From Candidatus Krumholzibacteriota bacterium (GTDB lineage: Bacteria > Krumholzibacteriota > Krumholzibacteriia > JAJRXK01): DNA of 64,000 bases. The notes under the pieces were generated by a model. The model did not search any database. It was not told where the DNA came from and saw only the letters and a list, made by a program, of their open reading frames with translations. The stretch's first letter is position 1, and every line of letters starts with the position of its first letter. Where the stretch lies: positions 1 through 64,000 of the forward strand of contig JAJDAC010000012.1 of NCBI GenBank assembly GCA_029262065.1, read 5' to 3'. Both the position numbers and the translations under genes were made by a program. Below, piece by piece: positions 1 to 64,000 of the stretch.

Positions 1-17
1 TCATGCAGTTGGAGCGC

Positions 18-116
18 CTACTCGAGGGTGGAGATCAGTGGGCGCAAATGGCGCAGGGTGCGTCGGAATCGTTGGACGTTAGTCTGTTGAAGGCCTGTGC
101 CGAGACCGCGCGTCAT
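18..116 (-). CDS. Possible 32-residue ORF coupled to the preceding gene
   Basis: A short frame starts with an ATG that overlaps the TGA stop of the 1443-residue gene in an ATGA arrangement and ends in TAG. It is basic (several Arg) and matches nothing I recognise. Another ATG lies at the extreme left edge of the window, so this may only be a spacer before a further gene outside the window. The start/stop overlap is the only support, and such overlaps arise by chance often enough that this is a weak call. Confidence 0.2.
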   Translation of the reverse strand: MTRGLGTGLQQTNVQRFRRTLRHLRPLISTLE

Positions 117-3100
117 GATGGTGGCTGGATCCACGCCGCCGCGCGCGGCTCCGAACGAGTCACCGATTGCACCCATTGGTGGTCGCGCAGCCACGTAACG
201 AACAGATCGAGCGCGCGCCGTTGAGGTCGACTGACGAGCGGTTCGATGTTGACCCCGGGCTCGGGCTGCAGTCGCTCGATGGCCCAGGCGACGAACGCAT
301 GGGCTTCGTGAAGAATGCGCGCATGACGTTCAGGAGCCTCTTCGAGCACCGTCTTGGCTTCCTCGGGTGCCCCGCGCCACTGATCGAGCGCGGACATCAG
401 CGGGCCCAGGTGAGGGTCCCGCCCCAGGTCGGCGTGGGGTCCCAACCCTCCGCTCCAGTCCCGTCGCCACTCCGTGCGCAAGGCGCGGACCATCGCACCG
501 TAGGCTTCGCGTGCCTGGTACTCCAGTTCGGCTCGCGTCACCAACAACGACACGCCACTCGAAGTGATCGTCTCGGCCGGTTCGACCCACTGCAGCGGGT
601 GGTCCAGTACGGTGACCGTGCCGCCTGGATGCCCCTGCACCCGCGCACGATCCAGGACGGCCATGATGGCGTCGGACCCGGCTGGAATGGACGGAAACAA
701 CAGCGGCGCATCGGCGACGGACGTCGTCCACAAATCATTCGCGGCCACGACGCGCTGCAGAAACGAGCCACGATCGGCTTCGAGCAGGGGTGTCTCCTGC
801 GTTCCCACTCCCAGCTCGCGCTCGAGGCGAACCGCCTCGGTCCGATCGCGGGCCACCACCACCCAGGGATGATGCGGACCGTGCTGACGAATCCAACGCG
901 CGATCTGCTGCACCAGACTGGCGGACAGCTCCTGGCCTACTCCGGCGAGCACCGGGCGCCCACAGTTCAGACAGAGTTGGTGGACATGATCCAGCTCGGA
1001 CTGCGAGCCGCACCCGTCGCAGTGCCAGGAGGGCGACTGCAGGATCTCGCGCTGCCACGACCACGCCTGCCGGGCCGAAAGGTCCAGGTTGCGCGCCTGC
1101 GCATTGAGGATCGAAGCCAACTCGCGCGTCCAGGTGCCGGCGCCGGCGCGGTCATCATCGGCGAAGGCAAGCACGGGCGCGCCCGAGTTTTCGGCGCACT
1201 CGGCGAGCCGGGCCAACCAGGTCGACTGCCAGGTTCCATCGGTCAACGGGTGATCGGCCAAAGCTCGTTCCGCCTGCGGAACGCACCACAGCACATCGGG
1301 CTTTCGTTTGGCCCAGCGAAGAAAACCCGGATCGGACAGGCACGACGGCGGCACGGCCAACAAGGATACCTGGCCCCGATCGGCGGCCAGCAGGCGCGAT
1401 TCGAGCGACGTTTCGCGCTGGTCAAGGCTATCGGCCCGCAGCCCAGCTCTATCCCAACCCTCGGGCAGCGTCTTGTCGACCCACGCCACCACGCGTACGG
1501 CCAGCGGCCCCTCATCGCCCGCTTCGGCGGCAATGCGAGCGATGGTGAGCGCGGTAACCGCGCGGCCGGCCAATGACACGCCGCCCACCACCATCCGTCG
1601 CGCCCGCGACCATTCCGCCAGCAACGTGGTGAGCGCGGTTCGCTCGGGAGAAGACGCGCGTTGGGTCGAGGCGACCATGGTCTCGATCCGTTGCAGACGA
1701 TCGACGCTCAACGATTGACGCCACTGCGGAAGTTCCCTCGCGGGAACCGCGGCCAGAAGCTGGGCCCCCGTGCGTGAGGCCTCGTTCTCGGCCACCAGGG
1801 GAAGCAGCGCATCGTGATCGGGTGTCCAGTGGGCCAGCCTGGGATCGAGGCATATGAGCTCGGTGCGGGCGTGCGATGCCGCCGCCGCCAGGCGGAGCAG
1901 CACGCGCAAGGGGTCGGGCATGTCGGCGCCCGCAATGCGCGGAACGATGACCGAGTTGAATTCCGCCTCTTCGCTGGCTCCGCCGCGCACCGCGGCCGCT
2001 CCGCTATCGCGTCGAAGCCACCGGTTCGCCGCCACGCCCAACGGAGTCCACAGCGCAGCCTGCGGCCGTTGTTGCAGCCAGTGCTCAACTCGCGCCGTCG
2101 TCAACGCATCGGCTTCGGCATCGAGCAGCACCGAATCGGACTCGTATCCCGCGGGCACCTGGTGAAACTTCAACGGTACGATGGCGCCCTGATCCGCCAG
2201 TGACAACGGGCGGCCCTCGGGGAGCTTCGCTTCGAGTTCGCGCCGCAGCGCACGGGCGAAATGCTCGGCCTGCGCAAAGACCAAGGCGATGCGCGCCTGC
2301 GCCACACGATCCAGGATCTGGCCGAGAGCCTCTTCCACGACCGCTTCTTCGCAACGCGCGACCTGATGCACGAGGTCATCGATCACCACCGTCGCCGACC
2401 GGCCGTCGGAGGGTGGAGCGGTGGTGAGATCCTCGACCCAGACCAGACCATGCGCTCGTCGCTCTTCGAGTTGCGTTTCGAAACACTCTTCGAGCCGACA
2501 CCCGGGCGAGCACTGTCCTCCGACCAACCGTGCCATGCCCTCGATCTGCGCCCGCGCCGCCTCGGCTCCACCTTCAGCCAACCAGCGACGTGCATCGCCC
2601 TCGGGACAGGTAGCCAGCGCGGCGTAGAGCCAAAGCACGTCGCCCCCGCGGGCGCCGTCGGCGATGGCCGCCGACATCCACTGCTCCATGGTCTCGAGCA
2701 ACACCTCAGGGCACAGTCCGTGCGCGGGCGCCAGCGTCACGCGTCGCGGGTCCACGACCGTAGCCGCGGCGGCCGCCACTCTGCGGCTGCGCGCGCCGCC
2801 GTCGGCCAGGACCTCCGACGGTGCCGCGACCGCCGCATACCCCGCGAGTTCCGCGGCATCAGGGCGATGCGAGATCAGGGTGTCAGCGTGAATCGTTCCG
2901 TGCGGAACCCGCGCCGGCTTGCCGCGGGGCCAGGGGCGCTCCTGCAAACGCGGCCACGCCAGATCCACCGCGCCGGCCACGCGCTGCAGAACGGGACCCG
3001 GTTCTTCGGGCCGCACGCGATCCAGAGCACGCAGACATCGAGCGAGCGCGGCCGCCAGCCCCACACCGGCTCGCCCCAGCGATTCCAGGTTCGACACTCC

Positions 3101-4444
3101 CCACTCGCTCACGAAGGCCGGCGTTCCAATGCGAGCCAACAGACGCGGGACGAGTGAACGTGCCTCCCTCAACAGAGGTTGCCAGGGTGTGGCCAAGGCA
3201 TCTTGCGAGTCGAATAGAGGATGCGCGACGGTTGGTTCCTCGGGTGGGGGCGCGCTCTTACGTTGAGGCAGCGACCCTTCGATCTGACTGAGATCCAGGA
3301 TGGCGCGGTCGCCCAGCAGGCCCGCCAGCCAGGCCGGCGGCATGGCCGGCATGAGCACCGGCGCTTCCGCGTGCAGCCACTCGTCGATCATCTGACGGGC
3401 GAGCACGGGCGGAGCGGCAAACGGAACATCTTCGTCGCGCACGATCAGGACGCACGCATCGCACGGGGCTTCGCCGTCCAGACGCAGGCCCAGCAAACGA
3501 TGCTCTTCTTCGTTCCAGACCAAGACCGACAAGCGATCGGGCCGCGCGCTGCCCCGCCTCTGAAGCAATGACGCCACGGCCGGGGGCGGCCACTCGAGGG
3601 AGTGACGACGAGCATGGTTGTCCAGTTCCTGCAACCGACGCGTTTCGACCATGGGCACGGCGAGTTGTCGCTGATTGCAGGTCAGTTGCGTAACCACCGA
3701 CAGCAGGGCCGAGAATTCGCCCGGAGGCAGAGGGCCGTCCAACGCCATGGTGCCGAACTCGAGTGCTCGCGGCGCCTGCAACGGGTCAAGCAACGCCAGT
3801 CGACAAGCCAACGCCCACGCCTGGCCTCCGTAGGCGGCATCGCGGCGAATCAGATCTGTCTCGAGGCGTCGCAGGAGCCAGGGACCCATGGCCCTCAACT
3901 CGGGCAATCCGGCCCGCACCTGGGCCTGAGACCACTCCACCAACCAGATGAGATCCTCTACGCCCAGGCTCATCTCATCGGGAAGAGCTTCCACCCGCAA
4001 CGGCACCCCGGACTCGACCGCCGCCTGAAGGTAGCGACGCGTGACCGGCCAAAGGTCCTCGCCGGCGAGCCGGAAGAACTGGCTGTCCCGCCGCAGCTCG
4101 AGCGCGCGACCCAACGACACGACGGCCTCGGGGGAAATCTCCCCCGAGGGTCGCCGAGCGCATTCGATCGCTTCGCTGGCGAGAAGTTCGCCCACCTCGC
4201 GGAGATCGGCGCGTAGTCGTTCCTCGCGCTCGGGGAACGTAGCCAGGGCTGGTTTCGCGGGATCGCGGCCAAACAGACTGCCCCCCCACCGTAGGAACGG
4301 TTCCACCGCCTTCTCGGTAATCGGAGCCAGTACGCGCGAACTCTCCCAGTCGCTGCGCGCCTGCCAATAGAGCTGTTCGGCGGCCAGGAATTCTCCGGCC
4401 ACGAGCAGACGACGCGATTCTTCGAGGCGGCCCATGTAGCTCAC
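113..4444 (-). CDS. Large protein resembling an inactivated RecQ/SF2 helicase
   Basis: The product is 1443 residues with a GTG start preceded by GGAGGG; an in-frame ATG lies three codons later. It sits 44 bases after leuS on the same strand. I see no signal peptide or membrane segment. Around residue 1140 there is a CxxC...CxxC zinc-type motif. Before it, residues about 945-1110 follow the order of a RecQ RecA-like domain: a glycine-rich segment where the Walker A loop should be (GGVSLAGRAV, no GK[S/T]), a 'SDPGFLRW' stretch, then 'VPQAERALADHP' where DEAH...WGHDF is expected, then 'PVLAF' for motif III. A second region near residue 685 has 'VVIDDLVHQV', like a Walker B strand. The helicase assignment is my inference from spacing. 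If right, ATP hydrolysis is probably lost. The N-terminal third is unassigned. Confidence 0.6.
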   Translation of the reverse strand: MSYMGRLEESRRLLVAGEFLAAEQLYWQARSDWESSRVLAPITEKAVEPFLRWGGSLFGRDPAKPALATFPEREERLRADLREVGELLASEAIECARRPSGEISPEAVVSLGRALELRRDSQFFRLAGEDLWPVTRRYLQAAVESGVPLRVEALPDEMSLGVEDLIWLVEWSQAQVRAGLPELRAMGPWLLRRLETDLIRRDAAYGGQAWALACRLALLDPLQAPRALEFGTMALDGPLPPGEFSALLSVVTQLTCNQRQLAVPMVETRRLQELDNHARRHSLEWPPPAVASLLQRRGSARPDRLSVLVWNEEEHRLLGLRLDGEAPCDACVLIVRDEDVPFAAPPVLARQMIDEWLHAEAPVLMPAMPPAWLAGLLGDRAILDLSQIEGSLPQRKSAPPPEEPTVAHPLFDSQDALATPWQPLLREARSLVPRLLARIGTPAFVSEWGVSNLESLGRAGVGLAAALARCLRALDRVRPEEPGPVLQRVAGAVDLAWPRLQERPWPRGKPARVPHGTIHADTLISHRPDAAELAGYAAVAAPSEVLADGGARSRRVAAAAATVVDPRRVTLAPAHGLCPEVLLETMEQWMSAAIADGARGGDVLWLYAALATCPEGDARRWLAEGGAEAARAQIEGMARLVGGQCSPGCRLEECFETQLEERRAHGLVWVEDLTTAPPSDGRSATVVIDDLVHQVARCEEAVVEEALGQILDRVAQARIALVFAQAEHFARALRRELEAKLPEGRPLSLADQGAIVPLKFHQVPAGYESDSVLLDAEADALTTARVEHWLQQRPQAALWTPLGVAANRWLRRDSGAAAVRGGASEEAEFNSVIVPRIAGADMPDPLRVLLRLAAAASHARTELICLDPRLAHWTPDHDALLPLVAENEASRTGAQLLAAVPARELPQWRQSLSVDRLQRIETMVASTQRASSPERTALTTLLAEWSRARRMVVGGVSLAGRAVTALTIARIAAEAGDEGPLAVRVVAWVDKTLPEGWDRAGLRADSLDQRETSLESRLLAADRGQVSLLAVPPSCLSDPGFLRWAKRKPDVLWCVPQAERALADHPLTDGTWQSTWLARLAECAENSGAPVLAFADDDRAGAGTWTRELASILNAQARNLDLSARQAWSWQREILQSPSWHCDGCGSQSELDHVHQLCLNCGRPVLAGVGQELSASLVQQIARWIRQHGPHHPWVVVARDRTEAVRLERELGVGTQETPLLEADRGSFLQRVVAANDLWTTSVADAPLLFPSIPAGSDAIMAVLDRARVQGHPGGTVTVLDHPLQWVEPAETITSSGVSLLVTRAELEYQAREAYGAMVRALRTEWRRDWSGGLGPHADLGRDPHLGPLMSALDQWRGAPEEAKTVLEEAPERHARILHEAHAFVAWAIERLQPEPGVNIEPLVSRPQRRALDLFVTWLRDHQWVQSVTRSEPRAAAWIQPPS

Positions 4445-4488
4445 GGAAGCGACTCCCTCCGGGGACGAGGGTCACGGGCCAGGTGGGG

Positions 4489-6969
4489 TCAGGCCACGAC
4501 GATGTTTACCAATTTGTCCGGGACCACGATGACCTTGCGAACCTGCTTGCCGTCGATCCAGTGCGGAATCCGACCATAAGCCAGGGCCATTTCAGTCAGC
4601 GCGTCGCGCTCGGTGCCACGGGCCACCTTCATCTGATCGCGGAGCTTGCCGTTGACCTGCAGCACCACGGTTACCTCGTCGCGCTCGAGCGCGGCCGGAT
4701 CCCACGTAGGCCACCGATCGTCAAAGACGCTGTGTTCACCGCCGAGCATCTGCCAGAGCTCTTCACCCAGATGCGGCGTAAGGGGTGCCATCGTGCGCAC
4801 CCAGTCCCGCACGATGTCGGCCGCCTCGGCGGGCCAGGGGTTATCACCCCGGGCGTCGGCGAAGGCGTACAGCGCGTTGGTCAGCTCCATGTGCCGGGAG
4901 ATCGCCGTGTTGAACTGGAATCGCTCCAGGTCGGCCGTGGCTCCCTTCACGGAGTTGTGCCGTGTGAAGCGCAGTTCGTCCAGTCCCGATTCATCGGAAG
5001 ACGCCGCGGCCAGGACCTGGGGGCCCCGTTCGTGCACGAATCGGTGCACCCGTCCGAGATACCGGAACATGGCCTTGAGGCCGGAGTCATCCCAATCGCC
5101 GCCTTCGATATAGGCGAACCCGAACATGAGATAGGCCCGTAACGTGTCGCTTCCGTAGAGTTCGAGGTAGTCCTCGGGATTCACGACGTTGCCGCGGCTC
5201 TTGCTCATGCGCGCACCGTTGCTGGTGATGACACCTTGGTGCACCAGACGCTGGAAAGGTTCATCGAACGCCACGTGCCCCAGTCGGTGCAGGACTTTCA
5301 CGATGTACCGGGCGTAGAGAAGGTGCATGACGGCGTGCTCGGGCCCACCGACGTATTGATGTACTGGCATCCACCGGTTCACAAGTTCTGGATCGAACGG
5401 GCGGCTCGCATCCTTCGGATCCAGATACCGCAGGAAATACCAACTGGAATCCACGAACGTGTCCATGGTGTCGGTGTCGCGCTCGGCACCGCCGCCGCAC
5501 TTTGGACAGTCGACGAAGCGCCAGGTTGGATGGCGCTTCAACGGACTCTCGCCCGTGGGCTTGAACTCCACGTCTTCGGGTAACCGTACCGGCAACTGAT
5601 CTTGGGGCACCGGCACCTCACCGCACTTGGCGCAGTGGATGATGGGAATGGGCGCACCCCAGTACCGTTGCCGACTGATCAGCCAGTCGCGCAGCCGATA
5701 GTTGACCGTGGCCTCACCATGCCCCCACTGATCGAGGTACGCAATGACCCGCTCGCGCGCGACGGCGCCGTCGAGCCCGTCAAACTCACCGCTGTTGCAC
5801 ATGGGACCATCTTCGGTCCAGGCCGCGTCGAGCGACGCTTTCGGATCGTCTGATTCGCCCAGGATCACGCGTCGCACGGGAAGGCCGTACCGGTTGGCAA
5901 AGTCGAAGTCGCGCTCATCGTGAGCGGGTACGGCCATGACCGCGCCGGTGCCGTAGCTACCCAACACGTAGTCGGCCACCCACACGGGAATCTCTTCACC
6001 GTTGATGGGGTTCACCGCGTAGGCACCGGTGAACACGCCAGTTTTCTCGCGCACGGTGGAGGTACGATCCACCTCGCTGACGCGCGACGCGGCCTCGACG
6101 TAGGCGCTCACCTCGTCCTGGCGCTCGGGCGAGCAAAGGTGCTCGACCAGCGGGTGCTCCGGCGCCAGTACCATGTAGGTCACACCGAACAACGTGTCGG
6201 GTCGCGTCGTATAGACGGCCAGCTCGCGGTCAAGGGACTCGTCGCTCACGCTGGACTCGGTAACGGTGAACCGCACCGTGGCGCCCTCGCTCCGACCAAT
6301 CCAGTTCTTCTGCATGGCCACCGTCTTGTTTGGCCAGTCGATACGACCAAGGCCCTCCAACAGGTCGTCCGCACTCTCGGTGATGCGGAAGAACCACTGC
6401 GTGAGCAGACGACGGCGTACGGGGTTGTCGCAGCGTTCGCAAAGGCCTTGCACGACCTGCTCGTTGGCCAGCACCGTCTGGCAGCTGTCGCACCAGTTGA
6501 CCGGTGCTTCGGAACGGTAGGCGCTGTTGGCTCGATACAGTTCCAGGAAGAGCCACTGCGTCCACCGGTAGTACTCGGGCTGGTGCGTCTCGAGTTCGTG
6601 GTCCCAGTCGTACATGGCCCCGATGGTCCGAAGCTGCTCTCTCATGTAGGCAATGTTTGCCTCGGTGTGCGGCCTCGGGTGCACATTCTGCTTGATGGCG
6701 AAGTTCTCGGCGGGCAGACCAAAGCTATCGAATCCCATGGGCTGGAAGACGTTCGCACCCTGCATTTTGCGAAAACGTGCCCAGGAATCGGTCGGACCGT
6801 AGTTGAACCAATGGCCCAGGTGCAGACGATTGCCCGATGGGTAGCTGAACATCACCAGGCAGTAGCAGTCCTCGCCCGAGGATCCCTGGAGATTCGACGC
6901 GTGGGCGCGGGATTCTTCCCAAGTAGCACGCCACTTGCTCTCGATTTCATGGGGCTGGTAGGCGGCCAT
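4489..6969 (-). CDS. leuS: Leucyl-tRNA synthetase
   Basis: Class I aminoacyl-tRNA synthetase that charges tRNA-Leu. The product is 826 residues, normal for bacterial LeuRS. The class I signature reads HLGH at residues 50-53 and the KMSKS loop reads RMSKS near residue 588. The CP1 editing domain is intact (TSTVREKTG..., GTGAVMAVPAHDERD). A CxxC...CxxC zinc module lies near residue 160. The open frame continues about 270 codons further upstream, but that part is antisense to the HDOD gene. I chose the ATG at 6969 because the LeuRS family begins there and GGAGGG precedes it. The unidentified 1443-residue gene follows 44 bases later and is probably cotranscribed. Confidence 0.97.
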   Translation of the reverse strand: MAAYQPHEIESKWRATWEESRAHASNLQGSSGEDCYCLVMFSYPSGNRLHLGHWFNYGPTDSWARFRKMQGANVFQPMGFDSFGLPAENFAIKQNVHPRPHTEANIAYMREQLRTIGAMYDWDHELETHQPEYYRWTQWLFLELYRANSAYRSEAPVNWCDSCQTVLANEQVVQGLCERCDNPVRRRLLTQWFFRITESADDLLEGLGRIDWPNKTVAMQKNWIGRSEGATVRFTVTESSVSDESLDRELAVYTTRPDTLFGVTYMVLAPEHPLVEHLCSPERQDEVSAYVEAASRVSEVDRTSTVREKTGVFTGAYAVNPINGEEIPVWVADYVLGSYGTGAVMAVPAHDERDFDFANRYGLPVRRVILGESDDPKASLDAAWTEDGPMCNSGEFDGLDGAVARERVIAYLDQWGHGEATVNYRLRDWLISRQRYWGAPIPIIHCAKCGEVPVPQDQLPVRLPEDVEFKPTGESPLKRHPTWRFVDCPKCGGGAERDTDTMDTFVDSSWYFLRYLDPKDASRPFDPELVNRWMPVHQYVGGPEHAVMHLLYARYIVKVLHRLGHVAFDEPFQRLVHQGVITSNGARMSKSRGNVVNPEDYLELYGSDTLRAYLMFGFAYIEGGDWDDSGLKAMFRYLGRVHRFVHERGPQVLAAASSDESGLDELRFTRHNSVKGATADLERFQFNTAISRHMELTNALYAFADARGDNPWPAEAADIVRDWVRTMAPLTPHLGEELWQMLGGEHSVFDDRWPTWDPAALERDEVTVVLQVNGKLRDQMKVARGTERDALTEMALAYGRIPHWIDGKQVRKVIVVPDKLVNIVVA

Positions 6970-7092
6970 GGCCGGCTCCCTCCGATGCCTCTTGGCTTGG
7001 TGCAGCCCTGGGCGTTCACCAGAGCTTGCCGGGCATGAGTTCGTGCGGTGGAACGAGATTGTGACGTATCGCCCTACGAGCGAGATCCCCGG

Positions 7093-7121
7093 AAGATAGC
7101 CAAGCCATGAACGTCCCACAA
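7093..7121 (-). promoter_or_regulatory. Candidate sigma70-type promoter for leuS
   Basis: On the minus strand TTGTGG is followed by a 17-base spacer and TATCTT, about 115 bases upstream of the leuS ATG in the divergent region shared with the HDOD gene. Both hexamers match consensus only partly. I saw no comparable pair for the plus-strand operon in this 171-base spacer. Confidence 0.3.
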
Positions 7122-7140
7122 CGAAAAGCAGAGAATCCCT

Positions 7141-8052
7141 ATGGATAAGATCAGCTTCCAGGACTTCGTCGATGAGCCCTCGACGATTCAGGAAGCCCCC
7201 GCTCCGGATCTGGATCTGACCACGGAGGTCGATGTTGACCTGGCCGTGCGGCGCCTGCCGCCGCTGCCAGCCGTGTTGCAGGAGGTACTGATGGACCTTC
7301 GCAATGTGGACGCCGACATCGGCAAGCTCGAAGAGCGAATCTCGTCGGACCCCAGTCTGACCACGCGGGTGCTGAAAATGGCCAACAGTCCGTTCTACAA
7401 CTCGCGCAGCGAGGTTGTATCGGTAGGCCGCGCCGTCATGACGCTGGGCTTCAAGACGGTGTCCAACCTGATCCTCGCCACCAGCTTCCGCGGAGCGATG
7501 GCTACCAACCGTGCCATTCCCGGCTACGAGCGCAATGGCATCTTTCACCACAGTCTGGCCGTCGGTCTGGCGTCGACCCGCTTGACCCGCCACGTCAGCA
7601 GCCTGCGAGGCTACGAGGACGAAACCTTCGTGGCCGGCCTGCTGCACGACGTAGGTCGTATCGCCCTGGCCAACGTCTACCAGGAGCATGCCGAAGCGTT
7701 CGGTCCCGGTGGCGATCCACTGAGTCTGGAGAACGAGCGCAAGGTCCTGGGCATCGACCACCAGGATGTCGGGGCCAAGGTCATCTCCCATTGGGGCTTG
7801 CCCGACGAACTACTTTGTCCGGTGACCCGGCACCACGACGACCCTGAGTCGCTGGTCGACGAACCGGTCACCCTGGCCGTGCAATTCGTCGACCGGTGGT
7901 TGAACCACGAGTCATATGCCCGCACCAGCCCGCGCAAGTGTAACGCGCTGGCCGATGATGCCGCGCGCCTGGGCACCGAGCCCGAGATCGTCGCCACCGC
8001 ACTCGAGGGCCTGGCTGACGAGGTGACCACGTTCCTGGGCGGTGGCGAGTGA
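7141..8052 (+). CDS. HDOD-domain signalling protein
   Basis: The product is 303 residues. After an acidic N-terminus of about 35 residues comes an HDOD domain (about 36-240): 'RLPPLPAVLQEVL', 'DPSLTTRVLKMANSPFY', 'AVMTLGFKTVSNLILATSF' and an HD-like motif 'GLLHDVGRIAL' near residue 168. HDOD proteins are degenerate HD-superfamily regulators that usually act as scaffolds in bacterial signalling. The gene is divergent from leuS and is first in a four-gene operon; its TGA overlaps the GTG of the phosphatase gene (GTGA). The context suggests a protein-protein role upstream of a PP2C/STAS switch. I cannot tell what it senses. Confidence 0.88.
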   Translation: MDKISFQDFVDEPSTIQEAPAPDLDLTTEVDVDLAVRRLPPLPAVLQEVLMDLRNVDADIGKLEERISSDPSLTTRVLKMANSPFYNSRSEVVSVGRAVMTLGFKTVSNLILATSFRGAMATNRAIPGYERNGIFHHSLAVGLASTRLTRHVSSLRGYEDETFVAGLLHDVGRIALANVYQEHAEAFGPGGDPLSLENERKVLGIDHQDVGAKVISHWGLPDELLCPVTRHHDDPESLVDEPVTLAVQFVDRWLNHESYARTSPRKCNALADDAARLGTEPEIVATALEGLADEVTTFLGGGE

Positions 8053-9644
8053 GCACCCGTATTCCGGTATCGGGTTCGGAGTTTGCCCGCCTCCATGCGG
8101 CGCTCGATCCGCGTACGTGCTACACCACGTGGCGCACGGTATGTGAGGAGCGATTCGGGTGCGCCCCGCTGGCGGCCTACATCTCGGTACGCGACGGTGG
8201 CTTCACCTTGGATCCGCAGTTTTCGGTAGCGAAGGACATGCCCCATCGGTGGTCCGCGAACGGTGCACCAGCCAACGTGCGAATGCTGGAATTCCAGTAC
8301 CGCGATCGGACACTGGGCGGATTCGCGTGGGCCTTCGATCCTGACCTGGATTTCCAGGAAATCGAGGAAATCACCACCGAACACTTTGCGCCGGCGTTCT
8401 TCCGAGCCAGCTATCTCGCCCAGGCGCTGGCCGAGAACAGCCGCAGCCGGGACCAGCTGCACTACCTATCGGAGATGGGCAACCTGCTGGGCGTGCTGGA
8501 CGTGGCCACGCTGTTGGTCAACATCCTGGAGCTCACCAGCGGAATCCTCGACGCCGACCTGGGCTCGATCGTGCTACTCGACGCGGCCAATGAACCGGTA
8601 ACCGAACTCGAGTGGGGACTACCGCACGAAGCTCTCGTATCGGCCCGCCTGGCCGACGGAGTCAAGGTGCTCGACTGCGCGTTCGAGTCGCGCGAACCGC
8701 TTTCCCTGCGCAACGAAGATGTGATCACCGACGGACACTTTGTTTTTGATGGACTGTTGGTGCTACCCCTCGTGGGTCCCAACGGGGTTCTCGGATCCAT
8801 GAACTTCGTGGGCACCGAGTTCGGTCCCGACCGGTTGGAAGTCGTTCGTCCCGGTGTGAGTCTGGCCGCGATCGCGGTCGAGAACGCCATGCTCGTGAAG
8901 ATAAAGCTGGAGCGGGAACGCGAGCAGGAGCAGCTCGCGCTGGGCAAGAGTATTCAGCAGGGACTTCTCCCCAAGTCACCGCCCGAAGTGGAAGGCGTGG
9001 AACTCGCCGGCCACTCCGAATCGGCCACGATGATCGGCGGCGACTACTTCGACTATTTCAAACTCGCGGACGATGGTCTGGGTCTGCTGGTCGCCGACGT
9101 GGCCGGCAAGGGCGTAGCCGCGGGCCTCATCATGACCGCGGCGCGGGCCATGTTCCGCGCGGCCTGCATTGATTTGGAAGACCCGCGCGCCATTCTCGAG
9201 CAGGTAAACAACCTGATGTGCGCGGAGGAGTTCGGCGGGCGTTTCGTGACCGCGGTCTTCGTCAACGTAGACCCCAAGACGCGCGTGGCCCGTATCGCGT
9301 CGGCGGGGCACGAACCCACCCGGATCTTCCGGGCATCCGACGCCACGATCGAAGAAATCCTGCAGCCGGCGCTGCCGCTGGGGCTGCGCGACGCGGTTGA
9401 GTACGACCAGCGTGTAGTGCATCTGCAGCCGGGGGACGCCATGGTGCTGCACACCGACGGCGTGAACGAGGCCATGGATCTGCAGCGGGTTCAGTTCGGC
9501 GATCAACTCGACGCCGCCATCCTGGCGGGCAAGAACGACACGGCCGAAGAACTCATGCAGCGGATCCTTTCGTGCGTCGACGAGCACATCGGCGACGCAG
9601 CCCGGCACGACGACACCACCCTCATCACGGCGCGCATGCGCTAG
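8049..9644 (+). CDS. GAF-domain PP2C (SpoIIE/RsbU-type) serine phosphatase
   Basis: The product is 531 residues starting at GTG, overlapping the HDOD stop by four bases. The N-terminal part (about 1-130) is unassigned. Residues about 150-300 look like a GAF sensor domain, followed by a charged linker (KLEREREQEQLALGKSIQQGLLP) typical of RsbU-like proteins. The C-terminal phosphatase domain carries the metal-binding aspartates in GGDYFDYF and VADVAGKGVAA, then 'HTDGVNEAM' and 'RHDDTTLI'. Such enzymes dephosphorylate STAS-domain antagonists, and a STAS gene lies 34 bases downstream. That pairing is the strongest clue to its substrate. No HATPase kinase or sigma factor is visible nearby. Confidence 0.93.
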   Translation: MSTRIPVSGSEFARLHAALDPRTCYTTWRTVCEERFGCAPLAAYISVRDGGFTLDPQFSVAKDMPHRWSANGAPANVRMLEFQYRDRTLGGFAWAFDPDLDFQEIEEITTEHFAPAFFRASYLAQALAENSRSRDQLHYLSEMGNLLGVLDVATLLVNILELTSGILDADLGSIVLLDAANEPVTELEWGLPHEALVSARLADGVKVLDCAFESREPLSLRNEDVITDGHFVFDGLLVLPLVGPNGVLGSMNFVGTEFGPDRLEVVRPGVSLAAIAVENAMLVKIKLEREREQEQLALGKSIQQGLLPKSPPEVEGVELAGHSESATMIGGDYFDYFKLADDGLGLLVADVAGKGVAAGLIMTAARAMFRAACIDLEDPRAILEQVNNLMCAEEFGGRFVTAVFVNVDPKTRVARIASAGHEPTRIFRASDATIEEILQPALPLGLRDAVEYDQRVVHLQPGDAMVLHTDGVNEAMDLQRVQFGDQLDAAILAGKNDTAEELMQRILSCVDEHIGDAARHDDTTLITARMR

Positions 9645-9678
9645 CCCGACGAGATACTCTCATCGAAGGTAGGAAGAA

Positions 9679-10026
9679 ATGACTACGGTCTCTCAGGAAA
9701 CGATAAACGGCCTGGCCGTCTTTCGACCCGAAGGATCCATCGACATCACCAACAGTGCCGAACTACGGGATTCCCTGCTCGAAACGTTCAAAGCGGGCCA
9801 CCAATCCGTGGTTCTCGACCTGGATCAGGTGAACTACGTGGACAGCTCGGGCCTATCAGCTCTGGTCGCCGCGGCCAGCGGTTACGAAAAACAGGGTGCG
9901 AAAGTCATTCTGTGTTGTATACAACCAGCAGTCATGAAGGTGCTGGAAATGACGAAGCTCACCCAGTTCTTCGAAATCTGTAGCGATCTCAACGAGGCCG
10001 AAGCCAAGGCCCAGTCCCTGGCCTGA
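9679..10026 (+). CDS. STAS-domain anti-sigma factor antagonist
   Basis: The product is 115 residues, the usual size of a stand-alone STAS protein (SpoIIAA/RsbV family). The conserved loop reads YVDSSGLSALVAA near residues 54-63; the serine in DSSGL is the usual phosphorylation site. The strand 'SVVLDLDQV' before it and 'VMKVLEMTKL' after it also fit. A good ribosome binding site (AGGAAG) precedes the ATG. The gene lies between the PP2C phosphatase and the patatin gene, so the phosphatase probably acts on it. The cognate kinase is not in the window. Confidence 0.95.
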   Translation: MTTVSQETINGLAVFRPEGSIDITNSAELRDSLLETFKAGHQSVVLDLDQVNYVDSSGLSALVAAASGYEKQGAKVILCCIQPAVMKVLEMTKLTQFFEICSDLNEAEAKAQSLA

Positions 10027-10034
10027 GTTATCCG

Positions 10035-10964
10035 ATGAATCCACCAGCGGATACGAGAGCCAACGGGCCAGGAAACGGTGTCGCGATCAACCCATCGGAT
10101 GTTTCTGACGTCATGGACGTTGAAAATCCTCGTCGGGTCGGCGTAGCCCTCTCGGGCGGTACGGCCAAGGTCATCGCCCACGTCGGCGTGCTGAAGGCGC
10201 TGGAAGAGGCCGGGCTGGCGCCCGACGTCCTGGCGGGCACCAGTGGTGGCAGTCTGATCGCCGTACTGTACGCCTCGGGCCTGACGGTGAAAGAACTTGA
10301 GGACCTGGCCGACGAGGTCAACTGGCGCAAGCTGGCCAACGTTCACCTGCCCAAGTTGGGCTTGCTTTCGAGCCAACGCATCGAAGACTTCGTGCGCGAG
10401 CTCGTGGGAGATCTGCGTTTTGAAGATCTGAAGATCCCCACCGATGTAATCGCCACGAATCTGCTAACCGGAGAGAAGACCGTATTCTCCAGCGGCATGG
10501 TCGCGCCGATCATTCGCGCCAGCTGCAGCATTCCCCAGATCTTCGGCCCCGTGCGCGTGAACGGCGGGCTCTACACCGACGGCGGCGTCATCGAATATCT
10601 TCCGATCGAGACCCTGCTCGAGCGCCACTGCCGGGTAAACGTCGGTGTCCATCTGGGCGCCTACATGGATTTCTCAGAGCCACCACGGCATCTGCTGGGT
10701 ATGATCATGCGCGTGATCGGCCTGGTCGCGGTGCGCAACGCACGCGCGTCGGAGAAGCTGGCCGATGTGATCATCAAGCCCGATCTGCGCGACTTTGGCG
10801 GCTTCGATCTGAAGCGGGCCGACGAGATGATCGAAGTTGGCTACCAGTGCGGCCTGGCCGCGGTGCCGCAGATCCTGGCGTGCCTCGAACACGAGGAATC
10901 GCTCTGGACGAAGCTCAAGTCCAAGCTTCGTCCCCGTTCGCAAGACGTCACCGAATCAGAGTAA
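10035..10964 (+). CDS. Patatin-like phospholipase (RssA/NTE type)
   Basis: The product is 309 residues with no signal peptide, so it is probably cytoplasmic or peripheral. It carries the patatin features: the oxyanion region GVALSGGTAKVIAHVGVLKAL, the nucleophile elbow GTSGGS with Ser near residue 71, and the catalytic Asp in YTDGGVIEYLP near residue 180. Family members are Ser-Asp dyad lipid acyl hydrolases. The gene starts eight bases after the STAS stop, so it is very probably in the same transcript as the HDOD, PP2C and STAS genes. A second ATG about 26 codons in (MDVENPRR) is an alternative start. Its 3' end overlaps the convergent protease gene by 17 bases. Confidence 0.93.
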   Translation: MNPPADTRANGPGNGVAINPSDVSDVMDVENPRRVGVALSGGTAKVIAHVGVLKALEEAGLAPDVLAGTSGGSLIAVLYASGLTVKELEDLADEVNWRKLANVHLPKLGLLSSQRIEDFVRELVGDLRFEDLKIPTDVIATNLLTGEKTVFSSGMVAPIIRASCSIPQIFGPVRVNGGLYTDGGVIEYLPIETLLERHCRVNVGVHLGAYMDFSEPPRHLLGMIMRVIGLVAVRNARASEKLADVIIKPDLRDFGGFDLKRADEMIEVGYQCGLAAVPQILACLEHEESLWTKLKSKLRPRSQDVTESE

Positions 10965-13900
10965 CGCTGGTCGTCACGGGACGACCCTCCACATCAGCCA
11001 CGACCCGATAGACGCCGCTGGCCAACGGACGGCCGTGGTCATCGAGGGCCGCCCAGGTCTGACGATGCGCAGGGCCAGCCACCGGCTGACTCTCCCAACG
11101 CGCCACGCGACGGCCGCGCGCGTCGTAGACCGACCATTGCACACGGTCCGTCGATGGCGCGTACAACTCGAATTGGACGCGGGGATTGAACGGATTGGGG
11201 TGGGCACTCAACTCGTAGCTCAAGGCCGTCGGTGAGTCGAGGTTCTCGGCCGCCACGGGCGTGGACGCCTGGCATCCGTAACATCCCGTGGCGCGAACAT
11301 CGGCACGATCCTGATTCCAGAATTCCTCAGGAACCGAAGCCTGGCGCCCGGGCAACAGGTAGAGCTGATTGGCCCTCGCCACCACGATCTCCGCCCGGCC
11401 GTCGTTGTCGAGGTCGGCGATCAGCGGCGCCAGAATACCCGGCTTGGGGTTGCTCACGTGGCCACTCAACGTATCGAGTCGGAACCGCGCGTCGAGTTCG
11501 CCGCCAGCGAAACCATAGCTTCCCTCCATACTTCCGAATCGCAGCGTGCCTATTGGCCCCGCTTCGTTCCACGCGGCCTGCAGGGGAAGAAACAGCTCGG
11601 CGCCGGCATCGGCGGCGACATCGCCGACCCGTATCTCGCCCAGCGCCATCCGCGTGAAGTTGAACGTGGAGCCGACAAAGCCGGGGGAAGCCAGGGGCAT
11701 CAGCGGCCACAGGCTCTCCTGTCCGTTCAGCGAGAAACGATGGACGCGCACCTGGGCGCCACCGCTGGACTCGGCGTGGACCGCACCCGCCAGGAAGTAC
11801 GACTCGCCACCCCGCTCGGTTCGCGACGCGATCAGAAAACCGCTGGCGGTGGCCGTACTGGCACCCGCCGTGGAAAATGCCGCCGGAAAACCAGTGACGA
11901 CGGAACCGGAAGCATCGAACACCAGCAGGGTCGAATTTCCCGAGGTCTGGCGCTCGATGATGGCAATGAAGTGGTCCGCACCGTTTTGCCCCAACACCAC
12001 CGGCGCGCCGTAGTCGCGTCCGGCATCGAGTGCCACCGGCCACCCTGGGAAAGCGGTACCGGAAGTCGACCGCACTTGCAGAGCACCGGACTCCTGGTAG
12101 ACCAGCTCGTCCTGACCGTCGTCGTCCAGATCGACCACCGCCAACGCGCTCACTTCGGGTCCGGACGCCGACCAGCGCGCGATTTCCGAGCCCGCTACAT
12201 CCAGGACGACCACATCTCCAGCCGACGCGACGGCCAGGGCATCAGCGGCGCCCTGCCGGACCACGACCGCCGCGGTCGTGGCCTCGTTGTTGGAAACCGC
12301 CGTCTGAAAGGCAAGCTGACCGTTGGATCTCATGCCCAGTACTTCGCCAAACTGAGAGCCCGCGGCGATGATCGGGCCCTGGGCCGAGGCCGCGACCACC
12401 GGTCGCGAAAGCACGCCCAGACCACTGCTGAACACCGTGCGGGGGAAGATGCCGAAGTTGGAACCATCGGCGTTCACCGCATAGAACGTGTGCCCCTGCG
12501 GATCGATGGCCACGTTGTTGGTGGTCAGGACCTCGAGCTGACCATCTCCATCGAGATCGAACGCCGTGGGTGGCGCCGAAGCGTCGGCCGACAGACGCAC
12601 GGGCCACAGGTCGTTCTGCTGGAACTCCTGCGAGGTTATCAGGATTCCCGATCCTTGCCCGGCGATTCGTTTGACCACCAGGATGTGCCATGCCCGTCGG
12701 GGGTTTTCCAGACGAACCACTTCGGCCTGTCCCGGCGCGGCCGCGAGGGACATCCCGACCGGCACGTAGCCATCGGGTTCTTCTCGCCATACGGCGAGGT
12801 CCAGGTCGAGCCCTTCATCGGGAAACAACTCAACCTGAAACACGCCGTCGGGGGCCACTGGGATTCTCACCGCCCATACGTTTGGTCCTAGAGGCGGTTC
12901 AAACAGAAAGAATGTCACACGATCACCGGGCCACGACACGCGCCGGATGGCGTCGACCGCGGCCGGCAATTGCACCAGACCGTACCCCTCCAGGGAGTCG
13001 TAGCCGACCCGATCAAGCCGTGGCGTCACCCCCGGACTCGTGCCCTGTCCCAGACCCGCGGTCTCCCACGCGGTGATCCTGAGTAGATCGGTAATCTGGC
13101 GAACCTGGGCTCGCGTGGATTGCCAGACCCGTCCGGTCTCGGTCCAGGCCTGCGCCAGGATGCTCATGGCGCCCGCTACGTGCGCCGCGGCGATCGAGGT
13201 GCCCTCGCGCGCGCGGTACGTGTCGTTGGGTTCGTTGTCACAAACCAGAACACCGCCGTCTTCCTGATCCAACGAACCACCCGGTGCAACCAGGTCCAGC
13301 CGAGGCACACCCGCATCGCCGCGGGTCGAGTAGCTGGCGACCCTTCCTTCGACATCGGTCGCGCCCACGGTCAGAACGCCGTCAACACGTCCGGGGTAAC
13401 CCAACGGTCCGGTCGGATCGTTTCCCGAGGGAGCAACCACCACGATGCCTACGTCGATCAGAGCCGACACGGCGTCGGTGATGCCCAGGTCATCTTCCCA
13501 GACCGCGCCAATGAGGACCGTGCGAATTTCGTACGCGTTGCGATTGGCCAAGACCCAATCGATGCCGAGCAGCAGGTCACTGGCCCAGACCATCCATTGG
13601 CCTTCGAAGTTGTACGTCTTCACGATGACCATGCGACCTTCGGGAGCCACACCACTCAGGGTTGGATCCGTCGTGCCGTTGCCGAAACCGGCTCCCGCCA
13701 ACGCGGTACCGTGGAGATGGTAATCGTAGGGTCCCGCGCTGCCCGGCTGATCGTCGGTCACGTCGTGCCAACCCGCTACGCGCAACGCCAGGTTGGTATT
13801 GAAGCCGCCCGCAGTTTCCGCGTCGGACCAGTCATCCGCATCGCCCGACTGTGGTCCACCGTCTTCGTTGTCGAGATCCACGTCACCCAGATCGTCGTGC

Positions 13901-14391
13901 GCGGTGTCGCATCCGCTGTCGAGAATGGCCACGGTACTGCGACCGTCGCCGCGCATGGACAGGACGTTCCACACGATAGGATTCGCACCAATCAGTTGCG
14001 TCGTCCGCGACAGCGCCGGCGTGCCCGACTGGTCCGCCGTCAGCGTACCCAGTTGGCTCCAGATGTTCTCGACCGCCGACACGCTGTCGATCGGCGCCTC
14101 GAGAATCCAAAGGCCCTGGAGAGTCTGGATCGTGCCCACCCGAGCGGTGCCGCCCTGCCCCAATGCCGCTTCGGATTGCGTCGCGATCTGGGGCCGAAAC
14201 AGCCACCGGGCGGTGGTGGCCGCATTCGCCGGCGTCTTCACGACGTCCAGGTCGGTTCGGGGGATGACATCGGAGCCCGGCCCTGGGGCGGCCGCGGTCA
14301 ATGCGACCGCGGTCGTCGGTGCGTACCAGCTCAGGTACAGAACGGCACAAACGGCCAGCAGAGGCACACGCAGGCAGGAGATTGGATTCAT
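10948..14391 (-). CDS. Secreted subtilisin-like protease with FG-GAP-like repeats and T9SS-type C-terminus
   Basis: The product is 1147 residues from the ATG at 14391; the frame is open further upstream but the signal peptide begins here (basic start, hydrophobic core to about residue 30). The S8 triad is present: Asp in VAILDSGCD (about 155), His in YHLHGTAL (about 227) and Ser in EGTSIAAAHVAG (about 400). Residues about 600-1040 hold FG-GAP/integrin-like calcium motifs (DLDGDGQLE, DLDDDGQDE, DLDNDGRAE), suggesting a beta-propeller. The last 85 residues form a T9SS/FlgD-like sorting domain (HPNPFNP ... LASGVYRV ... LIR). It is likely delivered to the surface or outside. It stands alone between a convergent operon and yraN. 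Confidence 0.93.
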   Translation of the reverse strand: MNPISCLRVPLLAVCAVLYLSWYAPTTAVALTAAAPGPGSDVIPRTDLDVVKTPANAATTARWLFRPQIATQSEAALGQGGTARVGTIQTLQGLWILEAPIDSVSAVENIWSQLGTLTADQSGTPALSRTTQLIGANPIVWNVLSMRGDGRSTVAILDSGCDTAHDDLGDVDLDNEDGGPQSGDADDWSDAETAGGFNTNLALRVAGWHDVTDDQPGSAGPYDYHLHGTALAGAGFGNGTTDPTLSGVAPEGRMVIVKTYNFEGQWMVWASDLLLGIDWVLANRNAYEIRTVLIGAVWEDDLGITDAVSALIDVGIVVVAPSGNDPTGPLGYPGRVDGVLTVGATDVEGRVASYSTRGDAGVPRLDLVAPGGSLDQEDGGVLVCDNEPNDTYRAREGTSIAAAHVAGAMSILAQAWTETGRVWQSTRAQVRQITDLLRITAWETAGLGQGTSPGVTPRLDRVGYDSLEGYGLVQLPAAVDAIRRVSWPGDRVTFFLFEPPLGPNVWAVRIPVAPDGVFQVELFPDEGLDLDLAVWREEPDGYVPVGMSLAAAPGQAEVVRLENPRRAWHILVVKRIAGQGSGILITSQEFQQNDLWPVRLSADASAPPTAFDLDGDGQLEVLTTNNVAIDPQGHTFYAVNADGSNFGIFPRTVFSSGLGVLSRPVVAASAQGPIIAAGSQFGEVLGMRSNGQLAFQTAVSNNEATTAAVVVRQGAADALAVASAGDVVVLDVAGSEIARWSASGPEVSALAVVDLDDDGQDELVYQESGALQVRSTSGTAFPGWPVALDAGRDYGAPVVLGQNGADHFIAIIERQTSGNSTLLVFDASGSVVTGFPAAFSTAGASTATASGFLIASRTERGGESYFLAGAVHAESSGGAQVRVHRFSLNGQESLWPLMPLASPGFVGSTFNFTRMALGEIRVGDVAADAGAELFLPLQAAWNEAGPIGTLRFGSMEGSYGFAGGELDARFRLDTLSGHVSNPKPGILAPLIADLDNDGRAEIVVARANQLYLLPGRQASVPEEFWNQDRADVRATGCYGCQASTPVAAENLDSPTALSYELSAHPNPFNPRVQFELYAPSTDRVQWSVYDARGRRVARWESQPVAGPAHRQTWAALDDHGRPLASGVYRVVADVEGRPVTTSVTLIR

Positions 14392-14513
14392 ACCGCCACG
14401 AAGGTTGGGGAGATGGAGCGATCCGAGGGCATTGCATGTCCGGGGGCTCCCACAAGTTAGGAAGGGCACCCCCACCGGGTCAATGTCGACCCTGCATCCT
14501 GTACCACGCGGCG

Positions 14514-14900
14514 CTAAAGCGCCACCGAACGCAGGTGGCGCAGGGTGAGCGAATCGTCGGCTACCTGCACCACGATCGCGTCGAAACGACAGGTCCGTCC
14601 CGGCCAGGTCAGCTCTGGGCACTGGCGCAGCAAAGCGCGGGCACAGGATCGCAAACGCGTCCGTTTTCGCCGGTCGATGGATGCCGCGGCGGTCGCGAAG
14701 CTGTCGTTCGACCGCAATCGAACCTCCACGAACGCCAGCACATTGCCAGTACGCGCCACGATATCCATCTCGCCCTCACCTCGCCGCGCGTTGCGCAGCA
14801 GAATCTGGTATCCGCGCAGAACCAGGTATTCGGCCGCCATGTTCTCGGCTCGATCGCCTCTCCACCGCGTCGTGCCCTCGTGAGCCACGCCGTTTTCCAT
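14514..14900 (-). CDS. yraN: YraN/UPF0102 family nuclease-like protein
   Basis: The product is 128 residues, the usual length. The family motifs are present: GDRAENMAAEYLVLRGYQIL, GEMDIVAR and LAFVEVRLR, corresponding to the Holliday-junction-resolvase-like (E-x-D, VEVK) core; the usual Lys of VEVK is Arg here. The cellular function is not firmly established. It closes the ffh-rpsP-...-rnhB run, 31 bases after the rnhB stop, which is the normal position for this gene in many bacteria. Confidence 0.93.
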   Translation of the reverse strand: MENGVAHEGTTRWRGDRAENMAAEYLVLRGYQILLRNARRGEGEMDIVARTGNVLAFVEVRLRSNDSFATAAASIDRRKRTRLRSCARALLRQCPELTWPGRTCRFDAIVVQVADDSLTLRHLRSVAL

Positions 14901-14931
14901 TCCGGGAGGATGGCTGGTCTTGATCGACCAA

Positions 14932-15573
14932 TCACAAATCGAATGGGAGGCGGATCTGATGGATCACGTCGGCCACCGGAGCAAACGAACGCCGGTGCAG
15001 CGGGCACGCACCGTTCTGCTCAAGCGCGCGAAGATGATCGGCGGTGGGATAACCGACGTTGTGATCGAATCCGTAGTGGGGATAGTAGCGATGCCATACC
15101 CGCATGAGGCGATCCCGCGCAACCTTGGCCACGATGCTGGCGGCCGCGATGCATTGGCTGCGATCGTCGCCCTTCACCAGGCATCGGGCGCTTACCCCCA
15201 GCGCATGGGGAAGCTGATTGCCATCGACCAACGCAAAGTCGGGCTCAACCCGCAACCGGCGTACGACCTGCTCCATGCCCCAAAGCGACGCCGCCAACAC
15301 GTTGCGACGGTCAACCTCGCTCGCCGACACCGCTAATGCGGCCCAGGCCACCGCCTCGCGCGTGATGCGTCCGAAAGCCTCTTCACGTGCCGCCGCCGAG
15401 AGCTTCTTTGAATCGCGAACCCCCGCGAGGTCGGCGCCCACCGGCAGGATCACGCCGGCCACCACGACCGGCCCCGCCAGACATCCGCGCCCCACCTCGT
15501 CGAGTCCCACGACGCGCCGCGTGCCTCCCCAACGCGCCCAGCGCGCATCGAAGCGGGCTAGACGGCTGGGCAC
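14932..15573 (-). CDS. rnhB: Ribonuclease HII
   Basis: Cleaves the RNA strand of RNA-DNA hybrids and initiates removal of misincorporated ribonucleotides. The catalytic motif DEVGRGCLAGPVV is followed by DSKKL, ALVDGN and AAASIVAKVARD, so all active-site carboxylates are visible. A longer frame starts at 15627, but that would overlap rplS by 50 bases with low-complexity Ser/Pro sequence. I prefer the GTG at 15573, four bases after the rplS stop, giving 213 residues. It is translated with the upstream ribosomal and tRNA-modification genes. Confidence 0.93.
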   Translation of the reverse strand: MPSRLARFDARWARWGGTRRVVGLDEVGRGCLAGPVVVAGVILPVGADLAGVRDSKKLSAAAREEAFGRITREAVAWAALAVSASEVDRRNVLAASLWGMEQVVRRLRVEPDFALVDGNQLPHALGVSARCLVKGDDRSQCIAAASIVAKVARDRLMRVWHRYYPHYGFDHNVGYPTADHLRALEQNGACPLHRRSFAPVADVIHQIRLPFDL

Positions 15574-15577
15574 CGCG

Positions 15578-15952
15578 TTACGACTTGGCGGTGGGCTTGA
15601 CGGGCTTGGCGTCGCGACGCTCGGCAATACGCGCGGCCTTACCGGTGCGCTCGCGCAGGTAGTTCAGCCGGGCCCGGCGCACGCGACCGCGACGGGTTAC
15701 TTCGATTGCCTGCACGTTCGGCGAGTGCAGCGGGAACACACGCTCCACGGCGACGCCGCCGCTCACCTTCCGCACCGTGAACGCTTCCTCGATGTTGCTA
15801 CCTTTGCGATCGATGACCACGCCGGTAAACAGCTGAGTACGCGTCTTCTCACCCTCGCGCACGCGAACGTGCACCTTGATCGTGTCGCCCACATTGAATT
15901 CGGGAACATCGGTCTTCAGACCTTGTCGCCGAATGGACTCCAGGATGTTCAT
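15578..15952 (-). CDS. rplS: 50S ribosomal protein L19
   Basis: L19 lies at the 30S-50S interface. The product is 124 residues from the ATG at 15952, with the canonical start [10 protein letters not shown] and core motifs [48 protein letters not shown] and [23 protein letters not shown]. The first residues overlap the trmD stop as ATGA, and GGGAAGG precedes the start, which decides it over the longer frame opening at 16063. The C-terminal Lys-rich tail is slightly longer than usual. Confidence 0.98.
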
Positions 15953-16680
15953 CGCCTTCCCTTTCTCGGCGGACCTCCGCCTTCGTTCAACTTTTCGTCT
16001 CGGGCGGACAGCAGATCGGGGCGGCGCTGTGCCGTCCGGTTTCTGCTGTCCTCCTCGCGCCACTCGTCTATGGCGCGGTGGTCTCCCGACAACAAGACGT
16101 CGGGGACCTTGAGTCCTCTGTACTCGAGCGGACGCGTGTAGTACGCCGCATCGAGATATCCTGACCGCCCCGAACTGAAACTGTCGGTATCGGCCGAATC
16201 CATCGTATTCAGCGTCCCCGGTCGCCGACGCACGATCGCATCGGTCATGACCAAAGCCGCCAATTCGCCGCCGGAGATGATGTAGTCCCCCAGCGAAAAC
16301 TCATCGGTCACCACGAGCTCGCGTACGCGCTCGTCGAATCCCTTGTAGCGACCGCACAGAAAAATCAGATGATCCTCTTCGGCCAGCTCCTCCGCGTCGC
16401 TCTGGCGAAAAACCTGACCCGCGGGCGTCGCCAGAATCACGCGGGCACCCTCGGTGCGAACCGACTCGACCGCCTCGACGGCCGGCTCGACCCGCATGAT
16501 CATTCCCGCGCCACCCCCGTAGGGGTTGTCGTCCACCGTGCCGTGTCGATCGCCCGTGAACTGGCGAATATCGGTCACGACCGCGCGCACCAGATCCGAC
16601 TCGATGGCCCTCCCCAGAACGCCCGCCCGCAACGCGTGGCGACACATGGAAGGAAACAGAGTCAGGAGGTCGATGCGCAC
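15949..16680 (-). CDS. trmD: tRNA (guanine-37-N1)-methyltransferase
   Basis: Makes m1G37 in tRNAs to prevent +1 frameshifting, using S-adenosylmethionine. The product is 243 residues with a GTG start one base after the rimM stop. Characteristic features of the trefoil-knot fold are visible: [12 protein letters not shown] at the N-terminus, [36 protein letters not shown] and the C-terminal [21 protein letters not shown]. The order rimM-trmD-rplS is standard. Confidence 0.98.
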
Positions 16681-16681
16681 C

Positions 16682-17212
16682 TTACTCCTGAGCTTCGAGC
16701 AATCCCGGAATCAACTCGATCTGCAACGAGCCCTTTTCCCGGTCGAGTTCACGCACGACCGGCGGGATCACCGGAATCAACAACTCACCTCGCTCGCCCC
16801 GCACCACCAACACCATGTTGGCGGGCAGGGTCAATACCTCTTCGACCGTCCCCAGCTGCTCGCCCTGTGTCGTAACCACGGACAAACCGTGGTACAGAAA
16901 CGGGGCCGGCTCGTCCGAGCGCGGAAAATCGGGGTGGTCATAGTCGCTCACCGCGAACCCCAACCACTGACCCACCGCCTGCTCGGCGGCATTTCGTCCG
17001 TCGAGTCCCGCCAACTTCACGACGATCGTGCCACCCTTCCAGCGCGCCTTCTCGACGCGGGCGGGTTTTCGACCGCTCGGTTCTTCCCGCAACAGAAACT
17101 CGCTGGCGAGTACTGCCTCGGAAAAATCTCCACCCGGGAGGAGCTTCACCTCACCGCGCAGACCGACCGCCTTGACGATCTCGGCCATGGGGACGAACTC
17201 TTCGTTAGCCAC
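16682..17212 (-). CDS. rimM: 16S rRNA processing protein RimM
   Basis: Assists maturation of the 30S head by binding S19. The product is 176 residues with a GTG start. The N-terminal domain begins VPMAEIVKAVGLRGEVKLLP, the usual RimM opening, and the C-terminal PRC-barrel-like domain includes GEQLGTVEEVLTLPANMVLVV and LLIPVIPPVVRELD. It starts four bases after the khpA stop and ends one base before trmD, so translation of the group is probably coupled. Confidence 0.96.
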   Translation of the reverse strand: MANEEFVPMAEIVKAVGLRGEVKLLPGGDFSEAVLASEFLLREEPSGRKPARVEKARWKGGTIVVKLAGLDGRNAAEQAVGQWLGFAVSDYDHPDFPRSDEPAPFLYHGLSVVTTQGEQLGTVEEVLTLPANMVLVVRGERGELLIPVIPPVVRELDREKGSLQIELIPGLLEAQE

Positions 17213-17216
17213 TTCG

Positions 17217-17447
17217 TTAATCGAGGATCTCGATCTGGACTTCCTGACGCTGTCGACCCGCGACCGCGCTCGCCAACGTGCGCAGCGCGGTGGCGGTAGA
17301 GCCGCCGCGGCCGATCACGTGTCCGCGATCGTCCTCCCGCATGCGTACGTTGTACACAATGCGTCGACCGCGTTGTTCTTCCTCGATCGAAACGTCGTCG
17401 GGGTTGTCGACGAGTCCGCGGATTATGATCTCCAGGAACTCTTTCAC
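17217..17447 (-). CDS. khpA: KH-domain RNA-binding protein KhpA
   Basis: The product is 76 residues, a single KH domain with the GxxG loop in GHVIGRGGSTATALRTL. In other bacteria KhpA pairs with KhpB/Jag and binds many RNAs, affecting cell size and division. The GTG start overlaps the rpsP stop (GTGA). Its position between rpsP and rimM is the usual one in many phyla. No jag gene is in this window. Confidence 0.96.
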   Translation of the reverse strand: MKEFLEIIIRGLVDNPDDVSIEEEQRGRRIVYNVRMREDDRGHVIGRGGSTATALRTLASAVAGRQRQEVQIEILD

Positions 17448-18052
17448 TTGGGCGCCTCACCGTCGTCGGCCTTCTCACCTTCGGCGTCGCCGGCCGCATC
17501 TTCGGCCACCTCTTTGGCGCCGCTCTCGGGCGCGGCATCGGCTTCGGCCTTGGCCGTGGCCTCGGCCTTGGCTGCGTCTGCCTCGGCCTTCTTGGTCGCT
17601 TCAGCTTCGGCCGCAGCCGCGGCGGCCGCTTCTTGTTCGGCCTTCTGCTTGGCGGCAATGGCGTCGGCTTCAGCCTGACGCTTCTTCTGACGCGCCTGCT
17701 CGACCTTCATCTTGTCAGCCACGACCTTCTGGCTTCGGGCTTCGACGAAAGCAGCCACCTTCTCGTCGACCTCGGCCGTGGCCGTGCCCGATTTCTCCAG
17801 GTGCCATCGATAGAGAACGCCCTGATTGCGAAGCAAGCTACGCGCGGTGTCGGTCATGGTGGCGCCCTTGTTCAGCCATTCGATGGCCGCCGAGGCATTC
17901 ACCTCGACCTCAAACTGCGCGGGAATGGGATTGTAGACTCCCAGTTTCTCGAGGTACGCGCCATCGCGACGTACGCGTGAATCGACTACGACCAGCCGAT
18001 AGAACGGGCGCTTGGCGCGACCGTATCGGCTCAGACGAATGGTTGCGGACAT
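17444..18052 (-). CDS. rpsP: 30S ribosomal protein S16 with long Ala/Glu/Lys tail
   Basis: The first 85 or so residues are ordinary S16 (MSATIRLSRYGRAKRPFYRLVVVDSR, LEKLGVYNPIP, AIEWLNKGATMTDTARSLL). The protein then continues to 202 residues, more than twice the usual length, with a tail made mostly of Ala, Glu, Lys and Asp (residues about 125-202). The tail looks like a charged helix or disordered segment. Tails of this composition occur on S16 in some phyla, but their role is unknown. The start is fixed by AACGGAGGAAACACGA before the ATG. Confidence 0.97.
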   Translation of the reverse strand: MSATIRLSRYGRAKRPFYRLVVVDSRVRRDGAYLEKLGVYNPIPAQFEVEVNASAAIEWLNKGATMTDTARSLLRNQGVLYRWHLEKSGTATAEVDEKVAAFVEARSQKVVADKMKVEQARQKKRQAEADAIAAKQKAEQEAAAAAAAEAEATKKAEADAAKAEATAKAEADAAPESGAKEVAEDAAGDAEGEKADDGEAPK

Positions 18053-18081
18053 TCGTGTTTCCTCCGTTGAAACGACCCGGA

Positions 18082-19416
18082 CTACATGCCGGGAAAGAGT
18101 CCCTTCCCGAAGCGATCTAGCGCGCCGGGCTTGGACAGGGTCTTCATCATCTTCTTCATGTCTTTGTACTGCTTCAGGAGACGGTTCACGTCGGCGACGT
18201 GGGTTCCGCTTCCGTTGGCAATGCGTTTCCGACGACGGCCGTTGAGAATTTCCGGACGTCGTCGTTCGTGCGGCGTCATCGAGCAGATGATCGCCTCGGT
18301 ACGGGACAACTGCTTGTCGTCCACGTTCACCTGTTTCAGCATCTTCGGATTCATGCCCGGCAGCATTCCCATGATGGACTTCAACGAGCCCATCTTCTTC
18401 ACCTGCCGAAGCTGATCCAGGAAGTCTTCAAACGTGAATTCGGCCCGCCGGAACTTGGCTTCCATCTCGGCGGCTTGTTCTTCGTCGACATTCTCCTGGG
18501 CCTTCTCGATGAGCGACATCATGTCACCCATGCCCAGGATACGACCGGCCACCCGATCGGGGTGGAACAGCTCGAGGTCAGTGACCTTCTCGCCTACCCC
18601 CGCGAACTTGATGGGCTTGCCGGTGATATGTACGAGCGAAAGCGCCGCGCCACCACGAGCATCACCATCGAGCTTGGTCAGAACCGAACCCGTTACGCCA
18701 ATGCGGTCATTGAAGGTGCTGGCAATGGACACCGCTTCCTGACCCGTCATGGCATCGAGCACCAGCAACTTCTCGCTGGGCTTGATGGCTGCTTCCAGTT
18801 CGGACAGCTGCTCCATGAGGGACTCGTCGATCTGCAATCGACCCGCGGTATCGACGATGAGTACATCGCACAATTGGTCGCGCGCGGCCTGCCGCGCGGC
18901 CTTGGCCACCGCGACGACGTCTTCGGTGCCCCGCTGCGTGTACACCGGCAGTCCGATGGACTCGGCCAACACCTCGAGCTGATCGATCGCCGCCGGCCGC
19001 TGCAGATCGCAGGCGGCCAGCATGGGACGACGACCTTTTTCCTTCAGGTACAGCGCGAGCTTGGCTGAGAATGTGGTTTTACCGCTGCCCTGCAGCCCCA
19101 TGACCAACACCACCGAGGGCGGATCGCCCTGGAGATCCAGGTCCTGGGCCGAGTGCCCCAACAGTGCCACGAGCTCCTCGTGGACCACCTTCACGACCTG
19201 CTGCCCCGGAGAGAGGCTTTTCAGGACGTCCTCGCCGAGAGCCCGATCCTTCACGGATGCCACGAAACTCTTGGCCACCGACACTTCGACGTCGGCCGCC
19301 AACAATGCCCGGCGGATTTCCCGCATGGCATCGGTCATGTTTTCCTCGGACAGGCGGGCATTGCCGCGCAGGTTGCGCAGCGTTCCCTCTAGCCGGTCCT
19401 GAAGCTCCTGAAACAC
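18082..19416 (-). CDS. ffh: Signal recognition particle GTPase Ffh
   Basis: GTPase subunit of SRP that targets nascent membrane proteins to FtsY and SecYEG. From the GTG at 19416 (GGGAGA upstream) the product is 444 residues and opens VFQELQDRLEGTLRNLRG, matching Ffh N-termini; the longer frame to 19512 adds non-conserved residues. NG-domain motifs are GLQGSGKTTFSAKLA (about 107-121), DLQRPAA, DTAGRLQ and TKLDGDARGGAAL. The M domain holds MLPGMNPKMLKQ and ends FPGM. It is first in the run to yraN. I found no 4.5S RNA motif (GGTCAGG...GGAAGCAGCC) nearby. Confidence 0.97.
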   Translation of the reverse strand: MFQELQDRLEGTLRNLRGNARLSEENMTDAMREIRRALLAADVEVSVAKSFVASVKDRALGEDVLKSLSPGQQVVKVVHEELVALLGHSAQDLDLQGDPPSVVLVMGLQGSGKTTFSAKLALYLKEKGRRPMLAACDLQRPAAIDQLEVLAESIGLPVYTQRGTEDVVAVAKAARQAARDQLCDVLIVDTAGRLQIDESLMEQLSELEAAIKPSEKLLVLDAMTGQEAVSIASTFNDRIGVTGSVLTKLDGDARGGAALSLVHITGKPIKFAGVGEKVTDLELFHPDRVAGRILGMGDMMSLIEKAQENVDEEQAAEMEAKFRRAEFTFEDFLDQLRQVKKMGSLKSIMGMLPGMNPKMLKQVNVDDKQLSRTEAIICSMTPHERRRPEILNGRRRKRIANGSGTHVADVNRLLKQYKDMKKMMKTLSKPGALDRFGKGLFPGM

Positions 19417-19456
19417 GAAGAATCTCCCAAGGCAACCCGCGACCCACACCCGCACG

Positions 19457-19474
19457 CCTGCCCAGGCGGGCAGG
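19457..19474 (-). promoter_or_regulatory. GC-rich hairpin in the ffh leader
   Basis: A 7-base-pair perfect stem (CCTGCCC / GGGCAGG) with a four-base loop lies about 40 bases upstream of the ffh GTG. No T-tract follows in either direction, so it is not a normal terminator. It could affect leader stability or be incidental in GC-rich sequence. Confidence 0.3.
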
Positions 19475-19535
19475 GCGCGCTGACGTCGGAAACGCAAAGC
19501 GTTGCCGTACAATGAATTGAGGCTCTCAAAACGAA

Positions 19536-19572
19536 ACCGCCGCCCATCGGAGTCGACTCAAGGGACGGCGGT
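19536..19572 (-). terminator. Rho-independent terminator after rpe
   Basis: Read on the minus strand, an ACCGCCG-type stem pairs with CGGCGGT, extended by CCC/GGG with a one-base bulge, and is followed by TTTCGTTTTGAG. It lies about 70 bases after the rpe stop and upstream of ffh, so it should separate the two housekeeping runs. Confidence 0.65.
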
Positions 19573-19639
19573 GGATCTCAGAGAATCAGCGGGGAAGAAT
19601 AGCAGAGGCAATCTACCGCCGCAAGCTAAAGGCAGTAGA

Positions 19640-20332
19640 TCAGTTGGCCGATTGGCCGCGCAATTCGGCCACGATTCCCTGGTAGTCCTCGCTGCCGAAC
19701 ACCGTTGAGCCGGAAACCAGGATGTCCGCCCCCGCCGCTCGCGCCTGAGGCGCGGTTTCACGATCGATACCACCGTCGATTTCCAGCGCCAGATCCAGCC
19801 CGTCCTCGTTTCGCCATTGGCGCAGCTTCTGCAATTTGGGCAAGGCCACGGGGTCAAAGCTCTGACCGGAGAACCCCGGGTGCACCGACATCACCAGGAA
19901 GATGTCACACAGCGGCAATAGATCCCGGATGCGGGAATCGAGCGGGGTCGACGGGTTGACCACCAGGCCCGGCCTGGCGCCCGCCTGCCGCAGGCTCTCC
20001 AATAGCTCCCGGTGGTCGATCTCGAGCTCCCAATGGAAGGTTATCGAGGTTGCGCCTGCCTCCAGGAACCGTGGCGCGTACGCGGCGGGGTCCTCGACCA
20101 TGAGATGGCAGTCGAGCGGAAGATCACAGGCCGCGGCGACGCTGCGCGCCACATGGGGACCGTAGGTCAGATTGGGCACGAAGTGGCCGTCCATGACGTC
20201 CACGTGCAAGAGGTCGGCACCGGCGGCGCGGACCGCGGCGCACTCGGCGCCCAGCTTCGCCGCGTCGGCCGAAAGGATGGATGGGGCCACGGCTACGCCG
20301 TCAGCGGCCTCGACTCGACGCCACCAGGTCAA
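19640..20332 (-). CDS. rpe: Ribulose-phosphate 3-epimerase
   Basis: Interconverts ribulose-5-phosphate and xylulose-5-phosphate. Motifs: VAPSILSAD, LLHVDVMDGHFVPNLTYGP, LPLDCHLMVEDP, SVHPGFSGQSFDP and LEIDGGID, covering both metal-binding and catalytic Asp residues. The frame runs upstream to 20461, but that part overlaps the PASTA gene. A TTG at 20332 has GGGAGG five bases upstream and gives 230 residues, close to family length; it overlaps the PASTA 3' end by 32 bases. The GTG at 20290 is the alternative. A terminator follows. Confidence 0.94.
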   Translation of the reverse strand: MTWWRRVEAADGVAVAPSILSADAAKLGAECAAVRAAGADLLHVDVMDGHFVPNLTYGPHVARSVAAACDLPLDCHLMVEDPAAYAPRFLEAGATSITFHWELEIDHRELLESLRQAGARPGLVVNPSTPLDSRIRDLLPLCDIFLVMSVHPGFSGQSFDPVALPKLQKLRQWRNEDGLDLALEIDGGIDRETAPQARAAGADILVSGSTVFGSEDYQGIVAELRGQSAN

Positions 20333-21029
20333 TGGTGCCTCCCAGGGGAACTCGGGATCCCGCCGGGGGCCACTGGTCGAGTACGACCCCCGGAGTCTTG
20401 CGATCGTCTTCACGATAGGTGATTCGGCCCACTTCGAAACCGCCGCGGGCGATCGTTTCACGCACGCGGGCCAAAGACTCGCCGATCACATCGGGCATGC
20501 GGTGATGCACCGGCTCACGACCCTCGCGCACCAGCAGGCGAACCGACTCCCCCTGCACCAATTCGGTTCCAGGATAGGGCCGCTGCGCGACCACACCGAC
20601 CGGCCCGGTAGGGTCGTACGTTCGACAAACGCTGCCGGCTTCCAAACCCGCGCGGCGCAGGGTGAGCTCGCTCTGTCGCAGGCTCATACCAGTGAGATCA
20701 GGAACCAACGACCGGGCATCACCCTTGCTGATGACCAGGCGCACCGGGCGACCTCCCCGCACCGATGTGAACGGCGCCGGAAACTGCTCCAACACCTCGC
20801 CGGACGCGGCGCCCGTACGAAATACTTCTTCGCCCACCTCCACACCCAAACCAACGTGGCGTGCCCTCTGGCGAGCCTCGTCCAACGATACGCCGATCAA
20901 CTCGGGAACCAGGACCTCCGCGCGCCGGTGCACGAGGGCGGGCAACAGGAGCGAGTCGACGAGAATCACACCGGTACCGCCCAGCACGACAATCGTCAAC
21001 AGAGTCAGTAGAAACCGTCGCAGCGTCAT
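20301..21029 (-). CDS. Membrane-anchored PASTA-repeat protein without a kinase domain
   Basis: The product is 242 residues from the ATG at 21029, which overlaps the rsmB stop (ATGA). Residues about 7-27 form one transmembrane segment, followed by three PASTA repeats of 65-70 residues, each with the VP(D/E)LxGxSLxxAR signature (VPELIGVSLDEARQ, VPDLTGMSLRQSE, MPDVIGESLARVR). PASTA domains bind peptidoglycan or beta-lactams and normally end Ser/Thr kinases or PBPs. Here there is neither a kinase nor a transpeptidase domain. It lies between rsmB and rpe, the place prpC-prkC-rsgA occupies in Bacillus. It is presumably an envelope-facing adaptor; its function is unknown. Confidence 0.92.
   Translation of the reverse strand: MTLRRFLLTLLTIVVLGGTGVILVDSLLLPALVHRRAEVLVPELIGVSLDEARQRARHVGLGVEVGEEVFRTGAASGEVLEQFPAPFTSVRGGRPVRLVISKGDARSLVPDLTGMSLRQSELTLRRAGLEAGSVCRTYDPTGPVGVVAQRPYPGTELVQGESVRLLVREGREPVHHRMPDVIGESLARVRETIARGGFEVGRITYREDDRKTPGVVLDQWPPAGSRVPLGGTIDLVASSRGR
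20338..20343 (-). promoter_or_regulatory. Ribosome binding site supporting the rpe TTG start
   Basis: GGGAGG on the minus strand, five bases before the TTG at 20332. It lies inside the PASTA coding sequence and is the reason for preferring TTG over the downstream GTG. Confidence 0.5.
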
Positions 21030-22402
21030 GCGGGATCCTTTCGGCGCAGGCGGACGGCAAACGCTCCGTCGATTCCGTGGCGATGCGGTAGACACCGCAG
21101 ACGACCACGGTCGACGAGTTCAGTAGCGATTTCGACACCCACTTCCTCGACGTCGGTGCGGCGTTCGAGCAGGGCATCCACCACCTGATCGTTTTCCTCG
21201 GGTTCGATCGAACAGGTGGCGTACAAGATGATGCCACCGGGGCGTGTGAGGTCCACCGCAATCTGCAATAGGCGATGCTGCAACGCGGTCAGGGCGTCAA
21301 TATCGGTCGGTTGGCGGCGCCAACGCGCGTCGTGGCGGCGCGCGAGAACTCCCGTACCCGAACACGGTGCATCCAACAAGACCGCGTCGAAGGAACCGGA
21401 CGCGAACGCCGGATTCAGCCCATCGGCCTGTACCACCCGCACGCTGGCACCGTGCAAACGAGCCACGTTTTCCGTGACCCGCTTGAGGCGCCGAGCCGAG
21501 ATATCGGCACCCACCACCATCGCCGGGCTCTTGGCCAATTCGGCCAGATGGAGCAGTTTGCCACCGGGAGCCGCGCAGAGATCGAGAATCCGCAGCGGGG
21601 GCTGCGAATCCGAAATCGAAGCGGCGCCCCGTTGACCGGGGGACAACGGCAGGATCAGCGGCGATACCAACTGCGCGGCCTCATCCTGGACGGTTACGGC
21701 GTCACCAAGAGCCGCCATCAACGGCGGCGTGGGCACGCCACGTCCCAACCGCAGAGCATCGGGGGCGAAGTAACCCGGCTCGAATTCGTAGCCTTCCTGC
21801 GTCAGAAACGCCTCGACCCGCTGGCGCTGGCCGTGGGCGATGCGCAGTACGACCCGCGAGGGCTCGTTGTTTCGCTCGCACAACTGAATTGTCTCTTCGG
21901 CGCCCCACGTATCGACCCAGCGCTCCACCATCCAACGCGGATGACTCAAACGATGGGTGGCGTACTCGACCGGCTGGTCACGGCCCGGCATGCCCGCGTC
22001 GGCCCCCTCGCGAATCACCGCGCGCAGCACGCCGTTCACGAAACGATCCAGCTTGGGAGCACCCAGCGCGCGCACCAGATCAACCGACTGGGTCACGGCG
22101 GCGAACTCCGGGGTGCGCATGGCGCAGATTTCGTGCAACCCAATCATCAACGCCGCCCACGCCGGGTCGGGCGGCGGCTTCTTCACACGTCGATCGATGA
22201 TGAACTGGTATCGACCGCACCATCGGACGGTACCGAACACCAATTCACGCAAGCGCCGCCGTGCATCGTAGTCGGCATGGGATGACTGCGCTTGCTGAAC
22301 CAGCTCGTCCGCAAAGCGTGACGTACGCCGCCAGAGCAGAAGCGTGCGCGCGGCTTCGAGACGAATGGGGTCTAGGGTAGTTCGTTTGGCCACCGGCATC
22401 AT
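21026..22402 (-). CDS. rsmB: 16S rRNA m5C967 methyltransferase RsmB (Sun family)
   Basis: The product is 458 residues from the ATG at 22402, which overlaps the fmt stop; the frame opens earlier, at 22537, but that stretch is antisense-like. The N-terminal half is a NusB-like RNA-binding domain (RTLLLWRR...LVFGTVRW...IDRRVKK). The C-terminal Rossmann methyltransferase domain has motif I LDLCAAPGGKLLHLAEL, motif IV DAPCSGTGVLARR and motif VI YATCSIEPEEND, including both cysteines of RNA m5C methyltransferases. The region AASISDSQPP before motif I looks like a short insertion. Confidence 0.96.
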   Translation of the reverse strand: MMPVAKRTTLDPIRLEAARTLLLWRRTSRFADELVQQAQSSHADYDARRRLRELVFGTVRWCGRYQFIIDRRVKKPPPDPAWAALMIGLHEICAMRTPEFAAVTQSVDLVRALGAPKLDRFVNGVLRAVIREGADAGMPGRDQPVEYATHRLSHPRWMVERWVDTWGAEETIQLCERNNEPSRVVLRIAHGQRQRVEAFLTQEGYEFEPGYFAPDALRLGRGVPTPPLMAALGDAVTVQDEAAQLVSPLILPLSPGQRGAASISDSQPPLRILDLCAAPGGKLLHLAELAKSPAMVVGADISARRLKRVTENVARLHGASVRVVQADGLNPAFASGSFDAVLLDAPCSGTGVLARRHDARWRRQPTDIDALTALQHRLLQIAVDLTRPGGIILYATCSIEPEENDQVVDALLERRTDVEEVGVEIATELVDRGRLRCLPHRHGIDGAFAVRLRRKDPA

Positions 22403-23367
22403 ACCGGGGCGAAATCGATGAGTGGCCGGAACATCTCTCCGGTCGCGAGATGGTAGCCACGAGCGAAATCGGCGGCCGGCATCGCGCGCTTGCCCGGCGG
22501 CTGCAACTCGAGCAACCGCAACCGTCCCTTGCCGCACTGAACCACGACGGCGTTGTCATCGATGGCGACGATTGTACCCGGCGTCGCTTCGGCTTGCGCA
22601 AAGGTGTCGGGGTCGATCTCGGACGTTACCAGTTTCAATCGCTCATCGCCGCGCAACACCGACACCGCCGGCCAGGGAAAAAGACCGCGAATACGATCGT
22701 GAACGTGACTCGCCGAGAACGAGAAATCACAGCTCCCCTCGGCCTTCGACAACATGGGCGCGTGGGTTGCGCCCTCGCTATCCTGGGGTCGCGCTTGCGC
22801 CACGCCACGTTGCATTTCGTCGAGCGTGGCGACCAACAGGGTGGCGCCCAGTTCGGCCAGTCGGTCGTGCAACTCACCGGCGGTCTCCCCCGGTCCAATC
22901 GGCGTGGTCGCGCATTTGTACACCGGGCCGGTATCCACGCCCCGTTCCAGGCGCATGGTGCACACGCCCGTACTCTCGTCACCGGCCACGATTGCGCGGT
23001 GGATCGGCGCCGGTCCGCGCCAGCGTGGTAGCGCGCTGGCATGAACGTTCAAACAACCCCACGGCGGCGCGTCGAGCAAGGGCTCGCGTATGATGTGGCC
23101 AAAGGCGACCACGACGATCACGTCGGGCTCCAATTGCAGCACACGGTCGTACAACTCCAGGCGCGATGCCTTGCCTTTTTCCAGGGCACAGACCGGCAAC
23201 CCCAGTTCTTGCGCCAGCGCGGCGACCGGCGTGGGCTGTACCTTCTTGCCGCGTCCTTTGGCCCGGTTGGGTTGGCTTACCACCAACGCCACCTCATGCT
23301 CCGACGCCACGATCCCGCGAAGCGAGGGACACGCGAATTCGGGGGTTCCCATGAAGACGATACGCAT
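22399..23367 (-). CDS. fmt: Methionyl-tRNA formyltransferase
   Basis: Formylates initiator Met-tRNA using 10-formyl-tetrahydrofolate. The product is 322 residues. Visible motifs are MRIVFMGTPEFACPSL, the catalytic NVHASALPRWRGPAPIHRAI near residue 110-130 (Asn-His-Ser pattern), and GVDTGPVY. The C-terminal OB-like domain ends the protein. It follows def by nine bases, and the pair works together: formylation at initiation, deformylation afterwards. Confidence 0.97.
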   Translation of the reverse strand: MRIVFMGTPEFACPSLRGIVASEHEVALVVSQPNRAKGRGKKVQPTPVAALAQELGLPVCALEKGKASRLELYDRVLQLEPDVIVVVAFGHIIREPLLDAPPWGCLNVHASALPRWRGPAPIHRAIVAGDESTGVCTMRLERGVDTGPVYKCATTPIGPGETAGELHDRLAELGATLLVATLDEMQRGVAQARPQDSEGATHAPMLSKAEGSCDFSFSASHVHDRIRGLFPWPAVSVLRGDERLKLVTSEIDPDTFAQAEATPGTIVAIDDNAVVVQCGKGRLRLLELQPPGKRAMPAADFARGYHLATGEMFRPLIDFAPV

Positions 23368-23376
23368 GAAGGCGGG

Positions 23377-23895
23377 TCAGTTTCCGCGAGCGAGTTTGGA
23401 CAAGGCCCTGAGCTTCTTGGCCAACAGCTTTCGGCGCAACATGGAGATGTGATCCACGAACAGGATCCCCTCGAGGTGGTCAGCTTCATGTTGAATGATA
23501 CGCGCCAGCAGGCCGTCGTCCTCGAGTTCCTGCTCGTTGCCGTCCAGATCCTGGTAACGCACGGTCAACCGCACCGGCCGATCCACATCGGCCAGGATGT
23601 CCGGCAGGCTCAGGCAACCTTCGTGGAAGGAATCCCGCTCGCGACTGAGGAACGTGAATTCGGGATTCACCAGGGTATAGACCTTGATTCCGTGGCTCCC
23701 CCCCGGCTGCGCCACCAACATGCGTCGCGCAACCCCAACCTGCGGCGCCGCCAACCCTATCCCGTTTTCACGAATCATGGCCCGCGTCATCGCGTCGGCC
23801 AGTTCACGCAGTGGGTCGTCGAACGTATCCACCGGTTCGGACTTGCGTCGAAGCCCGGCGTCGCCGTACAGCAGTATCTCCAGTTCGTCTCTCAT
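23377..23895 (-). CDS. def: Peptide deformylase
   Basis: Metalloenzyme that removes the formyl group from nascent peptides. The product is 172 residues with all three motifs: GIGLAAPQVG (1), EGCLSLP with the metal-binding Cys (2) and QHEADHLEG with the two metal-binding His and catalytic Glu (3). It begins 19 bases after the yajC stop and precedes fmt. Confidence 0.98.
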   Translation of the reverse strand: MRDELEILLYGDAGLRRKSEPVDTFDDPLRELADAMTRAMIRENGIGLAAPQVGVARRMLVAQPGGSHGIKVYTLVNPEFTFLSRERDSFHEGCLSLPDILADVDRPVRLTVRYQDLDGNEQELEDDGLLARIIQHEADHLEGILFVDHISMLRRKLLAKKLRALSKLARGN

Positions 23896-23914
23896 GCAGC
23901 TTCACCAACCGGAC

Positions 23915-24244
23915 TCAGGAGCCCTTGGCCTGCACCTTGGCCGAGACAGCACCCTTGGAAAGCTCCACCTTCACACCCTCGGCCAACGTGGCCACGATGA
24001 TGTTGTCCTTCACGTCGCGCACGGTCATGTACAGGCCGCCGTTGGTCAGCACGCGATCGCCCTTGGACAGGGAATCGAGCATCGCGGCGTGCAATTTCTG
24101 CTTCCTTTGCTGCGGGCGCAGGATCAGGAAGTAGAAGATGAACATGATGAGGATCAGGGGCACGAAACTCATGAACGGGTTGCCCTGTCCGCCCTGCGAA
24201 CTCATCGCGAATATCAACTGATTCGACAACATCGAAATGTCCAC
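23915..24244 (-). CDS. yajC: Preprotein translocase subunit YajC
   Basis: The product is 109 residues with one transmembrane helix (about 25-43, PFMSFVPLILIMFIFYFLIL) followed by the family motif RPQQRKQK and a small cytoplasmic beta domain (GDRVLTNGGLYMTVRDV). The start is GTG; an ATG four codons on is an alternative. YajC associates with SecDF. Here it follows tgt as in many genomes, but secD and secF do not come next; def-fmt does. Confidence 0.95.
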   Translation of the reverse strand: MDISMLSNQLIFAMSSQGGQGNPFMSFVPLILIMFIFYFLILRPQQRKQKLHAAMLDSLSKGDRVLTNGGLYMTVRDVKDNIIVATLAEGVKVELSKGAVSAKVQAKGS

Positions 24245-24361
24245 GGAACCTCTCCACCACGCCTAGGTTACCAACCAGGGCCAAACGTGCCCAGAATCGA
24301 CCGCCGACTCCATCGCCGCCGGCTCGGGGGTCAGTGTACGTCGCAAGTGGCGACGCAGCAA

Positions 24362-24455
24362 CCTCAGGGCACCCTGCACCCGTCGTCGCGCGATGCGCGC
24401 TCCTCAGGGCACCTTGCACCCGTCGTCGCGTTTCACGCTCCTCAGGGCACCCTGC
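24362..24455. repeat. Three direct repeats of about 40 bases between yajC and tgt
   Basis: Copies begin at 24362, 24402 and 24440 (periods 40 and 38). Each opens CCTCAGGGCACC[C/T]TGC; the first two continue CACCCGTCGTCGCG and then differ. The third runs into the 3' end of tgt and contains its stop codon. Inside each copy CAGGG-CA-CCCTG (or a one-base variant) is an inverted repeat. The remaining spacer (24245-24361) shows nothing I recognise. Confidence 0.8.
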
Positions 24456-25596
24456 CCGCGTTGCTCTCGTAGCGCGCCAGGAATTCTCGCCGAAACGCCT
24501 CGAACCGATTGGCCTCGATGGCTTCACGGATCCCGGACATCAGGCGTTGATAGAATGTGAGGTTGTGCTGGGTGCACAGCACCAACCCCAGGATCTCACC
24601 GGCGATGATCAGGTGGCGTACGTAGGCGCGGCTATGGCGCGTGCAGGCCGTGCAGGGACAACCTTCTTCCAAGGGACGCTGGTCGGCGGCGAAGCGTGCA
24701 TTGCGCGAGACCAGCCGTCCGTCGAACGTAAGCACGGTACCGTTGCGAGCCATCCGAGTGGGCAGCACGCAGTCGAACATGTCCACACCACCCGCCACGG
24801 CGGCCAGGATGTCTTCGGGGAAGCCCACGCCCATGAGATAGCGCGGCTTTTCCGGCGGCAACTCGCCGGCGGTGAACGCCGCGAACCGGTGCATGTCTTC
24901 CTTCGATTCGCCCACGGACAAGCCGCCGATGGCGTAACCGGGAAGATCCAGTTCGCGCACGGCGGCCGCGCAACGGGCACGCTCGGACTGCGATAGTCCA
25001 CCCTGCACGATGCCAAACAAGGCCTGCCAGTGACCCGCCTCGTGGCGACGCGTGGGACCGATGGCCTCGTGGCATCGTGTCAGCCACGCCACCGTGCGAT
25101 CCACGGCCGCCCTCACCTCTTCGTTGGTGGCGGGAAGCGCCGGGCACTGGTCGAAGGCCATGATCACGTCGGCCCCCAACGCGGTTTGCACGCGCATGGA
25201 GTGTTCGGGCGTGAATCGATGCGAGCTGCCATCGAGGTGGCTGCGAAACGTGACCCCGTCGTCGTCCACCGCGTTCAGATCGGACAGGCTGAAAACCTGG
25301 AAGCCGCCGCTGTCGGTAAGCATGGGACCCGTCCATCCCGAGAACGCGTGCAACCCACCCAGTGCCGCGACCCTTTCGTGACCCGGCCGCAGATACAGGT
25401 GGTAGGTATTTCCCAGGATCATCGAGCTACCGGTGGCTATCAACTGATCGACGGTGAGCCCCTTGACCGTCGCCTGGGTCCCCACCGGCATGAACACGGG
25501 CGTGGCCACCGAGCCATGCGACGTGGAAAGAACTCCCCGCCGCGCCGATCCGTCGCGGCCAAGCAACTCGAATCCGAAAGCATCCGTGGAACTCAC
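24442..25596 (-). CDS. tgt: Queuine tRNA-ribosyltransferase (TGT)
   Basis: Exchanges guanine-34 for preQ1 in tRNAs with GUN anticodons. The product is 384 residues from the GTG at 25596, which overlaps the queA stop as GTGA; the longer frame to 25854 is antisense-like. Key features: MLTDSGGFQVFSL with the base-exchange Asp, GGVDMFDCVLPTRMARNG with the nucleophile Asp, and the zinc site CPCTACTRHSRAYVRHL. It lies in the queuosine pair queA-tgt. Its last codons fall in the repeat described separately. Confidence 0.97.
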   Translation of the reverse strand: MSSTDAFGFELLGRDGSARRGVLSTSHGSVATPVFMPVGTQATVKGLTVDQLIATGSSMILGNTYHLYLRPGHERVAALGGLHAFSGWTGPMLTDSGGFQVFSLSDLNAVDDDGVTFRSHLDGSSHRFTPEHSMRVQTALGADVIMAFDQCPALPATNEEVRAAVDRTVAWLTRCHEAIGPTRRHEAGHWQALFGIVQGGLSQSERARCAAAVRELDLPGYAIGGLSVGESKEDMHRFAAFTAGELPPEKPRYLMGVGFPEDILAAVAGGVDMFDCVLPTRMARNGTVLTFDGRLVSRNARFAADQRPLEEGCPCTACTRHSRAYVRHLIIAGEILGLVLCTQHNLTFYQRLMSGIREAIEANRFEAFRREFLARYESNAGRVP

Positions 25597-26621
25597 GTTT
25601 GTCCCCGTTCGATCCAGTTGGCGTCGCCATAGCTGTAGAAACGATAGCCGTGCTCGATCGCGGTGGCGTAGGCCTGCTTCCAGCGCGGTCCCGCGAAGGC
25701 GGCCACCAACATGATGAGCGAGCTGCCCGGCAGATGGAAATTCGTCATCAGCACGTCCACGACGCGCAATCTCGAGCCCGGCTGAAGAAAGAGATCCGTT
25801 TCTCCGGATTGGTCGCCCACCGCCGTTGGATCCATCGACTCCAGCGTACGGCACACCGTGGTCCCCACGGCAATCACCCGCCCCCCCGCCGCGCGGCAGG
25901 CGCGCAGGGCCTCACTGGTGGTCTTGGGGACGGAATACGACTCGCTGTGGAGCGTTCCTCGCGCCACGTCATCGGCGGTTACCGGACGAAATGTCCCCGG
26001 CCCCACGTGCAGGCACACCGGGGCCACGGTCGCGCCCGCCGCCACGACGTCGGTCAGCAACTGCTGGTCGAAATGCAGCCCGGCCGTGGGCGCGGCGACC
26101 GAACCCGTCTCCCGCGCGAACACCGTCTGGTATCGCTCGGCGTCATCATGGTCATCTGAACGTTCGATGTAGGGCGGCAGCGGAACGTGGCCGTGGCGCC
26201 GGCAGTGATCGAACACGTCGAGGCCGTCGGGGAATTGGACCCAACGCAGTCGGAATCCACTCGATTCACCCACCTCCAACGGTACGTCCCCGGCCAGATC
26301 GACGGTGGTTCCCGGTGGTAGACGCCGGCCGGGCCGGACCAGCGCCTCCCATCGTCTACCTTGCGCGCGCACCAGCAACACCTCCACCTGGGCCTCGCCG
26401 TTTCGCTTGCGCCCGAACAACCGCGCGGGAAACACCTTGGTGTCGTTGATTACCAGGAGATCGTCGGGCCGCAGCCGGGCCACGATGTCCGACACCGCGG
26501 CGTGCTCGTAGCGTCCGTCGCCCAACCAAACGAGCAGGCGAGCGTCTCGGCGGCGCGCGGGTGGCTCTTGCGCAATGAGGTGAGGGGGAAGCTCGAAGTC
26601 GAAGTCGCCGAGATTGGTCAA
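25593..26621 (-). CDS. queA: S-adenosylmethionine:tRNA ribosyltransferase-isomerase QueA
   Basis: Transfers the ribosyl moiety of SAM to preQ1-tRNA to give epoxyqueuosine. The family start (L..LGDFDFELPPHLIAQEP) lies at a TTG at 26621 overlapping the ruvB stop (TTGA), giving 342 residues; the upstream frame to 26849 is antisense to ruvB. Motifs include DDLLVINDTKVFPARL, GSVAAPTAGLHF, HVGPGTFRPV and TNFHLPGSSLIMLVAAF. It sits between ruvB and tgt. Confidence 0.96.
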   Translation of the reverse strand: MTNLGDFDFELPPHLIAQEPPARRRDARLLVWLGDGRYEHAAVSDIVARLRPDDLLVINDTKVFPARLFGRKRNGEAQVEVLLVRAQGRRWEALVRPGRRLPPGTTVDLAGDVPLEVGESSGFRLRWVQFPDGLDVFDHCRRHGHVPLPPYIERSDDHDDAERYQTVFARETGSVAAPTAGLHFDQQLLTDVVAAGATVAPVCLHVGPGTFRPVTADDVARGTLHSESYSVPKTTSEALRACRAAGGRVIAVGTTVCRTLESMDPTAVGDQSGETDLFLQPGSRLRVVDVLMTNFHLPGSSLIMLVAAFAGPRWKQAYATAIEHGYRFYSYGDANWIERGQT

Positions 26622-27652
26622 GCGCCCAGGCCCTCTTCCAGTTCGAGTTGAGGCGGACGTCGCGGCACCACGCCCAGGTGTTCGAACCCGCGGCGCGTGG
26701 TCATGCGACCGCGAGGCGTACGCTGCACCAAACCGCTTTGGATGAGGTATGGCTCGACGACGTCTTCCAACGTGTCGGTCTCCTCGCCCAGACTCACGGC
26801 CAGCGTACCCAACCCCACCGGACCGCCGTCGAACGTTTCGGCCAGGCAATTCAGATACGCGCGGTCCAGCGACTCCAGGCCCAACTCGTCCACTTCCAAC
26901 AGCGCCAACGCCCGGCGCGTGACCTCGCGATCGACCACCGGTGAACCCTGTACCTGGGCCACGTCGCGCACGCGGCGCAGAATGCGATTGGCCACGCGCG
27001 GCGTACCGCGACTACGACGGGCAATTTCGTCCGCACCATCACTGGTAAGGTCGACACCCAATACACCCGCGGTACGGGTGACGATGGCCGACAGTTCCGA
27101 CGGCGGGTAGAAATCCAGATGCAGTACGATGCCGAAGCGGCTGCGTAGCGCCGGCGTCAACATGCCCGATCGCGTGGTGGCGCCGATCAGCGTGAACGGC
27201 TCCAGCTTGAGCTGGTAGTGGCGAGCGGCCGGCCCCTTGTCGACCACGAGCTCCACCTGGAAGTCCTCCATGGCCGGGTACAGGTGTTCCTCGACGATAC
27301 GACTGAGTCGGTGGATCTCGTCGATGAACAGACAGTAGCGCGCGTCCTCGCGCGACAGGATCGAAACCAACTCCGCGCTGTTCTGGAACGCAGGGCCACT
27401 GGTGAGCCTGAGTTCGCTTTCCATTTCGTTGGCGATGATGTGGGCGAGGGTGGTTTTGCCAAGGCCCGGTGGCCCATGAACCAACACGTGATCGAGCGGC
27501 TCACCACGCTGGCGGGCCGCGGTCAGGAACAGCGCCAACTGGGATTTCACCCGCTCCTGGCCGATGAAATCATCCATGCTGCGCGGACGCACCGTCAGTT
27601 CCTCGGTCTCAAACTCCCGCGGATCGGTGATGCGGGTCTTGTCGTCCGCCAT
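26618..27652 (-). CDS. ruvB: Holliday junction branch-migration ATPase RuvB
   Basis: AAA+ motor of the RuvAB complex. The product is 344 residues with Walker A GPPGLGKTTLAHIIANEM (about 60-77), Walker B LFIDEIHRLSR, sensor 1 IGATTRSGMLT, the arginine finger region ALRSRFGI and the C-terminal winged helix with RTPRGRMTTRRGFEHLG. The start shares one base with the ruvA stop (TGATG). It precedes queA. Confidence 0.98.
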   Translation of the reverse strand: MADDKTRITDPREFETEELTVRPRSMDDFIGQERVKSQLALFLTAARQRGEPLDHVLVHGPPGLGKTTLAHIIANEMESELRLTSGPAFQNSAELVSILSREDARYCLFIDEIHRLSRIVEEHLYPAMEDFQVELVVDKGPAARHYQLKLEPFTLIGATTRSGMLTPALRSRFGIVLHLDFYPPSELSAIVTRTAGVLGVDLTSDGADEIARRSRGTPRVANRILRRVRDVAQVQGSPVVDREVTRRALALLEVDELGLESLDRAYLNCLAETFDGGPVGLGTLAVSLGEETDTLEDVVEPYLIQSGLVQRTPRGRMTTRRGFEHLGVVPRRPPQLELEEGLGA

Positions 27653-28254
27653 CAGGTCACCGCCTTGCGCAGGGCCAGTCGAACCAGGTCTTCAACCGAG
27701 GCACGCTCGCGCGCCGCCGGTTCCACCGCGTCGATGGCGATCCGAGCCCGGTCGTCGCTCAGCCCCATGCCCACCAGGGCCAGCCGGGCGTCGTAGAGTT
27801 CTTGCCGTTCGCCGGCTCCAGCTACGGCCGCCGCCTCGCGCGGCGCCTCTCCCCAACCCTGAGCCATGTCTTTCAGTTCCACTATGAGCCGTTCGGCCGT
27901 CTTGCGCCCGATCCCCTTGACGCGGGTGAGCTGGGTTGCGTCTCCCGTTCTTATGGATCCCAGGATGGTCGGGGCACTCTCATCGCCCAGGATGGCCAAC
28001 GCCACCTTCGGCCCTACACCGCTGACGCTGACCAGACCGCGAAACATTTCGCGCTCGCGCGGGGACGGAAACCCGTACAGGGTCATCGCGTCTTCGCGCA
28101 CCGCCAGATGGGTGTACAGACGCACGAGGTCGCCAAGCGCGCCCAGGCGCATGCGATTGCGCTCAGGCACCCAGATTTCGTACCCCACGCCACGACAATT
28201 GAGCACGGTGGGCGGACCCGGATCTTCGAGCTGGCCGACGATGAAGGCGAACAC
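27652..28254 (-). CDS. ruvA: Holliday junction DNA helicase subunit RuvA
   Basis: Junction-binding tetramer that loads RuvB. The product is 200 residues: OB-fold N-terminus (MFAFIVGQLED...GVGYEIWVPE), two helix-hairpin-helix motifs (VSGVGPKVALAIL and VKGIGRKTAERLIVELKDM) and a C-terminal UBA-like domain for RuvB binding (ARLALVGMGLSDDRARIAID). It lies 36 bases after ruvC. Confidence 0.97.
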   Translation of the reverse strand: MFAFIVGQLEDPGPPTVLNCRGVGYEIWVPERNRMRLGALGDLVRLYTHLAVREDAMTLYGFPSPREREMFRGLVSVSGVGPKVALAILGDESAPTILGSIRTGDATQLTRVKGIGRKTAERLIVELKDMAQGWGEAPREAAAVAGAGERQELYDARLALVGMGLSDDRARIAIDAVEPAARERASVEDLVRLALRKAVT

Positions 28255-28290
28255 GCGGAGGCCTGTGGTTGAGAGGACGAAGGTGATCGC

Positions 28291-28800
28291 TCAGCGAGCG
28301 CGGCCCACGCGGCGAAGCACGCGTTGCCGTCCCAGACTGTGGGCATGGCACACGGCAATGGCCAGGGCGTCGCTACTGTCGCTGGTCTCGTGTTGCAGGT
28401 CCAGCCCCAGCAGTCGCCGCACCATGATCTCGACCTGGTCCTTGCTGCCGCGGCCGTGACCGCATACGGCAAGCTTTACTTCACTGGGGGCATACTCGGC
28501 AAGCTCCAGGTCCCTTTGGCCCACGGCCGTCAGAATCATGCCGCGGGCGTGGCCCAGCGTGAGCGCGGAGGAGACGTTGCGCGCCATGAACACGCGTTCG
28601 ATGGCAATGGCGTCGGGAGCCTGACGATCCAGGACCTCGGTCAGGCCCTCGAACAGTTCGGCCAGGCGCAACGAAAGCGCCTTGCCACGCTTCGAGCTGA
28701 GCGTGCCATGGTCGCGGTGCGTGAGACGATTGCCGTGCACCTCGATGACGCCGTAGCCCAGGTTGATACTCCCGGGATCCAGACCCAGGACCACGGTCAT
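28291..28800 (-). CDS. ruvC: Crossover junction endodeoxyribonuclease RuvC
   Basis: Resolves Holliday junctions made accessible by RuvAB. The product is 169 residues. Catalytic carboxylates are visible in VLGLDPGSINLGYG (Asp7), AIAIERVFMARN (Glu, about 70) and DSSDALAIAVCHAH (Asp pair, about 145). The ATG overlaps the yebC stop (ATGA). The order yebC-ruvC-ruvA-ruvB is standard. Confidence 0.98.
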   Translation of the reverse strand: MTVVLGLDPGSINLGYGVIEVHGNRLTHRDHGTLSSKRGKALSLRLAELFEGLTEVLDRQAPDAIAIERVFMARNVSSALTLGHARGMILTAVGQRDLELAEYAPSEVKLAVCGHGRGSKDQVEIMVRRLLGLDLQHETSDSSDALAIAVCHAHSLGRQRVLRRVGRAR

Positions 28801-29555
28801 TCCAGTTGATCCTGGATTTCCGACATGAGCTCGTCCGGAATGTCGAAATTGGCCGAAACGGTCGAGGTGTCATCCAGGTCGTCCAACAGCCCCACCAGTC
28901 GTAGCACGCCAAGCGCATCGTCGCGATCCACGGTCACGGTGGTATCGGGCAAGTAGGCCAGTTCCGACGACTCGGTGGCGATACCCGCCGCCTCCAACGC
29001 CTGCGACACCGCGTGGTATGCCTCGCGCGGACAGATCACGGTGACGGTTCCATCCTCGGTCTCCACGTTCTCCGCTCCGGCGTCGATGACGACATCCATG
29101 ACCTTCAATTCGTCGGCCACCGACTCATCGATCTGCATCACGCCCTTGTTCTGGAACAGGTAGGACACGCTTCCGGCCCCCGCCATCTTGCCGCCGTACT
29201 TGTTGAACACGTGCCGGACATCGGCCGCGGTGCGATTGGTGTTGTCCGTCAATGCGGTCACCAGAATCGCCACACCACCGGGACCGTACCCTTCGTACGA
29301 AGTTCCCTCGTACGTCGCGCCCTCGATCTCGCCCGTGCCCCGCTTGATGGCACGCTCCATGTTGTCATTGGGCATGTTCTGCGCGCGTGCGTTCTGGATC
29401 GCGGCACGCAGCGCCGGATTGGCCTCGGGATCCCCACCGCCGGCGCGCGCCGCCACCGTTATTTCACGGCCCAGTCGCGTGAAGATCTTGCCACGCTTGG
29501 CGTCGTTGGCACCCTTCTTCCGCTTGATGGTGGACCATTTTGAATGGCCGGACAC
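28797..29555 (-). CDS. yebC: YebC/TACO1-family protein
   Basis: The product is 252 residues with a GTG start after GGAGGAATTC. The family signature MSGHSKWSTIKRKKGANDAKRGKIFTRL opens the protein, with GGGDPEANPALRAAI and YEGYGPGGVAILV further on. Family members were annotated as transcription regulators; some are now linked to translation of difficult (for example polyproline) sequences. It sits between the EF-G-like gene and ruvC. Confidence 0.96.
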   Translation of the reverse strand: MSGHSKWSTIKRKKGANDAKRGKIFTRLGREITVAARAGGGDPEANPALRAAIQNARAQNMPNDNMERAIKRGTGEIEGATYEGTSYEGYGPGGVAILVTALTDNTNRTAADVRHVFNKYGGKMAGAGSVSYLFQNKGVMQIDESVADELKVMDVVIDAGAENVETEDGTVTVICPREAYHAVSQALEAAGIATESSELAYLPDTTVTVDRDDALGVLRLVGLLDDLDDTSTVSANFDIPDELMSEIQDQLE

Positions 29556-29576
29556 GAATTCCTCCCGTGCAGTGGA

Positions 29577-31652
29577 TCAGGCTTGTTGAGCTTCTAGTTT
29601 GGATTGCTCGATGATCTTGGCCTGCACGTCACCGGGTACTTCGTCGTACCTCTCGAACGTGCGCGTGTGCGTGCCGCGGCCCTGGGTCATCGAACGCAGG
29701 CTGGTACTGTAGCGATAGAGCTCCGACAAGGGAACACTCGCTTTCACCACCTGGAAATGTCCCTCGGCCTCGGTGCCCATGATACGACCGCGCCGTGAAT
29801 TCAGGTCGCCCATGACGTCGCCCATGACCTCTTCGGGCACCTTCACCTCCACGGTGTAGATCGGCTCGAGCAGCACGGCTTTCGCCTTCTGGAACGCTTC
29901 GCGAATGGCCTGGAACGCCGCCGTCTTGAAAGCAGCTTCACTGGAATCCACGGCGTGGAATCCGCCGTCGTACAGGGTGGCCCTGATATCGATCACCCGG
30001 TAGCCGGCCAACGCACCTCGCTCCATCGTCTCGACCAGGCCCTTTTCCACCGCGGGGATGAACTTGCCAGGTACGACACCGCCCACGATTGCGTCCACGA
30101 ATTCGAAGCCGGCGCCCCGCGGCTGAGGTTCGAAGCGAAGACTCACGTCGGCAAACTGGCCCCGGCCGCCTGACTGCTTCTTGTGGCGCGCCTGCACCTC
30201 GACCGAGGTCTTCAGGGTCTCGAGGTACGGAATACGCGGCTCGTGACGGGAAACCTCGGCGTGGTAGCGATCCTTCAGACGTGCGAGTAGCACGTCCATG
30301 TGGAGCTCGCCCTGCCCTTCCAGAACCTGTTCGTGCGTTTCGGGATCCATACCAAACTTGAAAGTGGGGTCCTCTTCACGCAGCTTGTGCATGCCCTGGG
30401 CAATCTTGTCGTCGTCGCCCTGGGTGACCGCGCGAATGGCCACGCGGCTGTTGGGCACGGGAAACTCGATCGGCACGAGTGCCCCCGCCAACGACTTGTC
30501 GCCCAGCGTATCGCCGTTGTGCGTGTCCTTCAGTTTTACCGCGGCGCCGATGTCTCCGGCCGTGATCTTCTCGATCTTCTCTCGGTTCTTGCCCTCGAGA
30601 CGGAACAACTGGGTCACTCGTTCTCCGTGCTGACGATTCACGTTGTAGGCCTCTGCGCCCGCGGCAATTTCGCCGCCGAACACCCGCATGATGGAAAAAT
30701 CACCGGCGTCGCGCTCGATCGCGATCTTGAAAACGCGCGCGCAGGCTGGCGCGTCGCTTCCCGCCTTGAGGACGACGGGTTTGTCCCCATCCACACCGGC
30801 CAACTCGCCCCGTTCGGCGGCCGACGGCATGTAGGCCTTGATGCAATGCAGGAGCGGGCGAATTCCGTAGGTCTTGAGCGGGCTGGCCAGGCAGACGGGA
30901 AACAGCGTGCGGTGCTTCACGCCCAGTTGCACACCGCGAATGATCTCCTCGTTCGTCAGGTCGCCCTCTTCCAGATACTTCTCAACCAGCACGTCATCGT
31001 TGTCGGCGGCCGCGTTCACCAGCAGTTCGCGGGCCTCGTCGTAAGCGGCCTTCATGTCGGCCGGAATGTCTATTGGGGTCGGGTTGCCCGCGGCGTCGTA
31101 CTCGTAGGCCGTGCCTTCCACCACGTCGATCACGCCCTTGAACGAATCGCCGCGACCAATGGGAAGCTGCACGGCGACTGCTTTGTCGCTGAGTCGCTCT
31201 TTGGCCTGGCGGAGGCACATGTCGAAGTCAGCGTGCTCCTTGTCCATTTTGGACACCACCAGCACCGTAGGCACGTCACGGCGGCCTAGACGGCCCCACA
31301 GCGCGTCGGTACCTACTTCAACCCCGCCATCGGCGCGCAACACCAGCAAAGCACTCTCGACTACTTCCAGGGCCGACAGGACTTCACCACGAAAATCCTC
31401 GAAACCCGGCGTGTCGATGAGGTTGAACTTCGTCTGTTCGTGTTCGCAGGCGCCCAGCGACGAGTAGATGCTGGTCTTTCGCTCGATCTCGTTGTGGTGG
31501 TAATCGAGATTGCTGGTGCCCTCGTCCACGCTTCCCATGCGCGCGAGGGCTCCAGTCTTGAACAGAAGTGCTTCCGTCAGAGTGGTTTTTCCTGCGGCCT
31601 GATGGCCGACCACCGCAAGGTTACGAATGTCCGCTGGTGCGTAGTTCTTCAT
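29577..31652 (-). CDS. fusA2: Elongation factor G-like GTPase (EF-G2 type)
   Basis: The product is 691 residues from the ATG at 31652 (AGGAGAGGACTGGGGA upstream). G1 is GHQAAGKTTL, G3 is DTPGFEDF and G4 is SKMD. Canonical EF-G has DTPGH and NKMD; the missing catalytic His and the Ser in G4 are typical of the paralogous EF-G-like family that accompanies a true EF-G. Domains II-V follow, with GGRGQFADVSLRFEP and EVMGDVMGDLNSRRGRI. Members of this group are not shown to be the main translocase. It heads the long minus-strand run and has its own promoter. Confidence 0.93.
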   Translation of the reverse strand: MKNYAPADIRNLAVVGHQAAGKTTLTEALLFKTGALARMGSVDEGTSNLDYHHNEIERKTSIYSSLGACEHEQTKFNLIDTPGFEDFRGEVLSALEVVESALLVLRADGGVEVGTDALWGRLGRRDVPTVLVVSKMDKEHADFDMCLRQAKERLSDKAVAVQLPIGRGDSFKGVIDVVEGTAYEYDAAGNPTPIDIPADMKAAYDEARELLVNAAADNDDVLVEKYLEEGDLTNEEIIRGVQLGVKHRTLFPVCLASPLKTYGIRPLLHCIKAYMPSAAERGELAGVDGDKPVVLKAGSDAPACARVFKIAIERDAGDFSIMRVFGGEIAAGAEAYNVNRQHGERVTQLFRLEGKNREKIEKITAGDIGAAVKLKDTHNGDTLGDKSLAGALVPIEFPVPNSRVAIRAVTQGDDDKIAQGMHKLREEDPTFKFGMDPETHEQVLEGQGELHMDVLLARLKDRYHAEVSRHEPRIPYLETLKTSVEVQARHKKQSGGRGQFADVSLRFEPQPRGAGFEFVDAIVGGVVPGKFIPAVEKGLVETMERGALAGYRVIDIRATLYDGGFHAVDSSEAAFKTAAFQAIREAFQKAKAVLLEPIYTVEVKVPEEVMGDVMGDLNSRRGRIMGTEAEGHFQVVKASVPLSELYRYSTSLRSMTQGRGTHTRTFERYDEVPGDVQAKIIEQSKLEAQQA

Positions 31653-31737
31653 TCCCCAGTCCTCTCCTGTCCCTTGGATCTGCCTCGGATTTCCGATTCG
31701 ACGACGTCGCACGCCCCACGGTCGTCGTGGGCAGCTA

Positions 31738-31767
31738 ACTGTATCACCCGCAAAAAGATAGTGTCAA
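31738..31767 (-). promoter_or_regulatory. Sigma70-type promoter for the EF-G-like gene
   Basis: On the minus strand a perfect TTGACA is followed by an 18-base spacer and TACAGT, about 85 bases upstream of the ATG at 31652. This is the only good promoter I see before the long run ending at rpe. Confidence 0.5.
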
Positions 31768-31870
31768 CGGAGCCTCCCGGCCGAGGCCTCTCGGGGGGGC
31801 TTCCATGGGGGTCGCGACTTCCTTATATTGAGAGTCGATCGCAGGGCCCGGGTAGGCCCCGCCGCAGCCT

Positions 31871-31900
31871 TTGACAGAAGCGCCGGAGATCCGCTACGTT
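31871..31900 (+). promoter_or_regulatory. Possible promoter for the outer-membrane protein gene
   Basis: TTGACA, 18-base spacer, TACGTT, about 90 bases upstream of the ATG at 31990. The -35 is perfect and the -10 weak. A TATATT further upstream (31824-31829) lacks a matching -35. The rest of the 337-base spacer 31653-31989 shows only the divergent EF-G2 promoter. Confidence 0.3.
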
Positions 31901-31989
31901 CGTCGCCGCTTTTGCTTGCGCGGTGGATCGCCGCAGGCTAACGAATCACCACCCCTTTTTCGGGGCCCCACCCCCAGGGTTGAAACCAG

Positions 31990-32811
31990 ATGTATCCATT
32001 TTCCGTTGAGAAGGCCGCCCTTGCGGTCGCACCGGTCGTATTGGTGCTCTCCAGCTCGATTGCCCTGGCGCAGGCTCCCGCCGTCGCCGAGGAAGACGAG
32101 GGCACGGGGGCGACGATCGAGGTCAAGCGCATAGAACTGACCCTGTTTGGCGGCAGTCAGAGCGGCGCCCAGTACCTGGACCTGCCGGCGCTCTTCGACG
32201 AGATCCGTACATTCGACCAGGGGGCCGACGACATCCTGGATTTCCAGGGAGCGGCCATGCCATCGAATATCCGGGCGCCTCGGAAAGAATACGAGACCAG
32301 TCCCGTGTTGGGAGGTAGCGCGTCGTTCTACCTGGGGCCGAGCTTCGGCTTTCAGCTCTACGGTTCCTATACGTCGACCACCGCCATCCTCACCGGGTTC
32401 GATATTAATGATCCTCTCGAAGAGCGTTTCGAGGTGGATACGTCCGACATGACCATCATGGCGGGTGGGACCAACATCATCTACAACCTGGGAAACGAGC
32501 GTAAAACCAAGATCCGCCCCTACTTCCAGTTGGGCTTCGGCGGCATACTGAATCAGTTCCCCGAGCAGGACGACGTCGGTGGCCTGTATTTCCTGTATGG
32601 CGCCGGCCTGAGCTTGCCCATCAAGGGGCCTGTGCGGTTTCAGGCGGGTGCCCACTACACGCTGTACAGTTTCGACCAGGACGAGATCGCCCAGGATAGC
32701 GTCATCAACACGCCCTCCTTCACCATCGGTCTGACCTGGCGCCACGACGTACCGGAGAAGGTCGTGGTCCCCGCCGACGATTCGGTGTCGTTCGACGCCG
32801 CCGGACGCTGA
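31990..32811 (+). CDS. Predicted outer-membrane beta-barrel protein
   Basis: The product is 273 residues with a signal peptide (residues about 1-28, VAPVVLVLSSSIALAQA). The rest alternates polar and hydrophobic residues with many Gly and aromatic positions (SASFYLGPSFGFQLYGSYTST, KIRPYFQLGFGGILNQF, YFLYGAGLSLPIKGPVRFQAGAHY), as in OmpA/OmpX-like eight-stranded barrels; it ends shortly after the last strand 'FTIGLTWRHD'. I do not recognise a specific family. It is monocistronic, followed by a strong terminator. Confidence 0.8.
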   Translation: MYPFSVEKAALAVAPVVLVLSSSIALAQAPAVAEEDEGTGATIEVKRIELTLFGGSQSGAQYLDLPALFDEIRTFDQGADDILDFQGAAMPSNIRAPRKEYETSPVLGGSASFYLGPSFGFQLYGSYTSTTAILTGFDINDPLEERFEVDTSDMTIMAGGTNIIYNLGNERKTKIRPYFQLGFGGILNQFPEQDDVGGLYFLYGAGLSLPIKGPVRFQAGAHYTLYSFDQDEIAQDSVINTPSFTIGLTWRHDVPEKVVVPADDSVSFDAAGR

Positions 32812-32885
32812 GGCCAGAATTCCTGGGTTTTCCGAAGTCACAACGCCGGGCTGACTAGCCGGCCCCGCTTCTCGGACACAACGAA

Positions 32886-32913
32886 AAAGGCGCCTCCCGA
32901 AGGAGGCGCCTTT
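32886..32913. terminator. Bidirectional Rho-independent terminator
   Basis: A perfect 12-base-pair stem (AAAGGCGCCTCC / GGAGGCGCCTTT) with a CGAA loop lies between the convergent outer-membrane protein and Lys-rich protein genes. T-rich sequence follows on both strands, so it should serve both. Confidence 0.9.
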
Positions 32914-33007
32914 CGTCTTTCCATTGCTGGAAAGATCATTCCAGCCGGCGGACCCCGAGTGGCTGTTTTCTAGCCACCCGGCGCCGCACCGAAACCAGAA
33001 AACGACG

Positions 33008-33439
33008 CTACCGCTTCTTCCGGCGCGTCGTAGCCTTCTTCCGCGAAGTAGCCTTCTTGCGCTTCGTCGCGGTCTTCTTGCGCTTCGTAGTGGCCTTCTT
33101 CTTACGCTTGGTGGTGGCCTTCTTCTTGCGCTTGGTGGTGGCCTTCTTCTTACGCTTCGTAGTGGCCTTCTTCTTACGCTTGGTGGTGGCCTTCTTCTTG
33201 CGCTTGGTCGTAGCCTTCTTCTTGCGCTTGGTTGTGGCCTTCTTCTTACGCTTGGTTGTGGCCTTCTTCTTACGCTTGGTCGTAGCCTTCTTGCGCTTCG
33301 TAGTGGCCTTCTTGCGCTTCGTCGTAGCCTTCTTGCGCTTCGCCGTAGCCTTCTTCTTCGTAGTGCGCTTCTTCTTAGAAGCCTTCTTCTTTGTACGCTT
33401 CTTGGCCGGTGCGGCCGTCAGCGTGGTTCCGTCTTCCAT
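33008..33439 (-). CDS. Lys/Arg-rich histone H1-like repeat protein
   Basis: The product is 143 residues, almost entirely Lys, Arg, Thr and Ala. A 30-residue N-terminus (MEDGTTLTAAPAKKRTKKK...) is followed by perfect tandem repeats: three 7-residue units, eight units ATTKRKKK, then degenerate ones to the C-terminus. This is the composition of bacterial histone H1-like and AlgP-like proteins that bind DNA non-specifically. There is no enzymatic domain. AGGCAGATAA precedes the ATG, and a near-consensus promoter lies about 110 bases upstream. Single gene, ending beside a shared terminator. The DNA-binding role is inferred from composition. Confidence 0.8.
   Translation of the reverse strand: MEDGTTLTAAPAKKRTKKKASKKKRTTKKKATAKRKKATTKRKKATTKRKKATTKRKKKATTKRKKKATTKRKKKATTKRKKKATTKRKKKATTKRKKKATTKRKKKATTKRKKKATTKRKKTATKRKKATSRKKATTRRKKR
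33053..33349 (-). repeat. In-frame 21/24-base tandem repeats coding ATTKRKK(K)
   Basis: The repeat array encodes residues about 31-129 of the Lys-rich protein. The 24-base units are near-identical at the DNA level, differing mainly in third positions (for example cttacg/cttgcg). Such arrays can gain or lose units by slippage, so copy number may vary between strains. Confidence 0.85.
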
Positions 33440-33550
33440 TTATCTGCCTCGCTTGTCTAGTTGCAGCCTAGATTCAGGGGACAAGCCCCTGCCACGTGGT
33501 TCCGATTCGGTGCACCGTGCAAGCGACGTACCGAATTGGAAATCGTCGGC

Positions 33551-33579
33551 ATTATTGGAACCACGGAAAATCGTGTCAA
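33551..33579 (-). promoter_or_regulatory. Near-consensus sigma70-type promoter for the Lys-rich protein
   Basis: Minus strand: TTGACA, exactly 17 bases, then AATAAT (11 of 12 hexamer positions match). The predicted start of transcription is about 105 bases upstream of the ATG. A T7 run precedes the -35 like an UP element. This is the best promoter match in the window and suggests strong expression. Confidence 0.65.
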
Positions 33580-33979
33580 ACAAAAAAACACCTTTTCCAC
33601 GGCTTCCATTCGGGAAAAAGGAACCCGTTTCGTGCACTTCATGGTTTGAATGCGCGTCCACGGTAGGTCGAATCGTAGTAGGAAAGTTTGCGCACGCATG
33701 AGGAGATCGATTCCGACATGCATTAACTTGGCGTTATTCGCGCAGCGCAGACGTTTTAACCATCACACGCGCTGGCTATACTATAGATAGTGTTGGAAAC
33801 GAGGTGGGTGCGACCCAACTCTCGTCATGGGTCGTCGACGCCGCTGCCGCACGTGCGCGCGCCCGATTTCTTCCAATGCTTCCCCGGGGTCAAAACACGC
33901 TCTCGCCGGTTGCCGGAGCACGCGCGCGCGGCTCTTCAAGCACACCTCGCACCGCGAATGGTTGGGTGCGTTCTGCAAA
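33580..33979. other. Non-coding stretch upstream of the second phosphatase
   Basis: Part of an 800-base gap. The sequence to about 33800 is markedly more AT-rich than its surroundings. A plus-strand TATACT at 33777-33782 with a poor TTTAAC 16 bases upstream is a weak promoter candidate for the phosphatase gene at 34245. From 33804 a plus-strand frame is open into that gene, but its composition is low-complexity and does not look coding. I see nothing else here. Confidence 0.5.
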
Positions 33980-34171
33980 TCAACGGCGGAAAAACTGGTA
34001 CAACCATGCCGCCATCGAACCAAAACCAACAACACACGGCACGGTGGCAACCACCAGATTGCTCGCGGACAGACCGAGCCGCGCACCGGCCCACAAACCC
34101 AGCGCAACGAAAAAACTTAGGGCATTCGGGCCTGAATGGCCTAGCCTTCTGGTGTCAGACCCTGCCGACAG
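33980..34171 (-). pseudogene. Possible remnant of an AtpZ/AtpI-like small membrane protein
   Basis: A minus-strand frame ends in two hydrophobic helices separated by a small-residue turn: SFFVALGLWAGARLGLS, then NLVVATVPCVVGFGSMAAWLYQFFRR and a TGA stop. The layout and the final '(Y/L)YxxxRR' resemble AtpZ/AtpI-type ATP synthase accessory proteins. The frame has no ATG; only a CTG (34171) or internal TTG/GTG codons are available. An ATG at 34181 in a neighbouring frame would connect after a one-base shift. No other atp gene is near. It may be a decayed gene, a gene with an unusual start, or coincidence. Confidence 0.3.
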
Positions 34172-34244
34172 GGCGGGTCATCACCACGCGGTCGACGCTC
34201 TCGGAAATCACGGAGTGTCACCACGCAAGGACCGTGTTTTCCCG

Positions 34245-35489
34245 ATGCATCAATCCGCCGTCGAATTCCTGGCCACGGCCACGCGCGACCTGAACGCGAG
34301 CCTGGATCTCCCGGAAGTACTCCGAACGGTCGCCGAACGCGCGTGCGAGTTCGTGCCCTGCGATCTTCTCTGCGTGATGCTGTACGACGAAGAGTCGCGA
34401 CTCCTCCACCACAGCTATTCGCTGAAACTGGGCGAGCATGTCGAACAAACGGGCAGCTTCCCCATTGGCTACGGAATCTCCGGCACCGCGGCCCAACTGA
34501 AACAGCCCATTCGGGTCGCCGACGTGCGCCAGGACGCGCGCTACGTCCGCTTCCGACACGCCGACGTCGAGATACGCTCCGAGCTGGCAATTCCGCTGCT
34601 GATTCGGGACCGGGTCATTGGAGTGTTGGACCTCGAGAGCCTGGAACCCGACGGCTACTCGCTCGATCACGAGCAGATGCTGACCACGCTGGCGTCCCAT
34701 CTGGCCATGGCCCTGGAGAATGCGCGCCTGTACCAGCGGGTGTCGGCGCAGGAACAACGCATGGAACGGGAGATCGCCACCGCGCGAAAGATCCAGAAGG
34801 GTCTGATGCCACGAAACGTCCCCCTCATGGACGGATTCGAAGTTGGTAAGGCGTTCCGTCCCGCGCGGGAACTGGCGGGCGACTTCTATGATTTCCTGCT
34901 CTACGCCGACGGACGCCTGGCTCTCACCGTGGCCGATGTGGCGGGCAAGGCCACGCCGGCGGCGCTCTACGGCTCGCTGGCGGTGGGCCTCATGCGCGGA
35001 CACGTGGTGCAGCAACAAGGCAATCCGTCCCAGATGCTTCAGCACCTCAACGATCAGCTGGTGGCGCTCACCGTCGAAGGCCGGTTCCTGGCCATGGTGT
35101 ACGCGCTCGTCGATCCGCGGGAAAGGACGCTGACCCTCGCCAGCGCGGGCTTCCCGTTTCCCCGCCTCGTGCGCAAGGGCGAGGTCACGGTGCTGGACTC
35201 GTTTGGTGACATTCCGTTGGGCCTGTTCGCCAAGCGGCACTACGAAGACTTCACCTTGGTCCTGCAGCCCGGCGACCTCGTGGTGTTCGTGTCCGACGGG
35301 CTCGAAGACGGACTGGACCCCAAGGGGAATCCTTCCATGGGAGAACGACTGAACACCTGGTTGGCCCGGCTGTCCCCCTACTCCGCGCAGGAAGTGGTCG
35401 ACGAATTGATGCAGGCCAGCACCCCCGCCCTCACCGGCCGCTCGGAGTCACAGGACGACCGCACCGCGGTGGCGATCCGCGTGAAATGA
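34245..35489 (+). CDS. GAF-domain PP2C (SpoIIE/RsbU-type) phosphatase, second copy
   Basis: The product is 414 residues from the ATG at 34245 (MHQSAVEFLATATRDLNASLDLPEVL), where the GAF domain begins; the longer open frame upstream has no recognisable sequence. GAF occupies residues about 5-155, then a helical linker (EQRMEREIATARKIQKGLMP) and the phosphatase domain (residues about 185-414) with ELAGDFYDFL, VADVAGKATPAALYG, FVSDGLED and SQDDRTAVAIRVK. It has the same architecture as the 8.0-9.6 kb enzyme but lacks the extra N-terminal part and has no STAS neighbour. Its target cannot be read from context. Confidence 0.92.
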   Translation: MHQSAVEFLATATRDLNASLDLPEVLRTVAERACEFVPCDLLCVMLYDEESRLLHHSYSLKLGEHVEQTGSFPIGYGISGTAAQLKQPIRVADVRQDARYVRFRHADVEIRSELAIPLLIRDRVIGVLDLESLEPDGYSLDHEQMLTTLASHLAMALENARLYQRVSAQEQRMEREIATARKIQKGLMPRNVPLMDGFEVGKAFRPARELAGDFYDFLLYADGRLALTVADVAGKATPAALYGSLAVGLMRGHVVQQQGNPSQMLQHLNDQLVALTVEGRFLAMVYALVDPRERTLTLASAGFPFPRLVRKGEVTVLDSFGDIPLGLFAKRHYEDFTLVLQPGDLVVFVSDGLEDGLDPKGNPSMGERLNTWLARLSPYSAQEVVDELMQASTPALTGRSESQDDRTAVAIRVK

Positions 35490-35590
35490 ACGTGCGCGCC
35501 GTGACCCTGGGCGTGCCCCTCCTGCTCCATTTCGTTCAGGGCGCTCGGAACTACCATTCACTGGCAGGCGCAACACCTGGGTATTCATGA
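35486..35590 (+). CDS. Short ORF overlapping the phosphatase stop
   Basis: A 34-residue frame starts in an ATGA overlap with the phosphatase TGA. It opens with a hydrophobic stretch (MNVRAVTLGVPLLLHFV). It could be a truncated membrane protein start. No family is recognisable and it is shorter than any credible domain. Confidence 0.2.
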   Translation: MNVRAVTLGVPLLLHFVQGARNYHSLAGATPGYS

Positions 35591-35706
35591 ACTTCGGATA
35601 CTGGACGTGGGGAAAGTTGATCCTGCTCGCTGATCAGGAGCGAACCTATTCCCACGCCGCGTGTTCAGCCAGGGTCTGCTCGGCACGGACCGCCACATCG
35701 AGCTGA
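35587..35706 (+). CDS. Short ORF chained to the previous one
   Basis: A 39-residue frame begins in a second ATGA overlap (MNFGYWTWGKLILLADQE). After about 18 plausible residues it runs antisense into the LON-domain gene, so any original gene would have been cut off here. Reported because two consecutive ATGA junctions are unusual by chance. Still a weak call. Confidence 0.15.
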   Translation: MNFGYWTWGKLILLADQERTYSHAACSARVCSARTATSS

Positions 35707-36221
35707 GCGAACAGCTGCTGCTTGTTCGACTGCGGCAGCGGAAGCAACTGCGCGAGGATATCGGATAATCGTGACACATCGAGTTCATCGGGAAGCTGGT
35801 AGTCCGCGCCGCCACGTACACCAATCGCCTCACGCAGGGGCCCACGAAGCCTGAGTTCGTCGATGTCGGAGGCTTCCACTTCCTCCAGGACCGAAATCTC
35901 AACCTGGCGGTAGAGGCGATCGCTGGCGACCTCCTGGATGGATACACGGGACAGACCCAGCAACATCATGACGTACCTGCCGTCGGGAAGGCGTCGGTGC
36001 TGCGCGATCTCACCCAGGCCGGCAATTTCAAACACCGGCGGCACCGACGGGGACTCGCCCGCGACGGCTTCGAGGATGGTACCCATGACCAGGTGGCCTC
36101 GGCCATCGAGCTGATCGTCGACCATCTGGCGGTACCGCTCTTCGAACACATGCAGCGGTTCCAGCGAATTCGGAAACAGGAAGAAGTTCGGCAGCGGGAA
36201 CATGGGCACGATGGTAGTCAT
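35646..36221 (-). CDS. LON substrate-binding-domain protein
   Basis: The product is 191 residues from the ATG at 36221 (MTTIVPMFPLPNFFLFPN); an upstream GTG at 36272 falls in a palindrome and I do not use it. It has the LON N-terminal (PUA-like) fold: PLFPLPN-type start, PLHVFEERYRQMV, HLVMGTI, VFEIAGLGEIAQHRRLPDGRYVMMLLGLSRVSI. There is no AAA+ or protease domain, so it is one of the stand-alone LON-domain proteins common in bacteria, of unknown biochemical role. Its 3' end faces the second phosphatase gene. Confidence 0.88.
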   Translation of the reverse strand: MTTIVPMFPLPNFFLFPNSLEPLHVFEERYRQMVDDQLDGRGHLVMGTILEAVAGESPSVPPVFEIAGLGEIAQHRRLPDGRYVMMLLGLSRVSIQEVASDRLYRQVEISVLEEVEASDIDELRLRGPLREAIGVRGGADYQLPDELDVSRLSDILAQLLPLPQSNKQQLFAQLDVAVRAEQTLAEHAAWE

Positions 36222-36255
36222 GGCACCAATGTAGTCGAAGATCAGATCCAGCGAA

Positions 36256-36271
36256 TGGGACCCGGGTCCCA
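36256..36271. repeat. 16-base perfect palindrome, copy 1
   Basis: TGGGACCCGGGTCCCA, 34 bases upstream of the LON-domain ATG and 10 bases before the 3' end of the neighbouring T9SS-type gene. The same core recurs at 37427-37444. Confidence 0.85.
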
Positions 36272-36281
36272 CGCGTAGTCT

Positions 36282-37367
36282 TCAGCGCAGAAGCGTCATC
36301 GAAACCCGGCGGGTAACCCCGGAGGCCGTGACCAGCCGCGCGACGTACACGCCCGACGCCACGGGTAGACCTTTCGCGTCCCGCCCGTCCCAATTGAGCT
36401 GGGTGGTACCCGCGGGCGCGGGCGCGGCCAGCAAGCGACGAACGCGCCGCCCGTTCGGGGCCAGGATATCCAGGGTGGCGAACGACGGCGCGGCCAGTTC
36501 GAACGAGATCGCCGTGGACGGATTGAACGGATTCGGAACGTTCTGCCGCAGCCTTACCGTTGGCGCCACGGGCGGTGCAGCGGTAGCCGACAGGTCGCTG
36601 AAACGAACGTAGTCCACATGGACCAACAGATCGGCGTTCACGTTCAACACCTGACAGTTTCCGGTGAAAGGATCCGGCTCGAACGGCGCAATCGTGGGCC
36701 AGTCGGTGTACGCGGTGAAGCCCACCTGCAGCGTGGCCGGCAGATCGGGACGCGAGAACGATTGGTGGGCAATCCAGGAGCCGGGAGCGATTCGATAGTC
36801 CAACTGGAATTGATCACCCGTGCGCGCGATGCGTAGTTCCACCCAGTCGATCACCGCGAGCTGGGTGAGCCGAAGCGTGGACTGGCTGTCCATCGTGGTC
36901 TTGTCTTCCAGCAACAGCACATTGTTGGCGGTGCCACGCCCCACCGACAGGAACATCCAGTCTTCGCCGCCGGGCGTCCAGGTGGCCTTGGTGATAGATC
37001 GAGGCGCGCGCACGAACAAGCCGGCCAGGGAATAGTTGGTAGTGGGGACGGCAGTGCTTCGCCCCTGCGCCAGCACCCGGGTCTCGACGATGAAGTCGCC
37101 CGTGACTTCCTTGAAGAGAAACGGAGCGTGCAGGTCGTTGAACCAACCGCACGAAGACGGCTCGAGATACAGGGCGCCGGGCACGGTCTGGTCGACGTCG
37201 GCCACCAGCATCTTGTCGGGCCAACCCTCCAGCGTGTGGAAGCGCTGCCAGTTCGACAACGATGCGGAGTCGTCGAACTCATCGCTCAGGGCGGAGAGCT
37301 GGGCGACGGCGAGGTTGGGCTGGAGCATCAGCAGCGCCAGCCATGAGATGCAGACTACCGAGCGCAT
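36282..37367 (-). CDS. Exported protein with T9SS/FlgD-like C-terminal domain
   Basis: The product is 361 residues from the ATG at 37367 (AAGGGAG upstream). The signal peptide is MRSVVCISWLALLMLQPNLAVAQ. Residues about 30-255 look like a concanavalin/LamG-type jelly roll of the DUF1349 kind (DEFDDSASLSNWQRF, GDFIVETRV, AGLFVRAPRS, WMFLSVGRG, QVGFTAYTDW), often carbohydrate-binding. The last 85 residues form the sorting domain: VPNPFNPSTAISFEL ... NGRRVRRLL ... LPVASGVYVARL ... MTLLR. It is probably surface-attached or secreted by the Por system. No catalytic residues stand out. Confidence 0.87.
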   Translation of the reverse strand: MRSVVCISWLALLMLQPNLAVAQLSALSDEFDDSASLSNWQRFHTLEGWPDKMLVADVDQTVPGALYLEPSSCGWFNDLHAPFLFKEVTGDFIVETRVLAQGRSTAVPTTNYSLAGLFVRAPRSITKATWTPGGEDWMFLSVGRGTANNVLLLEDKTTMDSQSTLRLTQLAVIDWVELRIARTGDQFQLDYRIAPGSWIAHQSFSRPDLPATLQVGFTAYTDWPTIAPFEPDPFTGNCQVLNVNADLLVHVDYVRFSDLSATAAPPVAPTVRLRQNVPNPFNPSTAISFELAAPSFATLDILAPNGRRVRRLLAAPAPAGTTQLNWDGRDAKGLPVASGVYVARLVTASGVTRRVSMTLLR

Positions 37368-37426
37368 GGGTCTCCCTTGGGTACGCAGCCGGGACACTTG
37401 GGTCCTTCTTCATGGTAACCGATCGG

Positions 37427-37444
37427 ATGGGACCCGGGTCCCAT
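37427..37444. repeat. 18-base perfect palindrome, copy 2
   Basis: ATGGGACCCGGGTCCCAT lies in the 136-base divergent spacer between the T9SS-type gene and the DUF4287-like gene, 60 bases from each start codon. It shares a 16-base core with the copy at 36256-36271. Confidence 0.85.
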
Positions 37445-37503
37445 CTTCACCGCGTCACGTCGCGTCGGGTGCGAACGTCCTGGACTTGCCTCCGAACGTA
37501 GCC

Positions 37504-38184
37504 ATGCCGAAGAACAAGGATCTCAAGCGCCTCGTGCGCTCCCGCATGCAGAAGACGGGCGAGAGCTATACCACCGCCCGCCGTCACCTCACCAAGAATG
37601 ACCAGCTCCCATCGCTACCGGTAGGCAAATACGCCGAAGTGGCGGGAATGTCGGATGCCGCCGTCCAGAAAGCCACCGGACATACGTGGACGGAATGGGT
37701 CAAGCGACTCGATGCGGCGCATGCGCATGCGATGGACCATCGTGACATCGCGCGCCACTTGCGCGAAACATACGATCAGGTGAGCCCCTGGTGGGCGCAG
37801 TCGGTCACGGTTGGTTACGAGCGGATCAAGGGCCTACGCGAGGCGGGACAGCGCCGCGGCGGCAACTTCGATGTGAACAAGAGCAAGACAGTGCCGCTGG
37901 CGCTCCACGATCTGTACCGGGCATTCAGCGACGTACGCCTACGACGCCAATGGATGGGCGAGGTCGACCTTACCGTTCGCAAGAACAACGTCGACAAGTC
38001 GGTGCGGTGGAAGTGGGAAGACGGTACTCCGGTCGAGGTGTACTTCTGGGAGAAGGGACCTGAAAAAGCCCAGGCCCAGCTACAGCACCGGGAGCTTCCT
38101 ACGAAGAAGGCGGCCGAAGCAACACGCTCGGAGTGGACGGAACGGTTCGAGGCGTTGGCTCGCTGGGCCAAGGAGCGCGGCTAG
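37504..38184 (+). CDS. DUF4287/SRPBCC-like cytoplasmic protein
   Basis: The product is 226 residues, with no signal peptide or membrane segment. The N-terminus (MPKNKDLKRLVRSRMQKTGESYTTARR) and the middle (TGHTWTEWVKRLD, IARHLRETYDQVSPWWAQSVTVGYERIKGLREAGQRRGG) resemble a DUF4287-type module. The C-terminal part (DVRLRRQWMGEVD, VRWKWEDGTPVEVYFWEKGPEKAQAQLQHREL) resembles an SRPBCC/AHSA1 ligand-binding fold. No function is established. The ATG at 37504 is set by the conserved N-terminus; I see no clear ribosome binding site. The frame open upstream to 37036 is antisense to the exported-protein gene. Confidence 0.8.
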   Translation: MPKNKDLKRLVRSRMQKTGESYTTARRHLTKNDQLPSLPVGKYAEVAGMSDAAVQKATGHTWTEWVKRLDAAHAHAMDHRDIARHLRETYDQVSPWWAQSVTVGYERIKGLREAGQRRGGNFDVNKSKTVPLALHDLYRAFSDVRLRRQWMGEVDLTVRKNNVDKSVRWKWEDGTPVEVYFWEKGPEKAQAQLQHRELPTKKAAEATRSEWTERFEALARWAKERG

Positions 38185-38337
38185 GGAACCAATACAGATG
38201 GTCACGTTCGAAGTACGTAGACGTGGGCAGCTAGAAGATGCGCGTTCGGCCCGCCCGGTTGGAGTGAGCCATATACAAACAGTCTTTCCATGACTCACAT
38301 CCGGGAGCAGGCTTCATGTCGTGAAGAGGAACGACCC

Positions 38338-38427
38338 ATGGGATCAAGCTACGTCCGGAGCGCGACGAAGGGCAATTCCGTGGTCAGCTACCGCCAGCGG
38401 ATGGGAACCCGGCCCCGACTGAATTGA
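38338..38427 (+). CDS. Possible 29-residue basic peptide
   Basis: A short ORF (MGSSYVRSATKGNSVVSYRQ...) has AGAGGA seven bases before its ATG and lies in the 336-base gap between the DUF4287-like and zinc-ribbon genes. The peptide is basic and rich in Ser, Arg and Tyr. No family is assigned. The rest of the gap is AT-rich near 38450-38520 (TTGACA at 38457-38462, no convincing -10). Confidence 0.25.
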   Translation: MGSSYVRSATKGNSVVSYRQRMGTRPRLN

Positions 38428-38520
38428 CTTCGCGCGCCATCCCAGTAACCATATGCTTGACAATGACTTAGTGTGCAATGACCTTAGAAATATTGACTTT
38501 ACACGCCACAGCATGATCCC

Positions 38521-38841
38521 ATGCAGGGGAACGCCTCATCCGATCATGAAAGCCCTACCTCTGTCACGGCAATGAACACAGGCTTCAACCCCTTCGAACA
38601 CCCCGAGCGCGAGCTTCCCAGACTCTGCCCATCTTGCGATGGCGCCGTGGTCTTACGGGGAACGTCCATGTGGGCGTCGCGATCCCAACAAGCAAACCGA
38701 CTGCTCGAAACTACCTACGGCTGCAGTGACTGTGGCCCCGTGTACGTAGTGCGGTATCGCGTCGCGGCCGATGGACAGAAGTACAGCTACTCGGTGAGTC
38801 CAATCGCGCAGCCCGCCCCTCGCAGCGTTGCCGTGGGTTGA
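38521..38841 (+). CDS. Small zinc-ribbon-like hypothetical protein
   Basis: The product is 106 residues (89 if the ATG at 38572 is used). It contains LCPSCDGAVVL and YGCSDCGPVYVVRYRV, two CxxC pairs 33 residues apart, as in a zinc ribbon, with a beta-rich end. No wider domain is recognised. Cytoplasmic by lack of signal. A bidirectional terminator follows 33 bases after the stop. Confidence 0.6.
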   Translation: MQGNASSDHESPTSVTAMNTGFNPFEHPERELPRLCPSCDGAVVLRGTSMWASRSQQANRLLETTYGCSDCGPVYVVRYRVAADGQKYSYSVSPIAQPAPRSVAVG

Positions 38842-38874
38842 GGGCGTCGGCCGAGATGGTACCGGGCACGAAAA

Positions 38875-38900
38875 AGGGGCACCGCTTCTGCAGTGCCCCT
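38875..38900. terminator. Bidirectional terminator between the zinc-ribbon gene and tRNA-Leu
   Basis: Stem AGGGGCAC / GTGCCCCT (8 base pairs) with a 10-base loop. Plus strand continues GTTCTTTT; minus strand continues TTTTTCG. It terminates the plus-strand zinc-ribbon gene and, on the minus strand, the pgk-tpiA-secG-tRNA transcript. Confidence 0.8.
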
Positions 38901-38908
38901 GTTCTTTT

Positions 38909-38992
38909 GGTGCTCGGGGCGGGACTCGAACCCGCACAGCTTTCGCCACTACCCCCTCAAGATAGCGTGTCTACCAGTTCCACCACCCGAGC
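38909..38992 (-). tRNA. tRNA-Leu (anticodon GAG)
   Basis: An 84-nucleotide class II tRNA with encoded CCA. The acceptor arms GCTCGGG / CCCGAGC pair fully. The D-loop region reads TGGAACTGGTAGACA, the anticodon stem CTATC/GGTAG encloses TTGAGGG, the variable arm is TGGCGAAAGCTGT-like, and the T arm is GCGGGTTCGAGTCCCGC. It lies 22 bases after secG; E. coli also has tRNA-Leu(GAG), leuU, right after secG. Confidence 0.97.
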
Positions 38993-39014
38993 AAACTCTT
39001 GAACGACAGAGCGG

Positions 39015-39482
39015 CTACTGACCGCCGCCCTCGCCGCCTTCATCACCCGTGTCACCCGAACCGCCCGTGGCATCGCCACCGGTAGCATCGCCGCCCTCGA
39101 CCGGAACGGGAACCGGCGCCGGCGGAACAACCGCGTCGCCGACCGGGGTCGGGACCGTTGCGTCGGTCGTCGGAATGGTGATGGGCGTGGCTCCAGTGCT
39201 CACCGGAACTCGCTCGGCGGCACGGCGGGCAACCGAGCTGCCGGTGCCCTGGGCCGAGAAGTACACCAACAGCAAGCTCATGGCCATGAACAGCACGCCG
39301 AGCCAGATGGTGGCCTTGTGCAGGAACGTGGTGACGCCGCGGGCGCCAAACATGGCCTCGCCGGCTCCGGCGCCGCCGAAGGCGCCAGCCAGGCCGCCAC
39401 CCTTGCTCTGCTGCAGCAGCACGACGACGCTCAGGAGCAGGCAGATGAGAATGAACACGAAAAGTGCGATGTAGTAAGCCAT
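39015..39482 (-). CDS. secG: Preprotein translocase subunit SecG
   Basis: Small membrane subunit of SecYEG. Residues 1-75 are typical: a first helix (YYIALFVFILICLLLSVVVLLQQ), the signature KGGGLAGAFGG, GARGVTTFLHKAT and a second helix (WLGVLFMAMSLLLVYF). The C-terminus then extends to 155 residues with Pro/Val/Thr-rich and Gly/Asp-rich low-complexity sequence (PVPVPVEGGDATGGDATGG). Tails of this sort occur on SecG in several phyla. It is followed by tRNA-Leu and preceded by tpiA. Confidence 0.95.
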   Translation of the reverse strand: MAYYIALFVFILICLLLSVVVLLQQSKGGGLAGAFGGAGAGEAMFGARGVTTFLHKATIWLGVLFMAMSLLLVYFSAQGTGSSVARRAAERVPVSTGATPITIPTTDATVPTPVGDAVVPPAPVPVPVEGGDATGGDATGGSGDTGDEGGEGGGQ

Positions 39483-39648
39483 TGTTCCGTCGATCCGTTC
39501 CTGGATTTCCGTCTGATCAGAATCGCCGGGGGGCGCTCATTTGAGGCTCCGACCCGGGCGCGAAAAACAGACGAGTAAGCTAGCACGGGGCTTCGAGGCT
39601 GTCAAACCGCGTGCCGGAAACCTCTGAAAATCAACAACTTCGGGGACC

Positions 39649-40422
39649 CTAAGTGTGATCCTGGTAGCACAGGATCTTGACGAACTCGTCGGGGTCCAGG
39701 CTGGCGCCCCCCACCAGTGCGCCGTCGATGTCCTCGGCCGCCAGATAGCCCCCCACGTTGCTCGAGTTCACGCTTCCTCCGTACAGGATACGCGTGGTCT
39801 GGGCGCTCTCTTCACCCGCCGCTTCCTGCAACAGTCCCCGAACCAGGCGATGCACGTCCTGGGCGTCGGCCACCTCGGCGCTGTGCCCGGTGCCAATGGC
39901 CCAGATGGGTTCGTAGGCCAATACCAAGGTCGCCAGTGCCTGACTCTCCAGGCCCTCGATGGCGGCGCCAACCTGGCGCACCACGACTTCCTCGGTGGAA
40001 CCTGCCTCGCGCTGTTCCAGCGTTTCGCCGAAACAGAGCACGGGAACCAGCCCCACGCGAAAGGCCGCGCGAATCTTCTCGGCCACGTCCATGTCCGTCT
40101 CGCCAAAGAATTGACGTCGCTCGCTGTGCCCCAGCAACGCGAACCGAAGCTCCAACTCGCTCAGCTGCTCGGCGCAAACCGCGCCGGTGTACGCGCCCGG
40201 CTTCTGCGGAGCCAGGTCCTGGGCACCGACGCCAATCACGCTGCCTTCGAGAATCTGGCGCACGGCCAACAGGTGCGGAAACGACGGGCACACCGCGGTC
40301 TCGGGCCCCGCGTAGATCGACGCCACCAGATTCTTCAGTTCCTTGGCCAACCCGATGCTCTGGTTCAGCCCCAGATTCATCTTCCAGTTGCCGATGATCA
40401 GGGGCCTACGAACGGTACTCAC
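39649..40422 (-). CDS. tpiA: Triosephosphate isomerase
   Basis: Interconverts dihydroxyacetone phosphate and glyceraldehyde-3-phosphate. The product is 257 residues with a GTG start after GGAGG. Catalytic residues are visible: Asn-Lys in IIGNWKMN, His in LLGHSERRQFFGE and Glu in VLAYEPIWAIGTG, plus the phosphate loop YGGSVNSSN. It follows pgk by 19 bases. Confidence 0.98.
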   Translation of the reverse strand: MSTVRRPLIIGNWKMNLGLNQSIGLAKELKNLVASIYAGPETAVCPSFPHLLAVRQILEGSVIGVGAQDLAPQKPGAYTGAVCAEQLSELELRFALLGHSERRQFFGETDMDVAEKIRAAFRVGLVPVLCFGETLEQREAGSTEEVVVRQVGAAIEGLESQALATLVLAYEPIWAIGTGHSAEVADAQDVHRLVRGLLQEAAGEESAQTTRILYGGSVNSSNVGGYLAAEDIDGALVGGASLDPDEFVKILCYQDHT

Positions 40423-40441
40423 GGTGTTTCCTCCGAAACGA

Positions 40442-41653
40442 TCAGACGGGTAGGCTGGAGGCGTCGCTCAGGGCATCCACGCCCGGCAAGGGCTTGCCGG
40501 CCAGAAACTCGATCGATGCACCGCCGCCGGTGGAAACGTGGGAGATCTGCTGCGCCACGCCCATTTGCGTCAGCGCCGCGACCGAGTCGCCACCACCCAC
40601 CACCGATTGCGCGCCGGCATCGGTAGCCTTGGCCACGGCACGAGCAATGGCCCGCGTGCCCTTGGCAAAGGCGGGAATCTCGAACACGCCCATGGGCCCA
40701 TTCCAGAATATCGTGCCGGCCTTGGCAATGACGTCGCTGAACTGAGCCAGCGTGCGTGAGCCCACGTCGAGTCCCTGCCAGTTCTCGGGAATGTCGGTGA
40801 CCAACACTTCCTTGCGCTCGCCGTGCTCGCCAAACTCGCTGCTCACGATGACATCCTGCGGTAGCAGAAGCTGCGTGGTCGATTCTTTGGCCAACTCGGA
40901 AATGGCTCGCACCTTTTCGATCAGCGAGTCTTCAACCAGGCTCTTGCCCACGTCGATTCCGTGGCCCTTGAAGAACGTGAAGGCCATGCCCCCGCCCACG
41001 AGAATGGCGTCGACCTTGCCCAACAGAAACTCGATGACCTCGATCTTGCCGCTGACCTTGGCGCCACCCAGAACGGCCACGAACGGACGACGAGGGTTGC
41101 CCAGCAACGATCCCAGATTCTCCAGTTCCTTGTCCATGAGCAGCCCGGACACGCGCTGGTCGAAGTGACGGGTTACCCCTACCGTCGACGCGTGGGCGCG
41201 GTGCGCGGTACCAAAGGCATCGTTGGCGTAGATGTCACCCAGCTCGGCCAACTGCATGGCGAAGGCCGGGTCGTTCTCGGTTTCGGCCGAGTGAAAACGC
41301 AGATTCTCCAGCAGGCCGATTTCGCCTTCCTTCAAATCGTCCACCATCTTCTTGGCGGGCTCGCCCACGCAATCGTTGGCGAAGCGAATGGGAATGGAAG
41401 TCAGCTCGGCCAGCCGGTCGGCCACCGGTCGTAGGCTCAGCTTGTCCTGGCGCTGCCCCTTGGGACGTCCCAGGTGGCTCATGAGCACGGGTATGCCGCC
41501 GCGCGCCACGATGAACTCGAGCGTCGACAGCGCGGCTCGAATGCGCGTGTCGTCGGTAATGCGACCCTCAGCGTCCAAGGGGACATTGAAATCGACGCGC
41601 GTGAGAACCCGGCGTCCGCGTAGCTCGACGTCTTGCACGGAAAGCTTTTTCAT
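40442..41653 (-). CDS. pgk: Phosphoglycerate kinase
   Basis: Glycolytic/gluconeogenic kinase. The product is 403 residues, normal for bacteria. Motifs: GRRVLTRVDFNVPLD, VLMSHLGRPKG, LLENLRFHSAE, FVAVLGGAKVSGKIEV, GGGMAFTFFKGHG, WNGPMGVFE and the C-terminal GGGDSVAAL. An A/T-rich stretch with TATATT on the minus strand (41709-41714) lies 55 bases upstream and may be part of a promoter for pgk-tpiA-secG-tRNA-Leu. Confidence 0.98.
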   Translation of the reverse strand: MKKLSVQDVELRGRRVLTRVDFNVPLDAEGRITDDTRIRAALSTLEFIVARGGIPVLMSHLGRPKGQRQDKLSLRPVADRLAELTSIPIRFANDCVGEPAKKMVDDLKEGEIGLLENLRFHSAETENDPAFAMQLAELGDIYANDAFGTAHRAHASTVGVTRHFDQRVSGLLMDKELENLGSLLGNPRRPFVAVLGGAKVSGKIEVIEFLLGKVDAILVGGGMAFTFFKGHGIDVGKSLVEDSLIEKVRAISELAKESTTQLLLPQDVIVSSEFGEHGERKEVLVTDIPENWQGLDVGSRTLAQFSDVIAKAGTIFWNGPMGVFEIPAFAKGTRAIARAVAKATDAGAQSVVGGGDSVAALTQMGVAQQISHVSTGGGASIEFLAGKPLPGVDALSDASSLPV

Positions 41654-41735
41654 GGCTACTCAGCTCTCGTTGGATCCAGATTGGCCCTACGGCTCCAACT
41701 GGTTGAAAAATATAAACTTAACTGTTTGTATCCGT

Positions 41736-42473
41736 TCACGAGTCTAGGAACCGTTGAACGGGCGTGTCAAGGTGAACTTCCCGAGGGGTTTGGTGGGCTC
41801 CACCCAAAGCTAGCCCCAGAACTGGATTGCCGCGAGCACCAAGAACCAGCAAGGCTGACGCCATTGTAGCCCCACTGGTGACCTGATCGTCCACCAGGAC
41901 CAAAGGCGTCGCCGGCGGCACCTCAGCCAGCCTTGCCGCCCGAAACAGCCCCTGGGCGTTGGACCAACGCTGCTTCGCATCCACCATCTTGGCCTGCGCG
42001 GGCGCGTTTCGCTGGCGCCGCACCAGGTCCACGCCCAGCCGCTCTCCCCAGCCACGCGCCACGAGGCACTCGGCCAATGTCGTGGTCACGCTGAAACCTC
42101 GCTCACGGCGGCGCGTCGCATCGTCGGGCATGGGGGTCAGCACGCAACCGGCCGGCCACGCGGCCGGTGGCGCGACGGAGCCGTTCACCAGCGGTTCCAT
42201 GAGATGGATCCGGCGTTCGTACTTGATGCCGTGCAAGACGCGGAAGAACGCCGGCTCGTCTTCGAACAACCAGGCGATCGGCGCGCCCCGGTTCAAGGGC
42301 CGCGGCGCGACGGTGCCTTCGATGGCCGCGACCGTCAGAGCGGCCACGCATTCCGCGTGGAGTTCCTCACCGCGACGTGCAACCCAGTCATCACATACCG
42401 GGCAGCGGCGGGGCCAGACGATGTAGCCAACTTCCGCCAACGCACTTCTGGCGCTGGAACCCAACCTGGACAA
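41736..42473 (-). CDS. comF: ComF-family phosphoribosyltransferase-like protein
   Basis: The product is 245 residues. An N-terminal CPVC with a later Cys resembles the ComF zinc motif (residues about 24-42), followed by LHGIKYERRIHLMEPL, VLTPMPDDATRRRERGFSVTTTLAECLV and the PRPP-binding loop VLVDDQVTSGATM. ComF proteins are linked to DNA uptake in naturally competent bacteria, but the family is much wider. The start is a TTG 28 bases after aroE without a clear ribosome binding site; TTG codons a little downstream are equally possible. Confidence 0.9.
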   Translation of the reverse strand: MSRLGSSARSALAEVGYIVWPRRCPVCDDWVARRGEELHAECVAALTVAAIEGTVAPRPLNRGAPIAWLFEDEPAFFRVLHGIKYERRIHLMEPLVNGSVAPPAAWPAGCVLTPMPDDATRRRERGFSVTTTLAECLVARGWGERLGVDLVRRQRNAPAQAKMVDAKQRWSNAQGLFRAARLAEVPPATPLVLVDDQVTSGATMASALLVLGARGNPVLGLALGGAHQTPREVHLDTPVQRFLDS

Positions 42474-42501
42474 CGAGCCAGATCACTTACCGGGAGGCGA
42501 G

Positions 42502-43380
42502 TCAAGAAGCCCAGTCGATGCCAATGGAGCGGCCCATGGACACCAGCGGTGGCTCACAACCCCACCACAGCGCGAACGCCAGCGCGGCCTGTGCAATCAA
42601 CATGGGCAGCCCGTTCTGGGTGGCGCAGCCACGGCTCGACGCGGCCTGGAGCAATGCGGTAGGACGCTCGCCGTATACCAGGTCCACCACCAACGCTTCG
42701 GGCGAAAGCAACGAACCGTCGACGGGCGAGGCGTCGTCGTCACGCAAACCAAGTGGCGTGGCATTGACCACGAGCGTCGCCGTCGCCAGCGGCGCGTCGG
42801 CCAACCGCAACACACGATCGGCGGCGTCGGCCGCCCACTGGGCACGCGCCGGATCACGAACCGCTACCACCAATTCACGTGCACCCAACGACTGCATGCA
42901 AACCACCACCGCGCGGGCGGCGCCCCCGCCCCCCAACACCACCACTCGACGTGTGGTGTCCAGTACCCGTCGCCCCACCTGGCGCTGAATGGCCATGGCC
43001 AATCCGCGGGCGTCGGTGTTGTGCGCGGTCCAACCTGCTTCGCCGCGTTGCAGCGTGTTGGCGGCGCCGATGGAACGTGCTTCCTCGCTCGCGCGCGTGG
43101 CGCACCGCAAGGCCGCGAGTTTGTGGGGAACGGTGACGTTCAGGCCGCGCACGCCGTGGTCGAACGCCGTGGTCCAGAATGTCGACTCCTGGTCGGCGGC
43201 AACCTGGATGGCCGCGTACTGTTCCTTGAGGTCGTGCTGCGCCAGGGCGGCCCCGTGCAGGCGCGGACTGAGACTGTGGGCAATGGGGTCGCCAACCACG
43301 GCAAACTCGGGCCACGGTGCGGAGGAGCCATCTGAGTGACGTAGATTCCCATCGCGGTAGACGACGGGCAGCGCCGCCAT
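42502..43380 (-). CDS. aroE: Shikimate dehydrogenase
   Basis: NADPH-dependent reduction of 3-dehydroshikimate. From the ATG at 43380 (GGAGGTTTG upstream, sharing one base with the rodA stop) the product is 292 residues. Motifs: VVGDPIAHSLSPRLHGAAL, NVTVPHKLAALR (catalytic Lys), AHNTDARGLAMAI (catalytic Asp), VVVLGGGGAARAVV (nucleotide loop) and VNATPLGL. It lies in the cell-shape operon after rodA. The first 20 residues are not conserved, so a later start cannot be excluded. Confidence 0.95.
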   Translation of the reverse strand: MAALPVVYRDGNLRHSDGSSAPWPEFAVVGDPIAHSLSPRLHGAALAQHDLKEQYAAIQVAADQESTFWTTAFDHGVRGLNVTVPHKLAALRCATRASEEARSIGAANTLQRGEAGWTAHNTDARGLAMAIQRQVGRRVLDTTRRVVVLGGGGAARAVVVCMQSLGARELVVAVRDPARAQWAADAADRVLRLADAPLATATLVVNATPLGLRDDDASPVDGSLLSPEALVVDLVYGERPTALLQAASSRGCATQNGLPMLIAQAALAFALWWGCEPPLVSMGRSIGIDWAS

Positions 43381-44651
43381 CAAACCTCCCACCATCGGGC
43401 TGACACGTTGAGCAGCAACCCCATCATCATGCAACTCGCCAGCATGGAACTGCCGCCGTAGCTCAGGAACGGAAGGGGAAGTCCGGTAACCGGCAGCAGA
43501 CCCACGGTAATGGAGATGTTCACCAACGCCTGGAAACTGAAGTACGTGGCCACGCCGACGGCCAGGGCCGAACCAAAGGGTCGCTTCACCTTCACGGCGA
43601 TACGCAACGCGCGGTAGACCAGCAGCGACAACAATCCCAACACGATGCAAGCGCCCAGAAGACCGAATTCCTCGCCGACCACACTGAAGATGAAGTCGGT
43701 GTGTCGCTCGGGAAGGAAGGCCAGACCCTTCTGACTGCCCGACAGGTAACCCTTACCCAGAAGCCCACCCGAGCCAATGGCCACCTTGCTCTGGAACGCC
43801 TGGTAGCCCGCGCCCAGGCGGTCGGTTTCGGTGGGATTGAAGAAACTGAGAATACGATTCTGCTGGTACGACTCCAGACGTTCCCACACCAGGGGAATCG
43901 ACAAGCCCGTTACGACGTTGGCCAACATGAGCGTGAGACTCTGCACCACGTACAGCCGGGCCATGAACAGAAACGACATGAGTACCACGACGTACAGCAC
44001 CCACGGCCAGGTAGACCCCATGACCTGCTGACCGTAGAACATGACCAGCGCGCCCAGTAGCGGCGAGGCCAGAGCGAGCAGGAAGCGACCGTCCACCCCA
44101 CCCCAGTACAGCATGGGCGCGGCCAGCGCCAGAAACACCAGACTCGTGCCCAGGTCGGGTTGCTTCAGCACCAGCAGGAACGGCGGCAGAGTCAGGAGCA
44201 CGGCCCCCAACACCGAAAGAAATGGTCGACGTTTCGTGCGCGACGCCAAGAAGCGCCCCAACGCGAAAATCAGAGCCGCCTTGGCCAACTCTGAAGGCTG
44301 GATCGTAATGGGCCCCAACTCGAGCCACCGGTGCGTGCCCACGCGCTCGGGTCCAATGAAGAACACGGCCACCAAGGCAGCCAGGGCCACACCGTAGATG
44401 AGGTAGGCGAACGTCTCGAACAAACGGAACGGAATGAGCATGCACACGAGAGCCAAGGCGATGCCGATGCCCACCCACCGCAATTGAGCGTGAAATACGC
44501 CCGAGTCGACGGTCGATTCGACCACCTGCCCGCCACTGCTGAAATCGACGGTGCAGCTGTACAGCGCGGCCAGACCAATGGCCATGAGACCGAACCAGGC
44601 CACGAGCAACAAGCCATCACCGCGCGCAAACGCCTGCAGGATTCTCGTCAT
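43380..44651 (-). CDS. rodA: Rod-shape peptidoglycan polymerase RodA
   Basis: SEDS-family glycosyltransferase that works with PBP2 in lateral wall synthesis. The product is 423 residues from the ATG at 44651, overlapping the mrdA stop (ATGA). About ten membrane helices are evident, with the family motifs GTHRWLELGPITIQPSELAK, VLKQPDLGTSLVF (catalytic Asp), GYLSGSQKGLAFLPERHTDFIFSVVGEEFG and GLPLPFLSYGGSSML. Confidence 0.97.
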   Translation of the reverse strand: MTRILQAFARGDGLLLVAWFGLMAIGLAALYSCTVDFSSGGQVVESTVDSGVFHAQLRWVGIGIALALVCMLIPFRLFETFAYLIYGVALAALVAVFFIGPERVGTHRWLELGPITIQPSELAKAALIFALGRFLASRTKRRPFLSVLGAVLLTLPPFLLVLKQPDLGTSLVFLALAAPMLYWGGVDGRFLLALASPLLGALVMFYGQQVMGSTWPWVLYVVVLMSFLFMARLYVVQSLTLMLANVVTGLSIPLVWERLESYQQNRILSFFNPTETDRLGAGYQAFQSKVAIGSGGLLGKGYLSGSQKGLAFLPERHTDFIFSVVGEEFGLLGACIVLGLLSLLVYRALRIAVKVKRPFGSALAVGVATYFSFQALVNISITVGLLPVTGLPLPFLSYGGSSMLASCMMMGLLLNVSARWWEV

Positions 44652-46435
44652 CGGCCCAACACGCCCTTCGACTGGAAGTACATTTCGAGCAGGTCGCCCA
44701 CGATGGGCGCGGCAATCGAACCGCCGTGACCGGAGTTCTCCACGATGACGGCCACCGCCACTTCCGGGTTTATGCTGGGCGCATACGCCACGAACCACGC
44801 GTGATCTTCACCGTGGGAATTCTCGGCCGTACCCGTCTTGCCCGACACTTCGATCCCCGCCACCGTGGCCAGCCCACCGGTGCCGTCGTCATCGCTCACC
44901 ACGCTATGCAGGGCCCGTTGCAGGAACTTCCGGGTACTTGGCGAACAGACCGGCTCGCTCGATCGGCGCACGCGTCGAATGTCGCGCACGCCAAACGCAT
45001 TCTGGCGGGCCAACACCAGGTTGGGGCGATAGAGCAGACCGTCGCCTCCTATCGCCGCATACGCGCGCACCATCTGCAATGGACTGGTGAGTAGCTCACC
45101 CTGGCCAATCGCGTTGTTCAACATGTACCCGGTGGTCCATTTGCCCTTGCCCAGTTTCTCGTCGTAGTAGGCAATGTCAGGAACCAAACCCGAAGCCTCT
45201 CCGGGCAGATCCAAACCCGTGCGCGAACCCAGGCCGAATCGGCGCGCGGTCGCGGCCAGCTCGTCCAGCGTGAGCTCCTGTACCAACTGGTAGAAATACA
45301 CATCGCAGCTCTGGGCAATGGCACCTTCGAGGTCGAGCGTGCCGTGTCCCCGCGGTTCCCAACAACGAAAGGTACGGTTGCCCAGACGGTAGCTACCGAA
45401 GCATGGATCGAACGTATCCTGGGGACGTACCCGTTTGTATTCGAGCGCGGCGGCCGCGGTGATGATCTTGTAGGGACTGGCCGGCGGGTAGGTTCCCTTG
45501 ATGCTGCGATTGAACATGGGAGTGCGCGGATCCGAATTCAGTTCGGACCAACGTTCCTGGCTGATGCCGCCAGTGAACTCGTTGGGATCGAACCCGGGCG
45601 CGCTGGCCATGGCCAGGATATCGCCGGTGGCCACTTCCATCACCACGCCCGACGCGACTTTGTCCTTCAAGAGTTCTTCCATGCGGGCTTGCAGGGGCTG
45701 ACTGATGGTGAGATACAGCTGAGCCCCCGGCAACACCGGTATGTGACCCTCGGGAAGCTCTCCGACGATATGTCCCGATGCGTTTACCTCCACGACCTTG
45801 AAGCCATTGCGACCGCGCAGGAGCGTCTCGGCAAAGCTTTCGATGCCCGAACGGCCAATGATATCGCCGGGCTTGTAGGCCAGAACCGGTACCGAGTCGG
45901 TCAGTTCGTCCAGCTCTGACTGACGCACTTCCCCCACGTAACCCAGTACATGCGCCAGCAACGAACCCTGCCGGTATATCCGTCGTGGTTCTACGTGTGA
46001 TTGCACGTCGGGAAGCACGGGCCGGTGTTCTTCCACCCGCGCGATCAACTCGGGCTTGGCGTGACGAACCACGGTGACGCGCTCGGGCTCGACCGAGCGT
46101 TCGATGCGTCGGTAGACTACTTCGCGATCCAACTGGAGCATATCGATCAGCGATTCGAGGCTTGCATCGCCGGGTGTGGCCCGCGAGCGCGGGACCGTAA
46201 GTCGAGCCTGGTAGATATTGTCGGCCAGGACCACGCCACTGCGATCGCTGACCAGCCCTCGTGGGGCCAGCTCGCGCTTGTACAACTGTCGGTTCTGACG
46301 CGCCATCTCCTGGTAGGAATCGCTGCGCACCACCTGCATGGAAACCAGCGTCAACCAGACGGCCACCAGGCCCAGTCCAAACACCACGCCCAAACCTTTT
46401 GCGCGGGCTTGCCGTGCGTGTTCATCCGCGGCCAA
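44648..46435 (-). CDS. mrdA: Penicillin-binding protein 2
   Basis: Class B transpeptidase of the elongasome. The product is 595 residues: one transmembrane helix (about 15-33), the PBP dimerisation domain, and the transpeptidase domain with the SxxK motif in TYPPASPYKIITAA (Ser about 317), SCD as the SxN-type motif and KTGTAEN. The start overlaps mreD by 14 bases. It forms a functional pair with RodA directly downstream. Confidence 0.97.
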   Translation of the reverse strand: MAADEHARQARAKGLGVVFGLGLVAVWLTLVSMQVVRSDSYQEMARQNRQLYKRELAPRGLVSDRSGVVLADNIYQARLTVPRSRATPGDASLESLIDMLQLDREVVYRRIERSVEPERVTVVRHAKPELIARVEEHRPVLPDVQSHVEPRRIYRQGSLLAHVLGYVGEVRQSELDELTDSVPVLAYKPGDIIGRSGIESFAETLLRGRNGFKVVEVNASGHIVGELPEGHIPVLPGAQLYLTISQPLQARMEELLKDKVASGVVMEVATGDILAMASAPGFDPNEFTGGISQERWSELNSDPRTPMFNRSIKGTYPPASPYKIITAAAALEYKRVRPQDTFDPCFGSYRLGNRTFRCWEPRGHGTLDLEGAIAQSCDVYFYQLVQELTLDELAATARRFGLGSRTGLDLPGEASGLVPDIAYYDEKLGKGKWTTGYMLNNAIGQGELLTSPLQMVRAYAAIGGDGLLYRPNLVLARQNAFGVRDIRRVRRSSEPVCSPSTRKFLQRALHSVVSDDDGTGGLATVAGIEVSGKTGTAENSHGEDHAWFVAYAPSINPEVAVAVIVENSGHGGSIAAPIVGDLLEMYFQSKGVLGR

Positions 46436-46937
46436 AGCTGCCCTCCTCGCCCGTCGACAGCGAACGTGCTCCGCCCACGGCCGACGCCACCATGATGATG
46501 ACCAGACCCACCAATGCCGTGTAGATGGCGGTGGGGATCGACTGCGAAATGAACATGATGAACAGGCGGGGAATATCCAGGCCGGTGTAGGCCAGCAGGT
46601 AGATGAAGTCGTGTAGCAGGACCGACACGCCCACGAGCCCCAGCCGGATGCCCATGTTGTCGAGCATGAGACTTCCCGTCACACGTCCCACACCGTACCC
46701 CAGGATGCTCTTGGCCAGCATGTTCATGCCCAGCAGTTCAGGCACCAGGAGGTCTTGCATCAACCCCACGACAAACCCCAGCAGGGTTCCCATCACCGGT
46801 CCGCGACGGGCACCCAGAAACACCAGGAACAGTATTGTCAGGTCCGGCCGGATACCCATGATCCCCAGGCGGTCGGCCAAGGTGAGCTGCAGCAACAGCG
46901 TGAGCAGGAGGGCCAGACTCAGTCGAATACCGGTCAT
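46422..46937 (-). CDS. mreD: Rod shape-determining protein MreD
   Basis: Small integral membrane protein of the elongasome. The product is 171 residues from the ATG at 46937; the frame is open to 47033 but that overlaps mreC. About five hydrophobic helices are present, with RPDLTILFLVFLGARRGPVMGTLLGFVVGLMQDLLVPELLGMNML, the characteristic MreD stretch. It lies eight bases after mreC. Confidence 0.94.
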   Translation of the reverse strand: MTGIRLSLALLLTLLLQLTLADRLGIMGIRPDLTILFLVFLGARRGPVMGTLLGFVVGLMQDLLVPELLGMNMLAKSILGYGVGRVTGSLMLDNMGIRLGLVGVSVLLHDFIYLLAYTGLDIPRLFIMFISQSIPTAIYTALVGLVIIMVASAVGGARSLSTGEEGSFGRG

Positions 46938-46945
46938 GGGTGCAC

Positions 46946-47821
46946 CTAGCGGCTGGTCGCCGTGGAGTCGGTGGAAGCGGTCAACGTGGAGTCGGATTCC
47001 GAATGCGCGGTGTCGCCCCGCAACGAGTACCACGGCCCCGGCCTGACCACGACGTACACGTCGGACAAGGCTGTGAAGCGAACGCCCGGCTCCACCGAGA
47101 TCTGTTGGAACAACTCGGCCGCCGACGAACGGATGTCAGCGACTGTGCCCACATGCAAACCGCGTGGCACCGTGCCGCCCAGGCCGCTGGTGATCAGGCG
47201 GTCACCGGTATCGAGGGCTTCGCCACGGGGCACGTTGTCCATCTGGAACTGGTGCCCGTCGAAGCGTAGCAGGCCGATTACACCGGTGCGCTCAACCTCG
47301 ATGGAGATACGCGAATCTTCGTCGGTCAAGAGCTGCACGAGCGCACCGTCGGTATCGAGGACCTGGCGCACGCGACCCACCAGCCCACGCTCGGTAACGA
47401 CCGGTTGCCACACGCGCAGGCTATCATGTCCGAACGTCTTGATCTTGCACTGAACGGGGAAGCGACTGACGACCAGCTCGATCACCTCGGCCGGCATGAG
47501 CGCGCCTCGCGATCGCACGAAGAAACCGGCCTTCTCGCGTAGCTCCTCGATGCGCGCCCGTTCGGTGGCAATCTGCTGAGCGTCGAGCTCGAGCGCGGTT
47601 AGGCGTGCCTTGAGATCCTGGTTCTCACGCTGCAGTCCGGCCACGTCCTCGAGCACGCGACTGCCCCATTCTATCGGCGTGACCAGATGGTGCGCCCACC
47701 ACGCCGCTTTCTCGATGCGGGTCTGGTCGTCGAGCGTAAGAAACCACAGCGACACGAGCACGCAGGCGCCCAGGACGAGCTTGTCACCGATTCTCGCCAG
47801 TCCCTCCGGTGTCCTTCGCAT
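46946..47821 (-). CDS. mreC: Rod shape-determining protein MreC
   Basis: Periplasmic elongasome scaffold. The product is 291 residues: a transmembrane helix (about 14-30), a coiled coil (about 60-95, LQRENQDLKARLTALELDAQQ), and the beta domain with VIELVVSRFPVQCKI, VVTERGLVGRV, LLTDEDSRI and ITSGLGGTVPRGLHVGTV. The C-terminal 25 residues are Ser/Thr-rich. One base separates it from mreB. Confidence 0.96.
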   Translation of the reverse strand: MRRTPEGLARIGDKLVLGACVLVSLWFLTLDDQTRIEKAAWWAHHLVTPIEWGSRVLEDVAGLQRENQDLKARLTALELDAQQIATERARIEELREKAGFFVRSRGALMPAEVIELVVSRFPVQCKIKTFGHDSLRVWQPVVTERGLVGRVRQVLDTDGALVQLLTDEDSRISIEVERTGVIGLLRFDGHQFQMDNVPRGEALDTGDRLITSGLGGTVPRGLHVGTVADIRSSAAELFQQISVEPGVRFTALSDVYVVVRPGPWYSLRGDTAHSESDSTLTASTDSTATSR

Positions 47822-47822
47822 A

Positions 47823-48890
47823 TCAATCCCGGGCAGAGTGCATGATCACGTCTTCGTAGGCCGAGATGTTGTCGAGAATCTTGCCCGTGCCCAGCACCAC
47901 GCAGTAGAGCGGGTCGTCCACGGTATTGATGGGGAGATTCGTGGCGTCCTTCAGCAGGTTCGCCAGTCCCTTGATGAGCGAGCCACCGCCGGTCATGACG
48001 ATGCCCCGGTCGACGATATCGGCGGCCAACTCAGGAGGTGTCTGTTCCAGCGATTCCTTGAGCGCGTCGACGATCTGCGCCACGGCCTCCTGCAGGGCCT
48101 GGCGAATCTCTTCGCTACTCACCCGCAGCGTCTTGGGAATGCCGGCCACCAGATCGCGGCCCTTCACTTCCATTTCAAGTTCGTGCTCGAGCTTGAAGGC
48201 GCTGCCGATTTCCTTTTTGATCATTTCCGCAGTCTGATCACCGATGAGCAGATTGTAGTTCTTCTTGAGGTACTGAACGATGGCCTCGTCCATTTCGTCG
48301 CCACCGACGCGAATGGACGTGTCGCAGACGATGCCGTTCAGCGCGATGACCGCGATCTCGGACGTTCCACCCCCGATATCGATGATCATGTTGCCGCTGG
48401 GCTGGTCGACGGGTAACCCCACCCCGATCGCGGCCGCGATGGGCTCGGCCACCAGAAACACTTCGCGCGCCCCCGCGTGTTTCGCGGAGTCACGAACCGC
48501 GCGCTTCTCCACTTCGGTGATTCCGCTGGGGACGCAGATGATGATACGGGGGGCTATGAAGTGTCGTCGCTTCTGCGCCATCTGGATGAACTCGCGCAGC
48601 ATGTGTTCGGTAACGTCGAAGTCGGCGATCACGCCATCTTTGAGGGGCCGAATAGCCTGGATGGCGTCGGGGGTCTTTCCCAGCATCGCCTTGGCCGCGT
48701 GCCCCACGGCATGAACCTTTCGCGATTGCTTGTCGACCGCAACCACGCTGGGCTCGTTCAGTACGATGCCCTTGCCCTTGATGTATACAAGGGTGTTGGC
48801 CGTTCCCAGGTCAATCGCGATGTCGTTGGTGAACAGGTTGTTGAACCTGTTCCAGAGTCCGGTGGTGTTTTCGTTAGCGACGGCGGTCAT
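47823..48890 (-). CDS. mreB: Actin-like rod shape protein MreB
   Basis: Forms membrane-associated filaments that organise lateral wall synthesis. The product is 355 residues with the actin-fold ATP site: IAIDLGTANTLVYIKGKGIVLNEPSVVAVD (phosphate 1), NMIIDIGGGTSEIAVIAL (phosphate 2) and GIVMTGGGSLIKGL (adenosine). The N-terminal 20 residues may act as a membrane anchor. It follows radC by four bases. Confidence 0.98.
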   Translation of the reverse strand: MTAVANENTTGLWNRFNNLFTNDIAIDLGTANTLVYIKGKGIVLNEPSVVAVDKQSRKVHAVGHAAKAMLGKTPDAIQAIRPLKDGVIADFDVTEHMLREFIQMAQKRRHFIAPRIIICVPSGITEVEKRAVRDSAKHAGAREVFLVAEPIAAAIGVGLPVDQPSGNMIIDIGGGTSEIAVIALNGIVCDTSIRVGGDEMDEAIVQYLKKNYNLLIGDQTAEMIKKEIGSAFKLEHELEMEVKGRDLVAGIPKTLRVSSEEIRQALQEAVAQIVDALKESLEQTPPELAADIVDRGIVMTGGGSLIKGLANLLKDATNLPINTVDDPLYCVVLGTGKILDNISAYEDVIMHSARD

Positions 48891-48894
48891 GCAA

Positions 48895-49566
48895 TCATTC
48901 CTCGATCAGGCTTCGTTCTCTCAAACTCACGTAGTCGTTGTCGCCCAGTACCAGATGGTCGAGCACTTCAATTCCCAGCGTCCGACCGCATCGTACCAGA
49001 CGCTGCGTCAGCCGAACGTCATCCTCGCTGGGTTCAGGACACCCCGAAGGGTGGTTGTGCCCCAGCACGATGGCCGCGGCCCCATTTGCCACCGCGCCCC
49101 GAAATACGTCGCGGGCTTCGATGGACGCGGAGTTCAAGCCACCCAACGCGACCATGTGCACCCTCAATACCTGATGACGAGCACCAAGGTGAAGAACCAC
49201 GACGGCCTCTTGGCGCAACCCACGCAATCGCGAAGCCAACACCGCCGCCGCATCTTCCGGACTTTCCACCAGATGCAGCGCAATGGGCTCTGCGCCGGCC
49301 CGTCGGCCCAATTCGAAGGCCGCTACCAACGCCAGCGATTGTCGTCGGCTGACAACCGTCGCGATTTCGCCCGGTTCGGCGCGCGACAGCTCCTTCAGAC
49401 TAACGAAATTCTCCAAGACATCCTGGGCAAGGCCGAGGCCAGTGCCACCGCCATCCTCGCCGAGGATCAAGGCAAGGAGTTCCACGGCCGATAGAGCCGG
49501 GGCTCCCAACCGCAAACATCTGTCCGGGGGCGACTCCCCGTCGCACATGGATGGATTCCAGCGCAT
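48895..49566 (-). CDS. radC: RadC/JAB-domain protein
   Basis: The product is 223 residues from the ATG at 49566 (MRWNPSMCDGESPPDRCLRLGAPALS), which matches usual RadC length; the frame is open to 49995 but that part is antisense to the aspartokinase. The N-terminal helix-hairpin-helix-like part is followed by the MPN/JAMM metalloprotease-like site GHNHPSGCPEPSEDD. Despite the name, a role in DNA repair is not established. It heads the mreBCD-mrdA-rodA operon, an order found in several phyla. Confidence 0.95.
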   Translation of the reverse strand: MRWNPSMCDGESPPDRCLRLGAPALSAVELLALILGEDGGGTGLGLAQDVLENFVSLKELSRAEPGEIATVVSRRQSLALVAAFELGRRAGAEPIALHLVESPEDAAAVLASRLRGLRQEAVVVLHLGARHQVLRVHMVALGGLNSASIEARDVFRGAVANGAAAIVLGHNHPSGCPEPSEDDVRLTQRLVRCGRTLGIEVLDHLVLGDNDYVSLRERSLIEE

Positions 49567-49642
49567 GGAACCAAACACCACAATTGGGAGGTCGGGTATT
49601 GATGCCGCGCCGAGCCCGCAACCCGGTGCCGACGTAACCTGT

Positions 49643-49660
49643 TTATTTGCAAGCAAATAA
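49643..49660. promoter_or_regulatory. Inverted repeat in the radC/aspartokinase divergent spacer
   Basis: TTATTTGC-AA-GCAAATAA: perfect 8-base arms around two central bases, in an AT-rich island of an otherwise GC-rich 266-base divergent spacer. It is 77 bases from radC and about 170 bases from the aspartokinase start. It has the form of an operator for a dimeric regulator; which regulator is unknown. Confidence 0.45.
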
Positions 49661-49832
49661 CGGAAGGTGACTGGCGAAATGTAGCAGAAGCCTCGGGGCC
49701 CGCACAACAGTAAAATGGACCGTAGACGAGGCCATGACCTGAGGTAGTCTGTTGCAGGCCCGAAGCTTGCCCCGTCTGCGATCGACTGAGTTGGGTCGCG
49801 GCCAAAGAGGCCAGAAGCTCGAAAGGATCGAA

Positions 49833-51164
49833 GTGCCCAATCGTGTGCTGAAGTTCGGTGGCTCGTGTCTGGCCGGTACCGACCAGATCGAAGCCGCTGC
49901 CCGTCGGGTTTCCCAGGTTCTGGGCGCGGGCCTGTCGCCGTTGGTCGTGGTCTCGGCCATGACCGGCATGACGAATCGGATCCTGGCCACCGCACGGCGC
50001 CTTCACCCCGATCCCCCCGGCGACGAACTCGATCGACTGCTGGCCACGGGCGAGGCGCAGGCCGCCACCCTGCTGGCCATCGCCCTGCAGCAACGTGGTC
50101 TGCGCGCGCGTTCGTTCAGCGGGCAGGAAGCGGGCATTGTCACCGACAACTGCTTTGGCCGCGCCCGTATCGTCCGCGTCGATGCCGCCCGTCTGACGGC
50201 ATCCATGGCGGCCGGCGAGATTCCCGTGGTCACCGGTTTCCAGGGAGCCACCGACGACGGACGGGTGACCACGCTGGGTCGCGGCGGGTCTGATATCACC
50301 GCGGTAGCCCTGGGCGTGGCGCACGAAGCCGATCGGGTTTCCTTCTACCGCGACGTCGACGGCGTGCACAGCGCCGACCCCAAATTCCTGGCCATCAGCT
50401 ATCGCTTGGACCAACTCGACTACGATTCCATGATCGACCTGGCCGAGGCTGGGGCCCCCATTCTTCACCCCCAGGCGTTGGAAACCGCGCGGGCCCACGA
50501 TATGCGACTTGAAATTCGCGGCCTTCACAGCGGTGCCGGCAGCACCACGATCGACGCCGAGCCCGCCAAACACGGGCTGCCCGTATGGAGCATCTTTCTT
50601 TCGCACCCCATGAGCGTACTGACACTGGAGGGGCTACCCAGCGACGTCGACGTTCTATCGCGGCTCATGGCCCTGCTCGATCGCACCGACATCCGACTGG
50701 ACGGCGAACTACAACCGGCTGAGACCCGCGGCGTGTGCTTGGCTCTGCAGATGCCTGATATGGAAGGCCCCCTGCTGGAAGCCCAGATGCAGGATTTTCT
50801 GCGGGAGGAGCCCGGCGTCAGAGTAGACCTGGAACGCCGACGGAGGCGCGTGACGCTGGTAGGTAAGGGAGTGGCGAGCCGTCGCGTATCGAAAGCGGTG
50901 GAGAAGGTCGCCCTACGATTGGGTCCGCCCATGGCGACGTACTGGGGCGCACACCACCGCGCGTTCGTGGTGCCCGATCGCGAGGGCCGAACCTGGCTGG
51001 CCAGCCTCCACCAGGAGCTCATCCACTCCGGTTTGTACGTGGCCGCAGGCGTCCGCGCGTGCGCTGACGAAGCAAACGCGTCCACACGCCGTCGGGAAAG
51101 TCCTCGATCACCTCGCCGACCATGTCCATGCCTTCGCGCCGTTTGTCCAGACGCACCAACGTAA
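49833..51164 (+). CDS. lysC: Aspartate kinase
   Basis: Phosphorylates aspartate, first step to Lys, Met and Thr. From the GTG at 49833 (AAAGGAT upstream) the product is 443 residues. Kinase motifs: VLKFGGSCLAG, VVVSAMTGMTNRIL, TTLGRGGSDITAVALG, RDVDGVHSADPK and MIDLAEAGAPILHPQALE. Two ACT-like regulatory repeats follow (about 295-420), suggesting allosteric control by amino acids. The last 45 residues are Arg/Pro-rich, not conserved in type, and lie in a 146-base convergent overlap with the rhomboid gene. Confidence 0.95.
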   Translation: MPNRVLKFGGSCLAGTDQIEAAARRVSQVLGAGLSPLVVVSAMTGMTNRILATARRLHPDPPGDELDRLLATGEAQAATLLAIALQQRGLRARSFSGQEAGIVTDNCFGRARIVRVDAARLTASMAAGEIPVVTGFQGATDDGRVTTLGRGGSDITAVALGVAHEADRVSFYRDVDGVHSADPKFLAISYRLDQLDYDSMIDLAEAGAPILHPQALETARAHDMRLEIRGLHSGAGSTTIDAEPAKHGLPVWSIFLSHPMSVLTLEGLPSDVDVLSRLMALLDRTDIRLDGELQPAETRGVCLALQMPDMEGPLLEAQMQDFLREEPGVRVDLERRRRRVTLVGKGVASRRVSKAVEKVALRLGPPMATYWGAHHRAFVVPDREGRTWLASLHQELIHSGLYVAAGVRACADEANASTRRRESPRSPRRPCPCLRAVCPDAPT

Positions 51165-52251
51165 TGGTCGCCGCCCGCACGCGCGCATGTTCCACCTCGG
51201 CGTGGTCGGGGTAGAAACGCGCGAAGTCCAGGTACGCCTTCACGGCGTCGGAGAAACGCGTGTTCTTTTCGAGCAGAAACGCCACCTTGCGTTGATCATC
51301 GGGCTCGAGCACGAACGCGCTGTTGCCGCGTCGAGCCTCGCTGTAGATGGCCACCACCTTCTGCCAGTTGCCCCGATCGCGTTGAACCTGAGCCAATCGG
51401 CGGTACACGGACAACGCGTCGCCGAAGTCGCCGCAGGTGGCCCGCAGTCTGGCCAGTTCCAACCATGCCTCTTCGTCCCAGGCCGAGCGCTCGAGATACT
51501 TCTGGAGAGCCGCCACCGCCGCGTGCATGTTTCCCAGATCACGCTCGCGCCACGCCGTGACCCGCCAAAGCTCGACACGACCCTTGCCGTACTGTCCCAG
51601 CGCCGTGGCCAGGATGATGCCCGAAAACAAACCACCGAGGTGTGCGCCATACGCGGTACGGGACCCCTTCCCCTCCACCAGTACGAACACAACCTGGAGC
51701 AACAGCCACAGCAGAATGCCCACCGCCACCGGCACAAACACCGTGCCGGTGCGGTTGATCCCCTGCAGCGGCAGGAACGCCCAGTAGGCCAGCTTGATCC
51801 GCGAGTAGCTGTAGCGCAGGAAGAACCACCCCAACAATCCGCTGATGGCCCCGCTGGCGCCGACGATTCCACCCCAGGCCTGATCGGGATTCAGATGCAG
51901 CGTCACCGCGCCCTGGACCAGGTTGCCCAGGTACCCCGTGCCACAGAAAACGACCAGCAGGCCCAATCGACCGACCGCTTTCTCCAGCGCCGGAGCAAAC
52001 ACGGCCAGGTAGATCATGTTGCCGGCCAGGTGCATCCAACTGCCGTGGAGGAAACACGCGGTCAACGGAGTAAGCAGGCTGAACGAAGCGGGGCGGTACG
52101 CGTACGCCCACCAGTCGACGGTATTCGTATGGCGGAGGGGTAACGACAGCAGGAAGATCGCCACCATGCTGACGCCCAGCAGCAGGCTCACCACGGGGAT
52201 CCGGGGCCGGCCTACGTCCACTCCAACGGGATAATAATAGAAGAAGTACAC
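51019..52251 (-). CDS. Rhomboid-family intramembrane protease with TPR-like C-terminus
   Basis: The product is 410 residues with a GTG start. Residues about 15-225 are a rhomboid core of six or more helices with WMHLAGNMIYL, the catalytic Ser in GIVGASGAISG (about 134) and the catalytic His in GAHLGGLFSG (about 204). Residues 225-390 are helical repeats of TPR type (MHAAVAALQKYLERSAWDEEAWLELARL, LSVYRRLAQVQRDRGNWQKVVAIY, AVKAYLDFARFYPDHAEVEHARV). The fusion suggests a soluble protein-interaction platform on the protease. Its 3' 146 bases overlap the aspartokinase gene. Confidence 0.92.
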   Translation of the reverse strand: MYFFYYYPVGVDVGRPRIPVVSLLLGVSMVAIFLLSLPLRHTNTVDWWAYAYRPASFSLLTPLTACFLHGSWMHLAGNMIYLAVFAPALEKAVGRLGLLVVFCGTGYLGNLVQGAVTLHLNPDQAWGGIVGASGAISGLLGWFFLRYSYSRIKLAYWAFLPLQGINRTGTVFVPVAVGILLWLLLQVVFVLVEGKGSRTAYGAHLGGLFSGIILATALGQYGKGRVELWRVTAWRERDLGNMHAAVAALQKYLERSAWDEEAWLELARLRATCGDFGDALSVYRRLAQVQRDRGNWQKVVAIYSEARRGNSAFVLEPDDQRKVAFLLEKNTRFSDAVKAYLDFARFYPDHAEVEHARVRAATITLVRLDKRREGMDMVGEVIEDFPDGVWTRLLRQRTRGRLRPRTNRSG

Positions 52252-52352
52252 GCTTGGCTCCGCGGCGGGGAATCAGAGCCGCGAATTCCGCAAGTTCCGT
52301 TCCTTCGAGGTCTACCCCGGAACGACGGGGACGTCCGCGAAACCGCGGGGAG

Positions 52353-53351
52353 TCATGACACCGATTCGAGGATCGGCCGACTCCATAATGTGGCCCGTGT
52401 CACGTGCAACGAGTCGTCCAACCGTCGCACGCCGGTAAGACGAGCCATCAGTTCACCGATGTCGTCGAGCTGGTCGCGCCGCACCCACCCGCGGGCGTGA
52501 AGCAGAGCCCCCCGGCCATCGAACAAGCCTACGTGGGTGACCGGATCGTCGAAGAACAGGAGATCGCCCGCGCGCCATTGCGCCTGGTTCTGCGAAACGT
52601 GCTCGCCAACGCGGGCCTGCTGCTTCGCGTCGCGCGGAAGCGCGAAGCCGGCCATCAGACAAGCCAGTTGCACCAAGCCGCTGCAGTCGATTCCACTCGG
52701 GCTGCGACCACCCCATCGGTAGGGCGTCCCGAGCAACTGGGTGGCGACCCGCAGCGCCGCTTCGACGCTGCCGTCGGCCGCATGGCTCGTGAATGCTTCA
52801 CCGGGCAACCAACCCTGGGCGCCCCCGGCCACCTCCACCAGGTGTTGACCACCGCGCTCGTGCAGGGTGGCATCGGCAACCCTTAGCAGCGGCGTCGCCA
52901 GTGCCAACGCTGCCGCCGCCCAGTGGTCGGAATTCCAGAGCGTCAATCGTGGCTGGACCACGCGCCCCAGATAGCGCGACAGATCGGCTTCCCGTTCGCC
53001 GGCCTCTTGCCGCACCACCGTCCAATCGGCCATCCAACCCACGTAGTCGTCTTCGCCAGCCACGAGCCACCACTCGCCCTCGTGCCTCAGCAGGGTGAGC
53101 CACTCGCCTCCCCTTACCTCACTGATCATCTGCGAACGGTGGGAAGGTTCCTCGCGCAGGGGTTCCAACGCGCTTTGCGTCGTGCCCAAACCCACGGGCG
53201 ACAGCACTTCGACGCCAAGCCTCTGCGCGACCGATTCGGGGTAGGCCACCAGGCCACCCTGAAGACCAGGCCCTACGTACGAGTTGCCCAGGTCGATATC
53301 AGGATGCTGGAAACGCGCGTGCGCCGCGGTAGGCAAGCGTAGGTCGATCAC
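52353..53351 (-). CDS. NlpC/P60-family cell-wall peptidase with SH3-like domains
   Basis: The product is 332 residues with a GTG start. Residues about 80-200 contain SH3b-like segments (GEWLTLLRHEGEWWLVAGEDDYVGWM, GAQGWLPGEAF). The C-terminal NlpC/P60 domain has the catalytic Cys in GIDCSGLVQLACLM (about 222), His in VTHVGLFDG and the third residue in LLHARG. The family cleaves gamma-D-Glu-diamino acid links in peptidoglycan stems. I see no signal peptide, which is unusual for a wall hydrolase: it may act on recycled muropeptides in the cytoplasm (YkfC-like). Confidence 0.92.
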   Translation of the reverse strand: MIDLRLPTAAHARFQHPDIDLGNSYVGPGLQGGLVAYPESVAQRLGVEVLSPVGLGTTQSALEPLREEPSHRSQMISEVRGGEWLTLLRHEGEWWLVAGEDDYVGWMADWTVVRQEAGEREADLSRYLGRVVQPRLTLWNSDHWAAAALALATPLLRVADATLHERGGQHLVEVAGGAQGWLPGEAFTSHAADGSVEAALRVATQLLGTPYRWGGRSPSGIDCSGLVQLACLMAGFALPRDAKQQARVGEHVSQNQAQWRAGDLLFFDDPVTHVGLFDGRGALLHARGWVRRDQLDDIGELMARLTGVRRLDDSLHVTRATLWSRPILESVS

Positions 53352-53382
53352 CGTTAGCCACCCGGGAAAGAGGTGGGAAAAG

Positions 53383-54066
53383 TCAGTTGGCCGAAGGCCC
53401 GTCGTATTCCACGAGACCGTCGCGCAGCCGCACCACTCGCTGCGCGTGCGCGGCGACGTCCGCCTCGTGCGTCACCATGATGATCGTATGTCCGCGGCCG
53501 TGCAAGCCGTCGAAGATGGACATGATTTCGCGACCGGTCGCGCTGTCGAGATTCCCCGTGGGCTCGTCGGCCAACAGAATCGACGGCTCGTTGACCAACG
53601 CCCTGGCGATGGCCACGCGTTGTCGTTGTCCGCCGGACAATTCATTGGGCTTGTGGTGGGCCCGATCGGTCAACCCGACCGATTCCAACGCCGCCGCCGC
53701 CCCCGCCGACCGGGAAGCCGCGTCCTGGCCGGCGTACAAGAGCGGCAACGCGACGTTCTGCGCGGCCGTCGAACGCGGCAGCAAGTTGAACGTCTGGAAG
53801 ACGAAGCCGATTTCCTGATTCCGGATCTGGGCCAGCTCGTCGTCACTGAGAGTCTCGACCGCACGATTGTTCAGGCGATATTGCCCGGACGTCGGCGTGT
53901 CGAGACACCCCAGGATGTTCATGAACGTGGACTTGCCCGACCCCGAAGGGCCCATGATCGCCACGTACTCACTACGATCGATCTTCAGACTGACGCCCCG
54001 CACCGCGGGCACCTCGAGCTGGCCGATCACGTAGGTCTTGGTGATGTCGGTCAGATCGAGCAGCAC
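53383..54066 (-). CDS. ABC transporter ATPase of the LolD/MacB type
   Basis: The product is 227 residues with a GTG start nine bases after the TolC-like gene. Walker [16 protein letters not shown] (about 39), Q-loop [11 protein letters not shown], signature [15 protein letters not shown], Walker [13 protein letters not shown] and switch VTHE are all intact. The LolD/MacB/FtsE subfamily is recognised by the TGNLDS and FNLLP sequences. No permease or HlyD/MacA-type adaptor gene lies in the window on either side. The partners must be encoded elsewhere. Confidence 0.95.
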
Positions 54067-54075
54067 GGTCCGTTC

Positions 54076-55554
54076 CTACAGGGTTCCGGTGGCACGCTTG
54101 AACTGCGTCCCGAACTTGGCGTAGTCCACCTTTGCGTCCACTACGTCGCGTCGGGCCTGAGCCAGGCTCACCTGTGCATTGATCACGTCGAGAGAGGTAC
54201 CAGCCCCGACCCGAAAACGCTCTTCGGCCAAGCGAAGATCTTCAGTCGCCTGTTCCACGGTAACACTCGCCACTTCGAATCGTTCCAGAGCCTCACGCAA
54301 GTTGTTGTGGATCTGTACAATCTCCAGCTCCATGTCGAGCCGCGCTTGTTGCAGGTCGTATTCGGCCTTGCGCCGCGTGGCTACGGCATTACGCGATTGG
54401 TTCTTGGTCTGGAATCGATCGAAGATGCTCCAGGAACCCTGAAAACCCCACGAAAACGACTCGGTGGTGTCCGAGCCAAAACGCAGCGTCTGCGGCAGGT
54501 TCTGATTGAACCGCGACCAGTTGACGAAGAAGCTCGCACTTGGCCAGTAGCCCGACCGAGCCTCCGTTACGGCTGACGTGCGTGCATCCACATTGTACTG
54601 GGCGGCGGCGATGTCCGATCGGCCGGTCGCGGCCTGAACCAGGGCCCCGTCCAGATCGGGTAGCTGCATTTCGCCGGTCAGATCGTCCTCGACATCGAAG
54701 GGCCGAGCGGACGGAATGTTCATGTTGTGGGCCAGATCAGCGAAGGCGTTGCGCATGGTGTTGCGCTCGCGCACCGTGTCCAGTTTGGTCTGCTGGTGAC
54801 GCACCTTTTGCTGCAGCACGTCGCTGCGGGTGGAGATACCCAGGTCGAAATAGGTCTCACTTCGCTCGAGTTCCCGCCGGGCCAGCTCTTCGGCATCTTC
54901 GGCCACGGTCACGCGCTGGCGAGCACGCACGTAGTCGAGATAGGAATTGCTGACCGACTGGACGAGTAGATCGTCTTGATACGCGTACGTCTCTTCGATC
55001 GATCGAAGATCAGCTTTGGCCCTATTGAGGCCCGCAAACCGACTGAAGCCGCTGAAGAGGGTCCAGTTGGAGGACAACCGCACCTGCTTCGAGGTCGAGG
55101 GCGTGATGCGATCTTCCACCCCGGACTGCTCGGCCGAGATCTGAAACAGACCCTGGTCGGCAAATCCAGCGTCTACCAGACCCGAGGGAACCAGGAACAG
55201 GTCGCCCCCGAACACCGGAGAGTCTACATCGGTGCGTTCATCGTCGCTCCACGACCCTGTGATGGTCAGATCAGGTAAGAACTGCGCCAGTGCCTGCGTC
55301 TTGCCCACGCCGGCCGACTCCACATCTTCCTCGAACTTGCCCAGTGTGGCCGAGCCCAGCTTGGCCACCTCGATGCACTCCGCCAGCGTGACAGCATTGC
55401 CGTCGTAGAGTCCCTGTACGGCGGCCTGCGAGGCCTCCAGCTTCGCCTCGAGCTGGGCCTGGCCTACGCCAGGCAGCGCCGTAGCCAGTAGTACGGTGAT
55501 CACAGCGGCCCCACGAAAGGGCATGCGGCGAAACCGCGATGTCAGCATCTTCAT
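54076..55554 (-). CDS. tolC: TolC-family outer-membrane efflux protein
   Basis: The product is 492 residues from the ATG at 55554 (GGGGAGAGGACTCGA upstream), with a signal peptide (AAVITVLLATALPGVGQAQ). Two outer-membrane-efflux repeats follow: NAVTLAECIEVAKLGSATLGK ... VSNSYLDYVRARQRVTVAEDAEELARRELERSETYFDLGISTRSD and the second ending LRLAEERFRVGAGTSLDVINAQVSLAQARRD. Long coiled-coil heptads fit the TolC tunnel. It is paired with a MacB/LolD-type ATPase, suggesting export or lipoprotein-type transport across the envelope. Confidence 0.94.
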   Translation of the reverse strand: MKMLTSRFRRMPFRGAAVITVLLATALPGVGQAQLEAKLEASQAAVQGLYDGNAVTLAECIEVAKLGSATLGKFEEDVESAGVGKTQALAQFLPDLTITGSWSDDERTDVDSPVFGGDLFLVPSGLVDAGFADQGLFQISAEQSGVEDRITPSTSKQVRLSSNWTLFSGFSRFAGLNRAKADLRSIEETYAYQDDLLVQSVSNSYLDYVRARQRVTVAEDAEELARRELERSETYFDLGISTRSDVLQQKVRHQQTKLDTVRERNTMRNAFADLAHNMNIPSARPFDVEDDLTGEMQLPDLDGALVQAATGRSDIAAAQYNVDARTSAVTEARSGYWPSASFFVNWSRFNQNLPQTLRFGSDTTESFSWGFQGSWSIFDRFQTKNQSRNAVATRRKAEYDLQQARLDMELEIVQIHNNLREALERFEVASVTVEQATEDLRLAEERFRVGAGTSLDVINAQVSLAQARRDVVDAKVDYAKFGTQFKRATGTL

Positions 55555-55650
55555 TCGAGTCCTCTCCCCACGGGAATGGAGTGTGCGGGTGGCGTCCTCG
55601 TTGGTACGCAACAGGATACCTTAGGTTGCACCACCATTAGAAAGACGAAA

Positions 55651-55677
55651 ACGGCGGTGGAAAGGATCCACCGCCGT
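55651..55677 (-). terminator. Rho-independent terminator of the ExbB-ExbD-TonB operon
   Basis: A perfect 10-base-pair stem (ACGGCGGTGG / CCACCGCCGT) with a seven-base loop, followed on the minus strand by TTTTCGTCTTTC, 27 bases after the TonB stop. It separates this operon from the TolC gene. Confidence 0.9.
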
Positions 55678-55703
55678 CGAAGATTTTCAACGCCCGTAAA
55701 GGC

Positions 55704-56363
55704 CTAGAACAACGTGAAGTTGTAGGGCAGCTGCACCCAGACCGGCACCGGGACGTTGCGCTGCTTACCCGGAGTGAAAAGACACTTCCGAGCCGCCTTG
55801 AGGGCTTCCTGGTTCAAGATCTTGTGCTGCGGCTGGATGATGATCGCCTCCATTACGCGACCGTCGGTGCCCACCAGCACGTTCACCACCACCATACCCT
55901 CAAGACCAGCCTCACGGGCAAATTCCGGGTAGGCCGGGGGTGCGTAGTTCACGATCTCGGGCTTGGTATCGAACGCCACGAAGTCGTTGCCGCCACCGCC
56001 GGTGGGAGGCGGAATATACGTATCGAAATCTTCCGGCAGCGTGTCGGCCAGCTCGATCTCTTCCTCAACTTCGGCGTCGGGGGCGGCCTCGATCGGCACC
56101 TGCGGCCGCGGCAGTTCCTGGGGCGGCGGCGGAATGTCGATTGCGTCGGGAATATCCAACACCTCTACCGTTTCTTCCTGCAAACGGTACGGGGTGATCT
56201 CGACATCGGGGCTGAACAGGAACACCAGTACGTACCACGTGAACGAGATACCCAGCGCCCAACGAATGTAGGTCGCGTAGCGCGCTTTGAAGCGATCGTT
56301 CGCCGTATGGAGCGCGACCTGTTCCCAGTCGTGCTCCGCGGAGTGCTTGGCTTCGGCAGTCAT
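55704..56363 (-). CDS. tonB: TonB-family energy transducer
   Basis: The product is 219 residues: a transmembrane helix (about 33-51, WALGISFTWYVLVFLF), a proline- and acid-rich periplasmic linker (IPPPPQELPRPQVPIEAAPDAEVEEEIE) and a C-terminal TonB domain (PPAYPEFAREAGLEGMVVVNVLVGTDGRVMEAIIIQ ... ALKAARKCLFTPGKQRNVPVPVWVQLPYNF). It transmits the proton-motive force to outer-membrane receptors. Last gene of the operon; no TonB-dependent receptor is in the window. Confidence 0.95.
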   Translation of the reverse strand: MTAEAKHSAEHDWEQVALHTANDRFKARYATYIRWALGISFTWYVLVFLFSPDVEITPYRLQEETVEVLDIPDAIDIPPPPQELPRPQVPIEAAPDAEVEEEIELADTLPEDFDTYIPPPTGGGGNDFVAFDTKPEIVNYAPPAYPEFAREAGLEGMVVVNVLVGTDGRVMEAIIIQPQHKILNQEALKAARKCLFTPGKQRNVPVPVWVQLPYNFTLF

Positions 56364-56403
56364 TCCCGGTTCATACCCTTAGGTTCGGTCCACAGCAGGG
56401 ACT

Positions 56404-56823
56404 CTAGAACTTACCCTGACTCGATTGGAACTTGTTGTTGAACGAAACCCGAACGGCGTTCACCAGCTTCAACTCTTCCATGATGTCGTCCATGCACCGG
56501 TAGTCGGCCTTGACGTCCGTCTGGAACGCCACGATCAGAAGCGGGTTCTGCTCCAACTTCTGGGTCATGATAGGGCCCACCTGCGCCGTACCGACGATCT
56601 TGTCATTGATGGAGATGCGGCACTTGCGGTCCATGTAGATGTTGGCCACCAGTTCGCGCTTGGGCTCAACCCCACTCTCGGCCCGCGGTAGATCCACCGG
56701 TAGACCGTCCTCGGTCTTGAACACCGTCGTTACCATGAAGAAGATCAGCAGCAGGAATACGATGTCCCCCATGGACGCGGTGGGAATCGATTCGCCGCCC
56801 TTCTGATTTCGCTCGAATTTCAT
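56404..56823 (-). CDS. exbD: ExbD/TolR-family biopolymer transporter, copy 2
   Basis: The product is 139 residues: cytoplasmic N-terminus, one membrane helix (MGDIVFLLLIFFMVTTVF, about 18-35) with the conserved Asp of the proton path, and a periplasmic domain. The order ExbB-ExbD-ExbD-TonB with two non-identical ExbD copies is common in FCB-group genomes. It lies three bases after the other exbD. Confidence 0.95.
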   Translation of the reverse strand: MKFERNQKGGESIPTASMGDIVFLLLIFFMVTTVFKTEDGLPVDLPRAESGVEPKRELVANIYMDRKCRISINDKIVGTAQVGPIMTQKLEQNPLLIVAFQTDVKADYRCMDDIMEELKLVNAVRVSFNNKFQSSQGKF

Positions 56824-56826
56824 GCG

Positions 56827-57243
56827 CTACGTCTCCAGAACCTTGAGCGCCATCTTGCGACAGTTGGCCAGGCGAATCTCATCGAGCACGGCCACCATGG
56901 TGCCGTAGTCACCCAAGGGATGCGTGCTCAAGATGACCACCAGTTTGGGATTGGCCCGGAGTTTGCGCTCGACCTCGCGTTGGATAGCATTGACGCGAAA
57001 TGGACTGTCGTCGAGCGTGATCTGATTATCTTCGTGGATGATGATGTTGAGGACGTTGGACTCTTTGATCTTGATGACATCTTCGGGCCGATCAGGACCC
57101 GGGAGTACAAACGGCAGACCAATGTCCTGCTGGAAAATCGTCGTCACCAGGAAGAAGATCAGCAACAGGAACACGATGTCCGAGATGGACGCCATGTTCA
57201 GCTCGCCGCCGGCCTTCGCCATTTTCTTGATCTTGACGGCCAT
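56827..57243 (-). CDS. exbD: ExbD/TolR-family biopolymer transporter, copy 1
   Basis: The product is 138 residues with the same layout as its neighbour (helix SISDIVFLLLIFFLVTTIF with conserved Asp, about residues 19-37). The periplasmic parts of the two copies have diverged, including GPDRPEDVIKIKE here against RAESGVEPKRELV there, which suggests a heteromeric arrangement. It lies 36 bases after exbB. Confidence 0.95.
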   Translation of the reverse strand: MAVKIKKMAKAGGELNMASISDIVFLLLIFFLVTTIFQQDIGLPFVLPGPDRPEDVIKIKESNVLNIIIHEDNQITLDDSPFRVNAIQREVERKLRANPKLVVILSTHPLGDYGTMVAVLDEIRLANCRKMALKVLET

Positions 57244-57279
57244 GGCCGTCCTCCTCGCGTGGGGCTGGTACGGCTAAGA

Positions 57280-58149
57280 CTAGACGCGACCCATTTGGGT
57301 CAGCTCTTCGACCAGCTCGGCTGAGGTCTCTTCCATTTCGATGATGAAACGATCGATCATCGAAAGGAAAGCACTGTGCCCCAGCGACGCGGGAATAGCG
57401 ACGATCAGCCCGGTCGCGGTCGTGATCAGCGCTTCGGAAATACCGCTGGCCACCAGCTTCGCGTTTACCTGATCGGCGTTGGCAATGGCCTCGAAGGCCG
57501 AGATCATACCGGACACCGTACCCAGAAAGCCCAGTAGCGGCGCGACGTTGGCCACGGACGAAAGAGCCACCAGACCACGCTCGAGGAACGCCATCTCAAT
57601 GGTGCCCGAGGTTTCGATCGCCTTCTCCACGGCTTCGGGTCCGCGATCGGCGCGAAGCAAGCCGCTGTGCAAGATGGCCGCGATCGGGCCCTTGGTGCGC
57701 TCGCACACCTGGGCGGCCTCGGTCACGCCTTCCTGGCGCAACGTGGTGATGACTGTGCCGATGAGACGACGCGTGTTGGTGCGGGCCTTGGCCAAGGTGA
57801 ATGCGCGCTCGATGATCACCGCCAACGCGATGATGGCCGCGAGCAGCAGGAACCACATGAAGTTACCGCCACCCACGAAAAGCTGTCCGGCGCCGCTCTG
57901 GCCCAGTGGGGTCTGGGAGAACCAACCCATGACGCCCTTGGGGCCCTGCGCCACAACCACGACCTCATCGGTCGAGTCAGCCAGTGACCATGCCAGCGAA
58001 TCCGAGGTGTTCATGACGCCCTCGATGTTCAGAACCGGCTCTTCCGCTTCGTTCTGAGCAATCACGGGCGTGACCGCCGTCAACATGAGCGAAATAATGA
58101 GCAGCGTCGGTACCAATCCCACGCGGCGGAAAAGACCATTGCGAGCCAT
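57280..58149 (-). CDS. exbB: ExbB/TolQ/MotA-family proton channel
   Basis: The product is 289 residues from the ATG at 58149; the frame is open to 58353 but a signal-like N-terminus begins at this ATG (RRVGLVPTLLIISLMLTAVTPVIAQ), which many long ExbB proteins of this group have. Three further helices follow: FMWFLLLAAIIALAVIIERA, APLLGFLGTVSGMISAFEAIA and ALITTATGLIVAIPASLGHSAF, the MotA/ExbB signature. A promoter is seen 160 bases upstream. Confidence 0.95.
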   Translation of the reverse strand: MARNGLFRRVGLVPTLLIISLMLTAVTPVIAQNEAEEPVLNIEGVMNTSDSLAWSLADSTDEVVVVAQGPKGVMGWFSQTPLGQSGAGQLFVGGGNFMWFLLLAAIIALAVIIERAFTLAKARTNTRRLIGTVITTLRQEGVTEAAQVCERTKGPIAAILHSGLLRADRGPEAVEKAIETSGTIEMAFLERGLVALSSVANVAPLLGFLGTVSGMISAFEAIANADQVNAKLVASGISEALITTATGLIVAIPASLGHSAFLSMIDRFIIEMEETSAELVEELTQMGRV

Positions 58150-58314
58150 GGGCTGCCTCGTCCTTTTTTCGAGAGAGAAGTCTACAGAGTTCACGATGAA
58201 AGTCGGGGTCATTGGCTGGCCAGCGTGCTCCCGGCTTCTTTGTCCAGATCCCGACCGAGTGGGGCCCGACCGGCGGCGAAATACGGCGCCGAATGGCCCG
58301 TATTCAGACCCGAA

Positions 58315-58344
58315 AGTATAGCCACCCCCAGGAATGGGTGTCAA
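58315..58344 (-). promoter_or_regulatory. Sigma70-type promoter for exbB-exbD-exbD-tonB
   Basis: Minus strand: perfect TTGACA, 18-base spacer, TATACT (11 of 12 hexamer positions). Transcription would start about 160 bases before the exbB ATG, leaving a long leader. The local sequence 58290-58350 is more AT-rich than its surroundings. Confidence 0.6.
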
Positions 58345-58496
58345 GCGCAACACTGTTCAGAACCGCCGAAACGACACCGGGTTACGAAAAACCTTGAGCC
58401 ACCGGCTGATGACCGCAATGTACGTCCTGGGGAACGTGGGGCGCAAGGCCTGGGAAGGGGCGGGTCTGGGGTGGTTTCGGGGGGCCGGGGGGGTAT

Positions 58497-58580
58497 CGGG
58501 GTTCTCGGTCGCGTGGACGGCCCGGGGCCCCGGGAGTGGTACGGGGTTCTCGGTCGCGTGGATGGTCCTGGGCCCCGGCT
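58497..58580. repeat. Two direct copies of a GC-rich 45-base unit
   Basis: The units begin at 58497 and 58542 with CGGGGTTCTCGGTCGCGTGG and continue with related C/G runs including GGGCCCCGG. They lie in the 461-base gap between the GWxTD gene and exbB (58150-58610). Apart from this and the exbB promoter, the gap shows extreme G-runs at 58470-58500 and no credible gene. Confidence 0.75.
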
Positions 58581-58610
58581 TTGCCGGGGAACCTGCTTTC
58601 GTGGACGATC

Positions 58611-60077
58611 TTAGTGCTGCAGGGGCACGTTGGTGAACTCGAGGCGATAGTCACCACTGCCGGCCCGGTCCACGAACAGAAACCGCAGATCGACATTTTC
58701 CGACCATCCCGAGGTCACGGGAAGCAGGGGGTCGCCGTCGAGTTCGTACTCCCACAACTCGAACGCACCCTCCTGACCCACCCCCATCAGGTTCCGCCGC
58801 CGGTCCTCGGCCAGACCAATCAGCTCCGGATCACGCACCACTTCGTTGGCCCGGAGCAGGCTATCCTTGGTGAAGCTTCCAGGAAGATTCACCTCGTGGG
58901 TGTCGTGTACTTCGGCGATGGCCTGGTCGAGGTCGTGGCCATTGGAAGGCACTACCTCGACCGAGGTGGTTGAAGGAGGGCCGTACTGGACGTAGATACG
59001 ACCGCGATCGGTGACGGCGCCAGGCATGCCACCGCGGGTGTAGTTGCGATTGCAATAATCCAGCCTGGCTCGAAACCGATCGTAGACCTCGTTTTGCACG
59101 GTGCCCGGGGTGGGGTCGTGACGGTTCCAGAATTCCTGCATGAACTGCACCTGCGCCGGCCGCGATAGCCGACGAAAGGTGTTGTAGGTCTCGCCTTCGA
59201 GGAGAAGGGCTGCCTCCACCCCCACGTCTTGCGCGCTCTGTACGGCTCGATCCACCTTCCAACTCACGCTGAACTCGTAGTCCGATCCCCCTCCTCCCAT
59301 CCATTCGGGAGTCAACCGAAGCACGTAGGACCCTTCGGGGAACTCGCCCAGGGGCAGTCGATAGATGGCCGCGGTCCGGCCGTCGGCGGGAGCCAATGAC
59401 AGCACCTGTTCATCCATCCCTCCGAACACGGGGTCGAACACCGACACCTTCACGCGATACTGCCGTTGGGCCAACGCCCCGTTCAATTCCAGGTAGGCAT
59501 CCAGCGTATCCTGCGCCACGCCGTACAAGCGCTCGGGATTGGGCAATTCGCCCAAGCGAAACTCAAGATCACTGAGCGAAACCGCTTCACTGGCGAAGTC
59601 CGGCACATCCAACACGCCCTGGGCCACCGACACGACCTGGTCCAGCGACAGTTGATCTTTTTCGGCCGCGAGGTCGCGCAGCGTCAACGTGACCGCCCAA
59701 CGACCAGGTTCCAGCGGAATTCCCAGTTCCAACAGTTGAAACCGAGCCGGGTCGTTGGCCTCCCGACGAGTGTCGGCCCGCAGCACGAACCTCTCGGCTC
59801 GATCCACCGCGACCAGGCCGCGGCGCGCCAACTTCACGTGCAACTGAAGGTTCGCGGCCAACGATCCGTCGGGAAACGACTGAAAGGTCATCTGCGGGTG
59901 GTACACCAACACAGCCAGGTCTACCCGCGCCCTCTCACCATCGAAGAACACGGGCATGTCCGCGCTGAACGAGAACTCGCCGTCACCGCGCAACGGAGAC
60001 GGCACTCCCGCCAGAGAAGAACAAACCGCGCCGCTCATGAAGAGCGACGCGGTCAGAAGAATGATGACGATGCGCAA
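58611..60077 (-). CDS. Exported GWxTD-domain protein
   Basis: From a TTG at 60077, with GAGGAG eight bases upstream, the product is 488 residues beginning with a signal peptide (RIVIILLTASLFMSGAVC...); the frame to 60155 overlaps the upstream gene. The C-terminal third holds the GWxTD-type domain: FNTFRRLSRPAQVQFMQEFWNRHDPTP-like sequence, FRARLDYCNRNYTRGGMPGAVTDRGRIYVQYGPPSTT and FELWEYE. The central part (FPDGSLAANLQLHVKLAR, VVSVAQGVLDVPDF) is beta-rich. Function unknown; GWxTD proteins are frequent in the FCB group. It lies 28 bases after the large T9SS-type gene. Confidence 0.85.
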   Translation of the reverse strand: MRIVIILLTASLFMSGAVCSSLAGVPSPLRGDGEFSFSADMPVFFDGERARVDLAVLVYHPQMTFQSFPDGSLAANLQLHVKLARRGLVAVDRAERFVLRADTRREANDPARFQLLELGIPLEPGRWAVTLTLRDLAAEKDQLSLDQVVSVAQGVLDVPDFASEAVSLSDLEFRLGELPNPERLYGVAQDTLDAYLELNGALAQRQYRVKVSVFDPVFGGMDEQVLSLAPADGRTAAIYRLPLGEFPEGSYVLRLTPEWMGGGGSDYEFSVSWKVDRAVQSAQDVGVEAALLLEGETYNTFRRLSRPAQVQFMQEFWNRHDPTPGTVQNEVYDRFRARLDYCNRNYTRGGMPGAVTDRGRIYVQYGPPSTTSVEVVPSNGHDLDQAIAEVHDTHEVNLPGSFTKDSLLRANEVVRDPELIGLAEDRRRNLMGVGQEGAFELWEYELDGDPLLPVTSGWSENVDLRFLFVDRAGSGDYRLEFTNVPLQH

Positions 60078-60105
60078 GCTGTGGGCTCCTCGCTGGGCGA
60101 GAAAG

Positions 60106-62811
60106 CTACCGGACCACGACGAACCGACCAATGACCCGCTTGAACGCGGTGTCACTCGATTCGACCGAGTACATGTAGATTCCGCTGACGATCTCCTGTC
60201 CGTTCCTGGAGATCAGGTTCCAGAACAGTGAGCCATCGCCGCTCGTGCCATCGTGCTCGAGTGTTTCGACCAGGTCACCGGACAAGGTGAAGATTCGAAC
60301 GGTGTTCTGCGTGGCCGGCAGATTCGAGAACATTACGCGAACGCCCGTGGGGTCTTCCCCATTGGGATTCAGCTGGCTGAAGTCCTGCAGTGCGTCACGC
60401 GTGGCCGGGTTGGGAACCACGTAGATGTTGTGGCCCAACTGGTCACGTTCGGCAATGGTCTGCGCACGCGGCCGCGGAATGGCGAACTCGAAATTACTCT
60501 GCGGATCGCCGACGAGACCGGGGCCAATGGGCAGGAGTTCGTCGCCCGAGGGGTCCGAGTTGAAGTCGGTTGCCGTCACCGAATAGAAGTAGAAGATACC
60601 GTTGTGAACGTCCTTGTCGATGTACTCGAAGAACTCGATTCCGACTTCGCGCGCATATAGGGTATCCAACTGCGCGTAACAGCATTCCCAATCACGGAGC
60701 GTGGGGTACTGCTCGCCGAACGGAGTGATGGCGCCATCTTCTCCGCGGTACCGCAGGAATTTGGATGGGTCGATGGACGGCGAGAAGAAACTCGAATTCT
60801 CGGCCACGATCTGCTGCACCAGAGCCTCGAGTTCGGCGAACTCCACGGATTCGGGTGAGCCATCACGGAATACGGCGGGCGTGTAGGCGATCACGTCGAG
60901 CCCGGTATTGGCACCCAACGGCAGCTCCTGCACCGCGGTGCCGGCGCCGCCACCCAACTCGCGTCGATCTTCGAAGAAGTCCACCACGTCGAATTCGGCC
61001 ACCAGACGCCACAAGCGCGACTCGGGACCATTGGTGATCGACGAACCGAACGGGCGTTCCCAACCATCGGCGCGCCAGACGCGATAGGACTCGAAGTCCA
61101 CTTTCTGTAGACGCACGTCGGGTACGAGTTGACTGATGTTGTTCCAGAACACGTGCACCCGATTGTCGGTCTGCCACAAGCGCATGTGCGGCGGATCGGG
61201 CGCGAGGCCCACCAACCAGGGCACGAAGTATTCTTTGCCCTCTACCCCCGTACAACCAGCCAGCACGGAGGCCTCGACCCCGGTGCCATCCAGCGTGCAG
61301 TCGACCGTGCCTCGGCGCTCTTCGAACGGGCAATCCGCGTTCACGTAGATGCAGCCGTTCTCGTCGAGGTCGACCGGCGAAATCGGAGCCGGTGGGTTGG
61401 CACCCATCAGATCCAGACTATCGACACAGTCCTGGAAGCTCTCGAACAAAGGATCGGTGGGAACAATGGCTCCCTCGATGCAGACCTGGGTCTCCCGGCC
61501 CTTGGTGCCCGAGTCGGGGTTCACGTCGCGGTCGAAGTAGGCACCGTAGAATGTCAGAGCGGCTTCAGCGGCATTGCGCTTCAAGCCGTCGAGGCCTTCA
61601 CCGGCCACCATCGCGGCCTGAAACGTAAGGGTCTCGCTGGGCTTCAGCACCGGGAAGGGTCCGTTGGCCAGCAGCAACCGGATGTCGTTGGCCTTACCCT
61701 CCTCGCCCAGAGGCGGCACGTTATCGATTTCTTCGCGCGAAAGCACGTCGTACCGCTCGGCGTCATTGGTGGGATCGCCACCGCGGTCGAACGGTTGATT
61801 GCCGGCGAAGTTCTGGAAGCTTCGAATTCGGACAAACGGAGGAGCCAGGATTCCCTGCACGTCAGTGTCGTGGTTCAGGAACATGATGCCAAAGAAACCC
61901 GAGGTGGCTCCACCGTCGCCGTCGGCGTCGTACGCGATGGCAATGGAAATGGGCACCAAGCTACCGTCGGCGGCGCGCACCGCCTCTTCCACGAAGAACG
62001 GAAGATCATCTTCAGCGATGGCGGTTCCGCTCCGCGGCCCCACGTCGGGGTCGGCAAAGAATCCCAGGAAGATCTCCTGGATGTCGCCAATCCCGATGTT
62101 GCGCACCTGGAACTGCAGACCCATGAAGTCATCGACGCTGTCGTTCTCCCACTGGAAGGTTTCCTGCACCACTTCGATGTCAAGCGGGTCGTGGTCGGGA
62201 AAGAACTCCTGCGAGAGAGCGGTGTTGTCGCGCATCGTGCACCGGAAGTGCTGATTGCCGATGCCCGCGAAGTCCTCGTCGAACGCTCCGTCACCGTCGT
62301 TATCGAGTCCGTCGAGCGGGTCTTCGTTTTCGAGACCGTCCCCGTCGTCATCGAATGCCGTATCCGGGTACCGCGCGGCGTTGACTTGTCCCTGCGCCGT
62401 TACCCAGATCGTCTCGAGCGGATCATCGGGATTCGGCAGGATCTCCACCTCGAACTGGCCGGTGCTCACGGTGGGCACGCCGTTCTGGATGGCGCCAATC
62501 CACACGCCGGCCGACCACAGATAGTCGACACCACTGCCCGCCGGCCACATGGCCGAAGGTGCATCTGACCAGCGCGCGTTGCGGCTGGGCTGGGAGCCGA
62601 TGAGGCCCCAATTCGTGATATTGACCTGAAGCTCACCCACGTTGTGTACAAAATTACCCTCGGTTTCGAAGGTTCCGTAACGGAACTTGTCTCCGAAGTC
62701 GGGCAGGGGACGGGATCCCCGATATTCGGCTGCGGCGTTCGACGCAACCAGCGTGAGCATCAGCACCGACAAGGACCAAATGGTTTTGGAGCAGGTCAAG
62801 TTGGTTCGCAT
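60106..62811 (-). CDS. Large exported protein with T9SS-type C-terminal domain
   Basis: The product is 901 residues with a signal peptide (SLSVLMLTLVASNAAAEYRGS) and a strong ribosome binding site (TAGGAGGGGG). Residues about 155-185 carry Ca-binding-type Asp repeats (DDDGDGLENEDPLDGLDNDGDGAFDED). The middle is beta-rich with several Cys, and the last 95 residues form a sorting domain (YVVPNPATRDALQDF ... VRIFTLSGDLVETL ... IVSGIYMYSVES ... GRFVVVR). I do not recognise the central domains. Similar long proteins accompany PorV-like barrels in FCB genomes. It lies between a PorV-like gene and the GWxTD gene on the same strand. Confidence 0.88.
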   Translation of the reverse strand: MRTNLTCSKTIWSLSVLMLTLVASNAAAEYRGSRPLPDFGDKFRYGTFETEGNFVHNVGELQVNITNWGLIGSQPSRNARWSDAPSAMWPAGSGVDYLWSAGVWIGAIQNGVPTVSTGQFEVEILPNPDDPLETIWVTAQGQVNAARYPDTAFDDDGDGLENEDPLDGLDNDGDGAFDEDFAGIGNQHFRCTMRDNTALSQEFFPDHDPLDIEVVQETFQWENDSVDDFMGLQFQVRNIGIGDIQEIFLGFFADPDVGPRSGTAIAEDDLPFFVEEAVRAADGSLVPISIAIAYDADGDGGATSGFFGIMFLNHDTDVQGILAPPFVRIRSFQNFAGNQPFDRGGDPTNDAERYDVLSREEIDNVPPLGEEGKANDIRLLLANGPFPVLKPSETLTFQAAMVAGEGLDGLKRNAAEAALTFYGAYFDRDVNPDSGTKGRETQVCIEGAIVPTDPLFESFQDCVDSLDLMGANPPAPISPVDLDENGCIYVNADCPFEERRGTVDCTLDGTGVEASVLAGCTGVEGKEYFVPWLVGLAPDPPHMRLWQTDNRVHVFWNNISQLVPDVRLQKVDFESYRVWRADGWERPFGSSITNGPESRLWRLVAEFDVVDFFEDRRELGGGAGTAVQELPLGANTGLDVIAYTPAVFRDGSPESVEFAELEALVQQIVAENSSFFSPSIDPSKFLRYRGEDGAITPFGEQYPTLRDWECCYAQLDTLYAREVGIEFFEYIDKDVHNGIFYFYSVTATDFNSDPSGDELLPIGPGLVGDPQSNFEFAIPRPRAQTIAERDQLGHNIYVVPNPATRDALQDFSQLNPNGEDPTGVRVMFSNLPATQNTVRIFTLSGDLVETLEHDGTSGDGSLFWNLISRNGQEIVSGIYMYSVESSDTAFKRVIGRFVVVR

Positions 62812-62987
62812 GACGCGGGCCCCCTCCTAACGGAGCCAGAATCCCGGGGCTTGGATTCGCGACCGATGTGACCAGGGGGAATTGGACACAACCTAAGTCG
62901 CTCGTCGTTGACTTCGGGCCGGTACCCCGGGAACAGGTCCGACCCGCCTAGAATTGTCAGGTGCCGCAAGGGGGCACCGAAAACAGA

Positions 62988-63947
62988 TCAGTAGCGGAAC
63001 GCCACCGATACTCGGTTCACAGCACCAAGGCTGGACATGTCCACCCAGCTGTAGTCCAGCTGAATGAAACTCCGCTTCCCGGTATCAACCCGGAAACCGG
63101 CACCGGCGGCCACGCCGTCGGTGTCGTAATTCATGTTGTAGCCACCGCGCAGAAAGAACTTCTTGTTCATGCTGTACTCGAACCCGAAGTTGGCGCGCTC
63201 CGCGTTGTCCACCGGGTGCTGGAACTCGCTGGCGAGCGACAGAATCTGACGACCGGTACGGATGGGCTCGAACGCGAAGCCGACCTTGAACATGGTTGGC
63301 AAACGCGCCGGACGTTCATCGAACGTCACCTCGCTACCCAGGCTGAGGATCGACATACCGATCTTCATGCCCCGGATACCGATGCGATACAGAATACCAA
63401 CGTCGGCCATGGCGGTATTGACCGCACTGTCGGCCAAGCCCATGTGTATATAGTGAACCGTCGCACCGGCTGAGAACTTGTCGGTGAAGAAGCGGGAGTA
63501 TGTGAGTCCCAGGCTACTGGAGCCCGAGTCGAACAACTGCCCGTTTCCTTCTGGCTCAAACGCCGTCCGCACGATCTGGTCGTCCATCCACAGCGCGCGC
63601 GCGCTGATGGCAAACGTACCGGGAATGCTGCGGGGGTTGAACACGTAGGCGACGTAGCTCAGCTTGATATCAGCCGGCCACTCCGTCTGGTTCAGCGTGA
63701 GCTCGGAACCACGGATACTCACAATACCCGCCGGGTTCCAGTACACCGCCTCGGCGTTGTCGGACATGGCCGTGTATGCCGACCCCATGGCCGTTGCACG
63801 CGCACTGACGCCAACCTTCAGGAACTGGGCGCCAAATGTGCCCACCTTCTCGAAAATCTCGGCGGCGTGAACCGTCGTTGCATGAAACCCTCCGACCACC
63901 AGCACAATCGCAATGGTCATTGTGAATCGAGGGATCCGCTTCTTCAT
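62988..63947 (-). CDS. PorV/UPF0164-like outer-membrane barrel
   Basis: The product is 319 residues from the ATG at 63947 (CGGAGG upstream), with a signal peptide (RFTMTIAIVLVVGGFHATTVHAA). The start of the mature part, FGAQFLKVGVSARATAMGSAYTAMSDNAEAVYWNPAGIVSI, is the signature of the PorV/PorQ/FadL-like UPF0164 family: 'GARATAMG ... NPAGLA'. It continues as a beta barrel to the C-terminal aromatic 'VAFRY'. PorV shuttles T9SS substrates at the outer membrane in Bacteroidota. It is followed by a T9SS-type protein. No porK-N or sov genes are in the window. Confidence 0.92.
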   Translation of the reverse strand: MKKRIPRFTMTIAIVLVVGGFHATTVHAAEIFEKVGTFGAQFLKVGVSARATAMGSAYTAMSDNAEAVYWNPAGIVSIRGSELTLNQTEWPADIKLSYVAYVFNPRSIPGTFAISARALWMDDQIVRTAFEPEGNGQLFDSGSSSLGLTYSRFFTDKFSAGATVHYIHMGLADSAVNTAMADVGILYRIGIRGMKIGMSILSLGSEVTFDERPARLPTMFKVGFAFEPIRTGRQILSLASEFQHPVDNAERANFGFEYSMNKKFFLRGGYNMNYDTDGVAAGAGFRVDTGKRSFIQLDYSWVDMSSLGAVNRVSVAFRY

Positions 63948-64000
63948 GAATGAACCTCCGCTCCTTCGAGCGACTTGTCGGACCATGGCGAGTCTGAACC

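Follow-up and report, generated by a model that had tools for sequence, protein, structure and literature searches.

Organization of the HDOD-PP2C-STAS-patatin locus

The window analyzed here, a 64,000-nucleotide stretch of a Krumholzibacteriota genome, carries at positions 7141–10964 a run of four tightly packed plus-strand ORFs that encode, in this order, an HDOD-domain protein, a PP2C-type phosphatase, a STAS protein and a patatin (Table 1). All four Pfam assignments (HDOD, SpoIIE/PP2C, STAS and Patatin) exceed the curated gathering cut-offs. The stop codon of the HDOD gene and the start codon of the PP2C gene share a 4-base GTGA overlap, and gaps of 34 and 8 bases separate the PP2C from the STAS gene and the STAS from the patatin gene, respectively. 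An earlier note on this DNA had described the ORFs, their families and their spacing in the same terms. It had also reported that no HATPase or sigma factor gene is present inside the four-gene run, and this too was borne out.

The 34 bases past the PP2C stop contain a good ribosome site for the STAS gene (GGTAGGA). Since the patatin ATG at 10035, 8 bases past the STAS stop, has no evident ribosome site, patatin translation may be coupled to that of STAS or may start at Met27. A promoter and terminator scan of the locus gave nothing above shuffled sequences. The upstream neighbor of the run is leuS, on the minus strand; downstream, a convergent S8 peptidase gene, whose product also shows a weak FlgD-Ig match, overlaps the final 17 bases of the patatin ORF. 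Table 1 also lists ORFs observed elsewhere in the window, including a second GAF and SpoIIE-type phosphatase that has no STAS or HATPase match beside it.

Table 1. Features of the four-gene run, its flanks and other ORFs in the window
Feature	Position	Strand	Evidence or remark
HDOD-domain protein, 303 aa	7141..8052	+	Pfam PF08668, E 1.3e-49
PP2C/SpoIIE (RsbU)-type serine phosphatase, 531 aa	8049..9644	+	Pfam SpoIIE, 1.4e-43
Single-domain STAS protein, 115 aa, anti-sigma-factor-antagonist type	9679..10026	+	Pfam STAS, 1.6e-25
Patatin-like phospholipase, 309 aa, RssA/PlpD class	10035..10964	+	Pfam Patatin, 3.9e-34
leuS, flanking gene anchoring the locus (start approximate)	4489..6969	-	tblastn, 67% identity to G001
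Convergent subtilase (S8) with FG-GAP repeats (start approximate)	10948..14397	-	Downstream flank kept in G002 and G003
Ribosomal protein S16-like ORF	17444..18052	-	Long Ala/Lys/Glu-rich C-terminal tail
Low-complexity ORF of FLRLVVAF-like repeats	33057..33701		Perhaps antisense to a minus-strand gene for a Lys/Ala/Thr-rich repeat protein
Second GAF and SpoIIE-type phosphatase	33804..35489	+	GAF_2 1.7e-24; SpoIIE 7e-38

Properties of the encoded proteins

The HDOD protein keeps the HD-type residues (H169-D170, and HHDD at 231–234), scores over the cut-offs for both HD (PF01966, 35.4 bits) and HDIG (TIGR00277), and matches HDOD structures such as 3hc1. The PP2C protein is predicted to comprise an N-terminal alpha/beta sensor-like domain, a GAF-like region at 150–278, a long helix at 260–306 and a PP2C domain at about 311–531 (mean pLDDT 75, pTM 0.49), with the GAF-like region giving a weak GAF_2 match (1.1e-5) that falls below the Pfam cut-off. 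Its metal-ligand motifs are intact, with the aspartates present in GGDY, ADVAGKG, TDG and HDD, and its nearest solved relatives by PDB sequence and by fold are the phosphatase domains of P. aeruginosa RssB, SiaA and mycobacterial RsbU.

The STAS protein scores above the NCBIfam ant_ant_sig cut-off, and alignment with SpoIIAA and TM1442 places its predicted phospho-acceptor at Ser56, in VDSSGL; by sequence, it is of the SpoIIAA/TM1442 type with a DSSG phosphosite. The motifs DITNS, YVDSSGLS and KVLEMT are invariant in the three genomes that carry the HDOD, PP2C and STAS genes as a unit (hereafter, the cassette). One possible sign of a non-kinase partner, that the first acidic residue contacting the kinase (SypA Asp20) is here replaced by Ser/Ala/Ala, was rejected as not diagnostic, because among HATPase-adjacent STAS proteins of the window genome the C28 protein also has Ser at this position and the C10 protein has Arg.

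The patatin has a Ser70/Asp182 catalytic dyad and the motifs SGGTAK (oxyanion loop), GTSGG and DGG; Ser70, Asp182 and SGGTAK are invariant across 12 Krumholzibacteriota homologues. Its best match among solved structures is PlpD, both in sequence (structure 5fqu, E 6e-39) and in predicted fold (Foldseek E 1e-22; model pLDDT 81, with the first 28 residues disordered), and is probably a lipid-cutting enzyme, or lipase. The second patatin of the window genome (C24) is distant and is not a copy of the one in the run.

Distribution of the cassette and of patatin

Homologues of the patatin, STAS and HDOD proteins were sought in 58 genomes, the window genome included, and those of the full PP2C protein in 80. 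The family is represented by the window genome (G000), two genomes of a second genus (G002 and G003) and one genome of a third, sister genus (G001). The four-gene order is kept at one chromosomal place in G000, G002 and G003, that is, in three genomes of two genera. Between the window genome and the second genus the proteins of the four-gene run are 46–59% identical (51 and 48% for the HDOD orthologues of G002 and G003), and the HDOD/PP2C overlap is retained in the latter two genomes, as ATGA and GTGA. Because order, close spacing and overlapping ends are kept across two genera whose proteins have diverged by about 50%, the four-gene unit is probably under selection.

The cassette is rare, occurring in 3 of 80 genomes of this poorly known phylum. 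No close homologues of STAS (58 genomes) or of the full PP2C (80 genomes) were found outside these three, to which close HDOD homologues are also confined by a wide score margin (58 genomes). Patatin homologues (E below 1e-49) occur in 13 of 58 genomes, ten of which, G001 and nine further, do not carry the cassette. In G001 the patatin gene directly adjoins leuS at the same locus as in the window genome, and HDOD, PP2C and STAS were not found in this genome at the thresholds used. G001 is 97% complete and its patatin locus lies on a 106-kb contig; absences are to be expected there because it is smaller than the other three genomes of the family. Outside the family the neighbors of patatin differ, and include a SAM hydroxide adenosyltransferase and RtcB. 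Since patatin is kept in genomes without the cassette, and with other neighbors outside the family, it does not depend on the cassette, while the cassette occurs only with patatin (3/3). Of the two observations in relatives that the earlier note had set as tests, adjacency of STAS and patatin is conserved in these three genomes, and patatin beside unrelated genes is found in part, at the G001 locus as well as farther afield.

The flanking genes show that these family loci descend from a single ancestral locus, bordered by rplS, rnhB and yraN at one end and by a large TPR-like gene at the opposite end. leuS lies between the TPR-like gene and the locus in G000 and G001, and is not found there in G002 and G003 (L058 and L060, near 11400–11650). 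An AbiEi/AbiEii type IV toxin-antitoxin pair is present between yraN and patatin in G001 (L059 6129–7840), at the place of the S8 peptidase gene in the other three family genomes.

In a patatin tree that bears on gain versus loss, G001 falls outside the cassette holders with support of only 53%; the absence of the cassette from the rest of the phylum favors its gain, not loss. In another reading, the signaling genes and patatin could be mere neighbors, the inserted cassette perhaps sharing transcription with patatin and taking part in no common pathway. Patatin standing alone beside leuS in G001 is in keeping with this, as is the phylum-wide absence of the cassette, which suggests insertion. 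That gene order, tight packing and the overlap survive in two genera at such divergence argues against it, and we consider it unlikely.

Relationship between the STAS protein and patatin

In each cassette genome STAS lies immediately upstream of patatin, and no other genome surveyed yielded close homologues of the three signaling proteins. This could also reflect direct control, with STAS binding patatin and lipase activity being switched by phosphorylation of Ser56. Action of STAS-type or antagonist proteins on targets other than sigma factors is documented. SiaC acts on the cyclase SiaD (PMC7647112), HsbA is an antagonist acting on an enzyme, HsbD (PMC6482189), the STAS protein MlaB is thought to switch the lipid transporter ATPase MlaF (PMC7367683), and SypA is a STAS-type protein whose target is unknown (PMC10120452). 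By analogy with SiaC-SiaD and the supposed MlaB-MlaF switch, direct control of the lipase is possible, because the cassette is never found away from patatin; the support specific to this locus is the adjacency of the two genes.

Two observations speak against direct control. First, patatin is widely kept without such a STAS protein, as in the 10 of 13 genomes noted above. Second, patatin columns specific to the cassette genomes number 5, as compared with 7, 0 and 1 for other trios, and thus show no excess, in what is a weak test that draws on three cassette genomes only. We hold direct control to be doubtful, and slightly more doubtful still the proposition that STAS phosphorylation directly switches a patatin-class phospholipase, so that a lipase would join the partner-switch outputs as a new class and an HDOD/PP2C sensor would act post-translationally on membrane lipid turnover.

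Kinases and sigma factors elsewhere in the genome

Orphan STAS and PP2C genes commonly lack a linked kinase gene. None of the three cassette genomes has a HATPase_c_2 kinase gene linked to STAS within the run. The window genome encodes seven strong RsbW-like HATPase_c_2 proteins outside the locus, along with totals of 15 STAS and 13 SpoIIE-type matches. Complete switches are grouped on C28 and C10, and three HATPase_c_2 kinases (on C24, C8 and C37) have no adjacent STAS match. With seven such proteins encoded elsewhere, three of them without a STAS match alongside, the genome readily offers a kinase that could act in trans.

The orphan on C8 has counterparts in both other cassette genomes (G002 C26 and G003 C66, about 42% identical to the G000 protein), and no protein of this type was found in cassette-less G001. 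The idea that this kinase goes with the cassette was rejected, since 19 genomes that lack the cassette have weaker relatives of it; with relatives so widespread, the co-occurrence is weak evidence and leaves it a candidate only. The N-terminal part of the G000 protein (L085 5805–6632) has no Pfam match, and its gene is near one resembling an MglA-type GTPase.

A search for a sigma factor that goes with the cassette was likewise negative by number, as each of the four family genomes, G001 included, has four sigma-70 region-3 factors. The earlier note had named a kinase and sigma factor locus elsewhere, accounting for the STAS protein, as a finding that would go against its reading. The seven RsbW-like ATPases go partway toward this and so weaken that reading, and the sigma factors give no signal.

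The sigma factor result also bears on an RssA-RssB-like system, in which the PP2C protein and patatin would cooperate to control a stress sigma factor, either its stability or its activity. The patatin is 35% identical to E. coli RssA over 161 residues and scores 100.6 bits on the RssA model, P. aeruginosa RssB is the nearest match to the PP2C protein by both sequence and fold, and rssA and rssB are adjacent in E. coli. The RssA score nonetheless lies far below the equivalog cut-off of 272. Pfam finds no REC domain in the PP2C protein, which has GAF-like and PP2C regions instead, and BLASTP detects no similarity between this protein and E. coli RssB (best E 0.15). With the same number of sigma-70 region-3 factors in the cassette-less genome, we regard such a system as highly improbable.

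A proposed kinase-less input arm ahead of an existing patatin gene

The reading that we favor, with a probability of about one half, is that a kinase-less PP2C-STAS input arm was placed before a pre-existing patatin gene and that its kinase acts in trans. The HDOD, sensor-PP2C and STAS proteins would form a partner-switching input arm without a kinase, placed in one branch of a Krumholzibacteriota family ahead of an older, independently conserved patatin of the RssA/PlpD class. The three signaling genes would be co-transcribed with patatin. The GAF-like sensor region would gate the PP2C domain, which the HDOD protein probably tunes; PP2C would dephosphorylate Ser56 of STAS, and an RsbW-like HATPase encoded elsewhere would re-phosphorylate it. 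The phosphorylation state of STAS would then report mainly to the trans kinase, and the lipase would serve as a co-expressed membrane or lipid effector. In favor of this reading are the gene order and locus shared by three genomes, the intact motifs, the types of the STAS and PP2C proteins, the HATPase_c_2 proteins encoded elsewhere and the patatins that occur without the cassette.

Within a single family, genera differ in whether the cassette is present at this locus, which provides a clean natural experiment in which a signaling module is added to an existing enzyme gene. Partner switches are known to act on sigma factors, on diguanylate cyclases and on a few targets not yet known; a lipase output, if true, would widen this range. 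The role of RssA-class patatins is unknown even in E. coli (PMC3469383), and such an output would, if true, also offer a testable model for those that lie beside phosphatase-like regulators.

Comparison with known systems

In the open-licence literature we found no described HDOD-PP2C-STAS-patatin operon, and no paper that joins either patatin or HDOD proteins with anti-sigma factor antagonists. The earlier note knew of no described system of this composition, which holds in that literature for the four genes together and needs qualifying for one part of them, to which E. coli rssA-rssB is a partial parallel.

As in RsbU/RsbV/RsbW and SpoIIE/SpoIIAA/SpoIIAB, a sensor-bearing PP2C is combined with a single-domain STAS protein that has a conserved phospho-Ser motif; unlike those systems, the run includes HDOD and patatin genes and has no RsbW-like kinase or sigma factor in the operon. 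SiaABCD, HsbRA-HsbD and SypE-SypA are similar in that a PP2C and antagonist-type switch has an enzyme or other non-sigma target as its output. Their kinase, however, is in the operon or fused, whereas here none is linked, and their known enzyme outputs are diguanylate cyclases, whereas the sole enzyme here is a probable lipase. MlaB-MlaF likewise involves a STAS protein in lipid handling, with MlaB bound to the transporter ATPase, but MlaB is a minimal STAS protein in an ABC transporter, with no PP2C, HDOD or patatin.

The patatin itself shares sequence, fold and the Ser-Asp dyad with the PlpD/RssA class. PlpD is a secreted protein that carries its own translocator in addition to the patatin, whereas the window ORF consists of a patatin domain only, with a short disordered N-terminus. 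In E. coli rssA-rssB a patatin-like gene also lies beside an RssB-type gene, and the Pseudomonas RssB counterpart carries a PP2C domain; the E. coli pair differs in having no STAS or HDOD gene and in placing the patatin gene first, and E. coli RssB, a response regulator, shows no detectable similarity in sequence to the PP2C protein of the window. Taken together, the components of the locus are of known kinds, and their link to a patatin is unusual yet paralleled by E. coli rssA-rssB.
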